From contig JAEBUN010000021.1 of assembly GCA_023014365.1 (NCBI GenBank), positions 124,001 to 188,000 of the forward strand: 64,000 bases of DNA, written 5' to 3'. Below, piece by piece: positions 1-64,000 of this stretch. The notes under the pieces were generated by a model. The model had not been told where the DNA came from. It made no database searches and saw nothing but the letters and a program-made list of their open reading frames with translations. Every line of letters begins with the position of its first letter. The stretch's first letter is position 1. The stretch comes from Lepiota brunneoincarnata (taxonomy: Eukaryota > Basidiomycota > Agaricomycetes > Agaricales > Agaricaceae). The translations under genes and the position numbers were made by a program.

Positions 1-188
1 ACTAAATTTGCAGTCCAAGGTACAAAGAACGTTACAACAAACAAGCGACACAAGAGTACAGGCAAGGGAGCAGGTACACATTCATACATGCGTTCTGAAA
101 GGCGAAATTGTTTCATGATTCATAATGTCCATCTCCAACGACATCATCAGCGTAGTAAAGGGCGCGAATGACTAGCCCCCCTTTGACT

Positions 189-675
189 TTAGTTTCGCTT
201 CGGTCCGTTCGGCTTCGGCCCGTTGGTCTTCGGCCCCTTGCTGTTGGAGCAACCTCATCAGCACCCTTGTTCAATACGAGGACAGAGAAACTCACCCAGG
301 GCGGTATGGCTTTCGGTTGCCTCCCCTGGACCTGGACCTCGACCAGGACCTAGACCTAGACCTTGAACCTCTGGACCTGGACCTAGATCTGCCACCCCTT
401 GAGCGAGACCTGGACCTGGACCTGGACCTGGACCTGGACCGAGAACCCCTTGAGCGGGAGCGGCCCCTTCCACCACGGCCCCTTCCACGGCCTTTCCCAC
501 GACCTCTGCCTCCTGGGTGGCGACGTTCGACGGCGTATGCCTCGGCGGCGCGCTCCTCAAGTCCTCGGGCCGCAAGTGCCGTGTCTGCGGTGCCCAACGG
601 AGCCGGGGCAGAGACAACGGTGATGGCGAGAAGAGAGGTGACGACGAGGAATGCAAGAGAAGAGAAGATCTGCAT
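189..675 (-). CDS. Arg-Ser-rich secreted protein, left-arm copy
   Basis: Two exons are proposed, 675-296 and 240-189 (143 residues). Residues 1-20 form a signal peptide (MQIFSSLAFLVV start). A proline/alanine-rich pro-region with dibasic ERR and EER sites follows, then a Gly-Arg stretch and a long Arg-Ser repeat. An unspliced reading would stop at 292, but that TGA lies inside a GTGAGT donor. Splicing to the CAACAG acceptor gives a C-terminus ending RN and a TAA that the right-arm paralogue (34404-34822) shares, which supports the intron. A TATAAAA box lies about 95 bp upstream (769-775). RS dipeptides usually mark splicing factors, but the signal peptide argues for a secreted, perhaps Kex2-processed, basic protein. 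Function is unknown. The Asp-Leu ORFs on the other strand are shadows. Confidence 0.65.
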
Positions 676-768
676 GATGAATGCTAAGTTTGGCTTTAGA
701 AGCTTTGGTACGATGAGAGAAGAAACTTTAGAGGTTTCTGGGTTCTTTCCTGGTGCTTGGAGGGTACG

Positions 769-775
769 TTTTATA
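769..775 (-). promoter_or_regulatory. TATA box of the left RS-rich gene
   Basis: TATAAAA on the minus strand, 94 bp before the ATG at 675. The right-arm paralogue has the same box at nearly the same distance (34302-34308). Confidence 0.5.
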
Positions 776-1272
776 CCTTCTGCAGGGGGTGAACAGGCCA
801 CGCACTTTGCAAAATTTCAATATTGGTTTGGGGTGGAGAGCGGGGCCAAGCATGTTCAGGTACAGATGTCAGAAAGGGAGCTAGAAGATGAGACACCGCT
901 AAAGACTATAACGGTATCAGGCGCACAGAGCTCTACCTCACGGGATCTCAGGAATCTGCGTGGTGGACGTACGAATGATTGAGTTGACAAAAGAGGGGAG
1001 TACCTATCTATGAACCTCTGATTCGGTAATTAAAAAGCCTCATTTTGGTCCTTCGCAAGACGTTGGTTGGCCTGCGTTGTGTTCCCGAGGGCTCGGATAT
1101 TGACCTCAGGAAATAAGACGCACAGTACAGCCTTGCACGGCCAACCATGTCGGGTGTAATACCTGAATGCCAAGTCGTCTTGATCAATTGTGTTTGGACG
1201 GAGGCAGCCAAAGATTGAGACATCGTGTCAGCCTCCATCAGTTGCAAAATGGCCAGCGGAGAACTCTAATCA

Positions 1273-2382
1273 CTTGAGACCTATGGGAATACAAGAGGCC
1301 CGCATAGGGTGCCATAAATATCCCCATTTATTCAAAATGCGCTGACGAATGGACAGGCCTCACGTGTTCAGTCACACATGCAAAAAACAACAGCAGATCT
1401 ATTGTTCCTGTTTAGATAAATTGTGGAGTTGAAATATACATGGCACATTATTTTAGACTTTTTTAATTGTCTCTGTGGTTGCCATTTATCTGCTCACTGA
1501 ATTAGAAACCATGATTGAATAAGTGGTGTATCCATATAGATACATTTAGTTCAACAAAAGTAGCTAAATGTATTCTCCCACATACAGAAAATTAGTCAGT
1601 CTCTCCCAGTTGACATGTGCGCTTGCTGCACATTTAGTCTGAGTGATCAAATATGCGGGACAGTATTCGGGTGTCGTGGAGTGCCCTATATATTCAGAAA
1701 GTGTGACCCTCTTTTGTTGAGCAGCCCATGAGTGGGAGTGGGAGCAGGCCACTCAGATAATATGTGGCTTGTCGCTAACTCCATCACAACTGTCTGACAG
1801 ACATGTCACCTGGAAGTGTGCCTGACTGATATGTTGTGCCAACGAGAATATGGCAGCAAGTTAGGCATGCAATACCAAAAAAAAAGGGAATATCCCAGCA
1901 GCCCACTCCCATGCCCGCTCATGGGCCACTCAAAAAAAAGGGACTCATACATTCTGAACATACATAGCACTGCATGGCTCCTGCACACGCCCCCACGAAT
2001 TTAATTATTTGGACTGAATGCATGGGAATTATGCATGCCAACTGTGGGAGACCCACCAATTTTCCATTTCCGGCAGCATATGTTTGTGCACTTTTGTTGA
2101 ACTAAATGTATCTATATGGATACACCACTTATTCAATCATGGTTTCTAATTCAGTGAGCAGATAAATGGCAACCACAGAGACAATTAAAATAGTCTAAAA
2201 TAATGTGCCATGTATATTTCAACTCCACAAGCTATCTAAACAGGAACAATAGATCTGCTGTTGTTTTTTGTATGTGTGACTGAACATGTGAGGCCCATCC
2301 ATTCATCAGCGCATTTTGAATAAATGGGGATATTTATGGCACCCTGTGCAGGCCACTTGTATTCCCATAGGTCTCAAGTTAA
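1273..2382. mobile_element. Fold-back DNA element with ~290 bp terminal inverted repeats
   Basis: About 290 bp from 1273 (starting CTTGAGACCTATGGG) reappears inverted at about 2088-2382 with few mismatches. The middle (1565-2087) has a second imperfect palindrome around 1730-1930. No transposase ORF is present, so the element is non-autonomous. The right inverted-duplication arm keeps an uninterrupted site near 33757, showing that this segment was inserted. Flanks TCTAATCA and TTAATGTT could be a decayed 8 bp target duplication, but this is weak. Superfamily not assigned. Confidence 0.8.
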
Positions 2383-2596
2383 TGTTACTTACATCCTAAA
2401 CACGGCTAGGGCGCTTGCTGGAGGGATTGGCCTCGTGTGACGGGCATTCAGTAAAAGCTAAAACCTCTTAACTTCGAGCGCCTGCGTACCAGATCATTGG
2501 TACTAGAAGGACCTCCGTGCCTTGCGAGGCACTCAGAGACATAAAAACGTGATGGAGAGCGGTGTAGCTAAAGCTTAGAACATAGAGTCGCCCAGC

Positions 2597-2674
2597 ATGG
2601 ATGCCGGACTCGAGGCTCAGGCATGGATGCCGGACTCGAGGCTCAGGCATGGATGCCGGACTCGAGGCTCAGGC
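2597..2674 (+). repeat. Three perfect 26 bp tandem repeats
   Basis: The unit starting ATGGATGCCGGACTCGAGG is repeated exactly at 2597, 2623 and 2649. Each copy contains an XhoI-like CTCGAG. The overlapping short ORFs are an artefact of the repeat. Confidence 0.9.
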
Positions 2675-3036
2675 ATGCCTGCGATTTCAAATATCCGGCA
2701 TGTCGACAGTCATATCCCAACCGGTCCCTCCAGTCATGCTACAATGCAGGGAGAATCACCCGACCAGAACGGCGTTCAGCATGGGCCCTATTCAGCTTCC
2801 CCCCGCCATATTGCAAAGTCGCAGCACAATCCCATCTGAAGCAACGCTCTGGCGTGATGATACTCGCTGGCTTTCTCTCATTTTTGCACAATGCTTAGTT
2901 GATGGGCCTACAAGAAAAGAGTAACAGGGAGAGACGTGTAATGATACAGAAATAAATGCTGAATTCAACAAAGCGCTATGCATAGCCGGCATATAAATAG
3001 GCTGATAGTCGAAAAATCATATGTATGATGTCCATT

Positions 3037-3784
3037 CTACCGCTGCAAAGACAATCTGGATGGGGGCCACTCGAGATGGAGAATGCAAGGACAAAGAGTA
3101 TAAGGCGGGCGAAAATATAGAATAGGATACCAACGGAGGCAAGAAGGGCTGGATGTATTGACTAGAAGCTTATAAAATCGGGCGTCACTGGACTCCTCGG
3201 GGGTGAGGGCGAGATCGCGCAGGTAAACCGTGAAAGGTACGGCTGTGTTAGAAGTGCCGAGGAACGCCATAGCCAGCGCTCGGTGATGGATGGGAATGGG
3301 GATGACCATGGAGCGAGGCGAATTGCGCCAAACGAGACAGCGATGATTAGGGTAGGAAGGTACTCTTTTCCTCCAATGTTCTCAGCATAGAACTTTGGCA
3401 AACGTAGTAAGTCGAGGGAAAGCCCGGAACCGTAGCACATTCACCTATTGGACGGAGGGCCGCTTGAGCAAGCCGATATGGAACAACAGCCAGTCGCGTG
3501 GTCCATCCATGTTTCTTTGCATCATCAAACTTGTGAGTGACCCACCTCTGCTTTTCCTCTTCTGGGAGCGCGCGTCTGAGCAAGACAAGTAGCACTCGAT
3601 CATCGTCAGTATCAGGGACAGCCACGGGAGCGCTCGAAGACAAGTTGAGGGCAGCGAGAATGAGGAGAACAATGAGCATCGGAACAATGGGGTAGGGTGG
3701 ATAGGTTCTCCACTGAGCACACCATTCGATGGATGCCTCTGTCACGTTCACTTCATGTATTCCGTGCTTTCTTAGCATGAACAT
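3037..3784 (-). pseudogene. Broken multi-pass membrane protein gene, left-arm copy
   Basis: Fragments on the minus strand match the gene at 31845-33390: a hydrophobic segment with SSSAPVAVPDTDDD, then EEEKQRWVTHKFDDAKKHGW and RLAQAALRPIGE, then hydrophobic segments with YLRDLALTPEES. This resembles a large family of basidiomycete transmembrane proteins of unknown function. The central part present in the right arm (RTMQGIVWSCITTIFACAW to LPVTELEIVTL) is missing: the frame jumps from RRALPE straight to EEKQRW. Frame changes near 3430 and 3170 also break the gene. A pseudogene with an internal deletion is most likely. Confidence 0.65.
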
Positions 3785-4179
3785 TGTCTATCTCGGGTGG
3801 CGTTCTCTCCCACGCACAATTTATACCTAATATATTTCATAGCCACCCACCGTTAACTCTGAGGTAGGATTTAGGTTCAAACACCCACATGCGCGCCTCG
3901 GTGTAATGGTCACTCTCACGTATCATTTGGCACTTGAACACTGATATTAACTGGTACTTGGTGGCTCTCGGATTACCATTGCTTTTTGCTGCTTGGTTCC
4001 TATCTGGATTCTGCACCTTCTTTTCGAGGGGGCGTGCCGCAAAAGTAAGTCACGTGGAAGCCAACGTCGGGTTAGGACCGGCCAGTGTCTTCTCTCCACT
4101 GTTGTGGGACTCTGCCTCTTCCCGAAGAGGACGACAATCGTACCTTATTCGTGGACATCTACCCTCGCACCACCCGCAA

Positions 4180-4352
4180 ATGAATTGGGACTCACAAACC
4201 CCCCGGATGTGTCGCCAGGCATGTTCCTGACGCACAGACATCTGACGCGACTTTCGATATGGCATCTAATGGCGAGATACCCATGCGACAGAAGGACCTC
4301 CTCAATTGTGGCGCTCCTTTTTCGTTCGCTGATGTCCATCGCGTTGGATACG
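4180..4352 (+). pseudogene. F-box gene fragment
   Basis: The frame starting at 3993 contains YPCDRRTSSIVALLFRSLMS followed by IALD. It lines up with the F-box region of the intact gene at 43478 (CKRRMDVLSIALLSRSLTSI, then ALDVLW), including at nucleotide level (GCGAC, CTCCTTT, GGTCGCTGA). The similarity stops near 4350, where the PTPA remnant begins in another frame. It is an N-terminal scrap of an F-box paralogue. Confidence 0.5.
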
Positions 4353-4760
4353 CGTATCTGATCTTTCTACTGCAAGGGACAAAAGCCATTCTCGACGCGT
4401 TGGGTAGAGTAGAAGAATTCTGCAAGGATACTCCCCCAGTTGACAACGCTACGTCCGGGTTAGGGAAGCCTGCCTTCAGGGCATTCTATGACAAGGTTCA
4501 CGAGGTGTGTGCGTTGTTAATTGAACATGGTCAACGCAGAGGAAATAGGTGCCTCCTGAACTTCTTGAACCGCGCCCCTAGCACATAGTATTACCCCCAC
4601 CGCAAACCTACCCCCTACCACGAAACAGGTCAAAACATGGGACAAGGTCAACTCTGGGATGATTGAAATGAACCTCACCGAAGTTTTGGGCAAACCTCGT
4701 CGTCCAACATCTTTTCGTCGGCTCTCTCTTTCGCAACGAATAGCCCCCACTCTCCGGCGT
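4345..4760 (+). pseudogene. PP2A activator (PTPA/Rrd) remnant with internal deletion
   Basis: In the frame of 4259, residues around 4370-4510 read GTKAILDALGRVEEF, then TPPVDNATSGLGKPAFRAFY. This matches the conserved PTPA segment (TPPVDQPSRFGNKAYRTWY type). After a gap, 4630-4760 encodes WDKVNSGMIEM, then a +1 frame change, then VVQHLFVGSLF, the conserved C-terminal PTPA motif. The roughly 100 residues normally between these blocks are absent. PTPA is a peptidyl-prolyl isomerase that activates PP2A, normally about 300-400 residues, so this is a dead copy. The Pro/Gly-rich frame to 4980 may be its C-terminal tail. Confidence 0.65.
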
Positions 4761-6493
4761 CCAGCGACTCCCAGCAAAACTACCCACATAATCGTTGGCG
4801 CGCGCACACGCATCGAGATCCGGGTGGGCCTGGACAGAGAGAGAGGAGAGGTGGGGTGACTGTTGTGGGAGTCCTGTGCCACCTGATTTTGGTGCGACCA
4901 GGGCAGGACAGCAGGGGCAGCTGGGGGCGCCTGGAGTGGGTTTGAGAGGACCTGCGATTAGACCTGTGCCGTTTGATTAGAAGAAGTAGTGGTGAGGATA
5001 AAATTGCATCGTTACTTGAATCTAGTTATATCCCTCGATGAGTCTTGGGCGCGGTTTGCTGCAGGTGAGCGAGCGGGCAGATGCAAACATAAGGGAGTTG
5101 TCGTGGTCGGATGAATAGCACAGTAAGGGCACCAGTCACGATTGCTCCAACGCAGGGGCCAGTCGAGCAACGAACGATCTTCTCGCGTTCTTTTCCTTCT
5201 CATCCAATTGTTCCTTCTCCCGCCCATCCCTTGACAAACATCGAATGAAACCCAAATCGTCTTCCATTTGGTCGTACATATACATACTTACACAACAGCC
5301 CACCGAAATCAACTATGACGTCATATTGAGAATACTCGGGGAACCTTCGTTTAGTTCTGGATGCCGTGAGTCGTTATTGTCCAGTGTGGAAGCGCCGGAC
5401 TTGGAGGTTCTCGGTCCGATGTTTCTTTGATCGGGCGGCAAAGGTATTTTCCTACCCTAATGAAGCCAGACATAAGACAATTCCGGATTGCTCGCATCCC
5501 TCGCTCATGAAGGATAAGAACGCTGCGTGAATTACCACTCGACATGGCTTAGACGTATGTCAACACTTGCAGCGACTCTAGTACGAGATTGAATTCACGA
5601 TGTGTCGATATTCGGCTCTTGAAATATTTTATCGGTAATAGGCCGATACCGATAGCTTTCCTAGATCATATCCGGCCAGCCGGGGTGTCGGGGGAATTTG
5701 TCGCGCATCTTGCTTGGCGGGGTCGAGCCACATCCTTTAATATAGTACTTTTAATCGGCCACCTCCGAAAGTTGGTCGGAATTTTTTGGCAGGGATCATG
5801 TTTGCCAGCAATGCTGAGAATGATTTTGTGGCGTGCGGGGTAAGAGTGTGTACGTGAAGGTATGGTGTATTTGAAATATGTCCGCACACATAACAATAGC
5901 TAATTGTCTACAGCAGCCAATGGACGATGCCGATTCAAAGGTCCCAACAGCCGAACAACTCCAACGCCATTCCTCCTATCTCGTCGCATTGACTCCAACC
6001 CTGCTGGCCACACGGGATGGACATCACGTGATTTCACGGTGGTCTAGTCGCGCCCTCCAATTGTCCTCTTGATCGAACGACGCCCATTGCTCCATCCGAA
6101 TCAGGCCCATTCAAAGCATTTCGCGTTGTCCGAATCCATCGCGCCTCGGCTGCTTTATGTCGGACGAAAACGAGAACAACCCACGAATGGTGCGACTTAA
6201 CTTTTCCTTAGAGGTGAGATCAGAGCCTTTGGTGGTGATTATCATACCCATTCTCAGGCGCGCGGCTCTTGAGATCGCTTGTTCACTAACAATTAGCCCA
6301 TTCAACAGACCTGCTTCTAATTTAAACCCAACCACCGATATGTGCCGGCTCGGCCTGTAAAGGAAATACTCGCTTTAAAATGACATGACCATTCCAAGTG
6401 GCGCGTCTAATTCTTTCTTTGGGGAATGTCCTAGCAGAGACTCGACCTTTGGTCAAAGCTCCGCCTTCCCTCTTTGGAACTAACCGTTACTCG
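4761..6493. other. Intergenic, no gene recognised
   Basis: Short ORFs here show no domain, no mutually consistent frames and no repeat family I recognise. Parts near 5650-5760 are AT-rich and may be decayed repeat DNA. Confidence 0.4.
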
Positions 6494-6499
6494 TATAAA
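6494..6499 (+). promoter_or_regulatory. TATA box of the P450 gene
   Basis: TATAAA 41-46 bp before the P450 ATG at 6540. Confidence 0.5.
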
Positions 6500-6539
6500 T
6501 TCAAGAGCTCAGACCGGGTTTCAAAACAGCAACTCACCC

Positions 6540-8660
6540 ATGGAGTCGCTTCCACGCCCTGCCCTATATGCGCTGGGTTTTGCGTTCGTCTGTTGGTTGG
6601 GTTCCTACATCCGAGAGCGCAGGGCGAATCCCAATCGATTACCGTTACCACCTGGACCGAAGGGTTATCCAATCGTTCGGAATTTGTTCGACCTCCCCTC
6701 CATAAAGTCATGGCTCGTGTATAGGGACTGGTTCAAGATCTATGGTGAGTTGGTTGGATATCTTTTTTCCTTGAAAAATATTCTGACATTCTTCACAGGG
6801 GACATGGTTTATCTCAACGTGCTGGGTCAAGGTTTCTTGATTCTTGGAAGTCTGGAGAGGACGAACGATATCTTCGAGAAACGCTCAAACAATTACGCAG
6901 ATCGCCCCCGCATGCATATGCTCGAATTGTGAGTTGTGCAAATCTCTTGTGTCGTTCGTCGAATGCTGACACGCTTCAACCTATCAGGATGGGATGGGAT
7001 TACAATATTGGTTTACTCCCTTATGGGAGTTGGTGGCGTCGTCACCGTCGCAGCTTCCACGATTTATTCAATGCAAGCATCGTACCCAAATACCATCCCC
7101 ATCAGCTCACCAGCGCTCGTGCCTTCCTCCGAGATCTCCTAAAGGCGCCGGAAGACTTTCGGCACTTGATCCGTCTGTGAGTATATGAACCCCCACACCC
7201 ATCCGGAGCACGTCCCCCCCCCCCCCCCCCCCCCCACTTGAATTGCGCTCAATGCAATATTTAGATCTTTTGCCAAAACGATCATGAATGTCATATACGG
7301 TATCAAAGTCGACAGCATGGACGACCCATACGTATCAAACATCGAAGAATCTATGCGAGGATTCGCAGAGGCAGCGATGCCTGGAAAATTCCTCGTGGAC
7401 ACGTTCCCTATCATGAAACGCATCCCAAGTTGGTTCCCAGGCGCCGGATGGAGGCGGAAGGCCAACCGCTGGCGAGACATCAATTACGAGGTTCACACAA
7501 AGCCATTCGAATTCGTGAAGCAGCAGATGGTAAGCTTTTTGTTTGTCATCCCTCTGCAAGCCCGCGTCTGATAACCTGCCATCCCTAAATCGTAGAGAGA
7601 AGGAGTAGCTGTCCCATCCATTGCTACGACACTGATCGAAGAGTTGCCGCCTGATAATTCTCCTCAGCGTGAAGAGGCAGAAACGATCGCGAGGGACGTG
7701 TGTGCGGTGGCTTATGTAGGTTAGTACCCTGTTGAATATTTCCTCGGCCTATGCACCATAGCTCATCCGCGATTTCAAAGGTGGCGCCGATACGGTAAAT
7801 GATAACAGATCAAGTGTGTTGGCATAATCACTCACCTGGTATTCTCTAGACGGTTTCGTCGGTACAAACGTTCTTCATGTCGATGTGCTTGTATCCCGAG
7901 GTTCAGAAGAAAGCTCAGGCAGAGCTCGATGCCGTCCTCCACGGCCGTCTCCCCGAATTTGGTGATCGACCTTATCTTCCATATATTAATGCAGTGGTGA
8001 AAGAGACTATGCGATGGCAACCTGTTACGCCTCTTGGTATGTTCCTTCTTAAACCTACCACCGAACCTTGCTCAAATTGTGCTACCAGCTGTAGCTCATA
8101 CAACGACGAACGACGACGAGTATGATGGATTCCATATCCCCAAGGGTACTCTCGTGTTTGGAAATGTTTGGTATGTTGTAAACACTTCAAATATCACGCC
8201 AGAGTCTGACTCGCGGTATAGGACCATCTTACACGACCCAGACGTATTCGAGGAACCGATGGAGTACATTCCAGAACGCTATCTAAAGGACGGCAAGATC
8301 AACCCCGACATTCGTGACCCGACCGTTGCCGCATTCGGATACGGAAGGAGAATCTGTCCTGGTCGATTCTTCAGCGACAATACGTTGTTTGCGGTCATCG
8401 CAAGTGTGCTGGCAGTTTATGATATTAAACCTGGGTTGGATGAGAACGGTAATGAGGTGAAGTTTGAGGCGGATGTTACGGACGGAGTGATAACGTGCGT
8501 GGTTTTTTTGAGCCGTTTTTTTTTTAGGCCCCTTCGTCCCCCATGCTGATGTTCTATATATCATTGCAGGTATCCTGTCCCGTTCTCGTGCAGGATTACT
8601 CCGCGCTCCAAGGCAGCGGAGGAACTTATTTGTAACTCGGAATTTATGGATTGCGCTTAA
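6540..8660 (+). CDS. Cytochrome P450 monooxygenase (E-class group I)
   Basis: Ten exons: 6540-6744, 6799-6928, 6988-7176, 7265-7529, 7596-7719, 7781-7794, 7850-8036, 8089-8170, 8222-8494 and 8570-8660. They total 1560 nt (519 residues) and every phase agrees. Features in order: an N-terminal membrane anchor (about residues 7-22); the proline hinge [15 protein letters not shown]; the I-helix GGADTT, split over exons 5-7; the K-helix ExxR (KETMR); the PERF-type PERYL; and the heme-binding [11 protein letters not shown] with its cysteine ligand. It should be an ER-bound heme-thiolate oxidase needing P450 reductase. The sequence resembles basidiomycete P450s near the CYP64 (O-methylsterigmatocystin oxidoreductase-like) group; the substrate cannot be told. 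Apparently intact. Intron 3 carries a 22-base C run, and exon 6 is a 14 nt micro-exon. Confidence 0.93.
7214..7235 (+). repeat. Poly-C run of 22 in P450 intron 3
   Basis: A homopolymer of 22 C lies 30 bp before the intron acceptor. The G-rich complement could form unusual structure. The true length may differ through sequencing error. Confidence 0.8.
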
Positions 8661-9123
8661 GACAACAGGATGGGTTATATAATTGGGATTGACACTATAT
8701 CTATATGCCTACCATTTCGTCTTCTTATGATCCAGTACTTTTTTGTTAATTTCACCTGTTGCTGAAAATCATCATCACACTCTTTTAGAGAAGAAAGTCT
8801 CGAACGGGTCTGTCATTCCCCTGGCCACTTCTACTACCTCGTCTGCTCCTGTTATAGTGTCGAGTTGTGTACATCCTCTTCGGGATAGATTCTCGGGAAT
8901 AGTGGGACTGCCATGGGGAGAAGTAAGGTCTGACATTGAATTTGCTGCGTTGTGGCGCACAGCACAGGAGGAATGAAAGTAAAGAGAGGGAATGGATTCC
9001 TTAGCGAAGGTAATAACGTACGAGTGCGAGATATCCTGACGTCATTGCTCGACAATAATACTGTGACCTAACCCTACAGTCAACAACCCTCTCACGGAGT
9101 GCTGCAATAATTGTCTGTAGTGG
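8661..9123. other. P450 3' flank, no gene seen
   Basis: No supported gene. It ends at the abrupt breakpoint of the truncated esterase copy at 9124. Confidence 0.4.
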
Positions 9124-10258
9124 TTCAAAGACGTGGTTGACCAATCAGGGTACGCGTAATAGTCGCTTTCGTACTCTCAACTGACACAATGTATCGGTTC
9201 AACAGGTGTTCCTCTGCACCAGGTACTCTCACCTGTCTACGCCAAGTGGACATCAACATTCTCAACAAAGTCAACCTCAACATCACTGAAAACCAATTCT
9301 TCGGGACCTGTATCTTCGTTCCTGTCGTGGATGGCAAACTCATAACGAAACGGCCAACTCAACAACTGCGCCAAGGAAGACTGAATGGGGTGCGTGTCCC
9401 TTTCTTTTTTTTATAACATTTGGGAATTTACCCATGTGGAAATTGGTCAGAAGGCGCTCCGTGCTGTGACAAATAGCTTCGAGGGCACGATCCTCGTTGA
9501 CAGCCGCACCGCTGATACCGGTACGACTCCAAAATATATTGCAATTTTATTTCCGGAATTGAAGAGGAAGCATATCGCCGCTGGTACTGCCCAGTATGCG
9601 GGCCTCGGTGTGCCAATTGATCAAGCCAGAGCTATCATGGGCGAAGGTGGGTCTGCGACTTTCTCTCATTAGTGCTCATACTGAAAATTTTACCTAGCGA
9701 TCTTAATTTGTCCGACAGATTTCTTGCTTCGTGCATTCAAGGGCAAAGGTTTCAAGGTGGGTGGATACTTTTTACATTTTAGAATATAGTTTTGGACTCT
9801 CGACAATAGGGCGAATTCGCCATTCCACCTGCACTCCATGGAAACGATATTCTCTACTACTTCCCGCAGTACGTTCTTCATTTCTCGTACTCTCACCCCT
9901 TGTTTGTCTCACCACGTTTATTCAACAGTGCGATTGTTACAGTATCTCCCCCGTTGAATAATTCTGAGTTCGTCAACAACTTTAGCCAATCGTTCATGAA
10001 TTTTGTCTTGGCGATGAATCCGAACGTGAAGTGGGACCCATCAAAAACTTTGCCTCAGTGGCCGAGGTGGAATAAAGGGAGTCGAGTGGAAATGGTGTTT
10101 AACAAAACGGAGGCGGATGCGCCTGTGTTCGAGTTGGGAAAAACGGACAACGATTTGATGAGTCGTTGTGAGTGAGTGTAGACCACTTTTGAGTTTGGTT
10201 GTGTTACTGATGCGATCTTAGCTTTTGGGAGAACGTAAGCGCGTTTACAGCCCAGTAG
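9124..10258 (+). pseudogene. 5'-truncated carboxylesterase copy 1
   Basis: Closely matches exons 8-14 of the intact gene at 14345-16652, from FKDVVDQSG through NLNITENQFFGTCIFVP and the His-region PPALHG to the same terminal codons (stop at 10258). Everything upstream is missing, including the signal peptide, oxyanion hole and GESAG nucleophile elbow, so it cannot make an active enzyme. Similarity with the intact locus begins inside exon 8 and continues past the stop to about 10760, so the duplicated block includes the 3' flank. Confidence 0.85.
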
Positions 10259-10767
10259 ATCAGTCATGTTAAAATGTTTCATTACCCAAATTATGCTCTT
10301 GCGAGCTTACATTCACGTTCTGCCTAATCTAACTTGCCGGCACTACTTACCCAAGCTGCTCTTAGCGCTTGCGAACTGAACGCTCCTTTGAGCTGCTCAC
10401 CTAGCTAGTTCTCGGATGCTATACGAAGCGGAGGTTCCGGTGAACCCAGAGTGTGATGTATCAGCCAGGAGAGCATGAGCGAATTCTTGCTCCATACTTT
10501 AACCATTATCATTCTCAATGAACAGGAGAACCACAAGTTGGTGAAGAGCATGCATATACAAGCTATATATTGTGATCACGCAGCTTCTCAACAATACTTT
10601 CTGCTTCAACGATATCTCCTAGTCCTCCCTTCAGCTCCGTCATTTTCATGGCATACTTCTCTGCCCAGTAGAACTGCAAAGGCGTGCACGCATGATGTCC
10701 CATCATGGTGCAAGAAAAACATTGTCATACTGCTCGCAATATGGCCTGCACGATACCAACACATCGG

Positions 10768-11395
10768 TGAAGAGAGACAGCCTCTTCTACAAGTACGTAG
10801 CGCTGGAGCGAAACGAAACAAGGCGAAACAAGGGGTTCGAGGTGCGAGTGTGATTGACGGAACGGTCACAGGGCTACAGAAACCGTGTAGTCCGACTGGC
10901 GAGAGGAGAGCGATTGAGAAAAGAAAGAGATGAGAGGCTGGGTCGTGTATGACTGGAGAACGAGTCTTCAAGAGGTGTCCTTTATACACATACAGAGTTA
11001 CAATATATTATTCTTCTCCTATGTTGGAAAGCGATAGAAAAATGAGAGAGAAAAATGAGCCTAAACTACTTGAGAGTCGGAGAATGTGAAACAGGGGAAG
11101 AAATGGGAAATTTCGTAGATACGTGAGTGAAGGACTAGGAAAGATAAAGGGAGGCGGTCTGCGAAGCATAGAGAACCATAAACAGAGAGAATTGTTTCTT
11201 CTACGATGGCGTTCAGAGGATGGGATGAAATGGAGTGAGAAGATTTGAATATGCGAGGACGGGAGTGGAATGTGGAGGTTGTCGAAATGGATGTCTTCCT
11301 TGGACACGGGCGCTCCGAGGTTCGTTCCGGGTTCATCAGGGCGATAGGTAATGAGTGGTGGCCACGACATGAGTAGCTACTTGTCCACCTCTACA
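10768..11395 (-). mobile_element. Solo LTR, subfamily 1 (628 bp)
   Basis: On the minus strand it runs TGTAGAGGTGG to CTCTTCA, TG..CA like an LTR, and matches the two longer LTRs at 11471 and 22558 at its ends and in the GGGCGCTCCGA block. The paralogous 3' flank of the intact esterase (about 17100-17135) lacks it, giving an empty site. Flanking ATCGG/CCGGC is not a clear target duplication. No internal domain is present. Confidence 0.7.
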
Positions 11396-11470
11396 CCGGC
11401 GCTTGATATCCGAAATTGGCCCTGGGAGAGATCTCGATGTTCTTGCGGACACATCATACGGCAGGCCCAG

Positions 11471-12184
11471 TGAAGAGAACTCGACTCTTCAGCACGTGAA
11501 AGGCGCCGAAACGAAACCGAAACACGATCGAAACACGATCGAAACAGCGCTAACACGAACAAACAAAGGGGCGAGTGTGGTTGGCGGAACAACCACTGGG
11601 CTTCGAAAACCGGGAAAGACGAGATAATTGCGAGAGAGCGAGAGAGAGAGGGAGAGTGAGACTGAGAGGGAGTTTTTGGGTCCTATATTGACTGCCGAGC
11701 TCATAAGTGAGCTCGGAACTTTATATACAAGTAAATTATTGTACTAGCTATGTTTTCTGTACCGAAACGGATCGAAAAATCGAGAGATAATTATACTAGA
11801 ACAAATCTGGAGAATAAGGAACGTGAAACAGGAGAGATCGTGAAGTTTTCACGACTACGTTAACAGGGAAATGGGAAAACAGAATAGAAAAGATGAAAGG
11901 GGTGGTATGCGAGGCTCAGAGGAGTCTATATATGGGGAGAAAACTTATGCTATGGTTCAAGTTCAGGGAAAGGAATAGAAAAGTAGTGAAAATTTATTTG
12001 TTAGGGAATGTAAGAGGTTTCGAGTGAAAGGGATATGTCGCGAAATGATAACGGCTTTGTTCAGCTGGGCGCTCCGAGTTTCTTGATCCGAGTTTGGATT
12101 TCGGGTTCCGAGTTCGGGTTCCGAGTCCTACGAGAGGTGGCATAGGGCAGCCTTTGCAGGTGTAGCCGCTTGCCCACCTCTACA
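11471..12184 (-). mobile_element. Solo LTR, subfamily 2 (714 bp)
   Basis: The same family in the same orientation, starting TGTAGAGGTGG on the minus strand. CCAG lies on both sides. The esterase paralogue flank has a single uninterrupted CCCAGTTCAGTTAATT near 17205, a clean empty site. It includes a GA-rich microsatellite near 11640 and a TATATAAA box (minus strand, about 11720-11730), as expected of an LTR promoter. Confidence 0.8.
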
Positions 12185-12439
12185 CCAGTTTAGTTAATTC
12201 TCGTCCTTGACATGCTGTATGATGGTCCATTACTGCAGGGTTCAGATCATTCACCAAGGGTGGCGGGCTTCGTCATGAAGTTGGCTGTACACACCTTGCA
12301 GATAAGTCCCCAGAGCCTCGTCTTTTTATCAATTCTTTTCATAAAGTCAATCCCTAACCAACTACGAATTGCTCTTGAAATGCATTTACAAAGTCACAAC
12401 CCAATACCCAAAACTCTCTCGTACTTGGCTCATCCCTGA

Positions 12440-12808
12440 GGTCGGGGGACTTACGCGGGTTTCGCCGTTGCAAAGGGGTTCATCGGAGGGCTTAACCGCT
12501 GCCCCAACCCGCCTTGGCTCGTGTAGCAACAGAATTGAATTACCTAACTTAGGGTGGCTATGGGGGAGTGTGGACTAATTGAATCAGTCTACCGTACCGG
12601 CTAATGATGCTGGGGTGCACCCGGACCCGTATAGGTGAGATAGGGGGGGCCTGAGGCGGCACGGCAGCTGGATGAGTGGCCGGCCCAATGCGTGGTCTTA
12701 TGTAGAATCCTTAGCCACACCTCTTACCTAAGCTCAGGCCGGCCATCTCCGAAGACAGGGCAGCTAGTTGCGAAGAGTGCGGTGTCTTGGGTTGAACCAC
12801 GAAGGACA
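12440..12808. other. Unclassified insertion of about 370 bp
   Basis: GC-rich sequence that interrupts the match between the two duplicated esterase 3' flanks. The flank at about 17510-17530 reads straight through. No ORF, TIR or RNA gene recognised. Confidence 0.4.
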
Positions 12809-14344
12809 AATTAAGAGACTAAACGGATCTTTGAACTCAGAATTAACGAAATTCTCCGCTACTAAGTCACGATCCGTCCATCCTCCCTCCTCTCAACGTT
12901 TGTGGGAACGCACAACTCACCTACGAGTGACTGGACTCTCCTCGGTGACCAGCCTTCGGTGCTCCGAGCTCCTCCCACCTGCCTGGCCGACACAGCATCT
13001 GAACGGACTCATTAAAAAGAAACAGAACGTGCTAGCACTTACGGACAGTGTAATGTGTGCTTCGCTTGGTGACAAGCTGTTGTATCAACACCAAGCGTGT
13101 GGACAATAAGCACATGCCCGATGTCCGAGTTAGACGACGGATTTTTTACCGGAACCTTAAACCTATTTCTGCGCGAGTCCAGAAGCTTGCCTTCTAACTT
13201 CAATTTCATATGGCATTGTCATCACTGTACGCAGCTTGAAGAATATTCCTCGCCGTCACCTAGCAATCCCCAATGCCGTCCCACCGATCTTCCTTTGTGT
13301 CTGGGGATTCTCTACCTTCCAAAGCTCGGAACAATCAGTCGAATCACAGTCCTTGACGAACGTGAGCCACTCATCAAGATCCTGTTTAAGTGCACAGGTG
13401 CCAATACGGATGCTCACTCCCATCATCGCTCCTCGAATTTCTTCGCCGCTTACCAAAAGCCCTTCGTAGACCGACCCTCAGCCATTATAAATCTTGAGAG
13501 GGGAGCTCAAGGCCATCCTTCAACGATCTTTGCCTTTGCGATTGCTGTCATTGCGTTGTAGCATCAAGAATGTGTTGAAGGATGCGATTTGCACGCTCGC
13601 TCTAACCTCGAGCTCTGCCGGCAACAAAGTTCATGCATCACCCGCCCTGAACAGACTTACCCTGAGGGCAATATGTGAGTGTAATTCCTACTCCGGTCCC
13701 GAGGGAAAGGATGAGCATTGTTGTCTTTATGTCTGGATGAACTTCAATAGGTCCTCCTTGGTATCTTGGAACAAAGATAGAAGGAGGCAACGGGTGCTTT
13801 CAAACTTGACATTTCAGATTTTATTTCGACGGAACCCAGATCATCGGCACATCCAGGTTCAAGGCATAGATGTGCTCAAGCCGAGCAGAAAAGTTGAGGT
13901 CCGAATTTACGTCTGCAGTCTTACGTTTGCGCCCTAATAGTAAAGGTGCGGACTCGGAGGTTTCACATGTAGCAACGGATAACGTAGGGATAGGCATCCA
14001 CAAGCCCAAGAATGTGTGTTTTAAATTCGCATGTTCTCATTTTCCGGTGTGCAGAGGCAGCGTAGTGAGTGTATAAGATATAGTTGGAAACCAACCGGGT
14101 TGGGAAGAAATCCATCCGTAGGCGCTGTCACGTGATAGACCCGCCAGACACGGGTGATCCTTAGGCACAGATCAAAGTGAGGGTCGCGCCTCTTTTAACC
14201 TGACAGAACTCTCCTCGTTGACTCTTGGCTGCGACAGATGCAGACCCGACGGCCGCCGAGGGTGGCAGATAGCGCGGTATATGAAGCCTTGTTGTCGCGA
14301 CCCAGATTTTTCTCCTGCCATCTCACCATCTTCTCATATCTCTG
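12809..14344. other. Spacer before the intact esterase; no gene recognised
   Basis: 12839-13000 matches about 17590-17770 in the second esterase flank. There, a roughly 69 bp piece (ATCTTTGAACT..AATTAACGAAA) is tandemly duplicated at about 17538-17670. A minus-strand frame at 13256-13456 is fairly protein-like but has no motif I can name and no good exon partners. Confidence 0.35.
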
Positions 14345-16652
14345 ATGCGACTCTCCCTTGCATTAGGCGTATCATTGATCATAGGAGCAGCTTGTGCTGC
14401 ACCACCGACACCTGTCGTTGATCTCGGCTATGGGAAATACCAAGGAAGGGTAAACAACGAAACTGGAAACATTGAATTTTTGGGCATACGGTATGCGGCA
14501 GCCCCTACAGGTACTTATGTTCTTTTTGTCTCTCGATATACCCGTCATCCAGTCATTCTATAGGCCGGCTTCGCTGGAGAAAGCCTCAACCCCCTGAAGC
14601 TACTCCTGGCATCCAGTTAGCGAACACCCAACCCAATCTTTGCTGGCAGGCCGTATTGGGAACCAAGCCCTCTTCCCCGTTCCACCCTACCCACACCCGT
14701 CGTCAGGTCCCCAGTTTACCCCCCCAGTCGGAGGATTGCCTTTTCCTCAAGTACGTTCACGAGCCACGATATTTGTTATACATACCCAGTGATGATATGT
14801 CAGTGTTGTGATCCCAGCCTCGGGGAAGCGAGATCTCCCAGTTGTTGTTTGGATCCATGGGTTAGTAGTCTCTCTGATTCCCCTCCTAGCCTCAATTTTA
14901 ACAAAATTGCAGAGGAGGTTATTTCTCCGGTGGTGCCATTTTCTACGACGGCAACGATTTGACCCCTCAAGCGGGAGGTGAAGTTGTCGTCGTGAACATT
15001 CAGTATCGATTGGGCGTTTTGGGATTCCTTAGTGGTGAGAAGGTCCATGATGGAGGTGTCTTGAATGCCGGACTTCGTGAGGGTATTTTTCTCGAACCGA
15101 AACAATCAGGTCATTAAAACGTGGGCCAGTCGACCAACAGTTCGCCCTTCAGTGGGTACAACGTCATGTAAGCCCTTTGTGACACGCTCTTGCTAGTTGC
15201 ATTAAATGAGATATTGTTAGATCAGCAAGTTCGGAGGAGATCCCGCTAGGGTGACAATTTGGGGAGAATCTGCTGGTGAATATTACTCAGATGGTATCTC
15301 CTTTTTTCACTCACCTTCTTCCCAAAGGTGCTGGCTCCGTCATTCAGCATGTCATTGCAAATAATGGCAACACAAAACCTCCTCTTTTTCGCGCGGCTAT
15401 CGCGAGCTCCATATATCTCCCACCCCAATATGCCTTCAATGACCGGATCCCAGAGGTAATGTGTTGATATCCCTATTTCATCCCTCGCTTTCCTCGCTTA
15501 TCCCGAGCACTAGCAAATTTTCAAAGACGTGGTTGACCAATCAGGGTACGCGTAATAGTCGTTTTCGTACTCTCGACTGACACAATGTATCGGTTTAACA
15601 GGTGTTCCGTTGCGCCAGATGCTCTCAACTGTCTACGCCAAGTGGACGTCGACATTCTCAACAAAGTCAACCTCAACATCACTGAAAACCAATTCTTCGG
15701 GACCTGTATCTTCGTTCCTGTCGTGGATGGCAAACTCATAACGAAACGGCCAACTCAACAACTGCGCCAAGGAAGACTGAATGGTGTGCGTGTCTCTTTC
15801 TTCTGTAACATTTGGGAATTTACCCACGTCAAAATTTGACCAGGAGGCGCTCCTTGCTGTGACAAATACCTTCGAGGGCACACCTCTCGTTGACAGCCGC
15901 ACCGCTGATACCGTAACGACTCCGGAATATCTCGCAAATTTATTTCCGGAAATGAAGAGGAAGCATGTCGCTGCTGGCACTGCTCAGTATGCGGACCTCG
16001 GCGCGCCAATTGATCAAGCCAGAGCTATCATGGGCGAAGGTGGGTCTGCGACTTTCTCTCATTAGTGCTCATACTGAAAATTTTACCTAGCGATCTTCAT
16101 TTGTCCGACATATTTCTTGCTTCGTGCATTCAAGGGTAAAGGCTTTAAGGTACGTGGATGCTTTTTACAATTTAGATTATAGTTTTGGACTCTCGACAAT
16201 AGGGCGAGTTCGCCGTTCCACCTGCACTCCACGGAGACGATGTTCTCTACTACTTCCCTCAGTACGTTCTCATTTCTCGTACTCTCACCCCTTATTTGTC
16301 TCACCGCGTTTATTCAAAAGTGCAATTGTTAAAGTATCTTCACCCTTGGATAATTCTGAGTTCGTCAACAACTTTAGCCAATCGTTCATGAATTTTGTCC
16401 TGGCGATGAATCCGAACGTGAAGTGGGACCCATCAAATACTTTGCCTCAGTGGCCGAAGTGGAATAAGGGGGGTCGAGCGGAAATGGTGTTTAGTAAAAC
16501 TGAGTCGGATGCGCCTGTGTTCGAGTTGGCAAGAACGGATGAGGATTTGATGAGTCGTTGCGAGTGAGTGTGGATCACTTTTTTTAGTTCGATTAGGTTG
16601 CTGATATGATCTTAGCTTTTGGGAGAACGTTAGCGCGTTTACAGCCCAGTAG
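14345..16652 (+). CDS. Type-B carboxylesterase/lipase, secreted, intact
   Basis: Fourteen exons: 14345-14510, 14564-14750, 14804-14860, 14913-15076, 15130-15167, 15221-15275, 15328-15455, 15514-15545, 15602-15785, 15844-16039, 16091-16149, 16203-16261, 16321-16563 and 16616-16652. They total 1605 nt (534 residues) with all phases consistent. It has a signal peptide (MRLSLALGVSLIIGAACA), the N-terminal FLGIRYAAAPTG, the EDCLFL motif, the oxyanion-hole HGGGYFSGGA, the nucleophile elbow GESAG (serine) and the catalytic histidine in PPALHGDD. Family members are extracellular alpha/beta hydrolases of about 530-560 residues acting on carboxylic esters; the substrate is unknown. Two broken copies lie at 9124 and 21711. 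Alternative donors exist at exon 9. Confidence 0.92.
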
Positions 16653-17800
16653 ATCGGTCGTGTTAAAGTATTTTATAACCACATTTATGCTCTTGCGAGC
16701 TTGCTTTCACATTCTGCCTATTCTCCCTATCCGGCGCTGCCTACCCAAGCTGCTTTCAATGCTTACAAACCTACCTGATTCTCGGATGCTGTATGAAACG
16801 GACCAGTGAACCCATCGCGTGATGTGTCAACCGAGGGATCATGCGCGACTTCTTGCTCCATATTTTGACCATGATCACCTTCATTGAACAGGAGAACTAC
16901 CGGATGTTATGCACATACAAGCCATATATTGTGATCACACTGCTCCTGAACGATACTGTCTATTTCAACGATATTTCCTGGAGCCTTCCCTTCAGCTCCG
17001 TCATCCTCATGACCCTCTTCTCTGCCTGGTAAAACTGCAAAGACGTGGATGCATGTTGCCCCATCATGGTACCACAAATGCACTGTCATGATGCTCGCAG
17101 AGTCGCACTGTACCACTATACCGGCGCTTGAAATCCAAAACTGACCCCCGAAGAGATCCTGATGTTCTCGCAGACACATCATACGGCAGGGACGCAAATC
17201 CCCCAGTTCAGTTAATTTTCGTGCTTGTTACGCTGTGCTTTGCAGCAGCTGTTGCGTAGACGAAGTGACGGCTCTGCACGTTAATGTTGATATGGTGGTC
17301 TATTATCGCACCATTCGGATTATTCGGTAAGGGTGGCACGCTTCATCACGAAGTTGGTTGTACACACCTTGCAAGTAAGTTCCCAGAACCTTGTTTTTCT
17401 ATCATTGTCCCCAATCATAGAGTCCATCCTTAACCAACAACGAATCACTCTTGAGCTGTACAAACTCACAGCCCAATGTCTGACAGTCTCTCATACTCGC
17501 CTCATCCCTGAGGAGAGCAGAATAAGGGACTAGAAGGATCTTTGAACTTCGAATTAACGAAATTCTCAGCTACTAAGTCACGATTGGTGCATCCTCCCCT
17601 AGTGCAGATCTTTGAACTCAGAATTAACGAAAATCTCCGCTACTAAGTCACGATCCGTCCATCCACCCCTCCGCTCGACGTTGGTGGGGATGCACAAGTT
17701 ACCTACGAGTTGCTGGACTCTCCTCAGTGACCAGCCCTCGGTGATCCGGGCTCCTCCCGCCTGCCTGGCCGACACGGCACCTGGGGGAACTCAATGTGAA
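15523..17800. repeat. Block duplicated with 9124-12990
   Basis: The esterase 3' half and about 1.1 kb of its 3' flank recur in direct orientation at 9124 onward. The first copy has gained three insertions (10768-11395, 11471-12184 and 12440-12808). Direct comparison of the two copies shows the empty sites. Confidence 0.75.
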
Positions 17801-18182
17801 GACGACAGGACATGCTGCGTCTGATCAGCGGCTTCATTGCGTCGGACCCCCTCTCAATAGTCGACCGGTGCTCCACTTGATCTGTAGTGTGCGTACTGGG
17901 ATGGAGTACTCTGAATATCTTGAGTATGTGACTATAGTGTCCAGGTACAATGGCAAACCCCTTACAATAGCCAACCAGAAATCAACAAGTCGCATGAGCG
18001 CTCATAGCCAAAAGGTGTGGGTCATTTCCGATTCACATCAACGCCAGGATATTTCCATTCAGGATACAAAGCATAGTAACAAGGGAGCGCAAAACATATC
18101 AAATTACTTGAACCATCGCACGAGGGACTCGGAGAATGTACCAAACGTCGCAGACCAGTACCGAGAAATGCTGCCGTGAAGT

Positions 18183-18407
18183 TTAATAGTGGTTAATCGG
18201 AGGGTGCCAGCAGCATCCCACTCCGACCCATCCTTTGGGACCGCACGGCAAGTCAATCGCCACGCTTCGCCCATCATTGCAGAAGCCGGGCACAATCGGG
18301 TCACAGGAGGCACCCACCGCCTCGCACGGGTTCCTAGAATAAGCGTTGGCACCAATACCCAAGGTGAGAAGGGTGGCGACAGTGGTAACAACAGTGGAGA
18401 ATTTCAT
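18183..18407 (-). CDS. Small secreted cysteine-rich protein, family 1, intact
   Basis: A single exon of 74 residues. The signal peptide is MKFSTVVTTVATLLTLGIGANA. The mature part has six cysteines spaced C-X6-C-X7-C-X11-C-X9-CC and ends WHPPINHY. No catalytic motif. Small secreted cysteine-rich proteins of basidiomycetes act as effectors, hydrophobin-like surface proteins or antimicrobials; which applies here cannot be told. The spacing, with only one CC pair, is not that of hydrophobins. A possible TATAAAAG lies at about 18629-18637, implying a 5' UTR of about 200 nt. Relatives are at 20748 (LTR-split) and 43100 (degenerate). Confidence 0.8.
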   Translation of the reverse strand: MKFSTVVTTVATLLTLGIGANAYSRNPCEAVGASCDPIVPGFCNDGRSVAIDLPCGPKGWVGVGCCWHPPINHY

Positions 18408-19068
18408 TATCTGCGAAATGATGAGCCCACTGCTTTGTCACAACTTGCGGAATGGGGACATACGTCAAACTGGAGAGTGCAGAGTTTATCTGAGTGTTCG
18501 GTTGCAGTGTGGCTCGTAGAGTCTGCATGTCGACAAAAGCGATGAGTGAGTAATATTAGTTTACCAGGGAAAAAAAAACTGACCGTAGAGGGGCGTCGAA
18601 GCTGAACTCTGGCTATTGCCCCAGCGAAATGTAAGGTCTTTTATACAGGCTGCAATCTTTTTTTTTTCCGAAAACGGGTGGCCTCAAAAAGACGACAGCC
18701 TGAAGAATTTCATCATCGACTTGGGCAAGAGCCACAGCCTTACTCCAGGATAATGGAAGCTGTTCAATTAGATTATGTAAATACCGTCGATGGCTCGATC
18801 GGCACTGAGTAGCTGTCGCATTTCCGTTGGCTGATTGGTGCGAAATGGCTCTTGTAAATCGCTTTGTACACTCCCTGTCCTATCAATATGAACATGCGGA
18901 ATGCTCCCAGACTATAACCAGAACTTATATTCAGCCTCTGGCATTTAGAATGATTTGATTTCCTGACCACATGACGCCCCAACACTCTACTATTCCACTT
19001 TAAGTGGCTGAAGCGCTGAATACATGTATGCAAGATGCGTTGGTGGTGGAAACGAACTTGCCACGATT

Positions 19069-19406
19069 TGTTAAATAAAGTGACAGATCACTTATTAGTT
19101 AGTAACGAATTATGATATATAAGTAATTAGTTGTTATGTACACCCATCCCTTGGGGATGTCAATTAGTGGACACTGAGTTTCATGCCTCGTGTCCATTTT
19201 GACAGGATGGGACCTTAGACTAGCCAAATCCTATTATGTGAAGGGGAGTTACATATGAAGAACCTTTACACTTGACCAAATCAGTGGGCTTATCAAATCA
19301 CACTATTATTAACAACGTGTGAATACATCAGTGATTGTTGATCAACTCAAGCTAGTGACTAGTGATCAGTGTGTCACTGATACTATTGACTCTACTCAGT
19401 TCAACA
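19069..19406 (+). mobile_element. Solo LTR (338 bp) with 5 bp target duplication
   Basis: TGTTAAATAAAG to GTTCAACA, flanked by CGATT on both sides (19064-19068 and 19407-19411). The opposite palindrome arm has the uninterrupted sequence (rc of GCACAATGGGCAATCATGGCAAG, 20064-20086), a perfect empty site. Confidence 0.9.
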
Positions 19407-20747
19407 CGATTGCCCATTGTGCATGTCAGTCGAAGCATATTGTTGACAAATTTGCGGTGTTGTTTGCTTTGCTCCCAGGATAGACAAAAAAGGGTGATGG
19501 TTTGTCTGGATAACATATTATCCATGTTGGGATGTTTGCGCGTGAAAGTTACAAAGATAGGGGTAGATGAATTCCCATTCTGCCACCCTGAGAGAGGAAA
19601 TCGTACATTCTGAGGTCCAGGAGTCTCTCACCAACAACTGAACTCGCGGAGGAGCACATTGAGATCCTGTAACAGAATCATATCAAGCATCAAGCATCAA
19701 GCATCGTGCCCAGTTAGGGACAGGTATGGGTAGTTAAGTATGGTTAGTACTTAGCCATAAGAAACTATGGATGCAGAATCTGCGGATCATATCCGTATCT
19801 GTTAGTGAGGATGACTTTCTCTCGCTTGCATATTTATGAGCCTGCATCAAAAATGTCCAAGGGAATTTCATGCAATGTCGTATGTCAAGATTTGGAGGAG
19901 CGATGTCAGAATGCAAGTATCAATTTGACATTCGTTTTGTCTCTCCATTTCATATTGCTCATGGACAATTTTTGTAACTTTCACATGTGGACATCCCGAC
20001 GTGGATAATGCGTTATCCAGATAGACCCCGCACAAGTGTCAACAATATGCTTCGACTGACGTGCACAATGGGCAATCATGGCAAGTTCGTTTCCACCACC
20101 AACGCATCTTGCATACATGTATTCAGCGCTTCAGCCACTTAAAGTGGAATAGTAGGGCATTGGAACATCAGGTGGTCAGGAAATCGAATCATTCTACATG
20201 CCAGAGGCTGAATATAAGCTCTCTGAATATAGTCTGGAAGCATTCCGCATGTTCATGTTGATAGGACAGGGAGTGTACAAAGCGATCTACAAGGGACCAT
20301 TTCGCACCAATCAGAAATTCTAGCCCAACAGAAATGCGACAGCTACTCAGTGCCGATTAAGCCATCGACAGTATTTACCCTATCTAACTGAACAGCTTCC
20401 ATTATCCTGAAGTAAGACTGTGGCTCATGCCCAAGTCGATGATGGAATCCTTCAAGCTTTCATCCTGCTGAGGCCACCAGTTTCAGACAAAGCAAGATTC
20501 CAGCCTGTATAAAAGACTTTGCAGTTCTGTGAGCTATAGCCAGAACTCAGCCTCGATGCACTCCTACAGTCAGTTCTTCTTTTCCCTGCTAAACTGATAT
20601 ATCACTTACTCATTGCTTTCATCGACATGCAGATTCTTTGAGCCACACTGCAACTGAACGCTCAGATAAATTCTGCACCCTCCAGTTTGACGTATGTCCC
20701 CATTCCGCAAGTTGTGGCAAAGCAGTAGGCTCATCATTCCACAGACA

Positions 20748-21395
20748 ATGAAATTCTCCACTGTTGTTACCACTGTTGCCACCCTTCTCACCTTGGGTGT
20801 TACCCAGGTTAGGGGTTCGCTCTTGAGTAGCACAGCGTTCAACACAGGATGTCTATACAGACTTGGTCCTGTCCTACTAAGCGTGACTTGGAGATGATGG
20901 AGCACTATAAATCCAGCTGGTTATGGCAAAGAGGTATAGGAGGCAAGAACTTTATAACACTAAGATAAGGATACAAGGGTATGGTACAGTATCCTTATAT
21001 ACTACTATGTGTGGCTATGCTCCTACTATATATATCTGGACCCAGGTAAGTGAGTCATATCCTTATCTATCTAAGTATAGATTGTTCTGATGGTACTTCT
21101 GATTGTTTCAGGATGACAGGTCTTCTTGTCTATTTATATACTTGGATACTTCTGATAAGAGTTCCTTCCGGTGAGGCTTCTGATAAGGGGAGTTTAAGGG
21201 GGACTTCTGATAACATTGGGTATTGGTGCCAACGCTTATGCCAGGAATCCGTGCGAGGCTGTGGGTGCCTCTTGTGACCCAATTATACCTAGCTTCTGCA
21301 ATGATGGGCGAAGTGTGGCAATTGACTTGCCGTGCGGTCCCAAAGGATGGGTCGGAGTGGGATGCTGCTGGCACCCTCCAATTAACGACTATTAA
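20748..21395 (+). pseudogene. Small secreted cysteine-rich gene, family 1, split by a solo LTR
   Basis: The signal-peptide part (20748-20797) matches the intact gene at 18407. The cysteine-rich remainder resumes at 21216 and runs to a TAA at 21395 with all six cysteines in place. A 418 bp solo LTR separates them, so the first ORF now runs into LTR sequence and stops at 20897. Apart from the insertion the two halves show no obvious damage, suggesting that the gene was functional when hit. Confidence 0.88.
20798..21215 (+). mobile_element. Solo LTR (418 bp) inserted in the secreted-protein gene
   Basis: TGTTACCCAGG to TCTGATAACA, with TGTTA/TAACA terminal inverted repeats and a 5 bp target duplication TTGGG (20793-20797 and 21216-21220). 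Contains TA-rich promoter-like sequence. The intact paralogue at 18183 is the empty site. Confidence 0.92.
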
Positions 21396-21710
21396 GCTTC
21401 ATGGCGGGATTTCTCGGTACTGGCCTGTGAAGTTTGGTACATTCTCCTTGTCCCTCGTGCGATGGTTCAATTGATTTTATATGTTTTGTGTTACCTTGTT
21501 ACTATACTTTAAATGCTGAATGGAAATATATTGGTGTTGATGTGAATCAGAAACGACCCACACCTTTTGGTTATGAGGACTCGTGGGACCTGTTGATTTT
21601 TGGTTATGTATTTGTAAGGGTTTTTGCCATTGTATCTGTGCACTATACTCACGTACTCAAGATATTCAGAGTACTCCATCCAAGCAAGCATAATATAGAT
21701 GAGGTGGAGG

Positions 21711-23608
21711 ATTAATGAGAGAAAGTTGCTGACCCACCGTCACCCATGGTAGTTCTGGCCTGATCAATTAGCACGCCGAGAACCGCACACTGAGCGGTGC
21801 CAGCAGCAACATGCTTCCTCTTCAACTCCGGAATCGGATTTGATAGATGTTCCGGAGTCACGGCAGGTATCAGCAATGCAGCTGCCAACCGGCGGTGTTC
21901 TCTCGAAGCTATTTGCCACAGCAAAGAGCCCTCCTGATCAAATTTGACATAAGTAAATATACACTTGTTATTTAAAGGGATACATACCCCAATCACTCCT
22001 CCTTGGCGCAGTTGCCTGGTTAATCGGTTCATTATGAATTTGCCATCCACAAAGGGGACAAGGACACAGGCCCTGAAGAATTGGCTTTCAGTGACGTTGA
22101 GGTTGACTTTGTAGGGATTGTTGACGTCCACTTGGTGAGACAGCCGAGAGCGTCTGGTGCAGGGGTATGCCTGTTGAACCGATACATTGTGTCAGTTTAG
22201 AGTATGAAAACGACTATTACGCGTACCCTGACTGGTCAACCACGTCTTTGAAAATTTGCTAGTGCTCAGGATAAGGGAGGAAAGCAAGAGATGAAATATT
22301 TATATCAACACATTACCTCTGGGATCCGGCCATTGAAGGCATAATGGGGTGGGAGGTATATGGAGCTCACGATGGCCACGCAAAAAAGAGGAGGTTCTGT
22401 ATTGCCATTATTTGCAATGACATTCTGGATGACGGAGCCAGGACTTATGGAAAGAGGAGGTGAGTAGGAAAGGAGCTGACATCTGAGTAATACTCATTGG
22501 CAGACTCTCCCCAAATTGTCACCCTAGCGGGATCGCCTCCGAACTTGCTGACCTAACTGTAGAGGTGGGCAAGCGGCTACACCTGCAAAGGCTGCCCTAT
22601 GCCACCTCTCGTAGGACTCGGAACCCAAAATCCAAACTCGGATCAAGAAACTCGGAGCGCCCAGCTGATTAGAGCCGTTATCATTTTGTGACATATCCAT
22701 TTCGCCCAAAACCTCTTACATTCCTTAACAAATAAATTTTCACTATATTTCTATTCCTTTCCCTGAGGTTGAACTTTCGCATAAGTTTTTCTCCCTTATT
22801 TAGATCTTTCTGAGCTTCGCACACCACCCCGTTCACTAGTTCCCTTCAGCTTCCCTTATATCTGTTCTCGTAGCCACGAAAACTTCTCATTCTTCCCCTG
22901 TTTCACCTTCACTATCCCCAGATTTGTCCTAGCATAATTATATCTAAATTTTTCGGTCTGTTTCGGTACAGAAAACATAGTCAGTACAATATTTTGCTTG
23001 TATATAAAGTTCCGAGCTCACTTATGAGCTCGGCAGTCAATATAGGACCCATAAACTCTCTCTCTCTCTCTCTTTCTCTCTCTTAAATATCCCATCCTTC
23101 CTGGTTTTCGAAGCCCAGTGGTTGTTTCGCCAACCACGCTCGCCCCTTTGTTTGTTCGTGTTAGCGCTGTTTCGATCGTGTTTTAATCGCGTTTCGGTTT
23201 CGTTTCGGTCTCGTTTCGGCGCCTTTCACGTGCTGAAGAGTCGCTTGCTCTTCACTAACGATACCTCATTTTCAATAAAAATGGAACCGGCAAGAGCATA
23301 TCGCGAAGGGCTTACATGGCGCTGTACCCACCGAAGAGCAAACTATCGGTCTACTTCACTGCATTTTAATGACTTCATTGTTTCGGGTTGAAAAAGTACC
23401 TTCACAAAGTCCGGCATTCAAGACCCCTCCCTCTATCATGGCCACCAAGGAATCCGATGACATCCAACCGATACTGAATGATTACGGCGACAACTTTACC
23501 TCCATTGAGGGGTCAAATCGTTGCCATCGAAAGAAACGGCACCACCGGAGAAATAACCTCTGCAATTTTGTCGAAATCAAAGCTAAGAGGCTACCTGAGA
23601 ACTCGTGA
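21711..23608 (-). pseudogene. Carboxylesterase copy 3, truncated and LTR-interrupted
   Basis: On the minus strand, segments equal to exons 4-10 of the intact gene are present (ANLFPEMKRKH-type block near 21820, NITENQFF-type near 22080, GESA near 22510, and an exon-4 block near 23400-23560). The 3' end after exon 10 and the first exons are missing. A 697 bp solo LTR lies exactly at the intron 5 acceptor. The exon 6 donor GT has become AT (GCCAATGAG). It is not expressible as an esterase. Confidence 0.85.
22558..23254 (+). mobile_element. Solo LTR, subfamily 2 (697 bp), with CTAAC target duplication
   Basis: TGTAGAGGTGG to GCTCTTCA, flanked by CTAAC at 22553-22557 and 23255-23259. The inverse orientation of the copy at 11471. 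TATATAAAG at 23001 and a CT-rich microsatellite near 23057 match the other copy. Confidence 0.92.
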
Positions 23609-23772
23609 GACATATTGGCTTCCACGTGACTTTCTCTTCCTAAATTACCCTGACTTAAGTCGAGTCCAACAGTCCTTAGGACACATCAATCACAGTACGC
23701 CATATTCAAAGTACAAATGTCAACTGGTAATATGTGAGCCAGGTAGATTATTGCACCCATCGACTGGGTCAG

Positions 23773-23982
23773 TTAGATGCAGCAGCGCTGGCCGTCCAAG
23801 CATGGGGAAACGTCTCCGAAAACTGGGCGGAAGCCCGGAGGGCAGGGGACTTGAGGGCTGACACAACGAAACCCCCGGGGGCCAGCTTGCTCGCCACAAG
23901 TTGAAGCATAGCTGCGAGTGGTGCCGCAGGTCATAGCAACCACAAGAATGGTGAGTGTATTGGAGATAAGATTGAGCTTCAT
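23773..23982 (-). CDS. Small secreted cysteine-rich protein, family 2, copy 1
   Basis: 69 residues, starting MKLNLISN. A signal peptide of about 27 residues is followed by cysteines spaced C-X10-C-X6-C-X13-C-X5-CC with the block CGEQAGPRGFRC and ending QRCCI. An in-frame ATG four codons upstream is possible; MKLN was chosen because the paralogue at 25641 begins at the same point. The first of three tandem units, whose upstream DNA (ATGATTATACTTACGTTGAAGC) is duplicated too, so each carried its own promoter. Function unknown; effector-like. Confidence 0.72.
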   Translation of the reverse strand: MKLNLISNTLTILVVAMTCGTTRSYASTCGEQAGPRGFRCVSPQVPCPPGFRPVFGDVSPCLDGQRCCI

Positions 23983-24499
23983 TGTAACCTGCATCGTTGT
24001 ACCCCCGTCAGCAAGAAAGATTTGATCAAGAAGACAAAAGGTTGCATACAGAAAAGAATGGGAGGTGAATCCGACAGCCGTGTTGTCGAACTTCAGGTCA
24101 TTATCTTCTTTTATACGTCATACCTATGGGCCGCCCCTTCTAACTTGAAGCGAAATCGATCCAACAAGGCGGTGAAACATCTTCCGGGTATGAAAGCAGC
24201 CCCTAATTCATCCGGCATCGGTGAACCATGGCTAGTTAGATGATTATACTTACGTTGAAGCATTCACGAATATCAATTGTCAATTAGTGTTTGGAGCAGA
24301 CTTATGAGTAATGAATCTCGATATCCCCATTTTTTTCAGACTTTGCCTGCAATAGCTTAACGACGATAGGCATCAGTAGGTATTGCACAATGCATCATAT
24401 CATCCCCCCCTGATGACGTAACCTCTCCCTGCATGCGCTTGTTTGCGTCTCCCGTTGCCCTCATCTATAGAGCCGTCATGTCCACAAATATGAGTGCGA

Positions 24500-24730
24500 C
24501 GTCCAAGTGAATTCTCATCTGTGGATCACCCCCGGAGGAGTCCAATAGAGAGTATTGCGAAAACGATAAGGTATTGGGCGAGGTAAGATCCCGCGCATCG
24601 TCACCATCTTTGACAACAGGTTTGTAAAGGCACCAGGCCCATGTGCGGGGAAATTGAACCATGTCTTGTCTTGTTTGAGGATTCCAGAACGCTCACATCC
24701 CAGAGCTTGGTGACCCAGCACAACCATGAT
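24500..24730 (-). pseudogene. ABC transporter fragment
   Basis: Minus-strand frames read ILKQDKTWFNFPAHGPGAF and, in the next frame, KDGDDARDL. Both align to the intact Ste6-like transporter in this window (VLKQDKTWFDSSKHAPARL, then KDGDDARDL, near 40750-40850). It is a frameshifted scrap of the second transmembrane domain of a close paralogue, embedded between the two cysteine-rich genes. Confidence 0.75.
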
Positions 24731-25640
24731 GCACAAGGGCTTCGTCCAGAGCTCCAATGCCCAGCTTGACAACCCAACTAAATGCGTCAACAACCCACAT
24801 GTTTTGAGCACTGGTGGCAGGTACGAAGTTAGGCCTGTGAGAAAATGATAAAGGCGGGTGCGAAGCGCACCCGCCAGGTCATGATGCAAGCGACGGGGAT
24901 GGATGTCATAAAACAGAGGAGCACACCCGAACGCCTCCTCAATCTTGTATAGAAGCCATGACTACGGTCGCTAGTGCATCTCAGCTAAACATAAGCCGCA
25001 ACGTTTACTGTGCGACGCTCCCCTGATGAATGCTGGTTGATGGACATCTGTGGCGTTGAGATCAGCACAACATCAGCCTCTAAGTTGATGAGTGTAAAGT
25101 GATAACGGACGGCACTAACTGAGCCCTTTTTCATCACCCTCTGTCCTGCCGACCTCTACTACCGCATTGGGTCGCGCGCGAACGAGTTCTGGGCCTGTAC
25201 TGCATGGTAATATATGTCGGGACAAGCGAGCAAACAAACAACACAAAGGAGAAATACTTTAAAGTGTTCTAACTTCTTGTTCAAACTCCAAACCATTGAG
25301 GCCCCCCTCCGGCAACAAGTGTTAGTGCTCAGGTCCTAACTCCGGATTTCTGGGCCGAGTCTTTACAATTTCTTATTTGGACGGGGGTAAAAGGGAGGGA
25401 GAAATTGAAAATCACCCTTTGGCTGACAGCTGCCATTCAACATTGTGCGCTCAGGATTTGCGCACATTACGCTCAAACCTATGCCAGCCGGTAGGCAACT
25501 ACCCTGTGCGATAGGGCTTTGATCATTATGTTTCACACAACTTATCCCAATAAACCCCGGCACGTATCAATCACGGCATTCGATTTCGAAGTACAAACGG
25601 TAATATGTATGCTAGCTATTACACCCGTCTGCTGGATCAG
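24731..25640. other. Spacer in the secreted-protein array, no gene
   Basis: Contains a GC-rich hairpin near 24855-24875 (GCGGGTGCGAAGCGCACCCGC). Part of it (CACGACGCAAGCGATGGGG type) recurs diverged near 27190, consistent with tandem duplication of units of about 2 kb. No coding support. Confidence 0.4.
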
Positions 25641-25853
25641 TTAGAGGCAGCAGCGCTGGGTAGCCAAGCACGGGGAAACGTCTTCGATGAAAACTGGGCG
25701 AAAGCCCGGAGGGCAGGAAGCGCCAGGGTTGGCACAGCGAAATCCCCGAGGGCCAGCTTGTTCACCGCAGTTTAAGGCGTACGTGCTGGTTGCGCTGTAG
25801 ATTATAACAACCACGAGAGCGGTGAGCGCGTTAGGGATGAGGTTGAACTTCAT
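25641..25853 (-). CDS. Small secreted cysteine-rich protein, family 2, copy 2
   Basis: 70 residues, starting MKFNLIPNALTAL. A signal peptide is followed by C-X10-C-X6-C-X14-C-X5-CC, ending QRCCL. About two thirds of mature residues match copy 1 (CGEQAGPRGFRC, CPPGFRPVF and DVSPCL shared). Single exon with no damage seen. Role unknown. Confidence 0.75.
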   Translation of the reverse strand: MKFNLIPNALTALVVVIIYSATSTYALNCGEQAGPRGFRCANPGASCPPGFRPVFIEDVSPCLATQRCCL

Positions 25854-27709
25854 TGTAACCTGCGTCCGTCAGTAAAGAAGAGTCAATCCAAGGACGAATG
25901 GTTACATACAGAAAAAAGTTGAACGTAAATCCGAAAGCTGTAGTCTGGAAGTCTTTAGAGCAGAATCTTCCTTTATAACTTGAGGCAGAATATGTCTCGA
26001 TGAGGCGGTGACACATCTTTGGGGAATGAAAACTGCACCGGCGTTGATAGCTCGTAGCTTATTAGATGATTATACTTACGTTGAAGCGTTCAGGTGTAAC
26101 AAACGCCACTTGGAGTGGAGTAACGAATCTTGATATCCCCGAGGCAGAATTGATCTTAGCGAGGTGCTCAAACATCTTTTGGGGATGAAGGCTGCAGCAA
26201 CCTCAAGTCCGTCCCATACTGATGAGCCAAGACTTATTAGATGATTCGACTTAGTTGGACACGTTTAGTCAACCAAGCTTCAAGTCTTGCTGCTGGTATG
26301 GAATTGTCATGTCCAAATGGGACCCCAAACCGTGAGGAAAGGCGTAACTTGGCCAATCAAATATCAATTGGGGGGACCAATCACATGGTTATACATAGGC
26401 CTGTCATGCAACGACTCTCTCGACCTCCATGGGCCATGCATGTAGTGATTCCATTCCAGCAGTGAATCCCATCTCTGATAACTACCAAGCGAGATATAGT
26501 AAAGCTTCAAACATGTATACATCGTCCATTAGGTCAAGCCCCCCAAGTTTCTGAGCGCCTGGATCCGTACCGGTATCTTCTCCCTCTATTACTGTTGTAC
26601 TGATCCATGCGTTCCTTCGGCCCGAACCAGCATTCCTTGGTGCCATGACGATCCGACTAGCATACACTATACTTGATTAGAGCTGACCAAGCCCCACAGT
26701 TGAAAGTCTAGTAGTGAGTTTCGAAAACAGATTCCCGGACAAGCTAATATACTAGTCGGACGCGGTTTTTGGTGCATATTATCGTCCGGGGGTACCATGT
26801 CCGAGAGGTTTCACTTGAAAACAATGCCGAAAATACGTCAGCGTTCCATTGTGAAGGTCCTTCTAGTCCGAGATGGTGCGTGGCCTCCAACAGAATTTCT
26901 TTGACATGGAAGGCATGCATATGATTCTTGTCATTGACAGGGATCAACTGGCGTTCGCCACGATGTCCGGCCTTACAGCTGGCTGCAAAGCGTCAAGAGA
27001 GGACTTTTCGAATCGTACGTTATTATATATTGGGTCACGAAACGGTACTTGTAGGCGGGCACTTCCCCCTTGATGCGAGTATTTTCGGGCTCGTAGCCAC
27101 TGAATTTTTTTGGTTTTTAATTGGGTATCTGCATAGTCAGTAGTTTAGCTCTAGTTACAATAGATGTAGACGCAACCTGAAGGCTCACCCACCGGGTCAC
27201 GACGCAAGCGATGGGGGCGCGAGTCGTAAGAGGAACGCACTTGAACGTCTTCTTTGTATCGGAGCAGAAGGATCCCTCCAGAAGCACCTCGTCCGTCTTT
27301 ATGGTCGTAGTAAGGGTTACAAGTCAGCTTAGGGGACAGAGGGCACAAGCGACCATGTTGGTTGTTTGAGACTCCTCGCCAAATGCTGATTGGTAGACAT
27401 CTGCCGCTTTGAGATCAGTAGCGGTGTCGAACTCCGGATTACGGAACGTAAGAGGGTGACACCTGGTGACTGAGCTTATATCAAATACTCGACAAAGTCA
27501 TGCCACCAGATCTCGAAGTGGAGGGTGGGCTCCTTCCCGACTCATCAAATATTGAAATCTTTAGATTGTCGCCCTGAAATTTATCGGCCTGCCCCCGAGT
27601 CCCACGTGGTTTTTCCCATAATAATCGTCGGTACATATCAATTACAGTACACACAAATGTGAAGTAAAAACGATTGTATGCGAGTCAGGTTTGTCATTGA
27701 ACCTGTTGG
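25854..27709. other. Duplicated promoter plus spacer, no gene recognised
   Basis: 25990-26090 repeats the upstream sequence of the array unit, and 26160-26240 carries a further diverged copy (CATCTTTTGGGGATGAAGGCTGCAGC). The remainder has only short, unsupported ORFs. Confidence 0.4.
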
Positions 27710-27948
27710 CTAGGGGGATGGGATACAGCAGAGCTGGCGACCAACACAAGGATGGGGGTCATCCGAAAAGATTGCGCGGTAGCCCGGAGGGCAGTGGGCC
27801 GGAGGGTCGATGCAGAGAGGCCCTTGAGGGCCAGCCAGGTCAGCACAACCTAAGGCATGGGTGCCAATAAGGCATGGGTGCCAATCGCGCCGTAGGTTAT
27901 AGTGACCACAAGGGCAGCGAGCATGTTGGAGCTGAAGCTGAATCTCAT
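27710..27948 (-). pseudogene. Small secreted cysteine-rich gene, family 2, copy 3, frameshifted
   Basis: Starts MRFSFSSNML with a signal-peptide-like stretch. A perfect 17 bp tandem duplication (27852-27868 and 27869-27885) then shifts the frame and gives a stop a few codons later. Beyond it, the correct frame still holds CPPGYRAIF and LCCIP with the family cysteines. The duplication is the only disabling change I see, so inactivation appears recent. Confidence 0.82.
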
Positions 27949-28701
27949 TGTAATCTGCATAAATGTGTCACCAGGGTCAGCAAAGAAGGATTCATCCGAA
28001 AGACGAAGAGTCGCCTACAGAAAAGAGTTGACAGTAGGTCTGATAACTGTAGTCTGCAGGTCTTCAACACAGAATCGTCTTTTATACATCATACATATGA
28101 GCAGTCCCCCCTAACCCGAAGCGGAATAGATCTCAATGGGGCGATGAAACATCTTTCAGATGTGAAGATCGCGGCAGCTTTGAACCTGCCTGGGATTGAT
28201 GAGGCATGGCTTATTAGATGTTTATCCTTATACCGCTCGCGTTCACGCATATCCATTGTCATCCAGTCGTTGGAGCGGACTCGGAGTATCGGATCCTCAT
28301 GTGTCCATTCCTTTTTTATGTTGTTACTTGAACGCTGTAGGAGAGGAGATGAAAAATATATCCATGCCCATAGTGAAAGTGAGGCCCATCTCTGGCGAAC
28401 AACAAGCAAGATATAGTAATGCTTCAAATATCAGTATGCATCATACATCGGGTTGGCCCCCAAGTGCCACAGGGGTTGGATCCTTACCAGTGTATGCCCT
28501 CCCCTTATATTATAGTGAGACTGATGGCCAAGTCCTTTTGGCCCGAACCAGCCTTCCCCTGCAGTGACCAAGTTGCGGCTCATAGTGGGGGCGCAATCAA
28601 CCAGACAATCATTCAGAATTTCCTGATACAGTCAGCGTGGATGGTGTGGATATATTCCTCGATCGGACTGACATACATCATATCTTGATTAGCGCTGTCA
28701 A

Positions 28702-28719
28702 CCCCCCCCCCCCCCCCCG
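28702..28719 (+). repeat. Poly-C run of 18
   Basis: An intergenic homopolymer, the second long C run in this window. Confidence 0.8.
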
Positions 28720-29736
28720 TTAAAGGTCCAGTAACTCCTTTCGAAAATGGGATTCCAGACAAGGCCGCAGCGAGTCGGGTGCCGGAAAGTTGACGCCTTC
28801 ATTATTTATGTTTCGGTCATACGATATCTAAAAGCTTCCGGGTACGGAAGCTTTTGGAAACAATACTGGACATCTCGCCCGTCAGATGTGAATGTTCTTC
28901 TAGTCTGAGATGGCGCATGGTCTGCAACAAGCTTCCCTTGGCATCGAAGGGCGTTTAACAGTGACAAGAATCGATTCGCAGTCACCATGATGTCCGGCCT
29001 TCAACCGGCTACAAACACTAGGAGAGGACTCTTCAAGCCATACGTTATTACATATCGGACCATAAACGGCACGAGGGAGCACTTGCCCCTGTACTGTACA
29101 TACACGACCGCCTTCAGGCTCACGATCACTGACGTTTTTGGTTTTTGATTAGCCACCTGCACAGTCAGTGGTTCAACGTACCGCTCTTTGGTTATTCTTC
29201 GTTTTTGGCTTCCACAGACACCAATTAAGTTCACTAGTTTCATCCTTTAATAAAAGATACAGTAATACTCCCGTGGAGCTGAGGCGCATATCGTATAGTA
29301 AGGCTTAACAAGAATTCAAATTGCATCAAAGTAACATCTAGCAACTCTGCTGCTGAATGTTGAGATAATTTTCTGTAGGGCATCGATTCCACTCAGCTCC
29401 CCAGACAACCAGCAGTGAAACCCGATAGGGTTACAAGTAGGTCTTACACGTATTCGCACAAACAGTGAATCTGCACGGTCTCTGGATTAGAGGGCAAAAA
29501 GGTAAGAACTACCGATAATTAAGGTGGCTAAAGGTTTTATATACTATACTCTAAAGTCTCACGACAATAAGTCAAAACATAGGGGTTGTGTCTAAATAAC
29601 GGGTTACAAGCAGATAACATCTAGATCTTGGAACCCCCTCCTTCAGCGTCGTGAGGGAGTCTCCAGATTCATTCATGCTGAATATTTCCAGCCCGCTCCT
29701 CGATGGCAATCTAATACTCGTTAGCGGGGTAATGCA
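28720..29736. other. Spacer, no gene recognised
   Basis: 28900-29130 is a diverged copy of 26870-27150 (CTTCTAGTCTGAGATGG, ATGTCCGGCCTT), part of the tandem duplication of the array. No coding support. Confidence 0.4.
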
Positions 29737-30138
29737 TCACTGAAGTCCAAGTGAAGGCGGGGACTGCGCAAACGAGGCCAAGATGGCAAAGGCCACCAGA
29801 GCATGAGTGCGGGCCTCGCCCGTCGCTGTTGCTGATGGAAGGTCATGTAATATCTTCATCACTGAAAAACGATTGTCTATGGTCAATTGGTGGAATATGA
29901 ATTTTAACTGAAGCGTTGTGAGTTGCCTCGATAGGATTGGAAGGAGGTCTTGATATAGCAAAGAGGAGCTACCCGCGAAGATCGTCATTGATTTTAGAGC
30001 GAGGGAACGAAGGCACGGAAAGCCTGACGCGGCTCGTTTGCATAGGGGCATAATCGCAATGTGCTCGCGTAGCCGAGAGAACATCCCTACAGTGTCCATG
30101 AATAATATGAAATTAGAGAGAGACAAATTATAGTACAT
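29737..30138 (-). pseudogene. F-box/LRR gene fragment
   Basis: The minus strand reads CLRSLALKSMT, then LLYQDLLPILSRQLTTLQLK and FIFHQLTIDNRFSVMKILHDLP. It aligns with the LRR part of the intact F-box gene at 43478 (LRSLTLR, LLYRDIHPILLSRQLTKLYL, DDIAHQLTTRDLLAMLKTLP). The N-terminal F-box and the C-terminal end are absent. A remnant. Confidence 0.68.
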
Positions 30139-30694
30139 ATAAAGCGGACAGGTTGAATGGTCATCCTGCCGGGAGCGAGTAACACTGCTGCTGGAGGGCT
30201 TATCGCCGCAAAATGAACACTTATTGAGAGCTGTGAGCGAGAGCGTGAGGCATGATGTATGGACGAGTAAACTGATGATATACTATTCATCAGTAGGCCC
30301 AAGCTAGCCCACTGAAGGCGCCTCGCCCGTATTTTGTGATTAGTGGGTGTCTTTACGTTTTAAGACGCCTTTTACAAAGTATCGGTGATAAATACATATA
30401 TCTTGCAGTTGCAACTCGCAAGTTTGTTTTACAGAACTCTGAATCACGCGGGCAAACCTACAACGGACCGGAACTATTTACCCTGTCTTAGCCCGCGAGC
30501 AATAGTATCATCGAGCGGAAATGTGGTTAGGGAACCGAGATTATGAAACGCCACATGCTAGAAACATTCTCGCTGTCCTAGACGCGCCTAACGGACGCCC
30601 AGCCCAACGGTAGTCGCTCCTGGCTCTTATACAAAGCCGTTCGCTCATCCTCCCAGTTATCCTCGTGTCATTCTTTCACCAGTCTCCGAGTAAC

Positions 30695-31335
30695 ATGTTC
30701 TCCAAGCTGTACCTGATCGCTCTTGCATCGACATTGGGTATTACTTCTCTTGGATTCAACGAAAAGCACCAGACTAATCCCGTTGCTTGTAGCACTCGGT
30801 GTCACTGCTGCTCAAGATTATACCCATTGTGCCAGGACTTACAAGGTCCGATACGGCGACACATGCGATTCAATTGCCAGGTCCCAGCGAGTTTCCAGGT
30901 ATGCTAAATCGCCCCCCCTCCCCTGTTACTGCCAATTCTGACACACACAAGCTACCAGCTGAGTTTTGTCACTGGACTCCCCGACAATTGCCGCAACCCA
31001 CCAGTTGGAAAGGTACTCAGAAGCTTATGTCGAATCGCTGGTTCATCACTAACGGTAACATTTGCAGAAGATTTGTCTTGCTGCCGCTGGCCAAGATTGT
31101 ACCAAAGTCCATACGGTTGGCAAGGACGAGACCTGTGGAACTATCTCTGGGGACTTGGATATCAACATCGACGTCCTGCTCAATAATAACCCGAATGTTG
31201 ATCCTGACTGCTCTTCCATTCGTGCTGGCGAGGTAAGCAAATCCACTTGGGCACGATCGTGCCCCGATAATTGTGCCACTTTAGGTTCTATGCGTCTCTC
31301 CGGATGAGATCCCCTACAAGGAACCTAAATACTGA
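30695..31335 (+). CDS. Secreted protein with two LysM domains (LysM effector-like)
   Basis: Five exons: 30695-30737, 30793-30898, 30952-31012, 31068-31232 and 31285-31335. They total 426 nt (141 residues) with phases consistent. The signal peptide MFSKLYLIALASTLALG is itself split by intron 1. LysM 1 (about residues 28-72) reads YKVRYGDTCDSIAR and ends at KICLA. LysM 2 (about 82-130) reads HTVGKDETCGTISGDLDIN with NNNPNVDPDC, ending LCVSP. LysM domains bind chitin oligomers; secreted two-LysM proteins of plant-associated fungi shield hyphae or sequester chitin fragments. No catalytic domain is fused. Apparently intact. Confidence 0.88.
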
Positions 31336-31844
31336 TTGAATGCTGGTTGTGGGTGATACTTATTGATGAGTTTCTGCCCTCCGAGACTCCTAACAGAATA
31401 GCTGTATCACTTGTATTTATCCAGGCTCGCTTACTGTGTGTGAAATGAGATACGCCCTAATGTTATTCACATCTTGCTTGTAAACTTGGTCAACTGAAGC
31501 TCCACCTAATCGCAGAGTGCGGCAGGGCAGGATGTGAGATCGAGCATTCCTCATGAGAATTCGACTGAGGAGGTTGAAGCTTGTGGCGAGGTCCGAACTA
31601 ACGTCTTTGAGCGCTTTGCGGACGGTTGCGGCGCGACGACGTACCGGTCCCATGTAACCTATAATGTGTAGAGTAATCTAAGACGCTCAAGCGGCAGGTA
31701 GGTACTGCTTCGAGGATAACGTTTGAGTAGGAGAGAACGCCATATGAAATACACGCTAAGAAAGCATAGAAAGCATGGGGTAAACATGAAAAAGCCACAC
31801 AAGGAACAGTGATTTGCGCACAAGCCTTTCCCGATACGCGGGTG

Positions 31845-33390
31845 TGCTCAGCAGAGAACCTCCCCACCAACCCATTGTTCTGATGCTTGCTGTTCTCCTT
31901 ACTCTCGCTGCCCTCAACTTGTCCTCGAGCGCTCCCGTAGCTATCTCTGATACCGACAATGACCGAGTCCCACTCGTCTCGTTCGGGCGTGCGCTCCCAG
32001 AATGCCTTGGCATAACACGTAGTCGGACTATGCAGGGAATCGTGTGGAGTTGCATTACAACCATATTTGCATGCGCATGGGTTGCCGTTCATCCGAATTT
32101 GCCAGGGCCAGGGGATCCTGCGTCGACGAGGTTGGAGCGAAAGGCGATAACCATGATATTGCTCCCGAGTTTGTGACGGGAGGTTGGAACTGATGAGACC
32201 ACATAACATGCAGGTGGGTATAAACCTAATACGAGTAGAAATAAGAGTCGAGTCGTCAGAGGCAGGAGTGGATGGAGAAGCAGAAACAGAGGTGGCAGCA
32301 TAGGACAGAAGACGAGCTGGACCAGGAGTGGGACAAGGAGTGTTCGCGGCGTAAAGGGGAAATGAACTTTGTTAAAGTGCCGAGGATCTCAGAGCATGAA
32401 ATCAACGACAGGGCCAAGGGCGATTTCCTGACCAAGCTCTTCGTTGTTCTACAGATGTCCTGGTTCATCCTTCAATGCATCACCCGTTGGGCATCTAGTC
32501 TTCCAGTAACTGAGCTCGAGATCGTCACACTTGGTTTTGCTGCCCTCAACATCATCACGTATGTGCTCTGGTAAGAAGAAGCCAAAGAATGTCCTGGTGG
32601 CCGTTCGTGTTCACTTGAAACCGACCGATAGCAAGAGTCCAGTGGAGGCTGGTACTGGTAACGGGTCAGGCGGTGGTTGTAGCGAGTTGGATGACAACAC
32701 GACACTGCCTGAGGAAAAGAAGAGGTGGATCACTCACAAACTTGATGACGCGAAGAAACATGGACGGGTCACGCGACTGGTTGTTATTCCATATCGACTT
32801 GCTCAAGCGGCCCTCCGTCCAATAGGTAAAATGCGCTACAGTTCCCAGCTTACCCTTGGCTCACTACGGGTGCCAATGTTCTACGCTGAGAACACTGGAG
32901 GAAAAGAATACCTTCTTACCCTCATCATCGCTGTCTCGTTTGGCGCAATTCATCTCGCTCCATGGTCATTCTCATTCCCACCCACCACCGAGCGCTGGCG
33001 ATGGCGTTCCTCGGCACTCCTAGTCACAGCCGTATCTTTTACGGTCTAGCCGCGCGATCTCGCCCTCATCCTCAAAAAGTCCGGTAATACCCGGTTTTCC
33101 GAACTTCTGGCCAACATATCCACCACTGTTACCTCCGTTGGTATTGTATTCTATATTTTTGCCCGTCTCATACTCCTTGTCCTTGCATTCTCCGCCCTGT
33201 GCGAACCCCCATCCAGATGTCTTTGCAGCGGTTGAGTGGACGTCGTTCCTTCCCCACATATGATATTTCCACTAATCACGTTATTTTGATATGCCAGTCA
33301 TACATAGCGTTCTGTTGGATCCAGCATTTATTTATGTACCATTACACGTTTCACCGGCCTTTTTTTTTCTCTGCTACTCTTTTCCTGTAG
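31845..33390 (+). pseudogene. Broken multi-pass membrane protein gene, right-arm copy
   Basis: Blocks in order: SSSAPVAISDTDND; RTMQGIVWSCITTIFACAWV; KAITMI with a frame change; the coiled RWQHRTEDELDQEW; INDRAKGDFLTKLFVVLQM; LPVTELEIVTLGFAALNIIT; a frame change of 2 nt at about 32573; EEKKRWITHKLDDAKKHG; RLAQAALRPIG; and, after an in-frame TAG at about 33047, RDLALILKKS. This is the order of a large basidiomycete family of hypothetical transmembrane proteins. At least three disabling changes make it a pseudogene, though its centre is more complete than in the left copy. Confidence 0.68.
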
Positions 33391-34301
33391 GTTTATCAAC
33401 TAGCGTTTCCTCCATTGAGAGTCGTTGCGCAAAAATGGGAGAAAGCTACCCAGCATCGCAGCATGACCCAAAGGACCGGTTGAGATACGACCGTCGGCAT
33501 GCGCTGAGTCTTGAGATATTCTTTGATGGCCTCCGACGCTCATGCATAGCCGGGTTCGTGTTCTAGGCCCCAGCAACACCGCTCTCCACCGCGCTTTCCT
33601 GTCTCCGAGTGCCTCGTAAGGCACGACGATACTTCTAGTGACAATGATCTGGTACACAGGCACTCGAAGGTTAGGAGATTTTAGCTTTCACTGCATGCTT
33701 CGTTACACGAGGCCAGTCCCTCCTGGCAAGAGCTCTAGCCGTGTTTAGCTTGCAAGTAATATAGACTCCCCGCTGGCCATTTTGGCATCTGATGGAGGCT
33801 GACACGATGTTGCTGCCTCCCCCCTCCCCCCAAGGACCATTGATCGTGTCCGTAAAATCATCTTCGTAAGATGACTTGGCATTCAAGTATCACACCCAAC
33901 CTGCTTGGCCGTGCAAGGCTGTGTGTTGTAGTGTATTTCCCGAGGGACAATATCCGAGCCCTCGGGAACACAATGCAGACTGATTAACGCATTGTGAAGG
34001 ACTGAAATGGGGTTTTACATTACCGGGTCAGAGGCTAATAGGTGGGGTATTCCCTTTTTGTCGAACCCATGACTTCTTCATACGCCAACCACGCAGACTT
34101 CTGAGATTCAGTGAGGTCTCTGTGCTCCAAATACCGTTATCGTCTTTGGCGGTGGCTCATCTTCTAGCTCCTTTTCTGACATCGGAGGGCCCGGGCTAGT
34201 GCAAACGCATGCGGAGATTGTACCTGAGTGTGCTTGGCCCCCCCGCTCCTTATGCTGATATCTTTTGCAAAGTGCGTGGCCTGTTCACCGCCTCCTGCAG
34301 G

Positions 34302-34308
34302 TATAAAA
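34302..34308 (+). promoter_or_regulatory. TATA box of the right RS-rich gene
   Basis: TATAAAA about 96-102 bp before the ATG at 34404, mirrored in the left arm. Confidence 0.5.
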
Positions 34309-34403
34309 CGCACCCTCCAAGCACCAGGAAAGAACCCAGAAACCTCTCAAGTTTCTTCTCCTCACCCGCACCAAAGCTTCTAAGGCTATATTTAGCATCC
34401 ATC

Positions 34404-34822
34404 ATGCAGATCCTCTCTTCTCTTGCCTTCCTTGTCGTCACCTCTCTTCTCGCCGTCACCGTTGTCGCTGCCCCAGCTCCGTTGGGCACCGCGGACACGG
34501 CACTTGCGGCACGAGGACTTGAGGAGCGCGCTGTCGAAGCATACAGCCTCGAGCGTCGTGCAGAAGCGGCCAGAGGCCGTGGAAGGGGCCGCGGAAGGGG
34601 CCGCTCCTGGTCAAGGGGTTCTCGGTCCAGGTCCAGGTCTCGCTCGAGGGGCTCAAGGTCCAGGTCTAGGTCCAGGGGTTCCAGATCCAGGTCCAGGTCT
34701 AGGTCTTGGTCCCGCGGGGGCAACCGAAGGCCAGGCCGCCCGGGGTGAGTTTTATTTCTTGTCTTGTATTGACCAAGGTGTTGATGAGGTGCTCCGACAG
34801 CAGGGGGCCGGGGCGAAACTAA
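34404..34822 (+). CDS. Arg-Ser-rich secreted protein, right-arm copy
   Basis: Two exons, 34404-34744 and 34801-34822 (120 residues). Signal peptide MQILSSLAFLVVTSLLAVT, the APAPLGTADTALAARGLEER pro-segment with dibasic sites, then GRGRGRG and SRSRSRG repeats. The Arg-Ser tract is shorter than in the left copy, as expected for repeat-length drift. Splicing reaches the same terminal RN and TAA as the left copy; without splicing, translation would end at 34748. Function unknown; possibly a secreted cationic peptide precursor. Confidence 0.68.
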
Positions 34823-35026
34823 AGCCAAAGGGGGCTATCGAGCTCGGTCATTCGTGCCCTCTATGGCTGATGATGTCGTTGGAAATGGCTATTATGAATC
34901 ATGAAACAAATTTATCTTTCAGAAAGCCTTGGTTCGTGTATGATTGTGTACTAAAATACCTGTACTCCTGTGTCCCTTGTTTGTTGTAATGTTCTTTGTA
35001 CCTTGGATTGCGAATTTAGTTGTATC

Positions 35027-36522
35027 GGAATGCCTTTGACTCCGTGGCGCTTAGCCTATCGGGCCGCATGTTTGCAAGACATGTATGGTTTTTCGGCGTG
35101 GGGGTTGGCTCGCCCAGACGCACTATGCGGTGAATGATTTTTCGTGGGCGTTCCTGGAGGACCCGAGGCTCTGAACTGTCTCAGAAAGGTGGGAGGTCTG
35201 TCCGGACTGTGATTCTCCGTTATAGTCAAGGTCCCGCTAGAACACAGGCGCTCAAGTGATCGGCACCTCTCTATCTCCTAGAGCTGTTCACGCTCAACGG
35301 CTTTTGGCATACTTATTGTGGTCAGTGCCAGGGCATGATCATTAGTAGTAGTAGCTGAAGACGTAAGGGAGGCGGATGGTGCAAAGGACGATGTCTTGGA
35401 TGAAGACATCATCTTCCTGCCGATTCGCACAACTTTCTCGTTGAGTTAATGCCGGAGGCCTAAGACTGTGCTTCACCTTAGCCCTCAAAGTAGTGAGGAT
35501 GATGGGTAAGTAAATCTGTTTATTCTAAAAGTTGCGTGGATATTATCCGTAGTAGCATCCACTAGCACTAGCATACAAGGCGTGCACAACACGCGTGATG
35601 GATTTAGAGCGAATTGGATACCATGGGTATATTCTTGCATCATCATTACGAATACTACCCCACCGTGCTTCCCCCCACCCTACCCTACCGTAAAGGGCTA
35701 AGAGAACGGAATGTGGTCCTCGTCTGAGCTAATTTTCAGGAGAGCCTCAACACTACAACGTTCGGCAGCTGCACAGCCACGGAGGTCAATCTGAAAGTCC
35801 ACCTCAGGGTCTCTGGCAAATCGTTCCGCCACCAAGATGATAAACTGCCGAATGGGCAGGATCGGGGTCGGTGGTCCGTTGGCTCGTACGTCTCAAAGAC
35901 ACCCCCATAAACCCGTGCCATTTTTGAGAATGATCCGGGGGCACTTGAATCTTCGGGAGCTGAGGGAGCCTCATCGCAACTCTTAACCAGAGTCATCTAG
36001 GGCTTCTTTGGATTGTCGCCATGCTATGAAAATGGCGGTGATATGTTTGGGAATCTTCAGGGGCAACGACAATCCCACATACTTTGAGCCGCTTGATCTT
36101 TATACACGTATCGAACGAGAGTAATCACGGGCAACTAGTACAACGTGCCAACAGCCTCGGCATCTGTGATACCAGTGCGAGTTCCGGCAAGTCCATGAAT
36201 TTTCAGATTACCGCGGAGACGTCAAGGTTAGAAAGTGGCTCAGGTGAGAATCCGGGAAGAGGACAATCAACGATCGTGACGCAGAATTTCCTCAGGGTGT
36301 ATGTATACAGCGCAGTGAATTAAAGAAGTCGGTGATACGGTTAGGTGTATAGGGGGTCGCAAGCAAGGTAGTTCAATCTGCACCAATTGTGTTATTTGAC
36401 TGGGTAACAAAAGGTGGCTCACTGGAGGGAGTATAAGCACCTCATTGTCGGGACCAGTATATCCAGAAAGGTCAACCAAGGGAGATGTTCTTCGTGCCCA
36501 TATTTAAACCACAGTGCGACCT
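35027..36522. other. Mostly non-coding; one weak minus-strand ORF
   Basis: An 86-residue minus-strand ORF at 35736-35996 could belong to the F-box-like gene that begins at 36804, but I could not find consistent exons between them. Confidence 0.35.
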
Positions 36523-36804
36523 TTACCTTCCTGACACCCTGAAAACTATTGTTTCGCCTGCCTCCAGCGCCGGTGTGATTTCCTGGCAGTGGTTAGACTC
36601 AGGTCGGGGGTTTGAGCGCGCCAGAGAGAAGAACAGAATTAGTGAAATGGTGGAGTTGAAGTGCTTTGATACTCGGCGCGGGTGTCGGAGGTTATTGATA
36701 CGGCTAAGATCGTCGGGGATCTGAAGGAAATGAACTGATGGTTGTTTACCAGAATCGACGATTCGGAGGGCTTCGTTCGGTATCTCGTCCAGCGTTGTTG
36801 GCAT
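36523..36804 (-). CDS. Possible F-box protein N-terminus
   Basis: From the ATG at 36804 the frame reads TLDEIPNEALRIV and, later, DDLSRINNLR with VSKHFNST. This fits the F-box pattern (L.E.P.E....I, then L.....V.K.FN). An intervening segment (DSGKQPSVHFLQ) is out of pattern and resembles an unspliced intron that is too short for normal splicing. The rest of an F-box protein is not evident downstream, so it may be another remnant. Confidence 0.35.
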   Translation of the reverse strand: MPTTLDEIPNEALRIVDSGKQPSVHFLQIPDDLSRINNLRHPRRVSKHFNSTISLILFFSLARSNPRPESNHCQEITPALEAGETIVFRVSGR

Positions 36805-37530
36805 TATGGCTGAAGGATTGTTATCGGCAAGAATGGGGGGTTGTTTATTCGAAAAAGGTCGCGCAGAATCCCTGCCCGTGCTATTCCAAGTAATATACCC
36901 CAAGGTTCGCCTGGGGGCTAACGTCTTTGAAGCCAAACGCTTGCAACTCTCTCCCGTCGGACATTCCGGGTGCCTCACTCATCTTGAGTACAGTACACAG
37001 CCGTCAACTATGGTATGAGGGGGGAGGGTAAATGGGGAGTGAACGGGTGGCAACAGTCGGGATGCAAGGCACACATTCGGGCTTTTTCGGAAAAGCCCTA
37101 ACCGCCAAACAAACAAAGATCAGAATTTCTATTCTTGGAAGGTCTGTGGGGGCAAACAAAGAACAGCAAAGTTATTTGTTTGGAGCCTGGGCTATATTTG
37201 GCGGACAATGGGTGCAAATAAGCATAAACAGACAAGTTTGCTCACAGCGGTATCGCCTCCTGCTATGACTTGGCTGCTCTAACAAAACCATAAGGGCGCA
37301 GAGAACAGCGCTAGCACCGCCGTGAACAGGAAGATGAGAACACGGCACGGACGGGACGTGGGAATCAGGAGAACTGCTATTGTCTGAATATCACGTGTTG
37401 GATAAGCTTATTGTCTTGAGGGGCCAAACAAAGGACAACAACCACCCAATTGTTCTTTGTGAACCATTGCAAGACAAAAGAAAAGGAACGATGCCAGTGA
37501 CTGTACCTCGTCTCTTTGTTATTCTCCGCG

Positions 37531-40500
37531 ATGCGTCGCCCTTTGACCCTCGAGGTCGACACCTCAATTTCCAACGATATCCACGATGACCTCCACTATG
37601 AGCTCGATCTCTCCCCACGCACCTCCATGTATTCCATATCCACAAAGTCTACCACCGGCTTCAAGTCCGCACCCGAGTCTACAGGACCGGGATCTCCATC
37701 ATCAGTCGCGACAACAGCCCCAGCACCACCAGCCCCGTCGATCAAGCTCCTCTTCTCTCTTCTCTCGCGTCGACATATCCTATGTCTTCTCCTCCCCGCC
37801 GTCTGCTCATCCGTCCTCGCAGGCGGGGTTGCTCCGTTCATGACCCATGTTGTTGGCCAAGCATTTGACGCTTTCGCCCGATTTCCTCTCACCACGAACC
37901 CACCTCAGGCAGCCAAGGATGAGCTTCTACGTTCAGTTGGCCTTTCCGGCCTTGAACTCGTCGCTCTTGCCGTTGGTTCTCTTGCGTTAGGCAGCGTCAC
38001 CAGCGGTCTCTGGATCTGGACAGGAGAACGCAATACGATGGCTCTCCGCAGGGCTGTCTACCGCTCCGTGATCAGGAAGGACATGGCTTGGTTCGACACT
38101 CACCTCGGTGATCAAGATGCTGGTGGACTGATGGCTAAGTTTACCCGGTATGTGATTGCATTCTTTCAAAGTTCTCGTTCTTGACATTTTTGCAGAGAAA
38201 CCGACGACGTGAGGATGGCCACCTCACTTGCCTCTGGCTACCTCGTTCAATATCTTACCACAACTATCACATGTCTACTCCTCGCCTTCATCCGCTCCTG
38301 GGCGCTCACACTCGTCATTCTCTCTGCCGTCCCCCTTCTCACCCTCATACAATCATTCTCTCAGGCCATCGCTTCTCCCCTCCTTTTCCACGAACGCGCT
38401 CAGACAGCAAACACAGCAACCCTCATCGATCGTGCTCTCTCCGCCATCCCTACTGTCAAGGTCTTCAATGCTCAGTTCTTCGAAGCCAATCGCGCTAAAA
38501 AGGCTTTTGCGGACCTGAGATCTGCCGCGCGTTCCCTGAACAAAGTCTGGGGAATATCCTCTGCCGCCGCGCAGTTCGCCATGATGGGCATGTTCGTCCA
38601 AGGCTTCTGGTTTGGCTCCAAGCTTGTGAGGGACGGCAAAGTCTCAGCAGGAGACGTCATGGCTACATTCTGGGCTTGCCTCATCGCCACTTCCAATCTC
38701 CAAATGTGCATCCCTCAATTCATTGTCCTTGCGAAAGGCAAATTTGCCATGGTGGCGCTTATGGAAATGATGGGTGACAAGCCCTCGGGATCTTCTTCCT
38801 CCTCCTTCCCCACGACCCCACTTCCTATTTCCACTCCGTCGCGAAATTCGTTCCCTTTGTCGCCCTTCCACAAGGGTCGTCGCTCCCAGACGTTGAAGAA
38901 GATCACGCCTCAGAGATGTTGTGGCGAGTTTGCGCTTCATAATGTTTCGTTCTCGTACCCCTCCAAACCCACAATTCAAGTCCTTTCCAACATCTCTCTG
39001 TTCCTTCCCGCCAATGAAACCACTTTTATTGTGGGTGCCTCTGGTAGCGGCAAATCCACCATTGCAGGATTGCTCATGCGGATGTACGAGCCTACATCGG
39101 GCTGTGTTATGCTCGACAACCAAGATGCACGGTTCCTTGACGAGACATGGGTTCGCGGGCACGTCGCTGGCGTGAGCCAGGGATTCGGCGGTGTTGTCGT
39201 CATTGACAACAAGACGCTCTATGAGAACGTTGCCGTTGGTGTGTTTGGTCGGATTGACGGGCGCCTGGAGGTGAGCGAGGCAGAAGTCCAGGAGGCGTGT
39301 AGAATGGCAATGGTGCATGAGTTTGTGAAGGAGCTACCGGATGGTTATGATACTATTCTTGGGTCCTCTTCCGCGCAGGGTGTTGCATTGAGTGGTGGCC
39401 AGAGGCAGCGGTTGGCCCTGGCACGCGCGAGGATCAGGGATCCTACCGTTTTGGTTCTTGGTGCGTTGATTGTTACAATCTTTTCCGACGTGTTGACTTA
39501 CCCAAAGCTGGCTTGTAGACGAAGCAACTTCGGCGCTGGACGCCACTTCTCGTATTCTCGTCTTCGAGGCTATCAAACGATGGAGGAAGAACAAGACGAC
39601 TATTGTTATCACGCACGACCTATCACAAATTCAACCCGACGATTTTGTCTATGTTCTCAAGGACGGCCGGGCCGTCGAGCAGGGGTACCGCGCCGACCTT
39701 GAACGCGAGTCTGATAATGACGACGGCAAGGGCGAGTTCCGGAAGATGATGGAATCGCAAAGGCAGATGGGCGGGTACCTTCCCGAGAAGGATATTGATG
39801 TTCCTCCGCGGGATGAGCTTGTTCTTGATGCAGTGGAGGAGGCGGATGAGGCAAGGGAGGAGGAGCAGGAGGAAGTGAGGGTGATGAAGGAGCGTTTGAG
39901 TGTCATCCGACCTCTGTCGTTTGGGAATTGGATGTTCGATGTCGTTGCGGATCTCACGTCACAACAATCTGCTAACCAGCGTTCGACAGAGGAACCTCGG
40001 GCAGCTGTCGTTGCCGCTCGTGCTGATCGCCCTTTGAGCCGGTTTGTGCCTATGGCTACAGTGGAGGAGGATGCCGAACTTGGGGAAGGGATGATCACTC
40101 CGAGGTTGAGAAGGCCTTCGAGTGCGTTCTTTGGACCTACGAGCCCTACCCCCGTCGCGAGTGTTGTGACTCGGCGGATGAGTTTGCAGTTCACACCGAC
40201 CTCACCGACATCTACCCTCTTCTCACCGGGCTGGATTTCACACAAAGAGAAGGAGCTCGAAGAAGAGGAGAAGGAGGAGAGGGAGTTCGGAGAGCAGAAG
40301 GAAGCCGTTAGGGGTGCCGGTGCAATTGCGATCGCTGCCCGGGAGACCAAGCGCGCTGCCAGGCCGATGTTCAGTGTACGCGTACCGTCTCCGAATGAAT
40401 CTCAGGTCGATCAGCAGCAAGAAGTCCACGCGGAGGAGCAACCACCGCAATTTTGGGCGCTGATGAAAAGGATCTTGCCTCGCATTCCTGGCAAGCCCTT

Positions 40501-42290
40501 ACTTGTATTTGGTCTGGTCATATGCCTCGTGTCGGGAAGTATTACGCCCATCTTTTCCTTCCTCCTTTCCCGGCTCTTGTTTGAAGTTTCGATCGGCGCT
40601 CAGAACGTGCGGGCTATCAACGTGTTTGGCGGGATCGTGTTGAGTGTTGCGGCTCTCGATGGAATCCTTATCGGCGCCAAGTACTACATCATGGAATCAA
40701 TTGGCATGCGCTGGGTCACCGAGCTCCGGAACGATGCCTACAACAAGGTCCTCAAACAAGACAAGACTTGGTTCGATTCCTCCAAACACGCTCCTGCGCG
40801 TCTTATTCAATCCATTGTCAAAGATGGCGATGATGCGCGGGATCTCATCTCGGTCGTCGTCGGCCAATGCTTTGTCGTGCTCGCTATGCTCTCTGTTGGA
40901 CTTCTCTGGGCCATGATCCGAGGATGGGAGCTCACCCTCGTTGGTTTGGGCATTGCGCCTGTGTTTGCGGGGTTGATGGCTGTTCAGACGAAGCTTGTGG
41001 GGAAGTGCGAAGTGCGAAACAAGCGTGCACGGGAAGAGGTCGCGAGGGGGTGGTACGATGCCTTGTGTAATATTAAGGGGATACGTGCAATGGGTATCGA
41101 TAGGCCGTTCCTCGAGGCATATGATTGTGCAGTTGATCGTGCACTTGAGACGGGTGTGAAGGGCGCGTGGGTTGAGGGTGGGACGCACGGTGTTGCGAGT
41201 GGACTTATTTATGCAGCGGAGGCGGCATTATTCTATGTTGGTGCGGTCCTTGTTGCGGGGGAGAGGTATAGCTATTTGCAGATGGTGGAGGTGTTAAACT
41301 TGGTGGTGTTTTCCGTTACTATTGGCAGTCAGCTGATGGCTTTCAGTGAGTATCTCGTTCACCATTTTCCGGGAACAAGTAGCTGATGAATGTGTTATAA
41401 CAGCTGAGAGGATCGCCAAGTCGGTGCAAGCAACGCACGACCTGATGACTCTGACAGACCTGTCTACCACCAACACATCCGAGTCTCGTGGTCTCCTTAA
41501 GCCCGCCGATCACTTGGTCACTGGCCCCATTTCATTCGAAAACGTCTCTTTTGCATACCCCACCCGTCCAAATACACTGGTCCTCAGGAACTTCAACCTC
41601 CAGATCGACCAAGGCGAATGTATTGCCCTCGTTGGCGCCTCTGGCTCGGGCAAGTCGACCGTTGCAGGGCTCCTGCAACGGTTGTATGAGCCCCTCGAGG
41701 GTCGTGTCTGCCTCGGCGAGATTGATATCGCAGAAACCGATGTGGAGTGGTTGCGGAGGCGGATGGGCGTTGTATCGCAGTCGGCGCAGTTATTCGAGGA
41801 TGCGAGTGTGGAAGACAATATTCTTTACGGCACGCCTGCGAACGCGTTTGGGAGTGAACAGGAGAGGGAAGAGGTCGTGAGTCGTGCGGCGCGTTTGGCG
41901 AATGTGCACGAGTTTGTGGAAGGACTGCCGGAAGGCTATAAGAGCTTGCTTGGAGAGGTGTCTGGCGGCCAGGGACAGCGGGTACAAATTGCGCGTGCAC
42001 TTGCGAAGAGGAGGGTGGAGGTGCTGGTTTTGGATGAGTGCACGAGTGCGTTGGATCCCGAGAACCAGCGCAAGGTTATGCAGGCGATCGCTAATGTGAG
42101 GGGGTCGGAGGGGATGAAGAAGACTATGGTGGTGGTGACGCACAAGACGGAGCTGATGAGGATGTGTGATCGCGTTGTGGTTGTCAAGGAGGGAGAGGTT
42201 GCCGAGCAGGGCACCTATGAGGAGTTGGTGGGGAAGAAGGGAGGTGTGTTTAGGGATTTGGCGAGAGGTGGTGAATGGGAGAGCGATTAG
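37531..42290 (+). CDS. Full-size ABC transporter, ABCB / Ste6 (a-factor exporter) type
   Basis: Four exons: 37531-38147, 38196-39460, 39519-41345 and 41404-42290. They total 4596 nt (1531 residues) with phases agreeing. TMD1 is followed by NBD1 (Walker A GASGSGKST, signature LSGGQRQRLALARA, Walker B VLVLDEATSALD split by intron 2, H-loop ITHD). An acidic, proline/serine-rich linker of about 250 residues leads to TMD2 and NBD2 (GASGSGKST, SGGQGQRVQIARAL, VLVLDECTSALD, VVTHK). Both ATP sites look complete. Ste6-type pumps export farnesylated mating pheromone in fungi; related ABCB pumps export drugs, so mating function is inference. The ATG at 37531 was chosen as the first in frame; the frame is open upstream only to non-ATG codons. 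A paralogous scrap is at 24500-24730. Confidence 0.92.
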
Positions 42291-42990
42291 GCTCTCCCTG
42301 CCTCAGTGGTGTTGTTCAATTTATTTCGTTGATGATTATGCTCTTCGTTCGTGATGCTGTTTACGCCACCTATCATTTCATATCCTGTCTCATGATTGCA
42401 CACTGGTCACTACTTGGATGTATCTCACGCATTTGTAGAGTAGCTCTTAACATATCATACCATTACTTGATGAATAGAATTCATTTATAAAAAAACTTGC
42501 TTGAATCGCGCAATTCTTACCATCAAATGAAGCAAAAATCCTCAAACTCCTTGAGATATCTGCATTCACCAACCGCATCTCGCAATTGAGCAGTAAATGA
42601 TCTCATCCGAAGGTTCCGAAGTCTTCCGGCTGAGGCATGAGCGCTTATGGTACCACTCAGGATGCGGACCTGCCGACAGCAACCGTCGGCGGAGTCGAAG
42701 CAACAAGGTAGCGAGCGAAGACGAGACCAGAACTGAGTATAAATTCAAGGTAAATGGATATAATTGATACGATTTCGGACGGTATGAGACGAGACAAATA
42801 TGTGAGAGATTGACTGGTATATGACACAAGAATGAGGAAAACTTCAGAAAAATCAAAGAGGCTGGTTGAGGAGGATAAGATACTGAATACCGAGTCCGAA
42901 ATAGACACGGGCGGCTCGACGACGGGCGCTCCGAACATCGTCGTGATCCGAAATTAGTGATAACAAGAGATTCGCGAAAGGTCACCAATT
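42291..42990. other. Spacer with an LTR-like segment
   Basis: 42588-42965 begins TGAGCAG and ends GATAACA. It carries the GGGCGCTCCGA block found in the LTRs at 10768 and 11471 and an AGTATAAATT box. No target duplication is visible, so a decayed relative of that LTR family is only a suggestion. Confidence 0.35.
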
Positions 42991-43099
42991 TCATGAACAA
43001 CCGATGATGAATCTCTACAGTAACAAAGTAACACAATGCATATCAAATCGCCCGAACCACCGCACGAGGGACGCGGAGAATGTGCCGAACGTCGCGGAG

Positions 43100-43340
43100 C
43101 AGTATCAGTAGCATCCCATTCCAGCTTACCCACCCTTTGGGGACTGCACAACAAGTCAATCGTCACGCCTCGCCCACCGTCGCAGAGGCCGGGCATAACT
43201 GTATCACAAGCAGCACCCATGGCCTCGCATGGAATGCTCTGAGCACTGGCACCAATACCGAGGGTGAGAAGGGCGACTCGGGTGGTGACAACGGTGGTGA
43301 ATTGCCACTCTTGGTGGGTCCGTTTGGTCGTCATCCTCAT
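43100..43340 (-). pseudogene. Degenerate small secreted cysteine-rich gene, family 1
   Basis: The minus strand reads QFTTVVTTRVALLTLGIGAS, then PCEAMGAACDTVMPGLCDGG, matching the gene at 18183. The family start codon is replaced (TGG at the ATG position), and an extra base in CCCCAAAGG after the fourth cysteine shifts the frame, losing the final CC pair. An upstream in-frame ATG at 43340 would give a poor signal peptide. Confidence 0.7.
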
Positions 43341-43477
43341 TGCCGAGTCACGTGGTGGTGAGCCACACTCTTAAAGCCGAGCAGAGCAGTACAGAGCACC
43401 TTTCTCTTGCGGGAGTGCCTCCCCCAGCACTGTGCCACCCTGAAACGCTCTGACTTTGCTACTTCTACGTATCGTCA

Positions 43478-45146
43478 ATGCAGAATCCACGGGCGAATAA
43501 GGACGAGAGGCCTCGCCTTGCCCATCCGAACACATCCGCTAATGTGCCCCTGCCTTACGACGTTTGGCACGAGGTCCTCAAATATTTTCGATACGATGTC
43601 ACAACCGATTCTGACAACGAGCTATGCAAGCGACGGATGGATGTTCTCAGTATAGCACTCCTTTCTCGGTCGCTGACATCTATCGCACTCGATGTGCTTT
43701 GGATGGGGATGAATTCATTACTACCCGTGATAGATGTTGTCAATTCCTTCGCATCCTCTCAGGAAGACGTATTCTTCGAATTTGTGGACGACTCTGGTGG
43801 TCGCGGCACGAAGTGGTCTTGGGTGAGTTTTCTTGCTCTTCTTTGTATTTCTGACTGGTATATCACATTCACAGCGGTTGCAACGGCCAATCGATGTTTT
43901 AGTGCGTTCCCACGCACAAGAATACCTGAGTCGAGTGCAAACTTTCCACATTACAGGCCAATGGAATACGAAAGAAACTTCCGTGTGGCCTGTCATCGAA
44001 AGGTGCTTCGGGCGCACATGCCTCTCTAGTTTGCGGAGGCTCGAGTTATCCCTGGAGAATGGAGACTTCCTCCCAGCTGTCGGATTAGTCCCCCTCCTGT
44101 CCCCTGCGATGACGACTCTCGTTATCAACGAGATGTTCGGTTCTGGCTCAGCTCAGACTTTGCTCAAACTCGTCAAGTCTCACGGGTGTGAGTTGAAGGA
44201 GATCACCTATTTCGGACGTAACACACCCGATCTCTTCCTTGACTTTGTGTATTTCAAGGATTTAAAGCGTTTGGATATAGGCCATGGGGACGACCACCTC
44301 GTAGAACGTGGGAGCATTGTCCCTGTTTCTCGAGTCCTGAAACAACTCCCTTCTCTGACTATACTCTGGATCGATCTCAGAATATTTCCAAGGCTTGGAG
44401 AGAGATCGTTATCCCCAGTTCACCATCCCTCTCTGGAATCCCTAGAACTTACTGGGGATGCCGACGATCTACAAGACTTCTTGTTAGATCAACTCAGGTC
44501 GTCGTCTCTCCACACCCTGTCAGTAAAGGTCGTTGGAGCGCATGGAAACGCATGGAATATCATATGCAGCAGGGCTGCTTCGAGCTTCCCCAGCCTTCGC
44601 TCTTTAACTCTACGACACCGGCGACGGGGGACTCTCGCGCATGGTCGCCCATTGCTGTATCGTGACATCCATCCAATCCTACTATCTCGACAGCTGACGA
44701 AGCTTTACTTGGACGACATAGCCCACCAATTGACCACGCGCGATCTCTTGGCGATGTTGAAGACACTACCGAACCTCCAAACACTAAAGGTCCTTAGCTA
44801 TCCCAGCTATCAGGACGGCCCAGGGTTTGGGGCGTCGGTTTTGGTACCCATATCCCAGCAGGCTCACTTGCGCAGCCTCAGCATTCGTTTGGATTTCAGC
44901 AATTTTCTTACCCCGCTACCCAGCAGCGTTGGACGCCGTTCGAGGAGCAGGTTGGGTGAAATTTATTTGGGCACCTTTGGAGGTCCTGTCTTTGAGCTGG
45001 AGGAGCGCGCCGTGCTTGCCCAAAACATTCTTACTTTATTCCCGAGACTGATGACGTTCACGTTTCAGCCGGATAGAGTTGTTGACCTAGAGATGCTTAT
45101 CGCAGAATTCAAGGGCAGAGTTCTTAATTGTTATTTGGGCACGTAG
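43478..45146 (+). CDS. F-box protein with leucine-rich region
   Basis: Two exons, 43478-43822 and 43875-45146, 538 residues, phase 0 junction. The F-box-like motif spans about residues 24-75 (VPLPYDVWHEVLKYF, then LLSRSLTSIALDVLW). Leucine-rich stretches follow (LRRLELSLENG, LKRLDIGHG, LESLELTGDADD, LRSLTLRHRR, LQTLKVLSY). Such proteins typically bind Skp1 through the F-box and choose substrates for SCF ubiquitin ligases with the LRR part; the target is unknown. Fragments of paralogues at 4180 and 29737 show that it belongs to an expanding family here. Apparently intact. Confidence 0.82.
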
Positions 45147-46112
45147 GATCATGTTAGTTTACTATTTTTACGTGCTTCAGTGTCCACCACGGGACAGTGA
45201 TTCAATTGTATGCGAGTATGTGAAAGATAGCGTTTTCTTCTGTTGAAGCCTTACTGGACTCTGTTGCGAGGAAAGAGTTAATCCATTGACCGCTAATGGT
45301 TGCAGGCTATGGCACATACAGGAATGCAGATACACGGTGTACATTCATCGATCCCAGCCCCAGCTTCTCTCGTCCACCAGCATACCTAGCATAGCCCCAA
45401 ATAAAGTTATCACCAGCGCTGTAAGCAGACGCTACTTATGCAATGGGTTGAAAATGTAGAAGGACTTTAGTTGTCTTATAATCGTTGAGCTCTGGAATGT
45501 GATTGATCAGCGAGCTACGATTTCGGGGACCTTCACAAGGGCAAACGTTTTCGATCCCAAGGCAACATTTTTTGAGCATCACTGAAATCACGAGCGATTC
45601 CTTTGGATAAAGCATTAAAATATTGTATAAATTGGTTAAGGTGTGCCAAAAAATAAGAATAACATAGCTTATGTCATGAAGGCAGAGAGGACATGGGGAG
45701 AATCATGTGAGAGTGGGTGCGAGGGAGGCGTGTTATGCAACCGGACATATTGACACAATAACTTAAGTTATTCCAGCTACATTGTAAAACTTTCAAAAGG
45801 ATTTCAGTTGGTTCCCTGATTATCGTCCGAGTCCCTGTTTCAAAGGTCTTCTGTTCCCTCATCGTTCTCTTCCTCTCAATCCTGCTCTCCATCCATGCTC
45901 TCTCCATATAACTCCGGTTCTTCAGATGTGGAAGCAATCAGGCAAGAATTAGCATTAATACCCAGGAAGAAGATTCGATACTGGTATCCTTGAGGCAGCA
46001 CTATCTCAACATTGCACAGAGATATCACATAGTGTTGATATCCATTGAACGAATACCTCTATTAATTTTTGTTGTATGAGTGGCGGTATACATCTCTGGC
46101 CGTGATCCTGAC
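45147..46112. other. Intergenic, no gene seen
   Basis: AT-rich; short ORFs without support. It separates the F-box gene (+) from the 3' end of the interrupted NACHT gene (-). Confidence 0.4.
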
Positions 46113-47020
46113 TCACGAATGGGAAAACAGCAGGTTGGTACTTGCAACCCATTTCTCTCCACTTGTTAAGCAGATGGTGATCGGTATCACAGTTTGGCTC
46201 GGTCCTAATGAGGTTTCCAAATGCAGTTTGCTATTAATCTGAGTCAGTGTCCGAAAACAAGTCAATTTCAATGATAAACACACAGCCATTTCAGCACTTC
46301 GAGCAGCAAGTAATGTGAGATATGCCCCAAAAGAGTGGTCCAGTACGCTTCTGCTAAGGTGGCAAAATTGAATTTGCTCAAGTTGAGGAATGATATCTCC
46401 AGCACTTCGCAACATGCATAGGGCATACCAACTAGCACTAAGCATATGACCGACAGAAAAGGCACATGAGGGATCTTGCTTGTTGGAGAGGCCCCAGTTA
46501 CTCCAGTAAATGCAAATGTCTGATATGCTGAGCCAAGTGTGTCCACCAAGGTTAACATATGGCTCCCATTGATGGGGTGGAAAGCTATGAGCCGAGGGAG
46601 TGATAATGCCATGGCTTTGTTCATAGATGGGCACAAAGGCTAAAAAGGCCATCTCGGAGTCCGTATTCAGGGATGGTGGGAGCCATCTGAAGAGGAGAGG
46701 TGCCAACCACTGAAGAATTGTGTCAACTCTGGCTGGATCTCTGGACTGGTCCATATGTAAGAGACGCCTTAACTCCTTTGTACGGAGCACACAGGGGTAC
46801 GGGTCTGGGGGTGTCGTTGTGAAATTCATGCAAACAAGAAATGCGAGAATCTGCTCTGCAGTAAATCGAAGGTGAGATGGAACAGCGGAGAGGGCAAGTT
46901 GGTGAAGCCTGCGAACAGCAATGGTTTGAGGATCAACATCAAATACCTCAAATTTGCAAGACAGGATATCAATAATATCAATGATGGCATCAAGACGAGC
47001 CTTGGGATTATGATGACCGG
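46113..47020 (-). pseudogene. 3' part of a NACHT NTPase gene, cut off by the Gypsy element
   Basis: The minus-strand frame begins exactly at the element edge (HHNPKARLDAIIDIIDIL) and continues through VSPSHLRFTAEQILAF-like sequence, RVDTILQWLAPLLFRWLPPS and hydrophobic/aromatic C-terminal segments to a stop at 46113. It continues the frame broken off at 60994. An intron may lie near 46830-46850. It has no promoter of its own now. Confidence 0.72.
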
Positions 47021-48322
47021 TGATACGCCGATTTCACGCCTATACATGAATTCCGTACTCCGGAACGATTCTCTACATAGAATCATTGGCTATATCATTA
47101 AAGAACTCTATAGAGGATTGGTACTATATCCCGTAGTAGCCAGTTCGACCGAACTGAAGATATTCGAGCCTCGGAAGTGTTCAAACCAGCTCATTATCAC
47201 TAAGCTTAGTGAACCAAGCTATCAGAACGCTCTCCGGAGGGATTCAGGACTCTACATAGCCTATCGAGTATACCCCGGTCGCATCCAGGGACCTTACGAG
47301 CAGTTTTCTGATGAACCCAAATGCGTTTGAACATAAAAGAATGTACCTAGCGGCTGTCGCAGGCGTATTACGTCTATAGCGAGTTCAATAATGATGACCG
47401 GACCACGGAACGGAACGTCCAACGTTCGGGAGGCAATACCCGATGCCCAAAACCCTAGAAACATCAAAGACTCCTAATTAACGAGTGCTTTGTGGGTCCC
47501 GGCACTTCGGCATTCTGCTTAACTGAGATTAATTACAACGGATCAAGGGATTGTCCATCCGCTATACATTCCGATCATAATTGATCCGGAAACTTAACGC
47601 ACTCGCGTGGACGCAGAATAATGCAGCCGAGCACGGAGCATGTCTGGCTGGATTGCCATTCGTTAATCAGAGAAAAACCCATAACCCAGGGTGAGGTAGA
47701 AATGCTGCCGAACCTTCCAAAATGTTCTACAGTGCCTGTAACAATTAAGCTTATTGTTTTCTATTTCATATTTACTATCTCTCGTATGTATCAAAACAAT
47801 ATAAATACGGTCGCACTTGTTCGTGGAGAAGAAAGAGGTCTCACCCCCGCTTCCACACGCAAGTCTGCGAGCCGTGATCAAGAACGGTTTCAGAGGGCTA
47901 TTTAGTGTGCGTCGTTAAGTGTGATTTCTTCGGTCGTTGACCAACCCAGGGACAGAGACAGAGACCAGAGTTCAGAGTTTAGAGTTCCAGAGTGCTAGAG
48001 ACAGAGACAGAGACAGAGACCAGAGTTCAGAGACCAGAGACCAGAGAACAGAGACCCAGCGCTTTGAATTGACAGGGATTGTCCTTTCATTGTTGCACCG
48101 TACGGCTAAGATAACTTCAACGGCTGTTCGTTAACCTCTAAAAAACACTACTCTCTTGAATTTCGCTGTCAGAACGCACCCCCAGAACACCCTAAAAGAC
48201 GAAACTGTTCATTATCTATCTCATTCCACTTGTATTAGCTTAAGCTTATCGAATAGCGGCTAAGCTTAGTGAAAACAAGCCCCTTATCTATATTAAAACC
48301 TAAGAAAGTTTCTACCTTTTCA
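47021..48322 (+). repeat. 5' LTR
   Basis: Direct copy of 59692-60993. Contains four TAAGCTTA octamers, a TATAAATA box and a purine-rich AGAGAC/CAGAGTTC array (47950-48058). Confidence 0.95.
47800..47807 (+). promoter_or_regulatory. LTR TATA box
   Basis: TATAAATA, duplicated in the 3' LTR at 60471-60478. The likely start of the genomic RNA is some 30 bp downstream. Confidence 0.55.
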
Positions 48323-50370
48323 TCTGGAGCCCACCGCGAGGGGGGTTTTCAGTTGAATTTCACGAGCCAAACACCAAAAAGACTTGGACACTGGCCCGCC
48401 TTTCACCTGCGAAGCAGAAAAAGGTTCAAGCAAAGACCGTAAAGTCACCCAAAACGTCCTTCGAGAACAGTCTCAGGAAGGTCGACCCCCCAAAACAGAG
48501 AACTACTCGGAATTCCAATCGTCCAGAAGGTTCTGAAGGCCTCATCGCCGCTAGTACCTCTCGAAAGCGAAAAGATCCCGTTAACTCTCTAGCTGCGAAC
48601 ACAGCGAGTGGTTCAGCAGTTGCAGTATCGAGAGAAGTCGCACCGCCGACCTCTACTGCTCCCAGAATTACACTAAGGCTTCCAGCCTCAGCTCGCAACA
48701 TAGCGCATATTCTGCGCACCGAAAGCCAGGACGGCCAGACCGTTCCTACGCTAAGCTTAGCGGTTACAAACCAAAACTCGTTTCATACGAACCCTCCTGG
48801 TGCCTCTACGGTACCACAGATATCACAGTCAACTCCGACTGTACAGACAAACCAAACTACGCCGTCTACGACGACTACAGCTAGAAAAATGGGACACGAG
48901 CGTATGCCAATTCCCTTTAGCAATAATGCTCCCAGATGGGATGCATCAAAACCACAGACATTGAGAAATTATCTCTGGACGCTTGATTGGCTCTTCACGA
49001 TAACGAAGACGACGGACGATGCAGAAAGGATAAATTGGGCAGTGTCATATGTGGACCAGGATATCCGTGAAGAGTGGATGAGTTTTGCGGAGTTCCCAGC
49101 AGGAAGCTGGACAGGCTTCGTAGAGAGATTGAAGAAAGAGTATCCCGAGACTGTGGCAGCCGAGCAGGGCTCAGTGCGACGATTGAGGGAACTCTGCACA
49201 GAGAGTAGAGGCATTGCAATGAATGAGGAGCATAGAGTCTTAGACTTCAAAAGGCGATTCATCCTAGAAGCAGAGAAGTGCCTGAAGTCGCCGGCGGTAG
49301 TCTCGAACCGAGAGCTAGTCGAGTTATTTACGAGCGCACTGGACTCCGTGTTCCAGGACGTACTCAATGCGAGATTAGCGATCACCGGGGCGCGTAGAAC
49401 CGCGAGCGATGGGTCGGCACTAACTGCGAAGGATTTACGCGAAGAGGACCCCTATGATTGGAGGATCGTCGTGGATAAAGCCGTCGAAATTTCGATTGGC
49501 AAAACACTTATGCGATCCCTTCATCAGGATTCAAGGCCGGTGAACTCGGCATCAATGAGCCATCCACCTGCGACGTCCGGAACAGGGACTTATGACCCTG
49601 TAGTAAAGCGAGAGCTGCAAAGCTTAAAACAGAAGTTTCAGGATGAAGTCTCGCAGATGGCAGGCGGTCTCGCTGAGCTTAAGGACCTCATGAACATCCA
49701 GGGGCATACCTTAAAATCATACTTAGAGAGTTTGGCGAAAGAAGGACATAATCATGCCGGTTATAATCACGCTCAGAGGAATACCGGAAGTGGGTCGGCA
49801 GGGTCGCTTTCCGATCGCAAGTGTTTCTACTGCTGGTTATTAGGGCATAGTTGGTTATTCTGCCCGGACATGGAGGCGGATAAACAAGCTGGCCGAATTA
49901 GAGTCGAAGGGAACAAAATATATATGGGAGATGGCTCGAGTATCCCTCGAGGAGAAGGGCCTATTAAAGAGAAAGTGGCAAAGTACTATGCGACAAAGGG
50001 ACAACTCTTCGTTCAGATACCAGAACTGCCGGAGGTTGAGCCTGAGTTACCGCAAGTGCCAACGTCAGCGGTGTTTGCACAGAGAGCGTTCCCGAGGTCA
50101 GAAAACCAAAGGTCACCAGCGGAAGAAGAAGTCCGCCGTCTGAAGCAGCGCATGGAAATGTTAGAGACAGTTGCCATCCACGCCGGGAGTGCCCCAAAGG
50201 TTAAGCTTATGACCAGAAAGGATGATAATGTCGAGATACAGTCTTTGGCCGAGCAATTGGCCCAGATACAGGCTAAGCTTAGTGGTTTGACGGATGGTAC
50301 GCCCTCGGCAAGCCAGTATTTGGACACCAGGAGTGGCGCGAAGACTTGGAACTCGGAGTCGGGTTTCTAA
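48304..50370 (+). CDS. gag: Gag polyprotein of the Gypsy element
   Basis: The frame is open from 48304 to a TAA at 50370, but the first ATG is at 48889 (493 residues from there). The 195 codons before the ATG are stop-free, Ser/Thr/Lys-rich and may be translated from a spliced leader (an acceptor TTTTCAG ends at 48352) or from a non-AUG start. The capsid-like part (PRWDASKPQTLRNYLWTLDW) is followed by a zinc knuckle C-X2-C-X4-H-X4-C (CFYCWLLGHSWLFC) at about residue 312. It forms the capsid and binds RNA. It ends on a -1 slippery heptamer abutting the stop. Confidence 0.85.
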   Translation, partial: ESFYLFIWSPPRGGFSVEFHEPNTKKTWTLARLSPAKQKKVQAKTVKSPKTSFENSLRKVDPPKQRTTRNSNRPEGSEGLIAASTSRKRKDPVNSLAANTASGSAVAVSREVAPPTSTAPRITLRLPASARNIAHILRTESQDGQTVPTLSLAVTNQNSFHTNPPGASTVPQISQSTPTVQTNQTTPSTTTTARKMGHERMPIPFSNNAPRWDASKPQTLRNYLWTLDWLFTITKTTDDAERINWAVSYVDQDIREEWMSFAEFPAGSWTGFVERLKKEYPETVAAEQGSVRRLRELCTESRGIAMNEEHRVLDFKRRFILEAEKCLKSPAVVSNRELVELFTSALDSVFQDVLNARLAITGARRTASDGSALTAKDLREEDPYDWRIVVDKAVEISIGKTLMRSLHQDSRPVNSASMSHPPATSGTGTYDPVVKRELQSLKQKFQDEVSQMAGGLAELKDLMNIQGHTLKSYLESLAKEGHNHAGYNHAQRNTGSGSAGSLSDRKCFYCWLLGHSWLFCPDMEADKQAGRIRVEGNKIYMGDGSSIPRGEGPIKEKVAKYYATKGQLFVQIPELPEVEPELPQVPTSAVFAQRAFPRSENQRSPAEEEVRRLKQRMEMLETVAIHAGSAPKVKLMTRKDDNVEIQSLAEQLAQIQAKLSGLTDGTPSASQYLDTRSGAKTWNSESGF
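48325..48341 (+). promoter_or_regulatory. Primer-binding site
   Basis: TGGAGCCCACCGCGAGG begins two bases after the LTR end with the TGG expected to pair with a tRNA CCA tail. I did not identify the tRNA. Confidence 0.6.
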
Positions 50371-51479
50371 AGGGTTCGAGGAAGGAGCCGGCTCTGAAGA
50401 AGAAGGTCGCCTTCGCCAGAGGACAGACTCCTGAGGACGCGTCGGATTCCGAGCGATCAGAAGAATCAGAAAATGAGGAAATAGGGCAGACAACGGAGAA
50501 ACCAATGCATGCCACAGCAGGAGAATTACCATATAGAAATGTGAAACCACTGCGCCCGGTCGTTGAGGTACCACCACTACCTGTCAGAAGGATGGAACCA
50601 TCCAAGAAGGAGCCTGCGTATAAGCACCAGGCCCCTATAGAGAGGAATGTCGATGTTGAGGAAGTACTTAGCAGGGTATTGAAGCGAGAAGCCTCAGTAT
50701 CGCATGGAGAACTCTTGGCCTTGTCACCGATATACAGGAATGCTTATAGAGAGCGCATTATGAGAAAACGGGTACCCACGAGTCAAAGCTTAATAGCAGG
50801 AGTAGGGCCCGGGGACGATAATACAGAAGATATAGAGATTAATAGTGGGCCAGTACAAGTCATGATAACGGAGTTGGCAGATGGCTCTCGGAAGTATGAT
50901 ACGGTGCTCCGAGAAGGCTCGGCAACCCAAGCCTGGGTAGCTCAGGATCCAATCATGCAGTACTTGGAGTCACTGCCCCGAAGAGACAGGGGACGGCAAG
51001 TGTTTATTGCGAAAGAATGCGAGTCGTTGAGAGTAGTGCCAACTCTGATAAATGGGATTCGGCAGGAAGAGGCCTTGCTAGATAGCGGGTCACAGATCGT
51101 CTCCATGAGTCAGGAAGCGGCGATTGCATGTCAAGTTTCTTGGGACCCAGATACTACGATAAATTTGCAGAGTGCGAATGGGCAGGTTGAAAAGACTTGT
51201 GGATTGGCAAAGAACGTAGGCTTTACCTGCGGGGGAGTCACAATCTATTTGCAAGTTCACATCGTTCGTAGCCCCGCGTATCGAGTACTCCTGGGACGAC
51301 CCTTTGATGTAATGACGGCTAGCGAAGTCAGGAATAGCGCCAGTGGCGAGCAAACCTTGGTTATTACGGACCCAAATACCAGAGAAAGGGCTGTGTTACC
51401 AACTTATGCTCGAGGAGAGTGTAATCCTCCTAAGCTTAGGGAAAACAGTCAAAATTTTCAAGAAACCTCAATAAGTTGA
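50346..51479 (+). CDS. pro: Protease region of the Gypsy element
   Basis: Open in the -1 frame relative to gag; the ORF has no ATG at its start, consistent with frameshift expression. The aspartic protease active site ALLDSGSQIVSM is at about residue 246, followed by a hydrophobic YRVLLGRPF block typical of retropepsins. The N-terminal half is low-complexity and charged. It ends at 51479, seven codons after a second slippery heptamer. It would cleave the polyprotein. Confidence 0.82.
   Translation: MELGVGFLKGSRKEPALKKKVAFARGQTPEDASDSERSEESENEEIGQTTEKPMHATAGELPYRNVKPLRPVVEVPPLPVRRMEPSKKEPAYKHQAPIERNVDVEEVLSRVLKREASVSHGELLALSPIYRNAYRERIMRKRVPTSQSLIAGVGPGDDNTEDIEINSGPVQVMITELADGSRKYDTVLREGSATQAWVAQDPIMQYLESLPRRDRGRQVFIAKECESLRVVPTLINGIRQEEALLDSGSQIVSMSQEAAIACQVSWDPDTTINLQSANGQVEKTCGLAKNVGFTCGGVTIYLQVHIVRSPAYRVLLGRPFDVMTASEVRNSASGEQTLVITDPNTRERAVLPTYARGECNPPKLRENSQNFQETSIS
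50361..50367 (+). promoter_or_regulatory. -1 frameshift heptamer 1 (gag to protease)
   Basis: G GGT TTC in the gag frame, immediately followed by the gag TAA. It fits the X XXY YYZ rule, and the protease ORF is in the -1 frame. Confidence 0.65.
51452..51458 (+). promoter_or_regulatory. -1 frameshift heptamer 2 (protease to pol)
   Basis: A AAT TTT in the protease frame. Shifting -1 enters the RT frame, which is open through here and has no ATG at its beginning. Confidence 0.65.
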
Positions 51480-53440
51480 CTGAGGGACAAGGAGAGGTGG
51501 CTTGTATAATAGACTATGATGATGAGAAGGGCCCTGTCGTCGCACAAACACTAAGCTTAGCAAAAGGAAGCTTCTCAGAGGCCGAGCTACAGCTAATGTT
51601 CATTGACCGAGTCATATGCGATGAGGACTGCCCACAGGAAGATAAAGCAACGGCGTTATTGTGCCTGGGACGCATAGCCAACGCGCAGGGCACAGAGGAC
51701 CAGGGAATAACTGTCTTCGAAACAGAAGAAGATGACAAAGATACGGTACAATGCCTGGCTGGGAAGAAATATAAACCAGTAGCCTTAAAAGTGAGGCCAG
51801 TGTTGGGTGATCTACCGGAGAGATTCAGGATAAAACGAGAAATAAAAGGGGACCCACTGGCAGAAATGCCTGAGCTTAGCGTGCATCCTCCAGAGTTTGT
51901 CCCGACAGGCAGATATACGGAGGAGCGTAAGCTTAAGCTGGACGAAGCCCATGCAGGGGATTTCTTGTGGCCAGAGGAAAGAAAGCTGATGCACCACATC
52001 ATGATGCTTCAAGAAAAGGCATTCGCCTGGACAGATGAGGAAAAGGGATGTTTTAGGGAAGATTTCTTCCCGCCGATCGAGATACCGACGGTAGAACATA
52101 CTCTGTGGGTTGAGAAACCCATTCCGATTCCACCAGCGATCTATGATGAAGTTTGTGCCATTATAAAGAGAAAGATTAGTGCTGGTGTATACGAGCCGTC
52201 GAACTCATCCTATAGATCCAGATGGTTCTGTGTGGTGAAGAAAGATGGGAAAAGTTTGAGACTGGTACACAGCTTGGAACTGCTGAACAAAGTGACGATA
52301 GCGCATTCAGGACTGCCGCCAGCAACGGAAGATTTGGCAATGCACTTCGCAGGCAGAGCTTGCGGAGGCATTCTGGATCTATATGTTGGCTATGACGAAC
52401 GACTGTTAGCTGAGTCGTCTCGGGACTTAACAACGTTCCAGACGCCTTTTGGAGCGCTACACTTAGTGACGTTACCCATGGGATGGACCAATTCAGTGCC
52501 TATATTTCATGAGGATGTAACAGCGATCCTAACCAGTGAGATACCAGAATACACGATGCCGTACATAGATGATGTACCTATCAGAGGACCCAAAACCAGA
52601 TATGAGTTGCCAGATGGCACGGAAGAGACGCTGAAAGAAAACCCAGGGATCCGACGATTTGTATGGGAACACATGCAGACGGTCAATAGGATTCTACAGA
52701 GGATGAAATACGTAGGAGGAACCTTCTCTGGGCCCAAGACGACTATCTGCGCTGATGAAATCACCGTAGTGGGTTTTGAATGCTCTTATAAAGGACGGTT
52801 GCCTGCCACAGACACCATTGGGAAGATATTAAGATGGGGGGATTGCGAGAATGTCTCCGAGCTAAGGGGTTTTCTAGGAACAGCTACGCGCTGCAGGAAT
52901 CATATCCCGAAGTTCATAGCCATTGCTGCACCTCTATACGAAAAGCTTAAGAAAGGGCAAGAGTTTGAATGGGGAGAAAATGAACGGAAAGCACAGCAGG
53001 AGCTGAAAGATGCGATTCAACACTGTTTCCTGACCAGGAACCCTGAATTCCCGAGTAAACAACCCATAGTAGTAGCCGTGGATACCTCATGGAGGGCGGT
53101 GGGATACTACATATATCAGCGAGATGGAGAAGACGCTAAGCTTATACATTATGCGAAGTTTGGGTCAATATTGTTGGACGAGAGACAGCAGAGGTATTCT
53201 CAGCCCAAGCGAGAGCTATGCGGCTTAAGAATGGTGCTGGAACAGGAGAAATATTTGTTGTGGGGATCGAGAAATCTAGTAGTGGAAACAGACGCGAAGT
53301 TTCTCTTTGGGATGTTAAACAACCCAGGAAAACTCCCGAACGCTACTGTAAACCGTTGGGTGGACTTCATTAGATCGTTCCACTTCACGCTAGTACACAA
53401 AGAAGGAAAGACATTTGGGCCGGATGGACTGTCCAGATGA
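51459..53440 (+). CDS. pol: Reverse transcriptase and RNase H
   Basis: Entered by -1 frameshift near 51458. RT motifs: RSRWFCVVKKDGKSLRLVHS, TLPMGWTNSVPIFHEDV and the catalytic YIDDV at about residue 363 of the frame. The thumb (LRGFLGTATRCRNHI) is followed by RNase H (VVAVDTSWRAVGYYIY, then a second acidic residue in LVVETDAKF). It ends LVHKEGKTFGPDGLSR and a TGA at 53438-53440. The same frame remains open beyond into integrase, so the stop is either read through (TGA followed by C is a leaky context) or a new mutation. Confidence 0.9.
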
Positions 53441-55225
53441 CGTTACTATCCCGGTGATGAGACAGCCCGTCGTTTCGACGACGGATCCGAGGACGAGGGA
53501 GAGGAGTTCGAGTTGATCAAAGGAGATCCGGGGGCTGCAGATCCGTTACCCTTGGAAGCCTTCTGTGATGAGATCGACAGTCGCTCTGGCTTCTACCAGG
53601 GTCTGGCGCGTGATGTGTATGATTTTGAGTATGAGCTGGATCAAGCTCGGGAAGAGTACTTGGATGAACAACAGGCTAAGCTTAGGGTTATAGAAGACCC
53701 AGCGTGCCCAGAAAACCACCGACAAGTACTAAGCTTAATGACGGATGTCAGGCTAGTGCCAGATTTCGAAGAGGAAAAGTTGACCGAGATAGAGGAAGCG
53801 TATGATGAATCGCGTAGGACAGATACAGCGCGAATACAAGACGGAAGAATACCCAAAGTCAGGGAATACCTGAAAACAGGGGGCAGTAGCGCAGCTGAAG
53901 GCTTGGATGAGCCGGATCTGCGTAAGCTTAAGCATATGGTGGAGCATTTCTTCTTGGACGAAGAGGGGAGACTGTATAGGATGAGCCCTAGCGGTCAGCA
54001 TCAGCTAGTAGTGGATAAGGAGCAACGTATGTATATGTTGCGAGCCAGCCACGACTTCCTAGGACACAGGGGAATATACGCAACCACTAAGCTTATAACG
54101 CAGAGGTTCTGGTGGCCGGAAGTTGAAGGAGACGTAACTTGGTATGTGCAATCGTGCCATCTATGCCAGCAACGACAAAAGGCGATCATCGAGACGCCGC
54201 CAATAGTAACGCCCACGCCGTCGATATTCCAAGTGCTACATGTGGACACACTACATATGACGCCAAGTTCTAATGGGTGTAGTTATATTGTGCATGGAAG
54301 GTGTGGACTGTCGTCCTGGATGGAGGCAAAAGCTTTGAGAAAAGAGAATGCTAGTTCGATTGCGCAGTGGTTATTTGAAGATATCATTTGCAGATGGGGC
54401 TGTATAGTGAAGATTGTCACGGACAACGGTTCTCCATTTAAGAAAGCTGTTCGATGGCTGGAAGAAAAATATGGGATAAAAGGAGTAACGATATCTCCTT
54501 ACAATTCCAAAGCGAACGGGATTATTGAAAGAGCCCACTGGGATGTGCGGCAAATGTTGTACAAAGCTACAGATGGAGATGTCAAAAAGTGGTATTGGCA
54601 CCTACCGCACGTTATGTGGGCAGATCGGATAACCATTAGAAAAGGAATGGGGTGTTCCCCGTACTTTCTGGTAACCGGAGCACACCCGACGCTACCTCTG
54701 GATGTCAAAGAGGCCACTTGGCTAGTACAACTACCAAATAAGTACTTAACCACGGCCGAGTTGATAGGCTACCGAGCTCAGGCTTTGGCAAAACATGTTT
54801 GGCATGTTGAGGAGGTGCGTCAGCGTGTTTCAGACACTAAGCTTAGCAAGGCTTGGGAGATGGAACGACAAGCAGCGCATAAGATAAAAGATTATCGCTT
54901 CGGCCCGGGAGATTTAGTATTAGTGAGAAACACAGCTATAGAGAGCTCAGCAGACAGGAAGATGAAACCCAGGTATCTAGGACCCATGGTGGTCATATCT
55001 AGATCGAAGGGAGGATCATATATCCTGGCAGAGTTGGATGGCTCTGTATGGCAGAATAAAGTGGCGGCGTTCAGAGTAATTCCCTACTTAGCCAGAAAAC
55101 ATATGCCGTTGCCGCTGGAGTTACAAGAGTTGTTAGATCTGTCGCCAGAGGGACTGAAGACCCTGGAGGAGACTACTGAGGATGAGCCTAGTGACAGATG
55201 GGAGCCAGAAGAGTTGGAGGGATAG
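53441..55225 (+). CDS. pol: Integrase
   Basis: Same frame as RT after the TGA; first ATG at 53513. The zinc-binding HHCC domain (HDFLGHRG, then CHLCQQRQK) precedes the DDE core: [12 protein letters not shown] and [10 protein letters not shown], with 34 residues between the second D and the E. A GPY/F-type C-terminal module follows ([20 protein letters not shown]). No chromodomain was recognised. It inserts the cDNA. The stop at 55225 lies 76 bp from the stop of antisense gene A, so the two genes meet tail to tail. Confidence 0.9.
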
Positions 55226-55301
55226 AAAAAACCTGATATTGTGGACAGAACTATCTACTTATCGAAGGAAAACTATCCTGGGGACTGTAAAAGCGTTAAG
55301 C

Positions 55302-56648
55302 TTAAGCGGGGGAGGACTTGTCCAAGTCGGAAAGGTTGCGCAAAAGGCTTTTGAGACGGATGCGCTCTTGAATGAGGAATTGGAACCTTTTTAAGTTGGC
55401 TTCGAGCGAGGGAATAGCATCGATGAAGTCCCGGCTGAGCGAATTGAGGTCGCATTTGACTGACCGAGCGTCGTCACCGCGAGATTCGGATTCGTACTTG
55501 TCGCGAGAGTGAGACAGGAGGTTTTGGAGTTCCTGGAGCAAACGAGCTGCCCGGGAGAAGTGTCAGTACCGTTAAGCTTAGCGAAGAGAAGTGAGAAATT
55601 GCCCACCAGATAAGCCCGCAAAGGTGCGCTCATCGGAAGCAGACTCGGTACGGGCGCGCTTGGCAGTATTGGCGCTGGCTTTGGCTAGAACCTGTTCAGC
55701 CCGGACATAACAGCAGTGTTTAGTGTTCATATTGGGAACTTGACAATAGGAAAGAAGACGGACGGTGCCTTTAGACGATGAGGACTTTTTGACGGTCTCC
55801 TAAAGAGGGAGGAAGTCAGAATCAGTGGTTGGGGGGAGTGGAGCTGGCGCACCACGTCGGAGGTAGACAAACGACGCTTGCGATAAGGCGAGACTACACG
55901 AACCTCTTCGACGATAGCTTGAGAGACCTCCTCATCGACCATCATGTCCTGGAGGCGAGCGATTATCTCAGCCAATGTAATAGGTTGAGAAGCAGCTATA
56001 TTACCGTGTCAGCACCAGTTGCTCGGGAGTTGGAAGCACTGGGCATACTCTCAGCAAGCTCGGTATCGGTGTCTACCACAACAGCAGCAGAGACAGGGGC
56101 CTTGCGACCTTTGCGAGGCTAAGCTTATACATGAGGAGACGATTGGAGCCAAAAGAACGCTAAGCTTACGCGTTTGGGGACAGCAGAGCCTTCGGCAACG
56201 TTGGAGGAAGTAGAGCCAGTCGTGGACGATGGGTTCTGAGCCTCTTCGGTCCTGGATTTGTGGGATTCTTCGGAACGAACGCGATTAATGCGGCTACAGC
56301 ATTCAGAGAGCGCCTTATAGATCGCGGGCATCTCATAAGACGAATGGTAGTTGTTTTGGTAAATTTCGTAGAGCTTGCGGATACGGAAGACGTAGTCCTG
56401 GTTGACATGAAGCTTGATAGCCTCATTATCCTCCGATAACGCTTCAATATAAGCAGACTAGAAATGATTTGGAAACGGCGAGAGAAGCATGGAAAGAGTA
56501 GACATACCCCAGGGGCGTCGAACGCAAGGAGAGCCTTCTCGACGAGGGGACGAGCGACTTGGCCATTTTGCAGGTGCTGAAGACGACCTTTGGCGTTGCT
56601 GATGAGATCGTCAAGCTCGACCTGGAGATGGGGGATAGAAGAAGCCAT
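55302..56648 (-). CDS. Antisense gene A: nuclear-type protein of unknown function
   Basis: Six exons: 56648-56508, 56457-56170, 56118-56049, 55995-55853, 55799-55607 and 55546-55302. They total 1080 nt (359 residues), every phase consistent, with introns of 50-60 nt. Visible features: an amphipathic N-terminus (HLQVELDDLISNAKGRLQHL), a lysine/arginine-rich PKRPRKGRK, PYRKRR (possible nuclear signals) and a leucine-rich C-terminal coiled coil (LEANLKRFQFLIQERIRLKS). No known family recognised. Intron 2 starts and ends within TAAGCTTA octamers; another octamer supplies the stop codon. A TATAAAAG lies 45-52 bp upstream. Introns persist because the element's genomic RNA is the opposite strand. 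Confidence 0.75.
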
Positions 56649-56692
56649 TTTCTTGCGAAGGGTGTCTGCTAGAATGAGGCGTCGCTCCCTCA

Positions 56693-56700
56693 CTTTTATA
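56693..56700 (-). promoter_or_regulatory. TATA box of antisense gene A
   Basis: TATAAAAG on the minus strand, 45-52 bp before the ATG at 56648. Confidence 0.55.
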
Positions 56701-56922
56701 AGAAAAGGCCGTAGGCAGTGATGACGAATCATAACGAGTGGATGAAGAGCACCCTCCACCCTAAGCTTATGACCTGAGGGGCCTAGGAAACCTGTAATCT
56801 TGAGTAGCCAGCCTTCGACAGACTTGCTGAACCACAGTTGCCTTATTAGGTAACATGTCGCCAGGGTCTCGCGGTTATCAGTGTGCACAGGGATTCTGAT
56901 GGAACGGTGAGGGCACCGATTT

Positions 56923-56943
56923 CAATTTGGCTAGGGGGAGATG
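56923..56943 (+). promoter_or_regulatory. Internal (central) polypurine tract copy
   Basis: A 21-base block matching the terminal PPT region (59673-59693) with one mismatch (GCTAG versus GTTAG), including TAGGGGGAGATG. It lies between antisense genes A and B. Confidence 0.6.
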
Positions 56944-57333
56944 GGTCCCAAGGGGCGCTTCAGTTTGACAGTTTGACGCGAGCTTTTTCGCGAGGAGCTT
57001 TTTCGAACAGCGTGGACAGGCTGGTTCGGGCTTGTAAGTAAACCGGAGCGGATGAGCCGGGTCACTACGCGTTGCGGGTCACGGCGCGCTGAGATGTCAA
57101 TAAACATCACTGATAGATCAGAGAGGCATATAATGAGTATATAAGTGACTGGCAACCTAAACTAGCTTAGGAGTCTCCCAGGAGGTCTTTAGCTTAGCTT
57201 TAGGAGATGACAAGAAAGTCAAAAACAGTTTAGCTTAACTCAGTAGGAGACAAGGAACAACAAGATGACTATTGGGATGTATATACATGACAAGATTATA
57301 TACTACATCCAAGAAGTAAACTAGGCGCAGAGA
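56944..57333. other. Spacer between antisense genes
   Basis: The 3' flank of gene B and distal 5' flank of gene A. Contains several TTTAGCTTA/CTAGCTTA variants of the element octamer (57158-57240). Confidence 0.5.
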
Positions 57334-59364
57334 TCACTCAAGGTCTTCTAGAACAGACTCCGGATCCTGAGTCATCGGGAAAGCGAGGAAGAGAAGCGAT
57401 TTGAGCTCCTCGAATTCCTCGTATGTCGGGACCCCCGGAAAGTTGTTGGCGAACTCAAAGAACGCCCGAACGTCTTCAAGGGAGTCGGCCATACCCATCT
57501 CTACAAAAGCCACGTCGTTACCGTCCAAGGCAGTCCTGGTAGCTTGCATCTCCTGGACGAATTGATAAACTACACGGCGGTGGTGAAACGCCGAAGCCTC
57601 GTAAGCGACGCGGTTCGCCTCCAGGCTGACCAAGCTAGAGGACACAACACGCGCGAACGCAGCCAGATCTAGAAAAATAAAGAGAATAAGAAAAGGGAAA
57701 AATAGTGAACAGAGAAACTTACGGTATTCACTGGTCAGTGAGGATGTGACCAGGGCGTTCGCAACGCCGGCCGAAACCCGGGGATGGTCCGCGAAGGTAC
57801 AAGGGTAGTTGTACAAGTCGCAGCTGCGACACTTCTTACTCTTGCCCAGAGGCTCGCACTCCAACTTACGAGCAGCGCAAGAAGGACACCGAGACCGAGG
57901 TGGCACGTACTGGAGCAGATGTCAAAGCCGTCAGTAAGGAACCACGAGAAAACTTGGAGAACGTACCGAAAGCTGGCTAGCTGCCAGCAGCCTAGGAAAG
58001 TCCTCACAAAAGAGCGGGACTGGGTGCCGGTATCCATGGTCCCGAATAATTTCGGCCTCAGAGCGCCGAACGCGAGCCCGGGGAACGTATTTCTTCGTCC
58101 GCGTGTTGGAACTCTTCTTGGACAAAAGGACGCATTGTTGACGCAACGGGCCAGCATGAGGGGACTCTTGAGGGATCTCCGGAACCACCGGGCTAGGCAA
58201 ACGAGAAAGGACGGGGGTCGGAGAAGCTAAGAACGCGTCTTGAAAAACAAAAGTCGGTTCTTGAGGGGCAGGCGAAGGCTCCAGAAGGAGCTCCAAATCT
58301 GGAGAAGGAGAAATCTCCACGGCGCTTGCGGGAGACACGACTGGAGCGCCAGCTAAGTGAGGTGGTGATGGTGTTGGGCACCTAGGCGAAGCCAGCACCT
58401 GTTGCCCATCCAGAGAAGAGGACCAGCTAAAGATTTTGAAGAGGTCGGCTTGAGAGATCTCAGGGACTGGAGAACGCGATGACGAGTTAGAACCCGCCAG
58501 GAATAAGGGGAGAGGGGGCGGCGTCGATGATTTCGCCCTCTGTTTGCCTTTAAAGGCAGCTGGTATACGCGCTAAAGCAGAAGTCAGCGGAAAGAACAAA
58601 TATATCGTAAAAAACGACTAAGCTTACGCGTTGAAGTAGCAGAAGAGAGTACGGGGGAAGAAGGCCGGTTTGTTGAAGGGCCCGGCACCTCCGAACCTGA
58701 TGCAATACCCAAGGGAGGGAGCACCAGCGAGTCTTCCTCGTCCAGGGTGCGCAGAGAGACGGCGAGAGGGGGCAGCGACATTGAACTGGACGAAGCCTCT
58801 GTGGATAATCCACCAGAGGGCCCGCCAACGGGGATACCTGACGAGGGTTCTGCGGAAAATCCGGCAGAGCGCTCGTCGGTTGGATTGCACAACGACGCGA
58901 TGGAAATCACGCGTCTTGGCACTGGAGCGTACAAAGGAGAGGCCGGCGGAGGAGTTGGTTCGCGGGGCGGAGAGTATGGTGGAGGAGGGGTCCTTGCCAC
59001 ACCCACCTGACGATTTCCGCGAGCTCCTCGAGCTCCTCGCCCTCCTCTAGCCCTCCTAGTACGCGGTGCTGGTGGTTCCCATTGAGGTAGGAGGTTGCGA
59101 CGTGCCGGGAGGCGAATAGTGAGACCTAAAAGTAGAGAAAACATAAGTAAAGACAACGAGAACAGGGGAAAACGCGACTTACGTTGCGCGATCGATGATG
59201 AAGGTGTGCCTTGGGAAGCCGTTGAGGCGTTGCTCGGCCCAGGGTAGCCTGAAAACAGTGTTAAGAAAACAGACAAAACTGTAACTCGAACTCTACTTAC
59301 TGGAAGAAGAGTCCGAGTCCTCCTCGTAGCGAGCACGTTTGCTGCTGCGCGTGTTTCTGTCCAT
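57334..59364 (-). CDS. Antisense gene B: Zn2Cys6 (Gal4-type) zinc-cluster protein
   Basis: Six exons: 59364-59301, 59248-59183, 59125-58628, 58571-57967, 57909-57723 and 57668-57334. They total 1755 nt (584 residues) with all phases consistent. The N-terminus has a basic nuclear-type signal (RSSKRAR) and an acidic Ser stretch. A long Gly-Arg- and Pro/Ser-rich region follows, then, at about residues 417-445, CPSCAARKLEC and CRSCDLYNYPC: C-X2-C-X6-C-X8-C-X2-C-X6-C, exactly the fungal binuclear zinc cluster. The C-terminal segment is helical and acidic. Zn2Cys6 proteins are fungal DNA-binding regulators, usually with the cluster near the N-terminus, so its late position is odd. The exon 3 donor is an octamer (GTAAGCTTA). 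Target unknown. Confidence 0.82.
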
Positions 59365-59682
59365 TGTTGATAGAAGTGAGCGTTGAAAAGTGAATATGCG
59401 AGCACAATAGACAAGTAAGAAGTGAGAGGGAGAACGAAGGAGATGAAACGAGACCTTGGGACATTTAAAAGACCCAATAAAGAGATAAAAATTTAAGCTA
59501 TAGCAACAAGAAGTTGATCTATACATTTAAACTCGGTGACATGACATCATTCTGAAATAAGCTTAGCGAAAGTGCGCTACCCTCAAAGCTGGTGAACGTT
59601 CTAGACCATAGAGCGCGTCAGAGAGACTCAGATACTGCAAATTTGAAGGAGATAATGACTGAGGACAGTCAGCAATTTGGTT

Positions 59683-59691
59683 AGGGGGAGA
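59683..59691 (+). promoter_or_regulatory. Polypurine tract
   Basis: AGGGGGAGA directly before the 3' LTR; primes plus-strand DNA synthesis. Confidence 0.7.
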
Positions 59692-60993
59692 TGATACGCC
59701 GATTTCACGCCTATACATGAATTCCGTACTCCGGAACGATTCTCTACATAGAATCATTGGCTATATCATTAAAGAACTCTATAGAGGATTGGTACTATAT
59801 CCCGTAGTAGCCAGTTCGACCGAACTGAAGATATTCGAGCCTCGGAAGTGTTCAAACCAGCTCATTATCACTAAGCTTAGTGAACCAAGCTATCAGAACG
59901 CTCTCCAGAGGGATTCAGGACTCTACATAGCCTATCGAGTATACCCCGGTCGCATCCAGGGACCTTACGAGCAGTTTTCTGATGAACCCGAATGCGTTTG
60001 AACATAAAAGAATGTACCTAGCGGCTGTCGCAGGCGTATTACGTCTATAGCGAGTTCAATAATGATGACCGGACCACGGAACGGAACGTCCAACGTTCGG
60101 GAGGCAATACCCGATGCCCAAAACCCTAGAAACATCAAAGACTCCTAATTAACGAGTGCTTTGTGGGTCCCGGCACTTCGGCATTCTGCTTAACTGAGAT
60201 TAATTACAACGGATCAAGGGATTGTCCATCCGCTATACATTCCGATCATAATTGATCCGGAAACTTAACGCGCTCGCGTGGACGCAGAATAATGCAGCCG
60301 AGCACGGAGCACGTCTGGCTGGATTGCCATTCGTTAATCAGAGAAAAACCCATAACCCAGGGTGAGGTAGAAATGCTGCCGAACCTTCCAAAATGTTCTA
60401 CAGTGCCTGTAACAATTAAGCTTATTGTTTTCTATTTCATATTTACTATCTCTCGTATGTATCAAAACAATATAAATACGGTCGCACTTGTTCGTGGAGA
60501 AGAAAGAGGTCTCACCCCCGCTTCCACACGCAAGTCTGCGAGCCGTGATCAAGAACGGTTTCAGAGGGCTATTTAGTGTGCGTCGTTAAGTGTGATTTCT
60601 TCGGTCGTTGACCAACCCAGGGACAGAGACAGAGACCAGAGTTCAGAGTTTAGAGTTCCAGAGTGCTAGAGACAGAGACAGAGACAGAGACCAGAGTTCA
60701 GAGACCAGAGACCAGAGAACAGAGACCCAGCGCTTTGAATTGACAGGGATTGTCCTTTCATTGTTGCACCGTACGGCTAAGATAACTTCAACGGCTGTTC
60801 GTTAACCTCTAAAAAACACTACTCTCTTGAATTTCGCTGTCAGAACGCACCCCCAGAACACCCTAAAAGATGAAACTGTTCATTATCTATCTCATTCCAC
60901 TTGTATTAGCTTAAGCTTATCGAATAGCGGCTAAGCTTAGTGAAAACGAGCCCCTTATCTATATTAAAACCTAAGAAAGTTTCTACCTTTTCA
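59692..60993 (+). repeat. 3' LTR
   Basis: Same length as the 5' LTR. I found six substitutions by eye, all transitions. Confidence 0.95.
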
Positions 60994-63200
60994 CCGGGAT
61001 CCACTACTAAATCAATGATCTTGCGTGCAAGGCTGTACTTGTGGTTGGAGTCAGGCCCTGCGCCATAACTCCTGAAGAAACTGCAATTCCTCAGGAATTC
61101 GAGGGTGCTGTTAGATGGCCACGGGGTTTCGGGAGTGGTGGTGATAGAATACATCTCTCGGACATCCTGGAAGGCCCTTTCATAGTAAGTGGCCTTGTCA
61201 ACATTAGGGGGGCAGACAATGACAAGGGTGGCATGTTCTTGATAGCCCAGCAAGATGTATGCCAATTGTGGGTGCCACAGGATGTTTTCTGCTATGTCGT
61301 AAGCATCTCTGTCGTTGAATTGATCCTTGAGAGAGTAGAAGATGAAGCTCCAATGGCATTGACAAAGAGAATACAAGTGAAATGGCTTCACGCTACGCCG
61401 CCCCCGAACCAGGAGAGTATAGTGTTCAAGTAGATGGTGATCTGTTGAAGATACCGGTGTGGTTCGGAAAATCCTGTCATTGTTTGGCCTCGCTGTCTCG
61501 GAATGCTGCAACTATTGTGAGTCAAGACGGGGTACTACTGGCCAAACGACGTACACAGTAACCTAGCCTATAGAATAGTGCGTCCAAAGAGACACGTGTG
61601 TTTGAGGACCCATCATGTCTACAAGGCAGATAGTTGAATGGGAACTGACATAGCTCGCTCCAAAATTCGGCTTTGTCAGCGTGATCAAACAAGCCACACC
61701 AACGCTGTAGGAGGCGGAAGAACACCCACTTGGTGATGAATCTATGCAATGAGTGAGATGGCCAAGGAACAATGTCTAACCAAAGCCAAGTGAGATTGAT
61801 GGATATGAGGGTTTCAAATGTATTTACCTGACAGGTCCTTGGTATCTTTTTTCTCCTTGAAAATCTTGAGCCATCTGACAAAATTCTTTCAAATGTCACG
61901 GATCGCATCTTCTTCCGTAAGGCCAAAGTCTCTATTTCTGTAAAATCTCTTTATGTAGTCATGAAAGGTTGCATGCTGGAATGAAACTGCCTCCTCTGAG
62001 GCCTTGGCAGGAAGTGGAATATTCAGGACGGAGCGAAGTCTCTGGAGGCTTGCATAGAATGTGGAGGGTTCAAGAAAGAAGAAGTTGGCAATAGTTTGCG
62101 CGGGTGGAAACTTGTCAAGCAGAACAGGGATGGATAGAATGCGAAGCACAGTGAGAAGGAAGTTCCGAGGTACATTATCGAGTATTCCATGATACAGAAC
62201 CTCAAGGGGGTCAAACGGGTTTCCATCCTCTCCAGTCAGTTTCCCCTGCAGAAACTCGAGACATTTGTCAAGCTGAATTATAGGGTCTTCGTCATCAATA
62301 AACCACAATAAAATGGTAGCAAACTGCATGTGCCCCGACGTGGCAGAGTTGATTGCCAGGAACTGTGCCTTTGTTGGCCATTCAATGCCTTCTATGAACA
62401 TGTCACTATACTTGTCACGAATGGCCTGGAAGCCATGTCGGAGTACGACTGAGACATCCTTGCAGCCTTCCTGGGTATTGAGAGGGAGTTCCTTGCACCA
62501 TATTTTGATTGTGGGATCGAGCTTGTCAAATGACGATATAATCAGCCATTCTGGGTGGCTGACAACGATCCAGACAAAGGGAAGGCCTCGGGCCTTTAAT
62601 GCAGAGGCAAAGGGTGCGATGATGTGAATGAACTCCTGCTGGGCCTCGTCTGTGCAACATTTGTCAAGACCGTCCAAGAGGATGAGTATTGGGGGCTGAA
62701 CACCATTTGGGGCATGGATTATGAAAGTATGAGAGAGTTCGTCAATCAGTCGCCGGAATTGAATGGGTGGTGATTTTTCCAAAATTGTATGATCTGCATT
62801 GAGGAGTGAGGCAACAGCCCAACGATATGTGGGATTTGTGAGTGCCAGTTGGTGAATGAGAGATGGAATGATGCGATTGGGATCATCACATTTATTGGCT
62901 CTCAACAAAAAGAGTGCCGCTCCAAGCCAGCCTTTCATACCGCAAAGCTCTGCAATGCTCTGCGCAACTGTGGATTTACTGACCCCTGCTGAGCCCCAGA
63001 GCCACCGCAACGATTGTTCTTGATCCATGTCTAGAAGCCATGCCATGATCTTTGCTCTCAGCTGCACATACGTTTCAGGGTGACAGAAGGGAGCATGGTG
63101 ATGACAAGCCAAAGAATCAAATGTTCCTTCCACAATGGCTTTCTTTTCAAGGAGTCTCATTGCTGTTGTGTGTTGATCAGTCATGAACCTTTGCTCCAAA
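60994..63200 (-). pseudogene. 5' part of a NACHT NTPase (NLR-like) gene, interrupted by the Gypsy element
   Basis: Main exon about 63200-61900, then smaller exons to the element edge at 60994. The NACHT domain has a P-loop WLWGSAGVSKSTVAQSIAE, with Ser in place of the usual second Gly of GxGKS/T. The Walker B is ILILLDGLDKC, and SHPEWLI and FQHATFHDYI blocks follow, as in agaricomycete NACHT proteins. Exact splicing between 61890 and 61560 is uncertain. The frame at 60994 (IIDLVVDPG) continues directly in the fragment at 47016, so the gene was probably intact before insertion. The N-terminal effector domain was not found. Fungal NACHT proteins act in self/non-self recognition and cell death. 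Confidence 0.78.
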
Positions 63201-63229
63201 CTACATGGATAAGGTACCGTTAGACTGTT

Positions 63230-63607
63230 ATGAACAGTCTGGACCAAGAGGAACAAGAGCAATTATTCAACTTTACAAGATGGGTACAGGAAACCACAGA
63301 CCAGTTGCAAGCACAGGAATATGAAGACGAAGAAGGGGAATATTACAATGCCATGCAGGACTTGGCAAGAGAAGCAGGAATGGAGATAACTCTGGAGGAT
63401 ATTCTGGAATACCCCAAGGATGAAGAAGATAGCCATGGATCAACCAATCCAACCTCTGATACGGATGGAAGCACCAAGAGAATGGAGAGCGAGAATGGAA
63501 GAGAATCCATGGAGATAGAATTGGGAGAAGAGAATTATAAGTCAGAGGAAAGTGATGGAACATTGCACAGCAGTGGAATGGAGAATGAGAACACTGACTC
63601 ATTGTAA
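63230..63607 (+). CDS. Acidic hypothetical ORF, divergent from the NACHT gene
   Basis: 125 residues from an ATG at 63230, very rich in Glu/Asp (YEDEEGEYYNAMQDLAREAG, EITLEDILEYP). It starts 30 bp from the NACHT exon start on the other strand. It may be a C-terminal piece of a transposase-like or hypothetical protein, or the opposite-strand shadow of the missing NACHT N-terminus. No family recognised. Confidence 0.35.
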   Translation: MNSLDQEEQEQLFNFTRWVQETTDQLQAQEYEDEEGEYYNAMQDLAREAGMEITLEDILEYPKDEEDSHGSTNPTSDTDGSTKRMESENGRESMEIELGEENYKSEESDGTLHSSGMENENTDSL

Positions 63608-63726
63608 GATATAAATAACAGTAGGATGCCATCAGCTAGGATGCACATCATGGTCAAGACTGCGTAGGACAAGTAGAACAGCCCAATAACCTATAACAAG
63701 TATATAGTATCTCATAGGTATATACA

Positions 63727-63945
63727 GTGACCCACAAAACCGTTCCAATGTTTTGTACTTTTGACTTAAAGTAGTAATAGCTCAGTAAATAAAATAGCCA
63801 TATTTGTGAATATATTTATAAACATAGCCAAATATGTCATATCTGACTGTGCAAAGTTGCGTCATGTAATACTTCCAAATTAGGCAATTATGAATTTTGT
63901 AATCATTTTAAGTCATTGGAACGGTTTTGTCAATGACATATTATA
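63727..63945. mobile_element. Possible Tc1/mariner-type MITE
   Basis: ACAAAACCGTTCCAATG at 63734-63750 recurs exactly inverted at 63914-63930. The left end, TACAGTGACCCACAAAA, looks like a Tc1/mariner terminus next to a TA. The right outer part matches less well. AT-rich and non-coding between. Confidence 0.5.
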
Positions 63946-64000
63946 CTAGGCTATCCTATTATTTCTAGTACTTAGAGTAGCCCCCCCTGGCTTTGAGTAC

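What the first reader, a model, noticed from the sequence alone, without database searches (positions are those of the whole stretch)
47201..60939. A palindromic octamer, TAAGCTTA, is spread through the whole retrotransposon
At least 27 exact copies in 14 kb against about 0.2 expected, and only one seen in the other 50 kb. It is not a codon effect: in coding DNA it falls in different frames (AAG-CTT as Lys-Leu; CTA-AGC-TTA as Leu-Ser-Leu), and it also lies in LTRs, spacers and antisense introns. That points to selection on DNA or RNA sequence itself. Plausible roles: binding site for an element-encoded protein (compare VANDAL transposons of Arabidopsis, whose VANC proteins bind short motifs dispersed in their own DNA to relieve silencing), an insulator-like array, or an RNA packaging or splicing signal.
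Basis: partly seen in the sequence, partly recalled or inferred. Interest (0 to 1): 0.92.

Follow-up and report, generated by a model that had tools for sequence, protein, structure and literature searches.

The report
Octamer array in a fungal retrotransposon
A mobile DNA element in a fungus carries the same 8-letter palindrome about every 500 letters along its whole length, even inside its genes, and natural selection keeps those letters almost unchanged, probably so that a DNA-binding protein, perhaps the element's own, can recognise it.

Summary
TAAGCTTA occurs 27 times (23 distinct positions; the LTRs double four) in a young Ty3/gypsy-type LTR retrotransposon at 47021-60993, and once in the other 50 kb. 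Codon-preserving shuffles of the four sense ORFs give a mean of 0.08 and a maximum of 2, against 11 observed. In five relatives (86-92% identical) motif bases differ at 5 of 616, against 8.7% in composition-matched octamers. Synonymous third positions changed in 1 of 129 inside motifs, against 679 of 6231 outside. The constraint stops at the 8-bp edge. In 28 other LTR copies 0 of 896 motif bases changed. So selection acts on the octamer itself. A sister family (65-71% identical) and two further gypsy copies of one other lineage lack the array. The element carries two antisense genes; one has a weak Zn(2)-Cys(6) DNA-binding signature. A site lies 27-89 bp upstream of a TATA-like box of each inferred promoter (post hoc). 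Best reading: binding sites for a sequence-specific protein, most likely the element's own, for self-activation or anti-silencing. Binding itself is untested.

The parts
47021..48322 (+). 5' LTR (TGATACG...TTTTCA; ends set by eye), followed at 48323 by the presumed primer binding site
   Evidence: 6 mismatches to the 3' LTR over the 1284 bp compared; CCGG on both outer flanks (by eye)
59692..60993 (+). 3' LTR
47201..47208 (.). TAAGCTTA, 5' LTR
   Evidence: kept in 28 of 28 other LTR copies
47746..47753 (.). TAAGCTTA, 5' LTR, upstream of TATAAA at 47800
   Evidence: kept in 28 of 28
48241..48248 (.). TAAGCTTA, 5' LTR
   Evidence: pair also present in the diverged LTR of L040
48261..48268 (.). 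TAAGCTTA, 5' LTR
48752..48759 (.). TAAGCTTA, leader
50202..50209 (.). TAAGCTTA in gag ORF (Lys-Leu)
50274..50281 (.). TAAGCTTA in gag ORF (Lys-Leu)
51431..51438 (.). TAAGCTTA in protease ORF (Lys-Leu)
51552..51559 (.). TAAGCTTA in RT ORF (Leu-Ser-Leu)
51928..51935 (.). TAAGCTTA in RT ORF (Lys-Leu); Leu where 11 of 12 aligned homologues have Glu or Asp
53137..53144 (.). TAAGCTTA in RNase H part of the ORF (Lys-Leu)
53677..53684 (.). TAAGCTTA in integrase ORF; intact in 96 of 100 listed genome copies (143 found)
53730..53737 (.). TAAGCTTA in integrase ORF (Leu-Ser-Leu)
53923..53930 (.). TAAGCTTA in integrase ORF
54088..54095 (.). TAAGCTTA in integrase ORF
54838..54845 (.). TAAGCTTA in integrase ORF; intact in 99 of 100 listed genome copies (131 found)
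55297..55304 (.). TAAGCTTA next to the end of antisense gene B
   Evidence: by eye
55573..55580 (.). TAAGCTTA in the gene B region
56120..56127 (.). TAAGCTTA at the inferred acceptor end of a gene B intron
   Evidence: intron by eye
56161..56168 (.). TAAGCTTA at the inferred donor end of the same intron
   Evidence: by eye
56762..56769 (.). TAAGCTTA upstream of TATAAA (56700, minus strand) of gene B
58619..58626 (.). TAAGCTTA at an inferred intron donor of gene A
   Evidence: by eye
59558..59565 (.). TAAGCTTA upstream of gene A (TTTAAA at 59469 or 59531, minus strand)
59872..59879 (.). TAAGCTTA, 3' LTR
60417..60424 (.). TAAGCTTA, 3' LTR
60912..60919 (.). TAAGCTTA, 3' LTR
60932..60939 (.). TAAGCTTA, 3' LTR
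48889..50370 (+). gag-like ORF by position (493 aa; no Pfam hit)
50346..51479 (+). aspartyl protease ORF
   Evidence: PF13975
51476..53440 (+). RT-RNase H ORF (pol is one longer frame in many other copies; here it is interrupted by a stop)
   Evidence: PF17917, PF17919
53513..55225 (+). integrase ORF
   Evidence: PF17921
57334..59364 (-). antisense gene A, several exons (ends by eye); Zn2Cys6-like cluster encoded near 57780-57890; proposed binder
   Evidence: PF00172 E=0.008, below cut-off; dN/dS below 0.4 in 8 of 9 comparisons
55300..56648 (-). antisense gene B, several exons (by eye, approximate ends); no known domain in the ORF scanned
   Evidence: 30-35% identical stretches in the sister family

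Best explanation
TAAGCTTA is the recognition site of a sequence-specific DNA-binding protein, and the element has accumulated and keeps about 23 of them along its full length. Shown here: the array exists, it is family-wide, and purifying selection maintains it at exactly 8 bp in coding, non-coding and LTR DNA. Also inferred: it binds the palindrome as a dimer, switches on the three promoters (a site lies some tens of bp upstream of a TATA-like box of each), and by coating the element body marks it as self and counters host silencing.
For: Enrichment beyond codon usage. Constraint: 72 of 77 site-copies intact, bases changed 5/616; non-CpG octamers of the same G+C changed at 2587/29576 (coding 754/17192 against 3/352 in coding motifs; non-coding 1833/12384 against 2/264); 0 of 20000 matched 19-site sets as low; synonymous changes 1/129 against 679/6231, p=1e-5. 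The edge is sharp: 81/931 changes in the 6 bp on either side. LTR motif bases 0/896 against 370/31694 other non-CpG bases. Family-wide: 195 of 200 listed copies intact at two coding sites. Family-specific: 79 copies in 50 kb of L034-L038 against 2 in 64.3 kb of eight other loci. At 51928 the window has Leu where 11 of 12 aligned homologues have Glu/Asp, and residues inside motifs match the sister at 7/22 against 1062/1884 overall (p=0.03): sites seem to have been gained at a protein cost. Sites precede TATA-like boxes of the LTR, gene B and gene A. Gene A: dN/dS 0.05-0.17 against L034; Zn cluster; the sister's cysteine cluster differs between its second and third cysteines and the sister has no array. 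CpG sites are heavily mutated in three of five copies, 29-44% transitions, as expected if the host methylates the family.
Against: No binding, expression or methylation data. The Zn(2)-Cys(6) match is below Pfam's cut-off (16.8 against 21 bits); no PDB chain and no protein in the 5.8-billion database at E<=0.001 matches. L033 has a lone gene A homolog (43-62% identical stretches, similar cluster) with no TAAGCTTA in its 10 kb. The sister family has relatives of gene B and a weak one of gene A (E=7e-4) but no array, so these genes alone do not predict it; its cysteine cluster was found by pattern and eye, with no Zn_clus hit. One Zn-exon comparison (L036) gave dN/dS 2.3 on few changes. The TATA-like boxes were sought only around the three sites, after the fact, with no control. 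The five relatives share ancestry and were picked by me for divergence. The population control was only marginal (5/200 lost against 15/200, p=0.036).
Confidence: 0.5

Rival explanations
1. A host DNA-binding protein (transcription factor or architectural/insulator protein) reads the octamer; the element has accumulated host sites to gain expression or insulation, as Drosophila gypsy does with Su(Hw) (recalled).
For: Sites lie upstream of TATA-like boxes. The selection evidence fits any reader.
Against: Sites are spread over the coding body and not gathered in one block. The octamer is not enriched in the rest of the window (1 in 50 kb) or in the other element loci fetched.
Confidence: 0.22
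2. An RNA-level role: the self-complementary octamer in the genomic RNA helps dimerisation, packaging or folding.
For: Palindromes serve RNA dimerisation in retroelements (recalled). Most sites lie in the presumed transcript.
Against: Folding predicts the 19 internal octamers to be less unpaired than 150 controls (0.45 against 0.57, p=0.02). Flanks show no conserved stem. More than 20 copies far exceed what one dimer site needs, and a role in RNA does not predict the places upstream of antisense promoters.
Confidence: 0.1
3. A splicing signal: G|TAAGC donor and TTAG acceptor contained in the octamer.
For: Three sites sit on inferred antisense intron ends (by eye).
Against: Only 3 of 19 internal sites; 11 positions lie inside open gag-pol frames.
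Confidence: 0.03
4. No function: a founder copy was rich in the octamer by chance or by a mutational process, and recent amplification copied it.
For: The family is young (6 mismatches between the LTRs) and copies resemble each other. One-mismatch octamers are also somewhat denser in the element (0.70 per kb against 0.22 in window 1-46000).
Against: Constraint is measured against bases in the same copies: 0.8% against 8.7%, synonymous 1/129 against 679/6231. One-mismatch octamers are not conserved (35/224 bases changed). Sites present in relatives but not in the window (51871, 57189) differ by one substitution, so change is by point mutation.
Confidence: 0.05
5. The reader is element-encoded but acts as an autorepressor or copy-number control, not as an activator or anti-silencer.
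For: The same anatomy: sites upstream of the inferred promoters.
Against: Nothing direct. A dispersed array over coding DNA is less needed for promoter repression.
Confidence: 0.1

Closest known systems
VANDAL DNA transposons and their VANC anti-silencing proteins (Arabidopsis)
   Same: A transposon family with its own short motif in many copies; VANC21 binds YAGTATTAY in vivo and in vitro and causes loss of methylation (PMC5735166, passages; PMC10398659, abstract and outline only)
   Different: There: DNA transposon, plant, motifs in non-coding DNA and often tandem repeats. Here: LTR retrotransposon, fungus, 8-bp palindrome, single dispersed sites, 11 in codons; no binder proved
Plant Retand-type LTR retrotransposons with antisense TRP28 genes
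   Same: Antisense genes between pol and 3' LTR with predicted DNA binding and unknown role (PMC11963269, passages)
   Different: TRP28, not Zn2Cys6; tandem repeats in that region; the passages seen report no dispersed conserved octamer
Boty-like elements with antisense gene brtn (Botrytis)
   Same: Fungal LTR retrotransposon with an extra antisense gene (reference entry seen in PMC7264820; paper not read)
   Different: No motif array known to me; not compared here
Drosophila gypsy insulator (Su(Hw) sites)
   Same: Retrotransposon carrying an array of short protein sites (recalled; search listing only)
   Different: Sites clustered in one block and read by a host protein (recalled)

Membership tests
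VANDAL/VANC system | Mutator-like DNA transposon | tested here: not met
   LTRs, RT-RNase H and integrase
VANDAL/VANC system | Family-specific short motif in many copies per element | tested here: met
   27 against 0.23 expected; 2 in 64.3 kb of eight other loci
VANDAL/VANC system | Motifs in non-coding DNA and often in tandem repeats | tested here: not met
   11 of 23 positions in ORFs; gaps 20-1857 bp, scatter not different from even
VANDAL/VANC system | Element-encoded protein binds the motif and removes methylation | not testable with these tools
   needs EMSA/DAP-seq and methylome
Ty3/gypsy LTR retrotransposon | LTRs and protease-RT-RNaseH-integrase order | tested here: met
   gag by position only; RVT_1 itself below its cut-off, RNase H and integrase models above
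Fungal Zn(2)-Cys(6) cluster protein (gene A) | CxxCx6C...CxxCx6C cluster above Pfam PF00172 cut-off | tested here: inconclusive
   spacing present; 16.8 bits against a cut-off of 21, E=0.008; no PDB match
Drosophila gypsy-type insulator array | clustered sites of a host insulator protein | tested here: not met
   sites are dispersed over the whole element; reader unknown

The most novel reading that the evidence does not exclude
A fungal LTR retrotransposon encodes in antisense its own Zn2Cys6-type DNA-binding regulator and has written that protein's 8-bp palindromic site into its whole body, gag-pol codons included, at the cost of conserved amino acids: a self-recognition code for activation and escape from silencing, evolved independently of the plant VANDAL/VANC system and in another class of transposon.
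Probability: 0.4. Interest if true: 0.93.

Novelty: new variant of a known kind. Interest (0 to 1): 0.82.

Why it matters
Selection for a DNA site that overrides synonymous freedom, and apparently conserved amino acids, along an entire retrotransposon is unusual. It would also show that sequence-specific self-recognition of the VANC type arose more than once. The octamer makes the question directly testable with one EMSA.

Tried and rejected
Codon effect: rejected. CpG-poor octamers simply escaping deamination: rejected, because controls without CpG (8.2%), or without CpG, CpA and TpG (10.2%), still diverge. RNA loop: not favoured. Extended palindrome: the next flank pairs match in only 9 of 23 sites, though C is preferred before TAAGCTTA (25 of 46 half-sites, 3' LTR left out). 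A second motif in the sister: GTTAACTA 6 times against 0.33 in L031, p=1e-6 before correction for about 32000 octamers; over a wider set of sister pieces the commonest octamers are A-rich words and no palindromic octamer passes 3 copies; left open. Gapped palindromes: none stood out in the sister, L033 or window 1-46000 (at most 4, 2 and 6 copies). Relatives outside this genome: none in viral contigs or genome contigs; gene A had no homolog at E<=0.001; RT had 1134 protein relatives (120 listed, 12 aligned) but no DNA context. Literature searches found no report of the array: (listings; for TAAGCTTA itself 23 papers, 15 titles seen). Structure prediction was not run: the relatives came from a tool that it does not list as a source.
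Full report
What it is. The stretch 47021-60993 is a young LTR retrotransposon of Ty3/gypsy type. Its two LTRs (1302 bp, ends set by eye) differ at 6 of the 1284 positions compared, with CCGG on both outer flanks (by eye). It carries a gag-like ORF, an aspartyl protease, RT-RNase H and integrase, and two spliced genes in antisense between pol and the 3' LTR (exon ends by eye). The window lies in an unnamed 55.6-Mb genome. Homologues of the RT include named proteins of Meripilus and Peniophora, so I take the host to be a basidiomycete fungus (inference).

There are 27 exact TAAGCTTA in the element and one in the other 50 kb; 100 dinucleotide shuffles of the window gave at most 4. It is the most significantly enriched octamer of the element (27 against 0.23). 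In the four sense ORFs there are 11, where 2000 codon-preserving shuffles gave a mean of 0.08 and a maximum of 2. The host genome holds 5370 copies against 842 for the reversed letters. Since the LTRs double four sites, 23 positions are independent.

Selection acts on the octamer. Five copies from the same genome (L034-L038; 86-92% identical over the aligned internal part, chosen by me for divergence of RT or antisense gene) were aligned to the window. Of 77 site-copies, 72 are intact; bases differ at 5 of 616. Octamers with the same G+C and no CpG differ at 2587 of 29576 (4.4% in coding, 14.8% in non-coding stretches), and none of 20000 matched sets of 19 was as low (mean 9.1%, lowest 1.0%). 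Divergence falls from 81 of 931 in the six flanking bases on either side to 0-3% per column inside the octamer. Coding and non-coding sites behave alike (3/352 and 2/264). Eight one-mismatch octamers are not conserved (35 of 224 bases). At third codon positions with unchanged first and second bases, synonymous changes are 1 of 129 inside octamers and 679 of 6231 outside (Fisher p=1e-5). In 28 other LTR copies (L003-L030; the window's own two dropped; the tool scored 40 of 697 candidates) all four LTR sites are intact, 0 of 896 bases changed against 370 of 31694 non-CpG bases elsewhere. A diverged LTR of about 424 bp (L040) carries the terminal pair. Two coding sites were read across the genome: 96 of 100 and 99 of 100 listed copies are intact (143 and 131 found). 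Nearest matched controls gave 90 and 95 of 100 (141 and 146 found). This last contrast is only marginal (p=0.036), partly because listed copies were those with the best flanks.

It is a family trait, with sites changing by point mutation. L034-L038 hold 79 octamers in 50 kb; eight loci of other kinds hold 2 in 64.3 kb. Those eight are the sister family L031, L032 (65-71% identical in pol where aligned) with its 3' parts L041, L042, the neighbouring stretch L039, the lone-gene locus L033, and two further gypsy copies, L043 and L044, which resemble each other and are best counted as one lineage. In L043 and L044 no relative of gene A was found apart from one stretch at E=0.03. Sites present in relatives but not in the window (51871, 57189) are one substitution away. 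Residues written by octamers match the sister at 7 of 22 positions against 1062 of 1884 overall (p=0.03; the gag alignment is poor). At 51928 the window has Leu where 11 of 12 homologues that I aligned (of 120 listed) have Glu or Asp. Thus the element seems to have paid in protein sequence for the DNA site.

Who reads it? Antisense gene A encodes CPSCAARKLECEPLGKSKKCRSCDLYNYPC, the spacing of a fungal Zn(2)-Cys(6) cluster. Pfam PF00172 matches at E=0.008, below its cut-off. Against L034, gene A exons give dN/dS of 0.05, 0.07 and 0.17. Against L036 they give 0.18, 2.3 (few changes) and 0.36, and against L037 0.07, 0.22 and 0.26. So the protein seems to be under selection. The sister has a frame with a cysteine cluster of quite different residues between the second and third cysteines (CSNCISVG.VTC; found by pattern; no Zn_clus hit) and no array. 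Zn(2)-Cys(6) proteins contact DNA with that stretch (recalled), and some bind sites such as GGCTAA (recalled for XlnR), which resembles the (G)CTAAG half-site here. A site lies 47 bp upstream of TATAAA in the LTR, 62 bp upstream of TATAAA of gene B, and 27 or 89 bp upstream of TTTAAA boxes of gene A; I looked only around these sites, so this is anatomy, not a test. Against this reading: L033 carries a gene A homolog with a similar cluster but no octamers in 10 kb, and the sister has relatives of gene B and, weakly, gene A without an array.

How it most likely works. Shown: an 8-bp palindrome maintained by selection throughout the element. Inferred with about 0.85 probability: a protein binds it as DNA. 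Inferred with about 0.6: that protein is element-encoded. About 0.5: it is gene A. The purpose would be activation of the three promoters and protection of the body from silencing. Three of the five copies show 29-44% transitions at CpG against 3-7% at other C/G and A/T sites, which points to host methylation or a similar process. The closest parallel is VANC in Arabidopsis VANDALs, but it is not a member of that family: element class, motif position and motif arrangement differ. RNA dimerisation and splicing do not explain the distribution.

Limits. All copies come from one genome and share ancestry. No DNA of relatives in other species could be reached. Binding, expression and methylation were not measurable.

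Noticed in passing
L036, L037, L038 against window 48323-59691: CpG sites carry 29-44% transitions against 3-7% at other sites: heavy methylation-type or RIP-like decay of these copies; L034 and L035 show only 8-9%.
   Followed up: partly
window 57337-58575 against L034: Antisense gene A has dS 0.32-0.79 against L034 while gag-pol has 0.10-0.22: the 3' part may have been exchanged between older lineages.
   Followed up: no
L033:2200-3900: A lone gene A homolog, no pol relative found by DNA comparison, inside a locally duplicated segment; a second such hit lies at C35:357779. Possible host progenitor, domesticated copy or fragment.
   Followed up: partly
L040:1436-1858 (copy at C9): This copy's LTR is only about 424 bp and aligns to the 3' part of the window LTR alone, yet carries the TAAGCTTA pair.
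   Followed up: no
L031: GTTAACTA 6 times against 0.33 expected in the sister family; weak after correction, could be a different, smaller array.
   Followed up: partly
window 47950-48055 and 60621-60726: Purine-rich CAGAGA-type repeat downstream of the TATA box in both LTRs.
   Followed up: no
window 61889-63262 (-): ORF of 457 aa that looks like a NACHT-type ATPase (by eye), next to the element.
   Followed up: no
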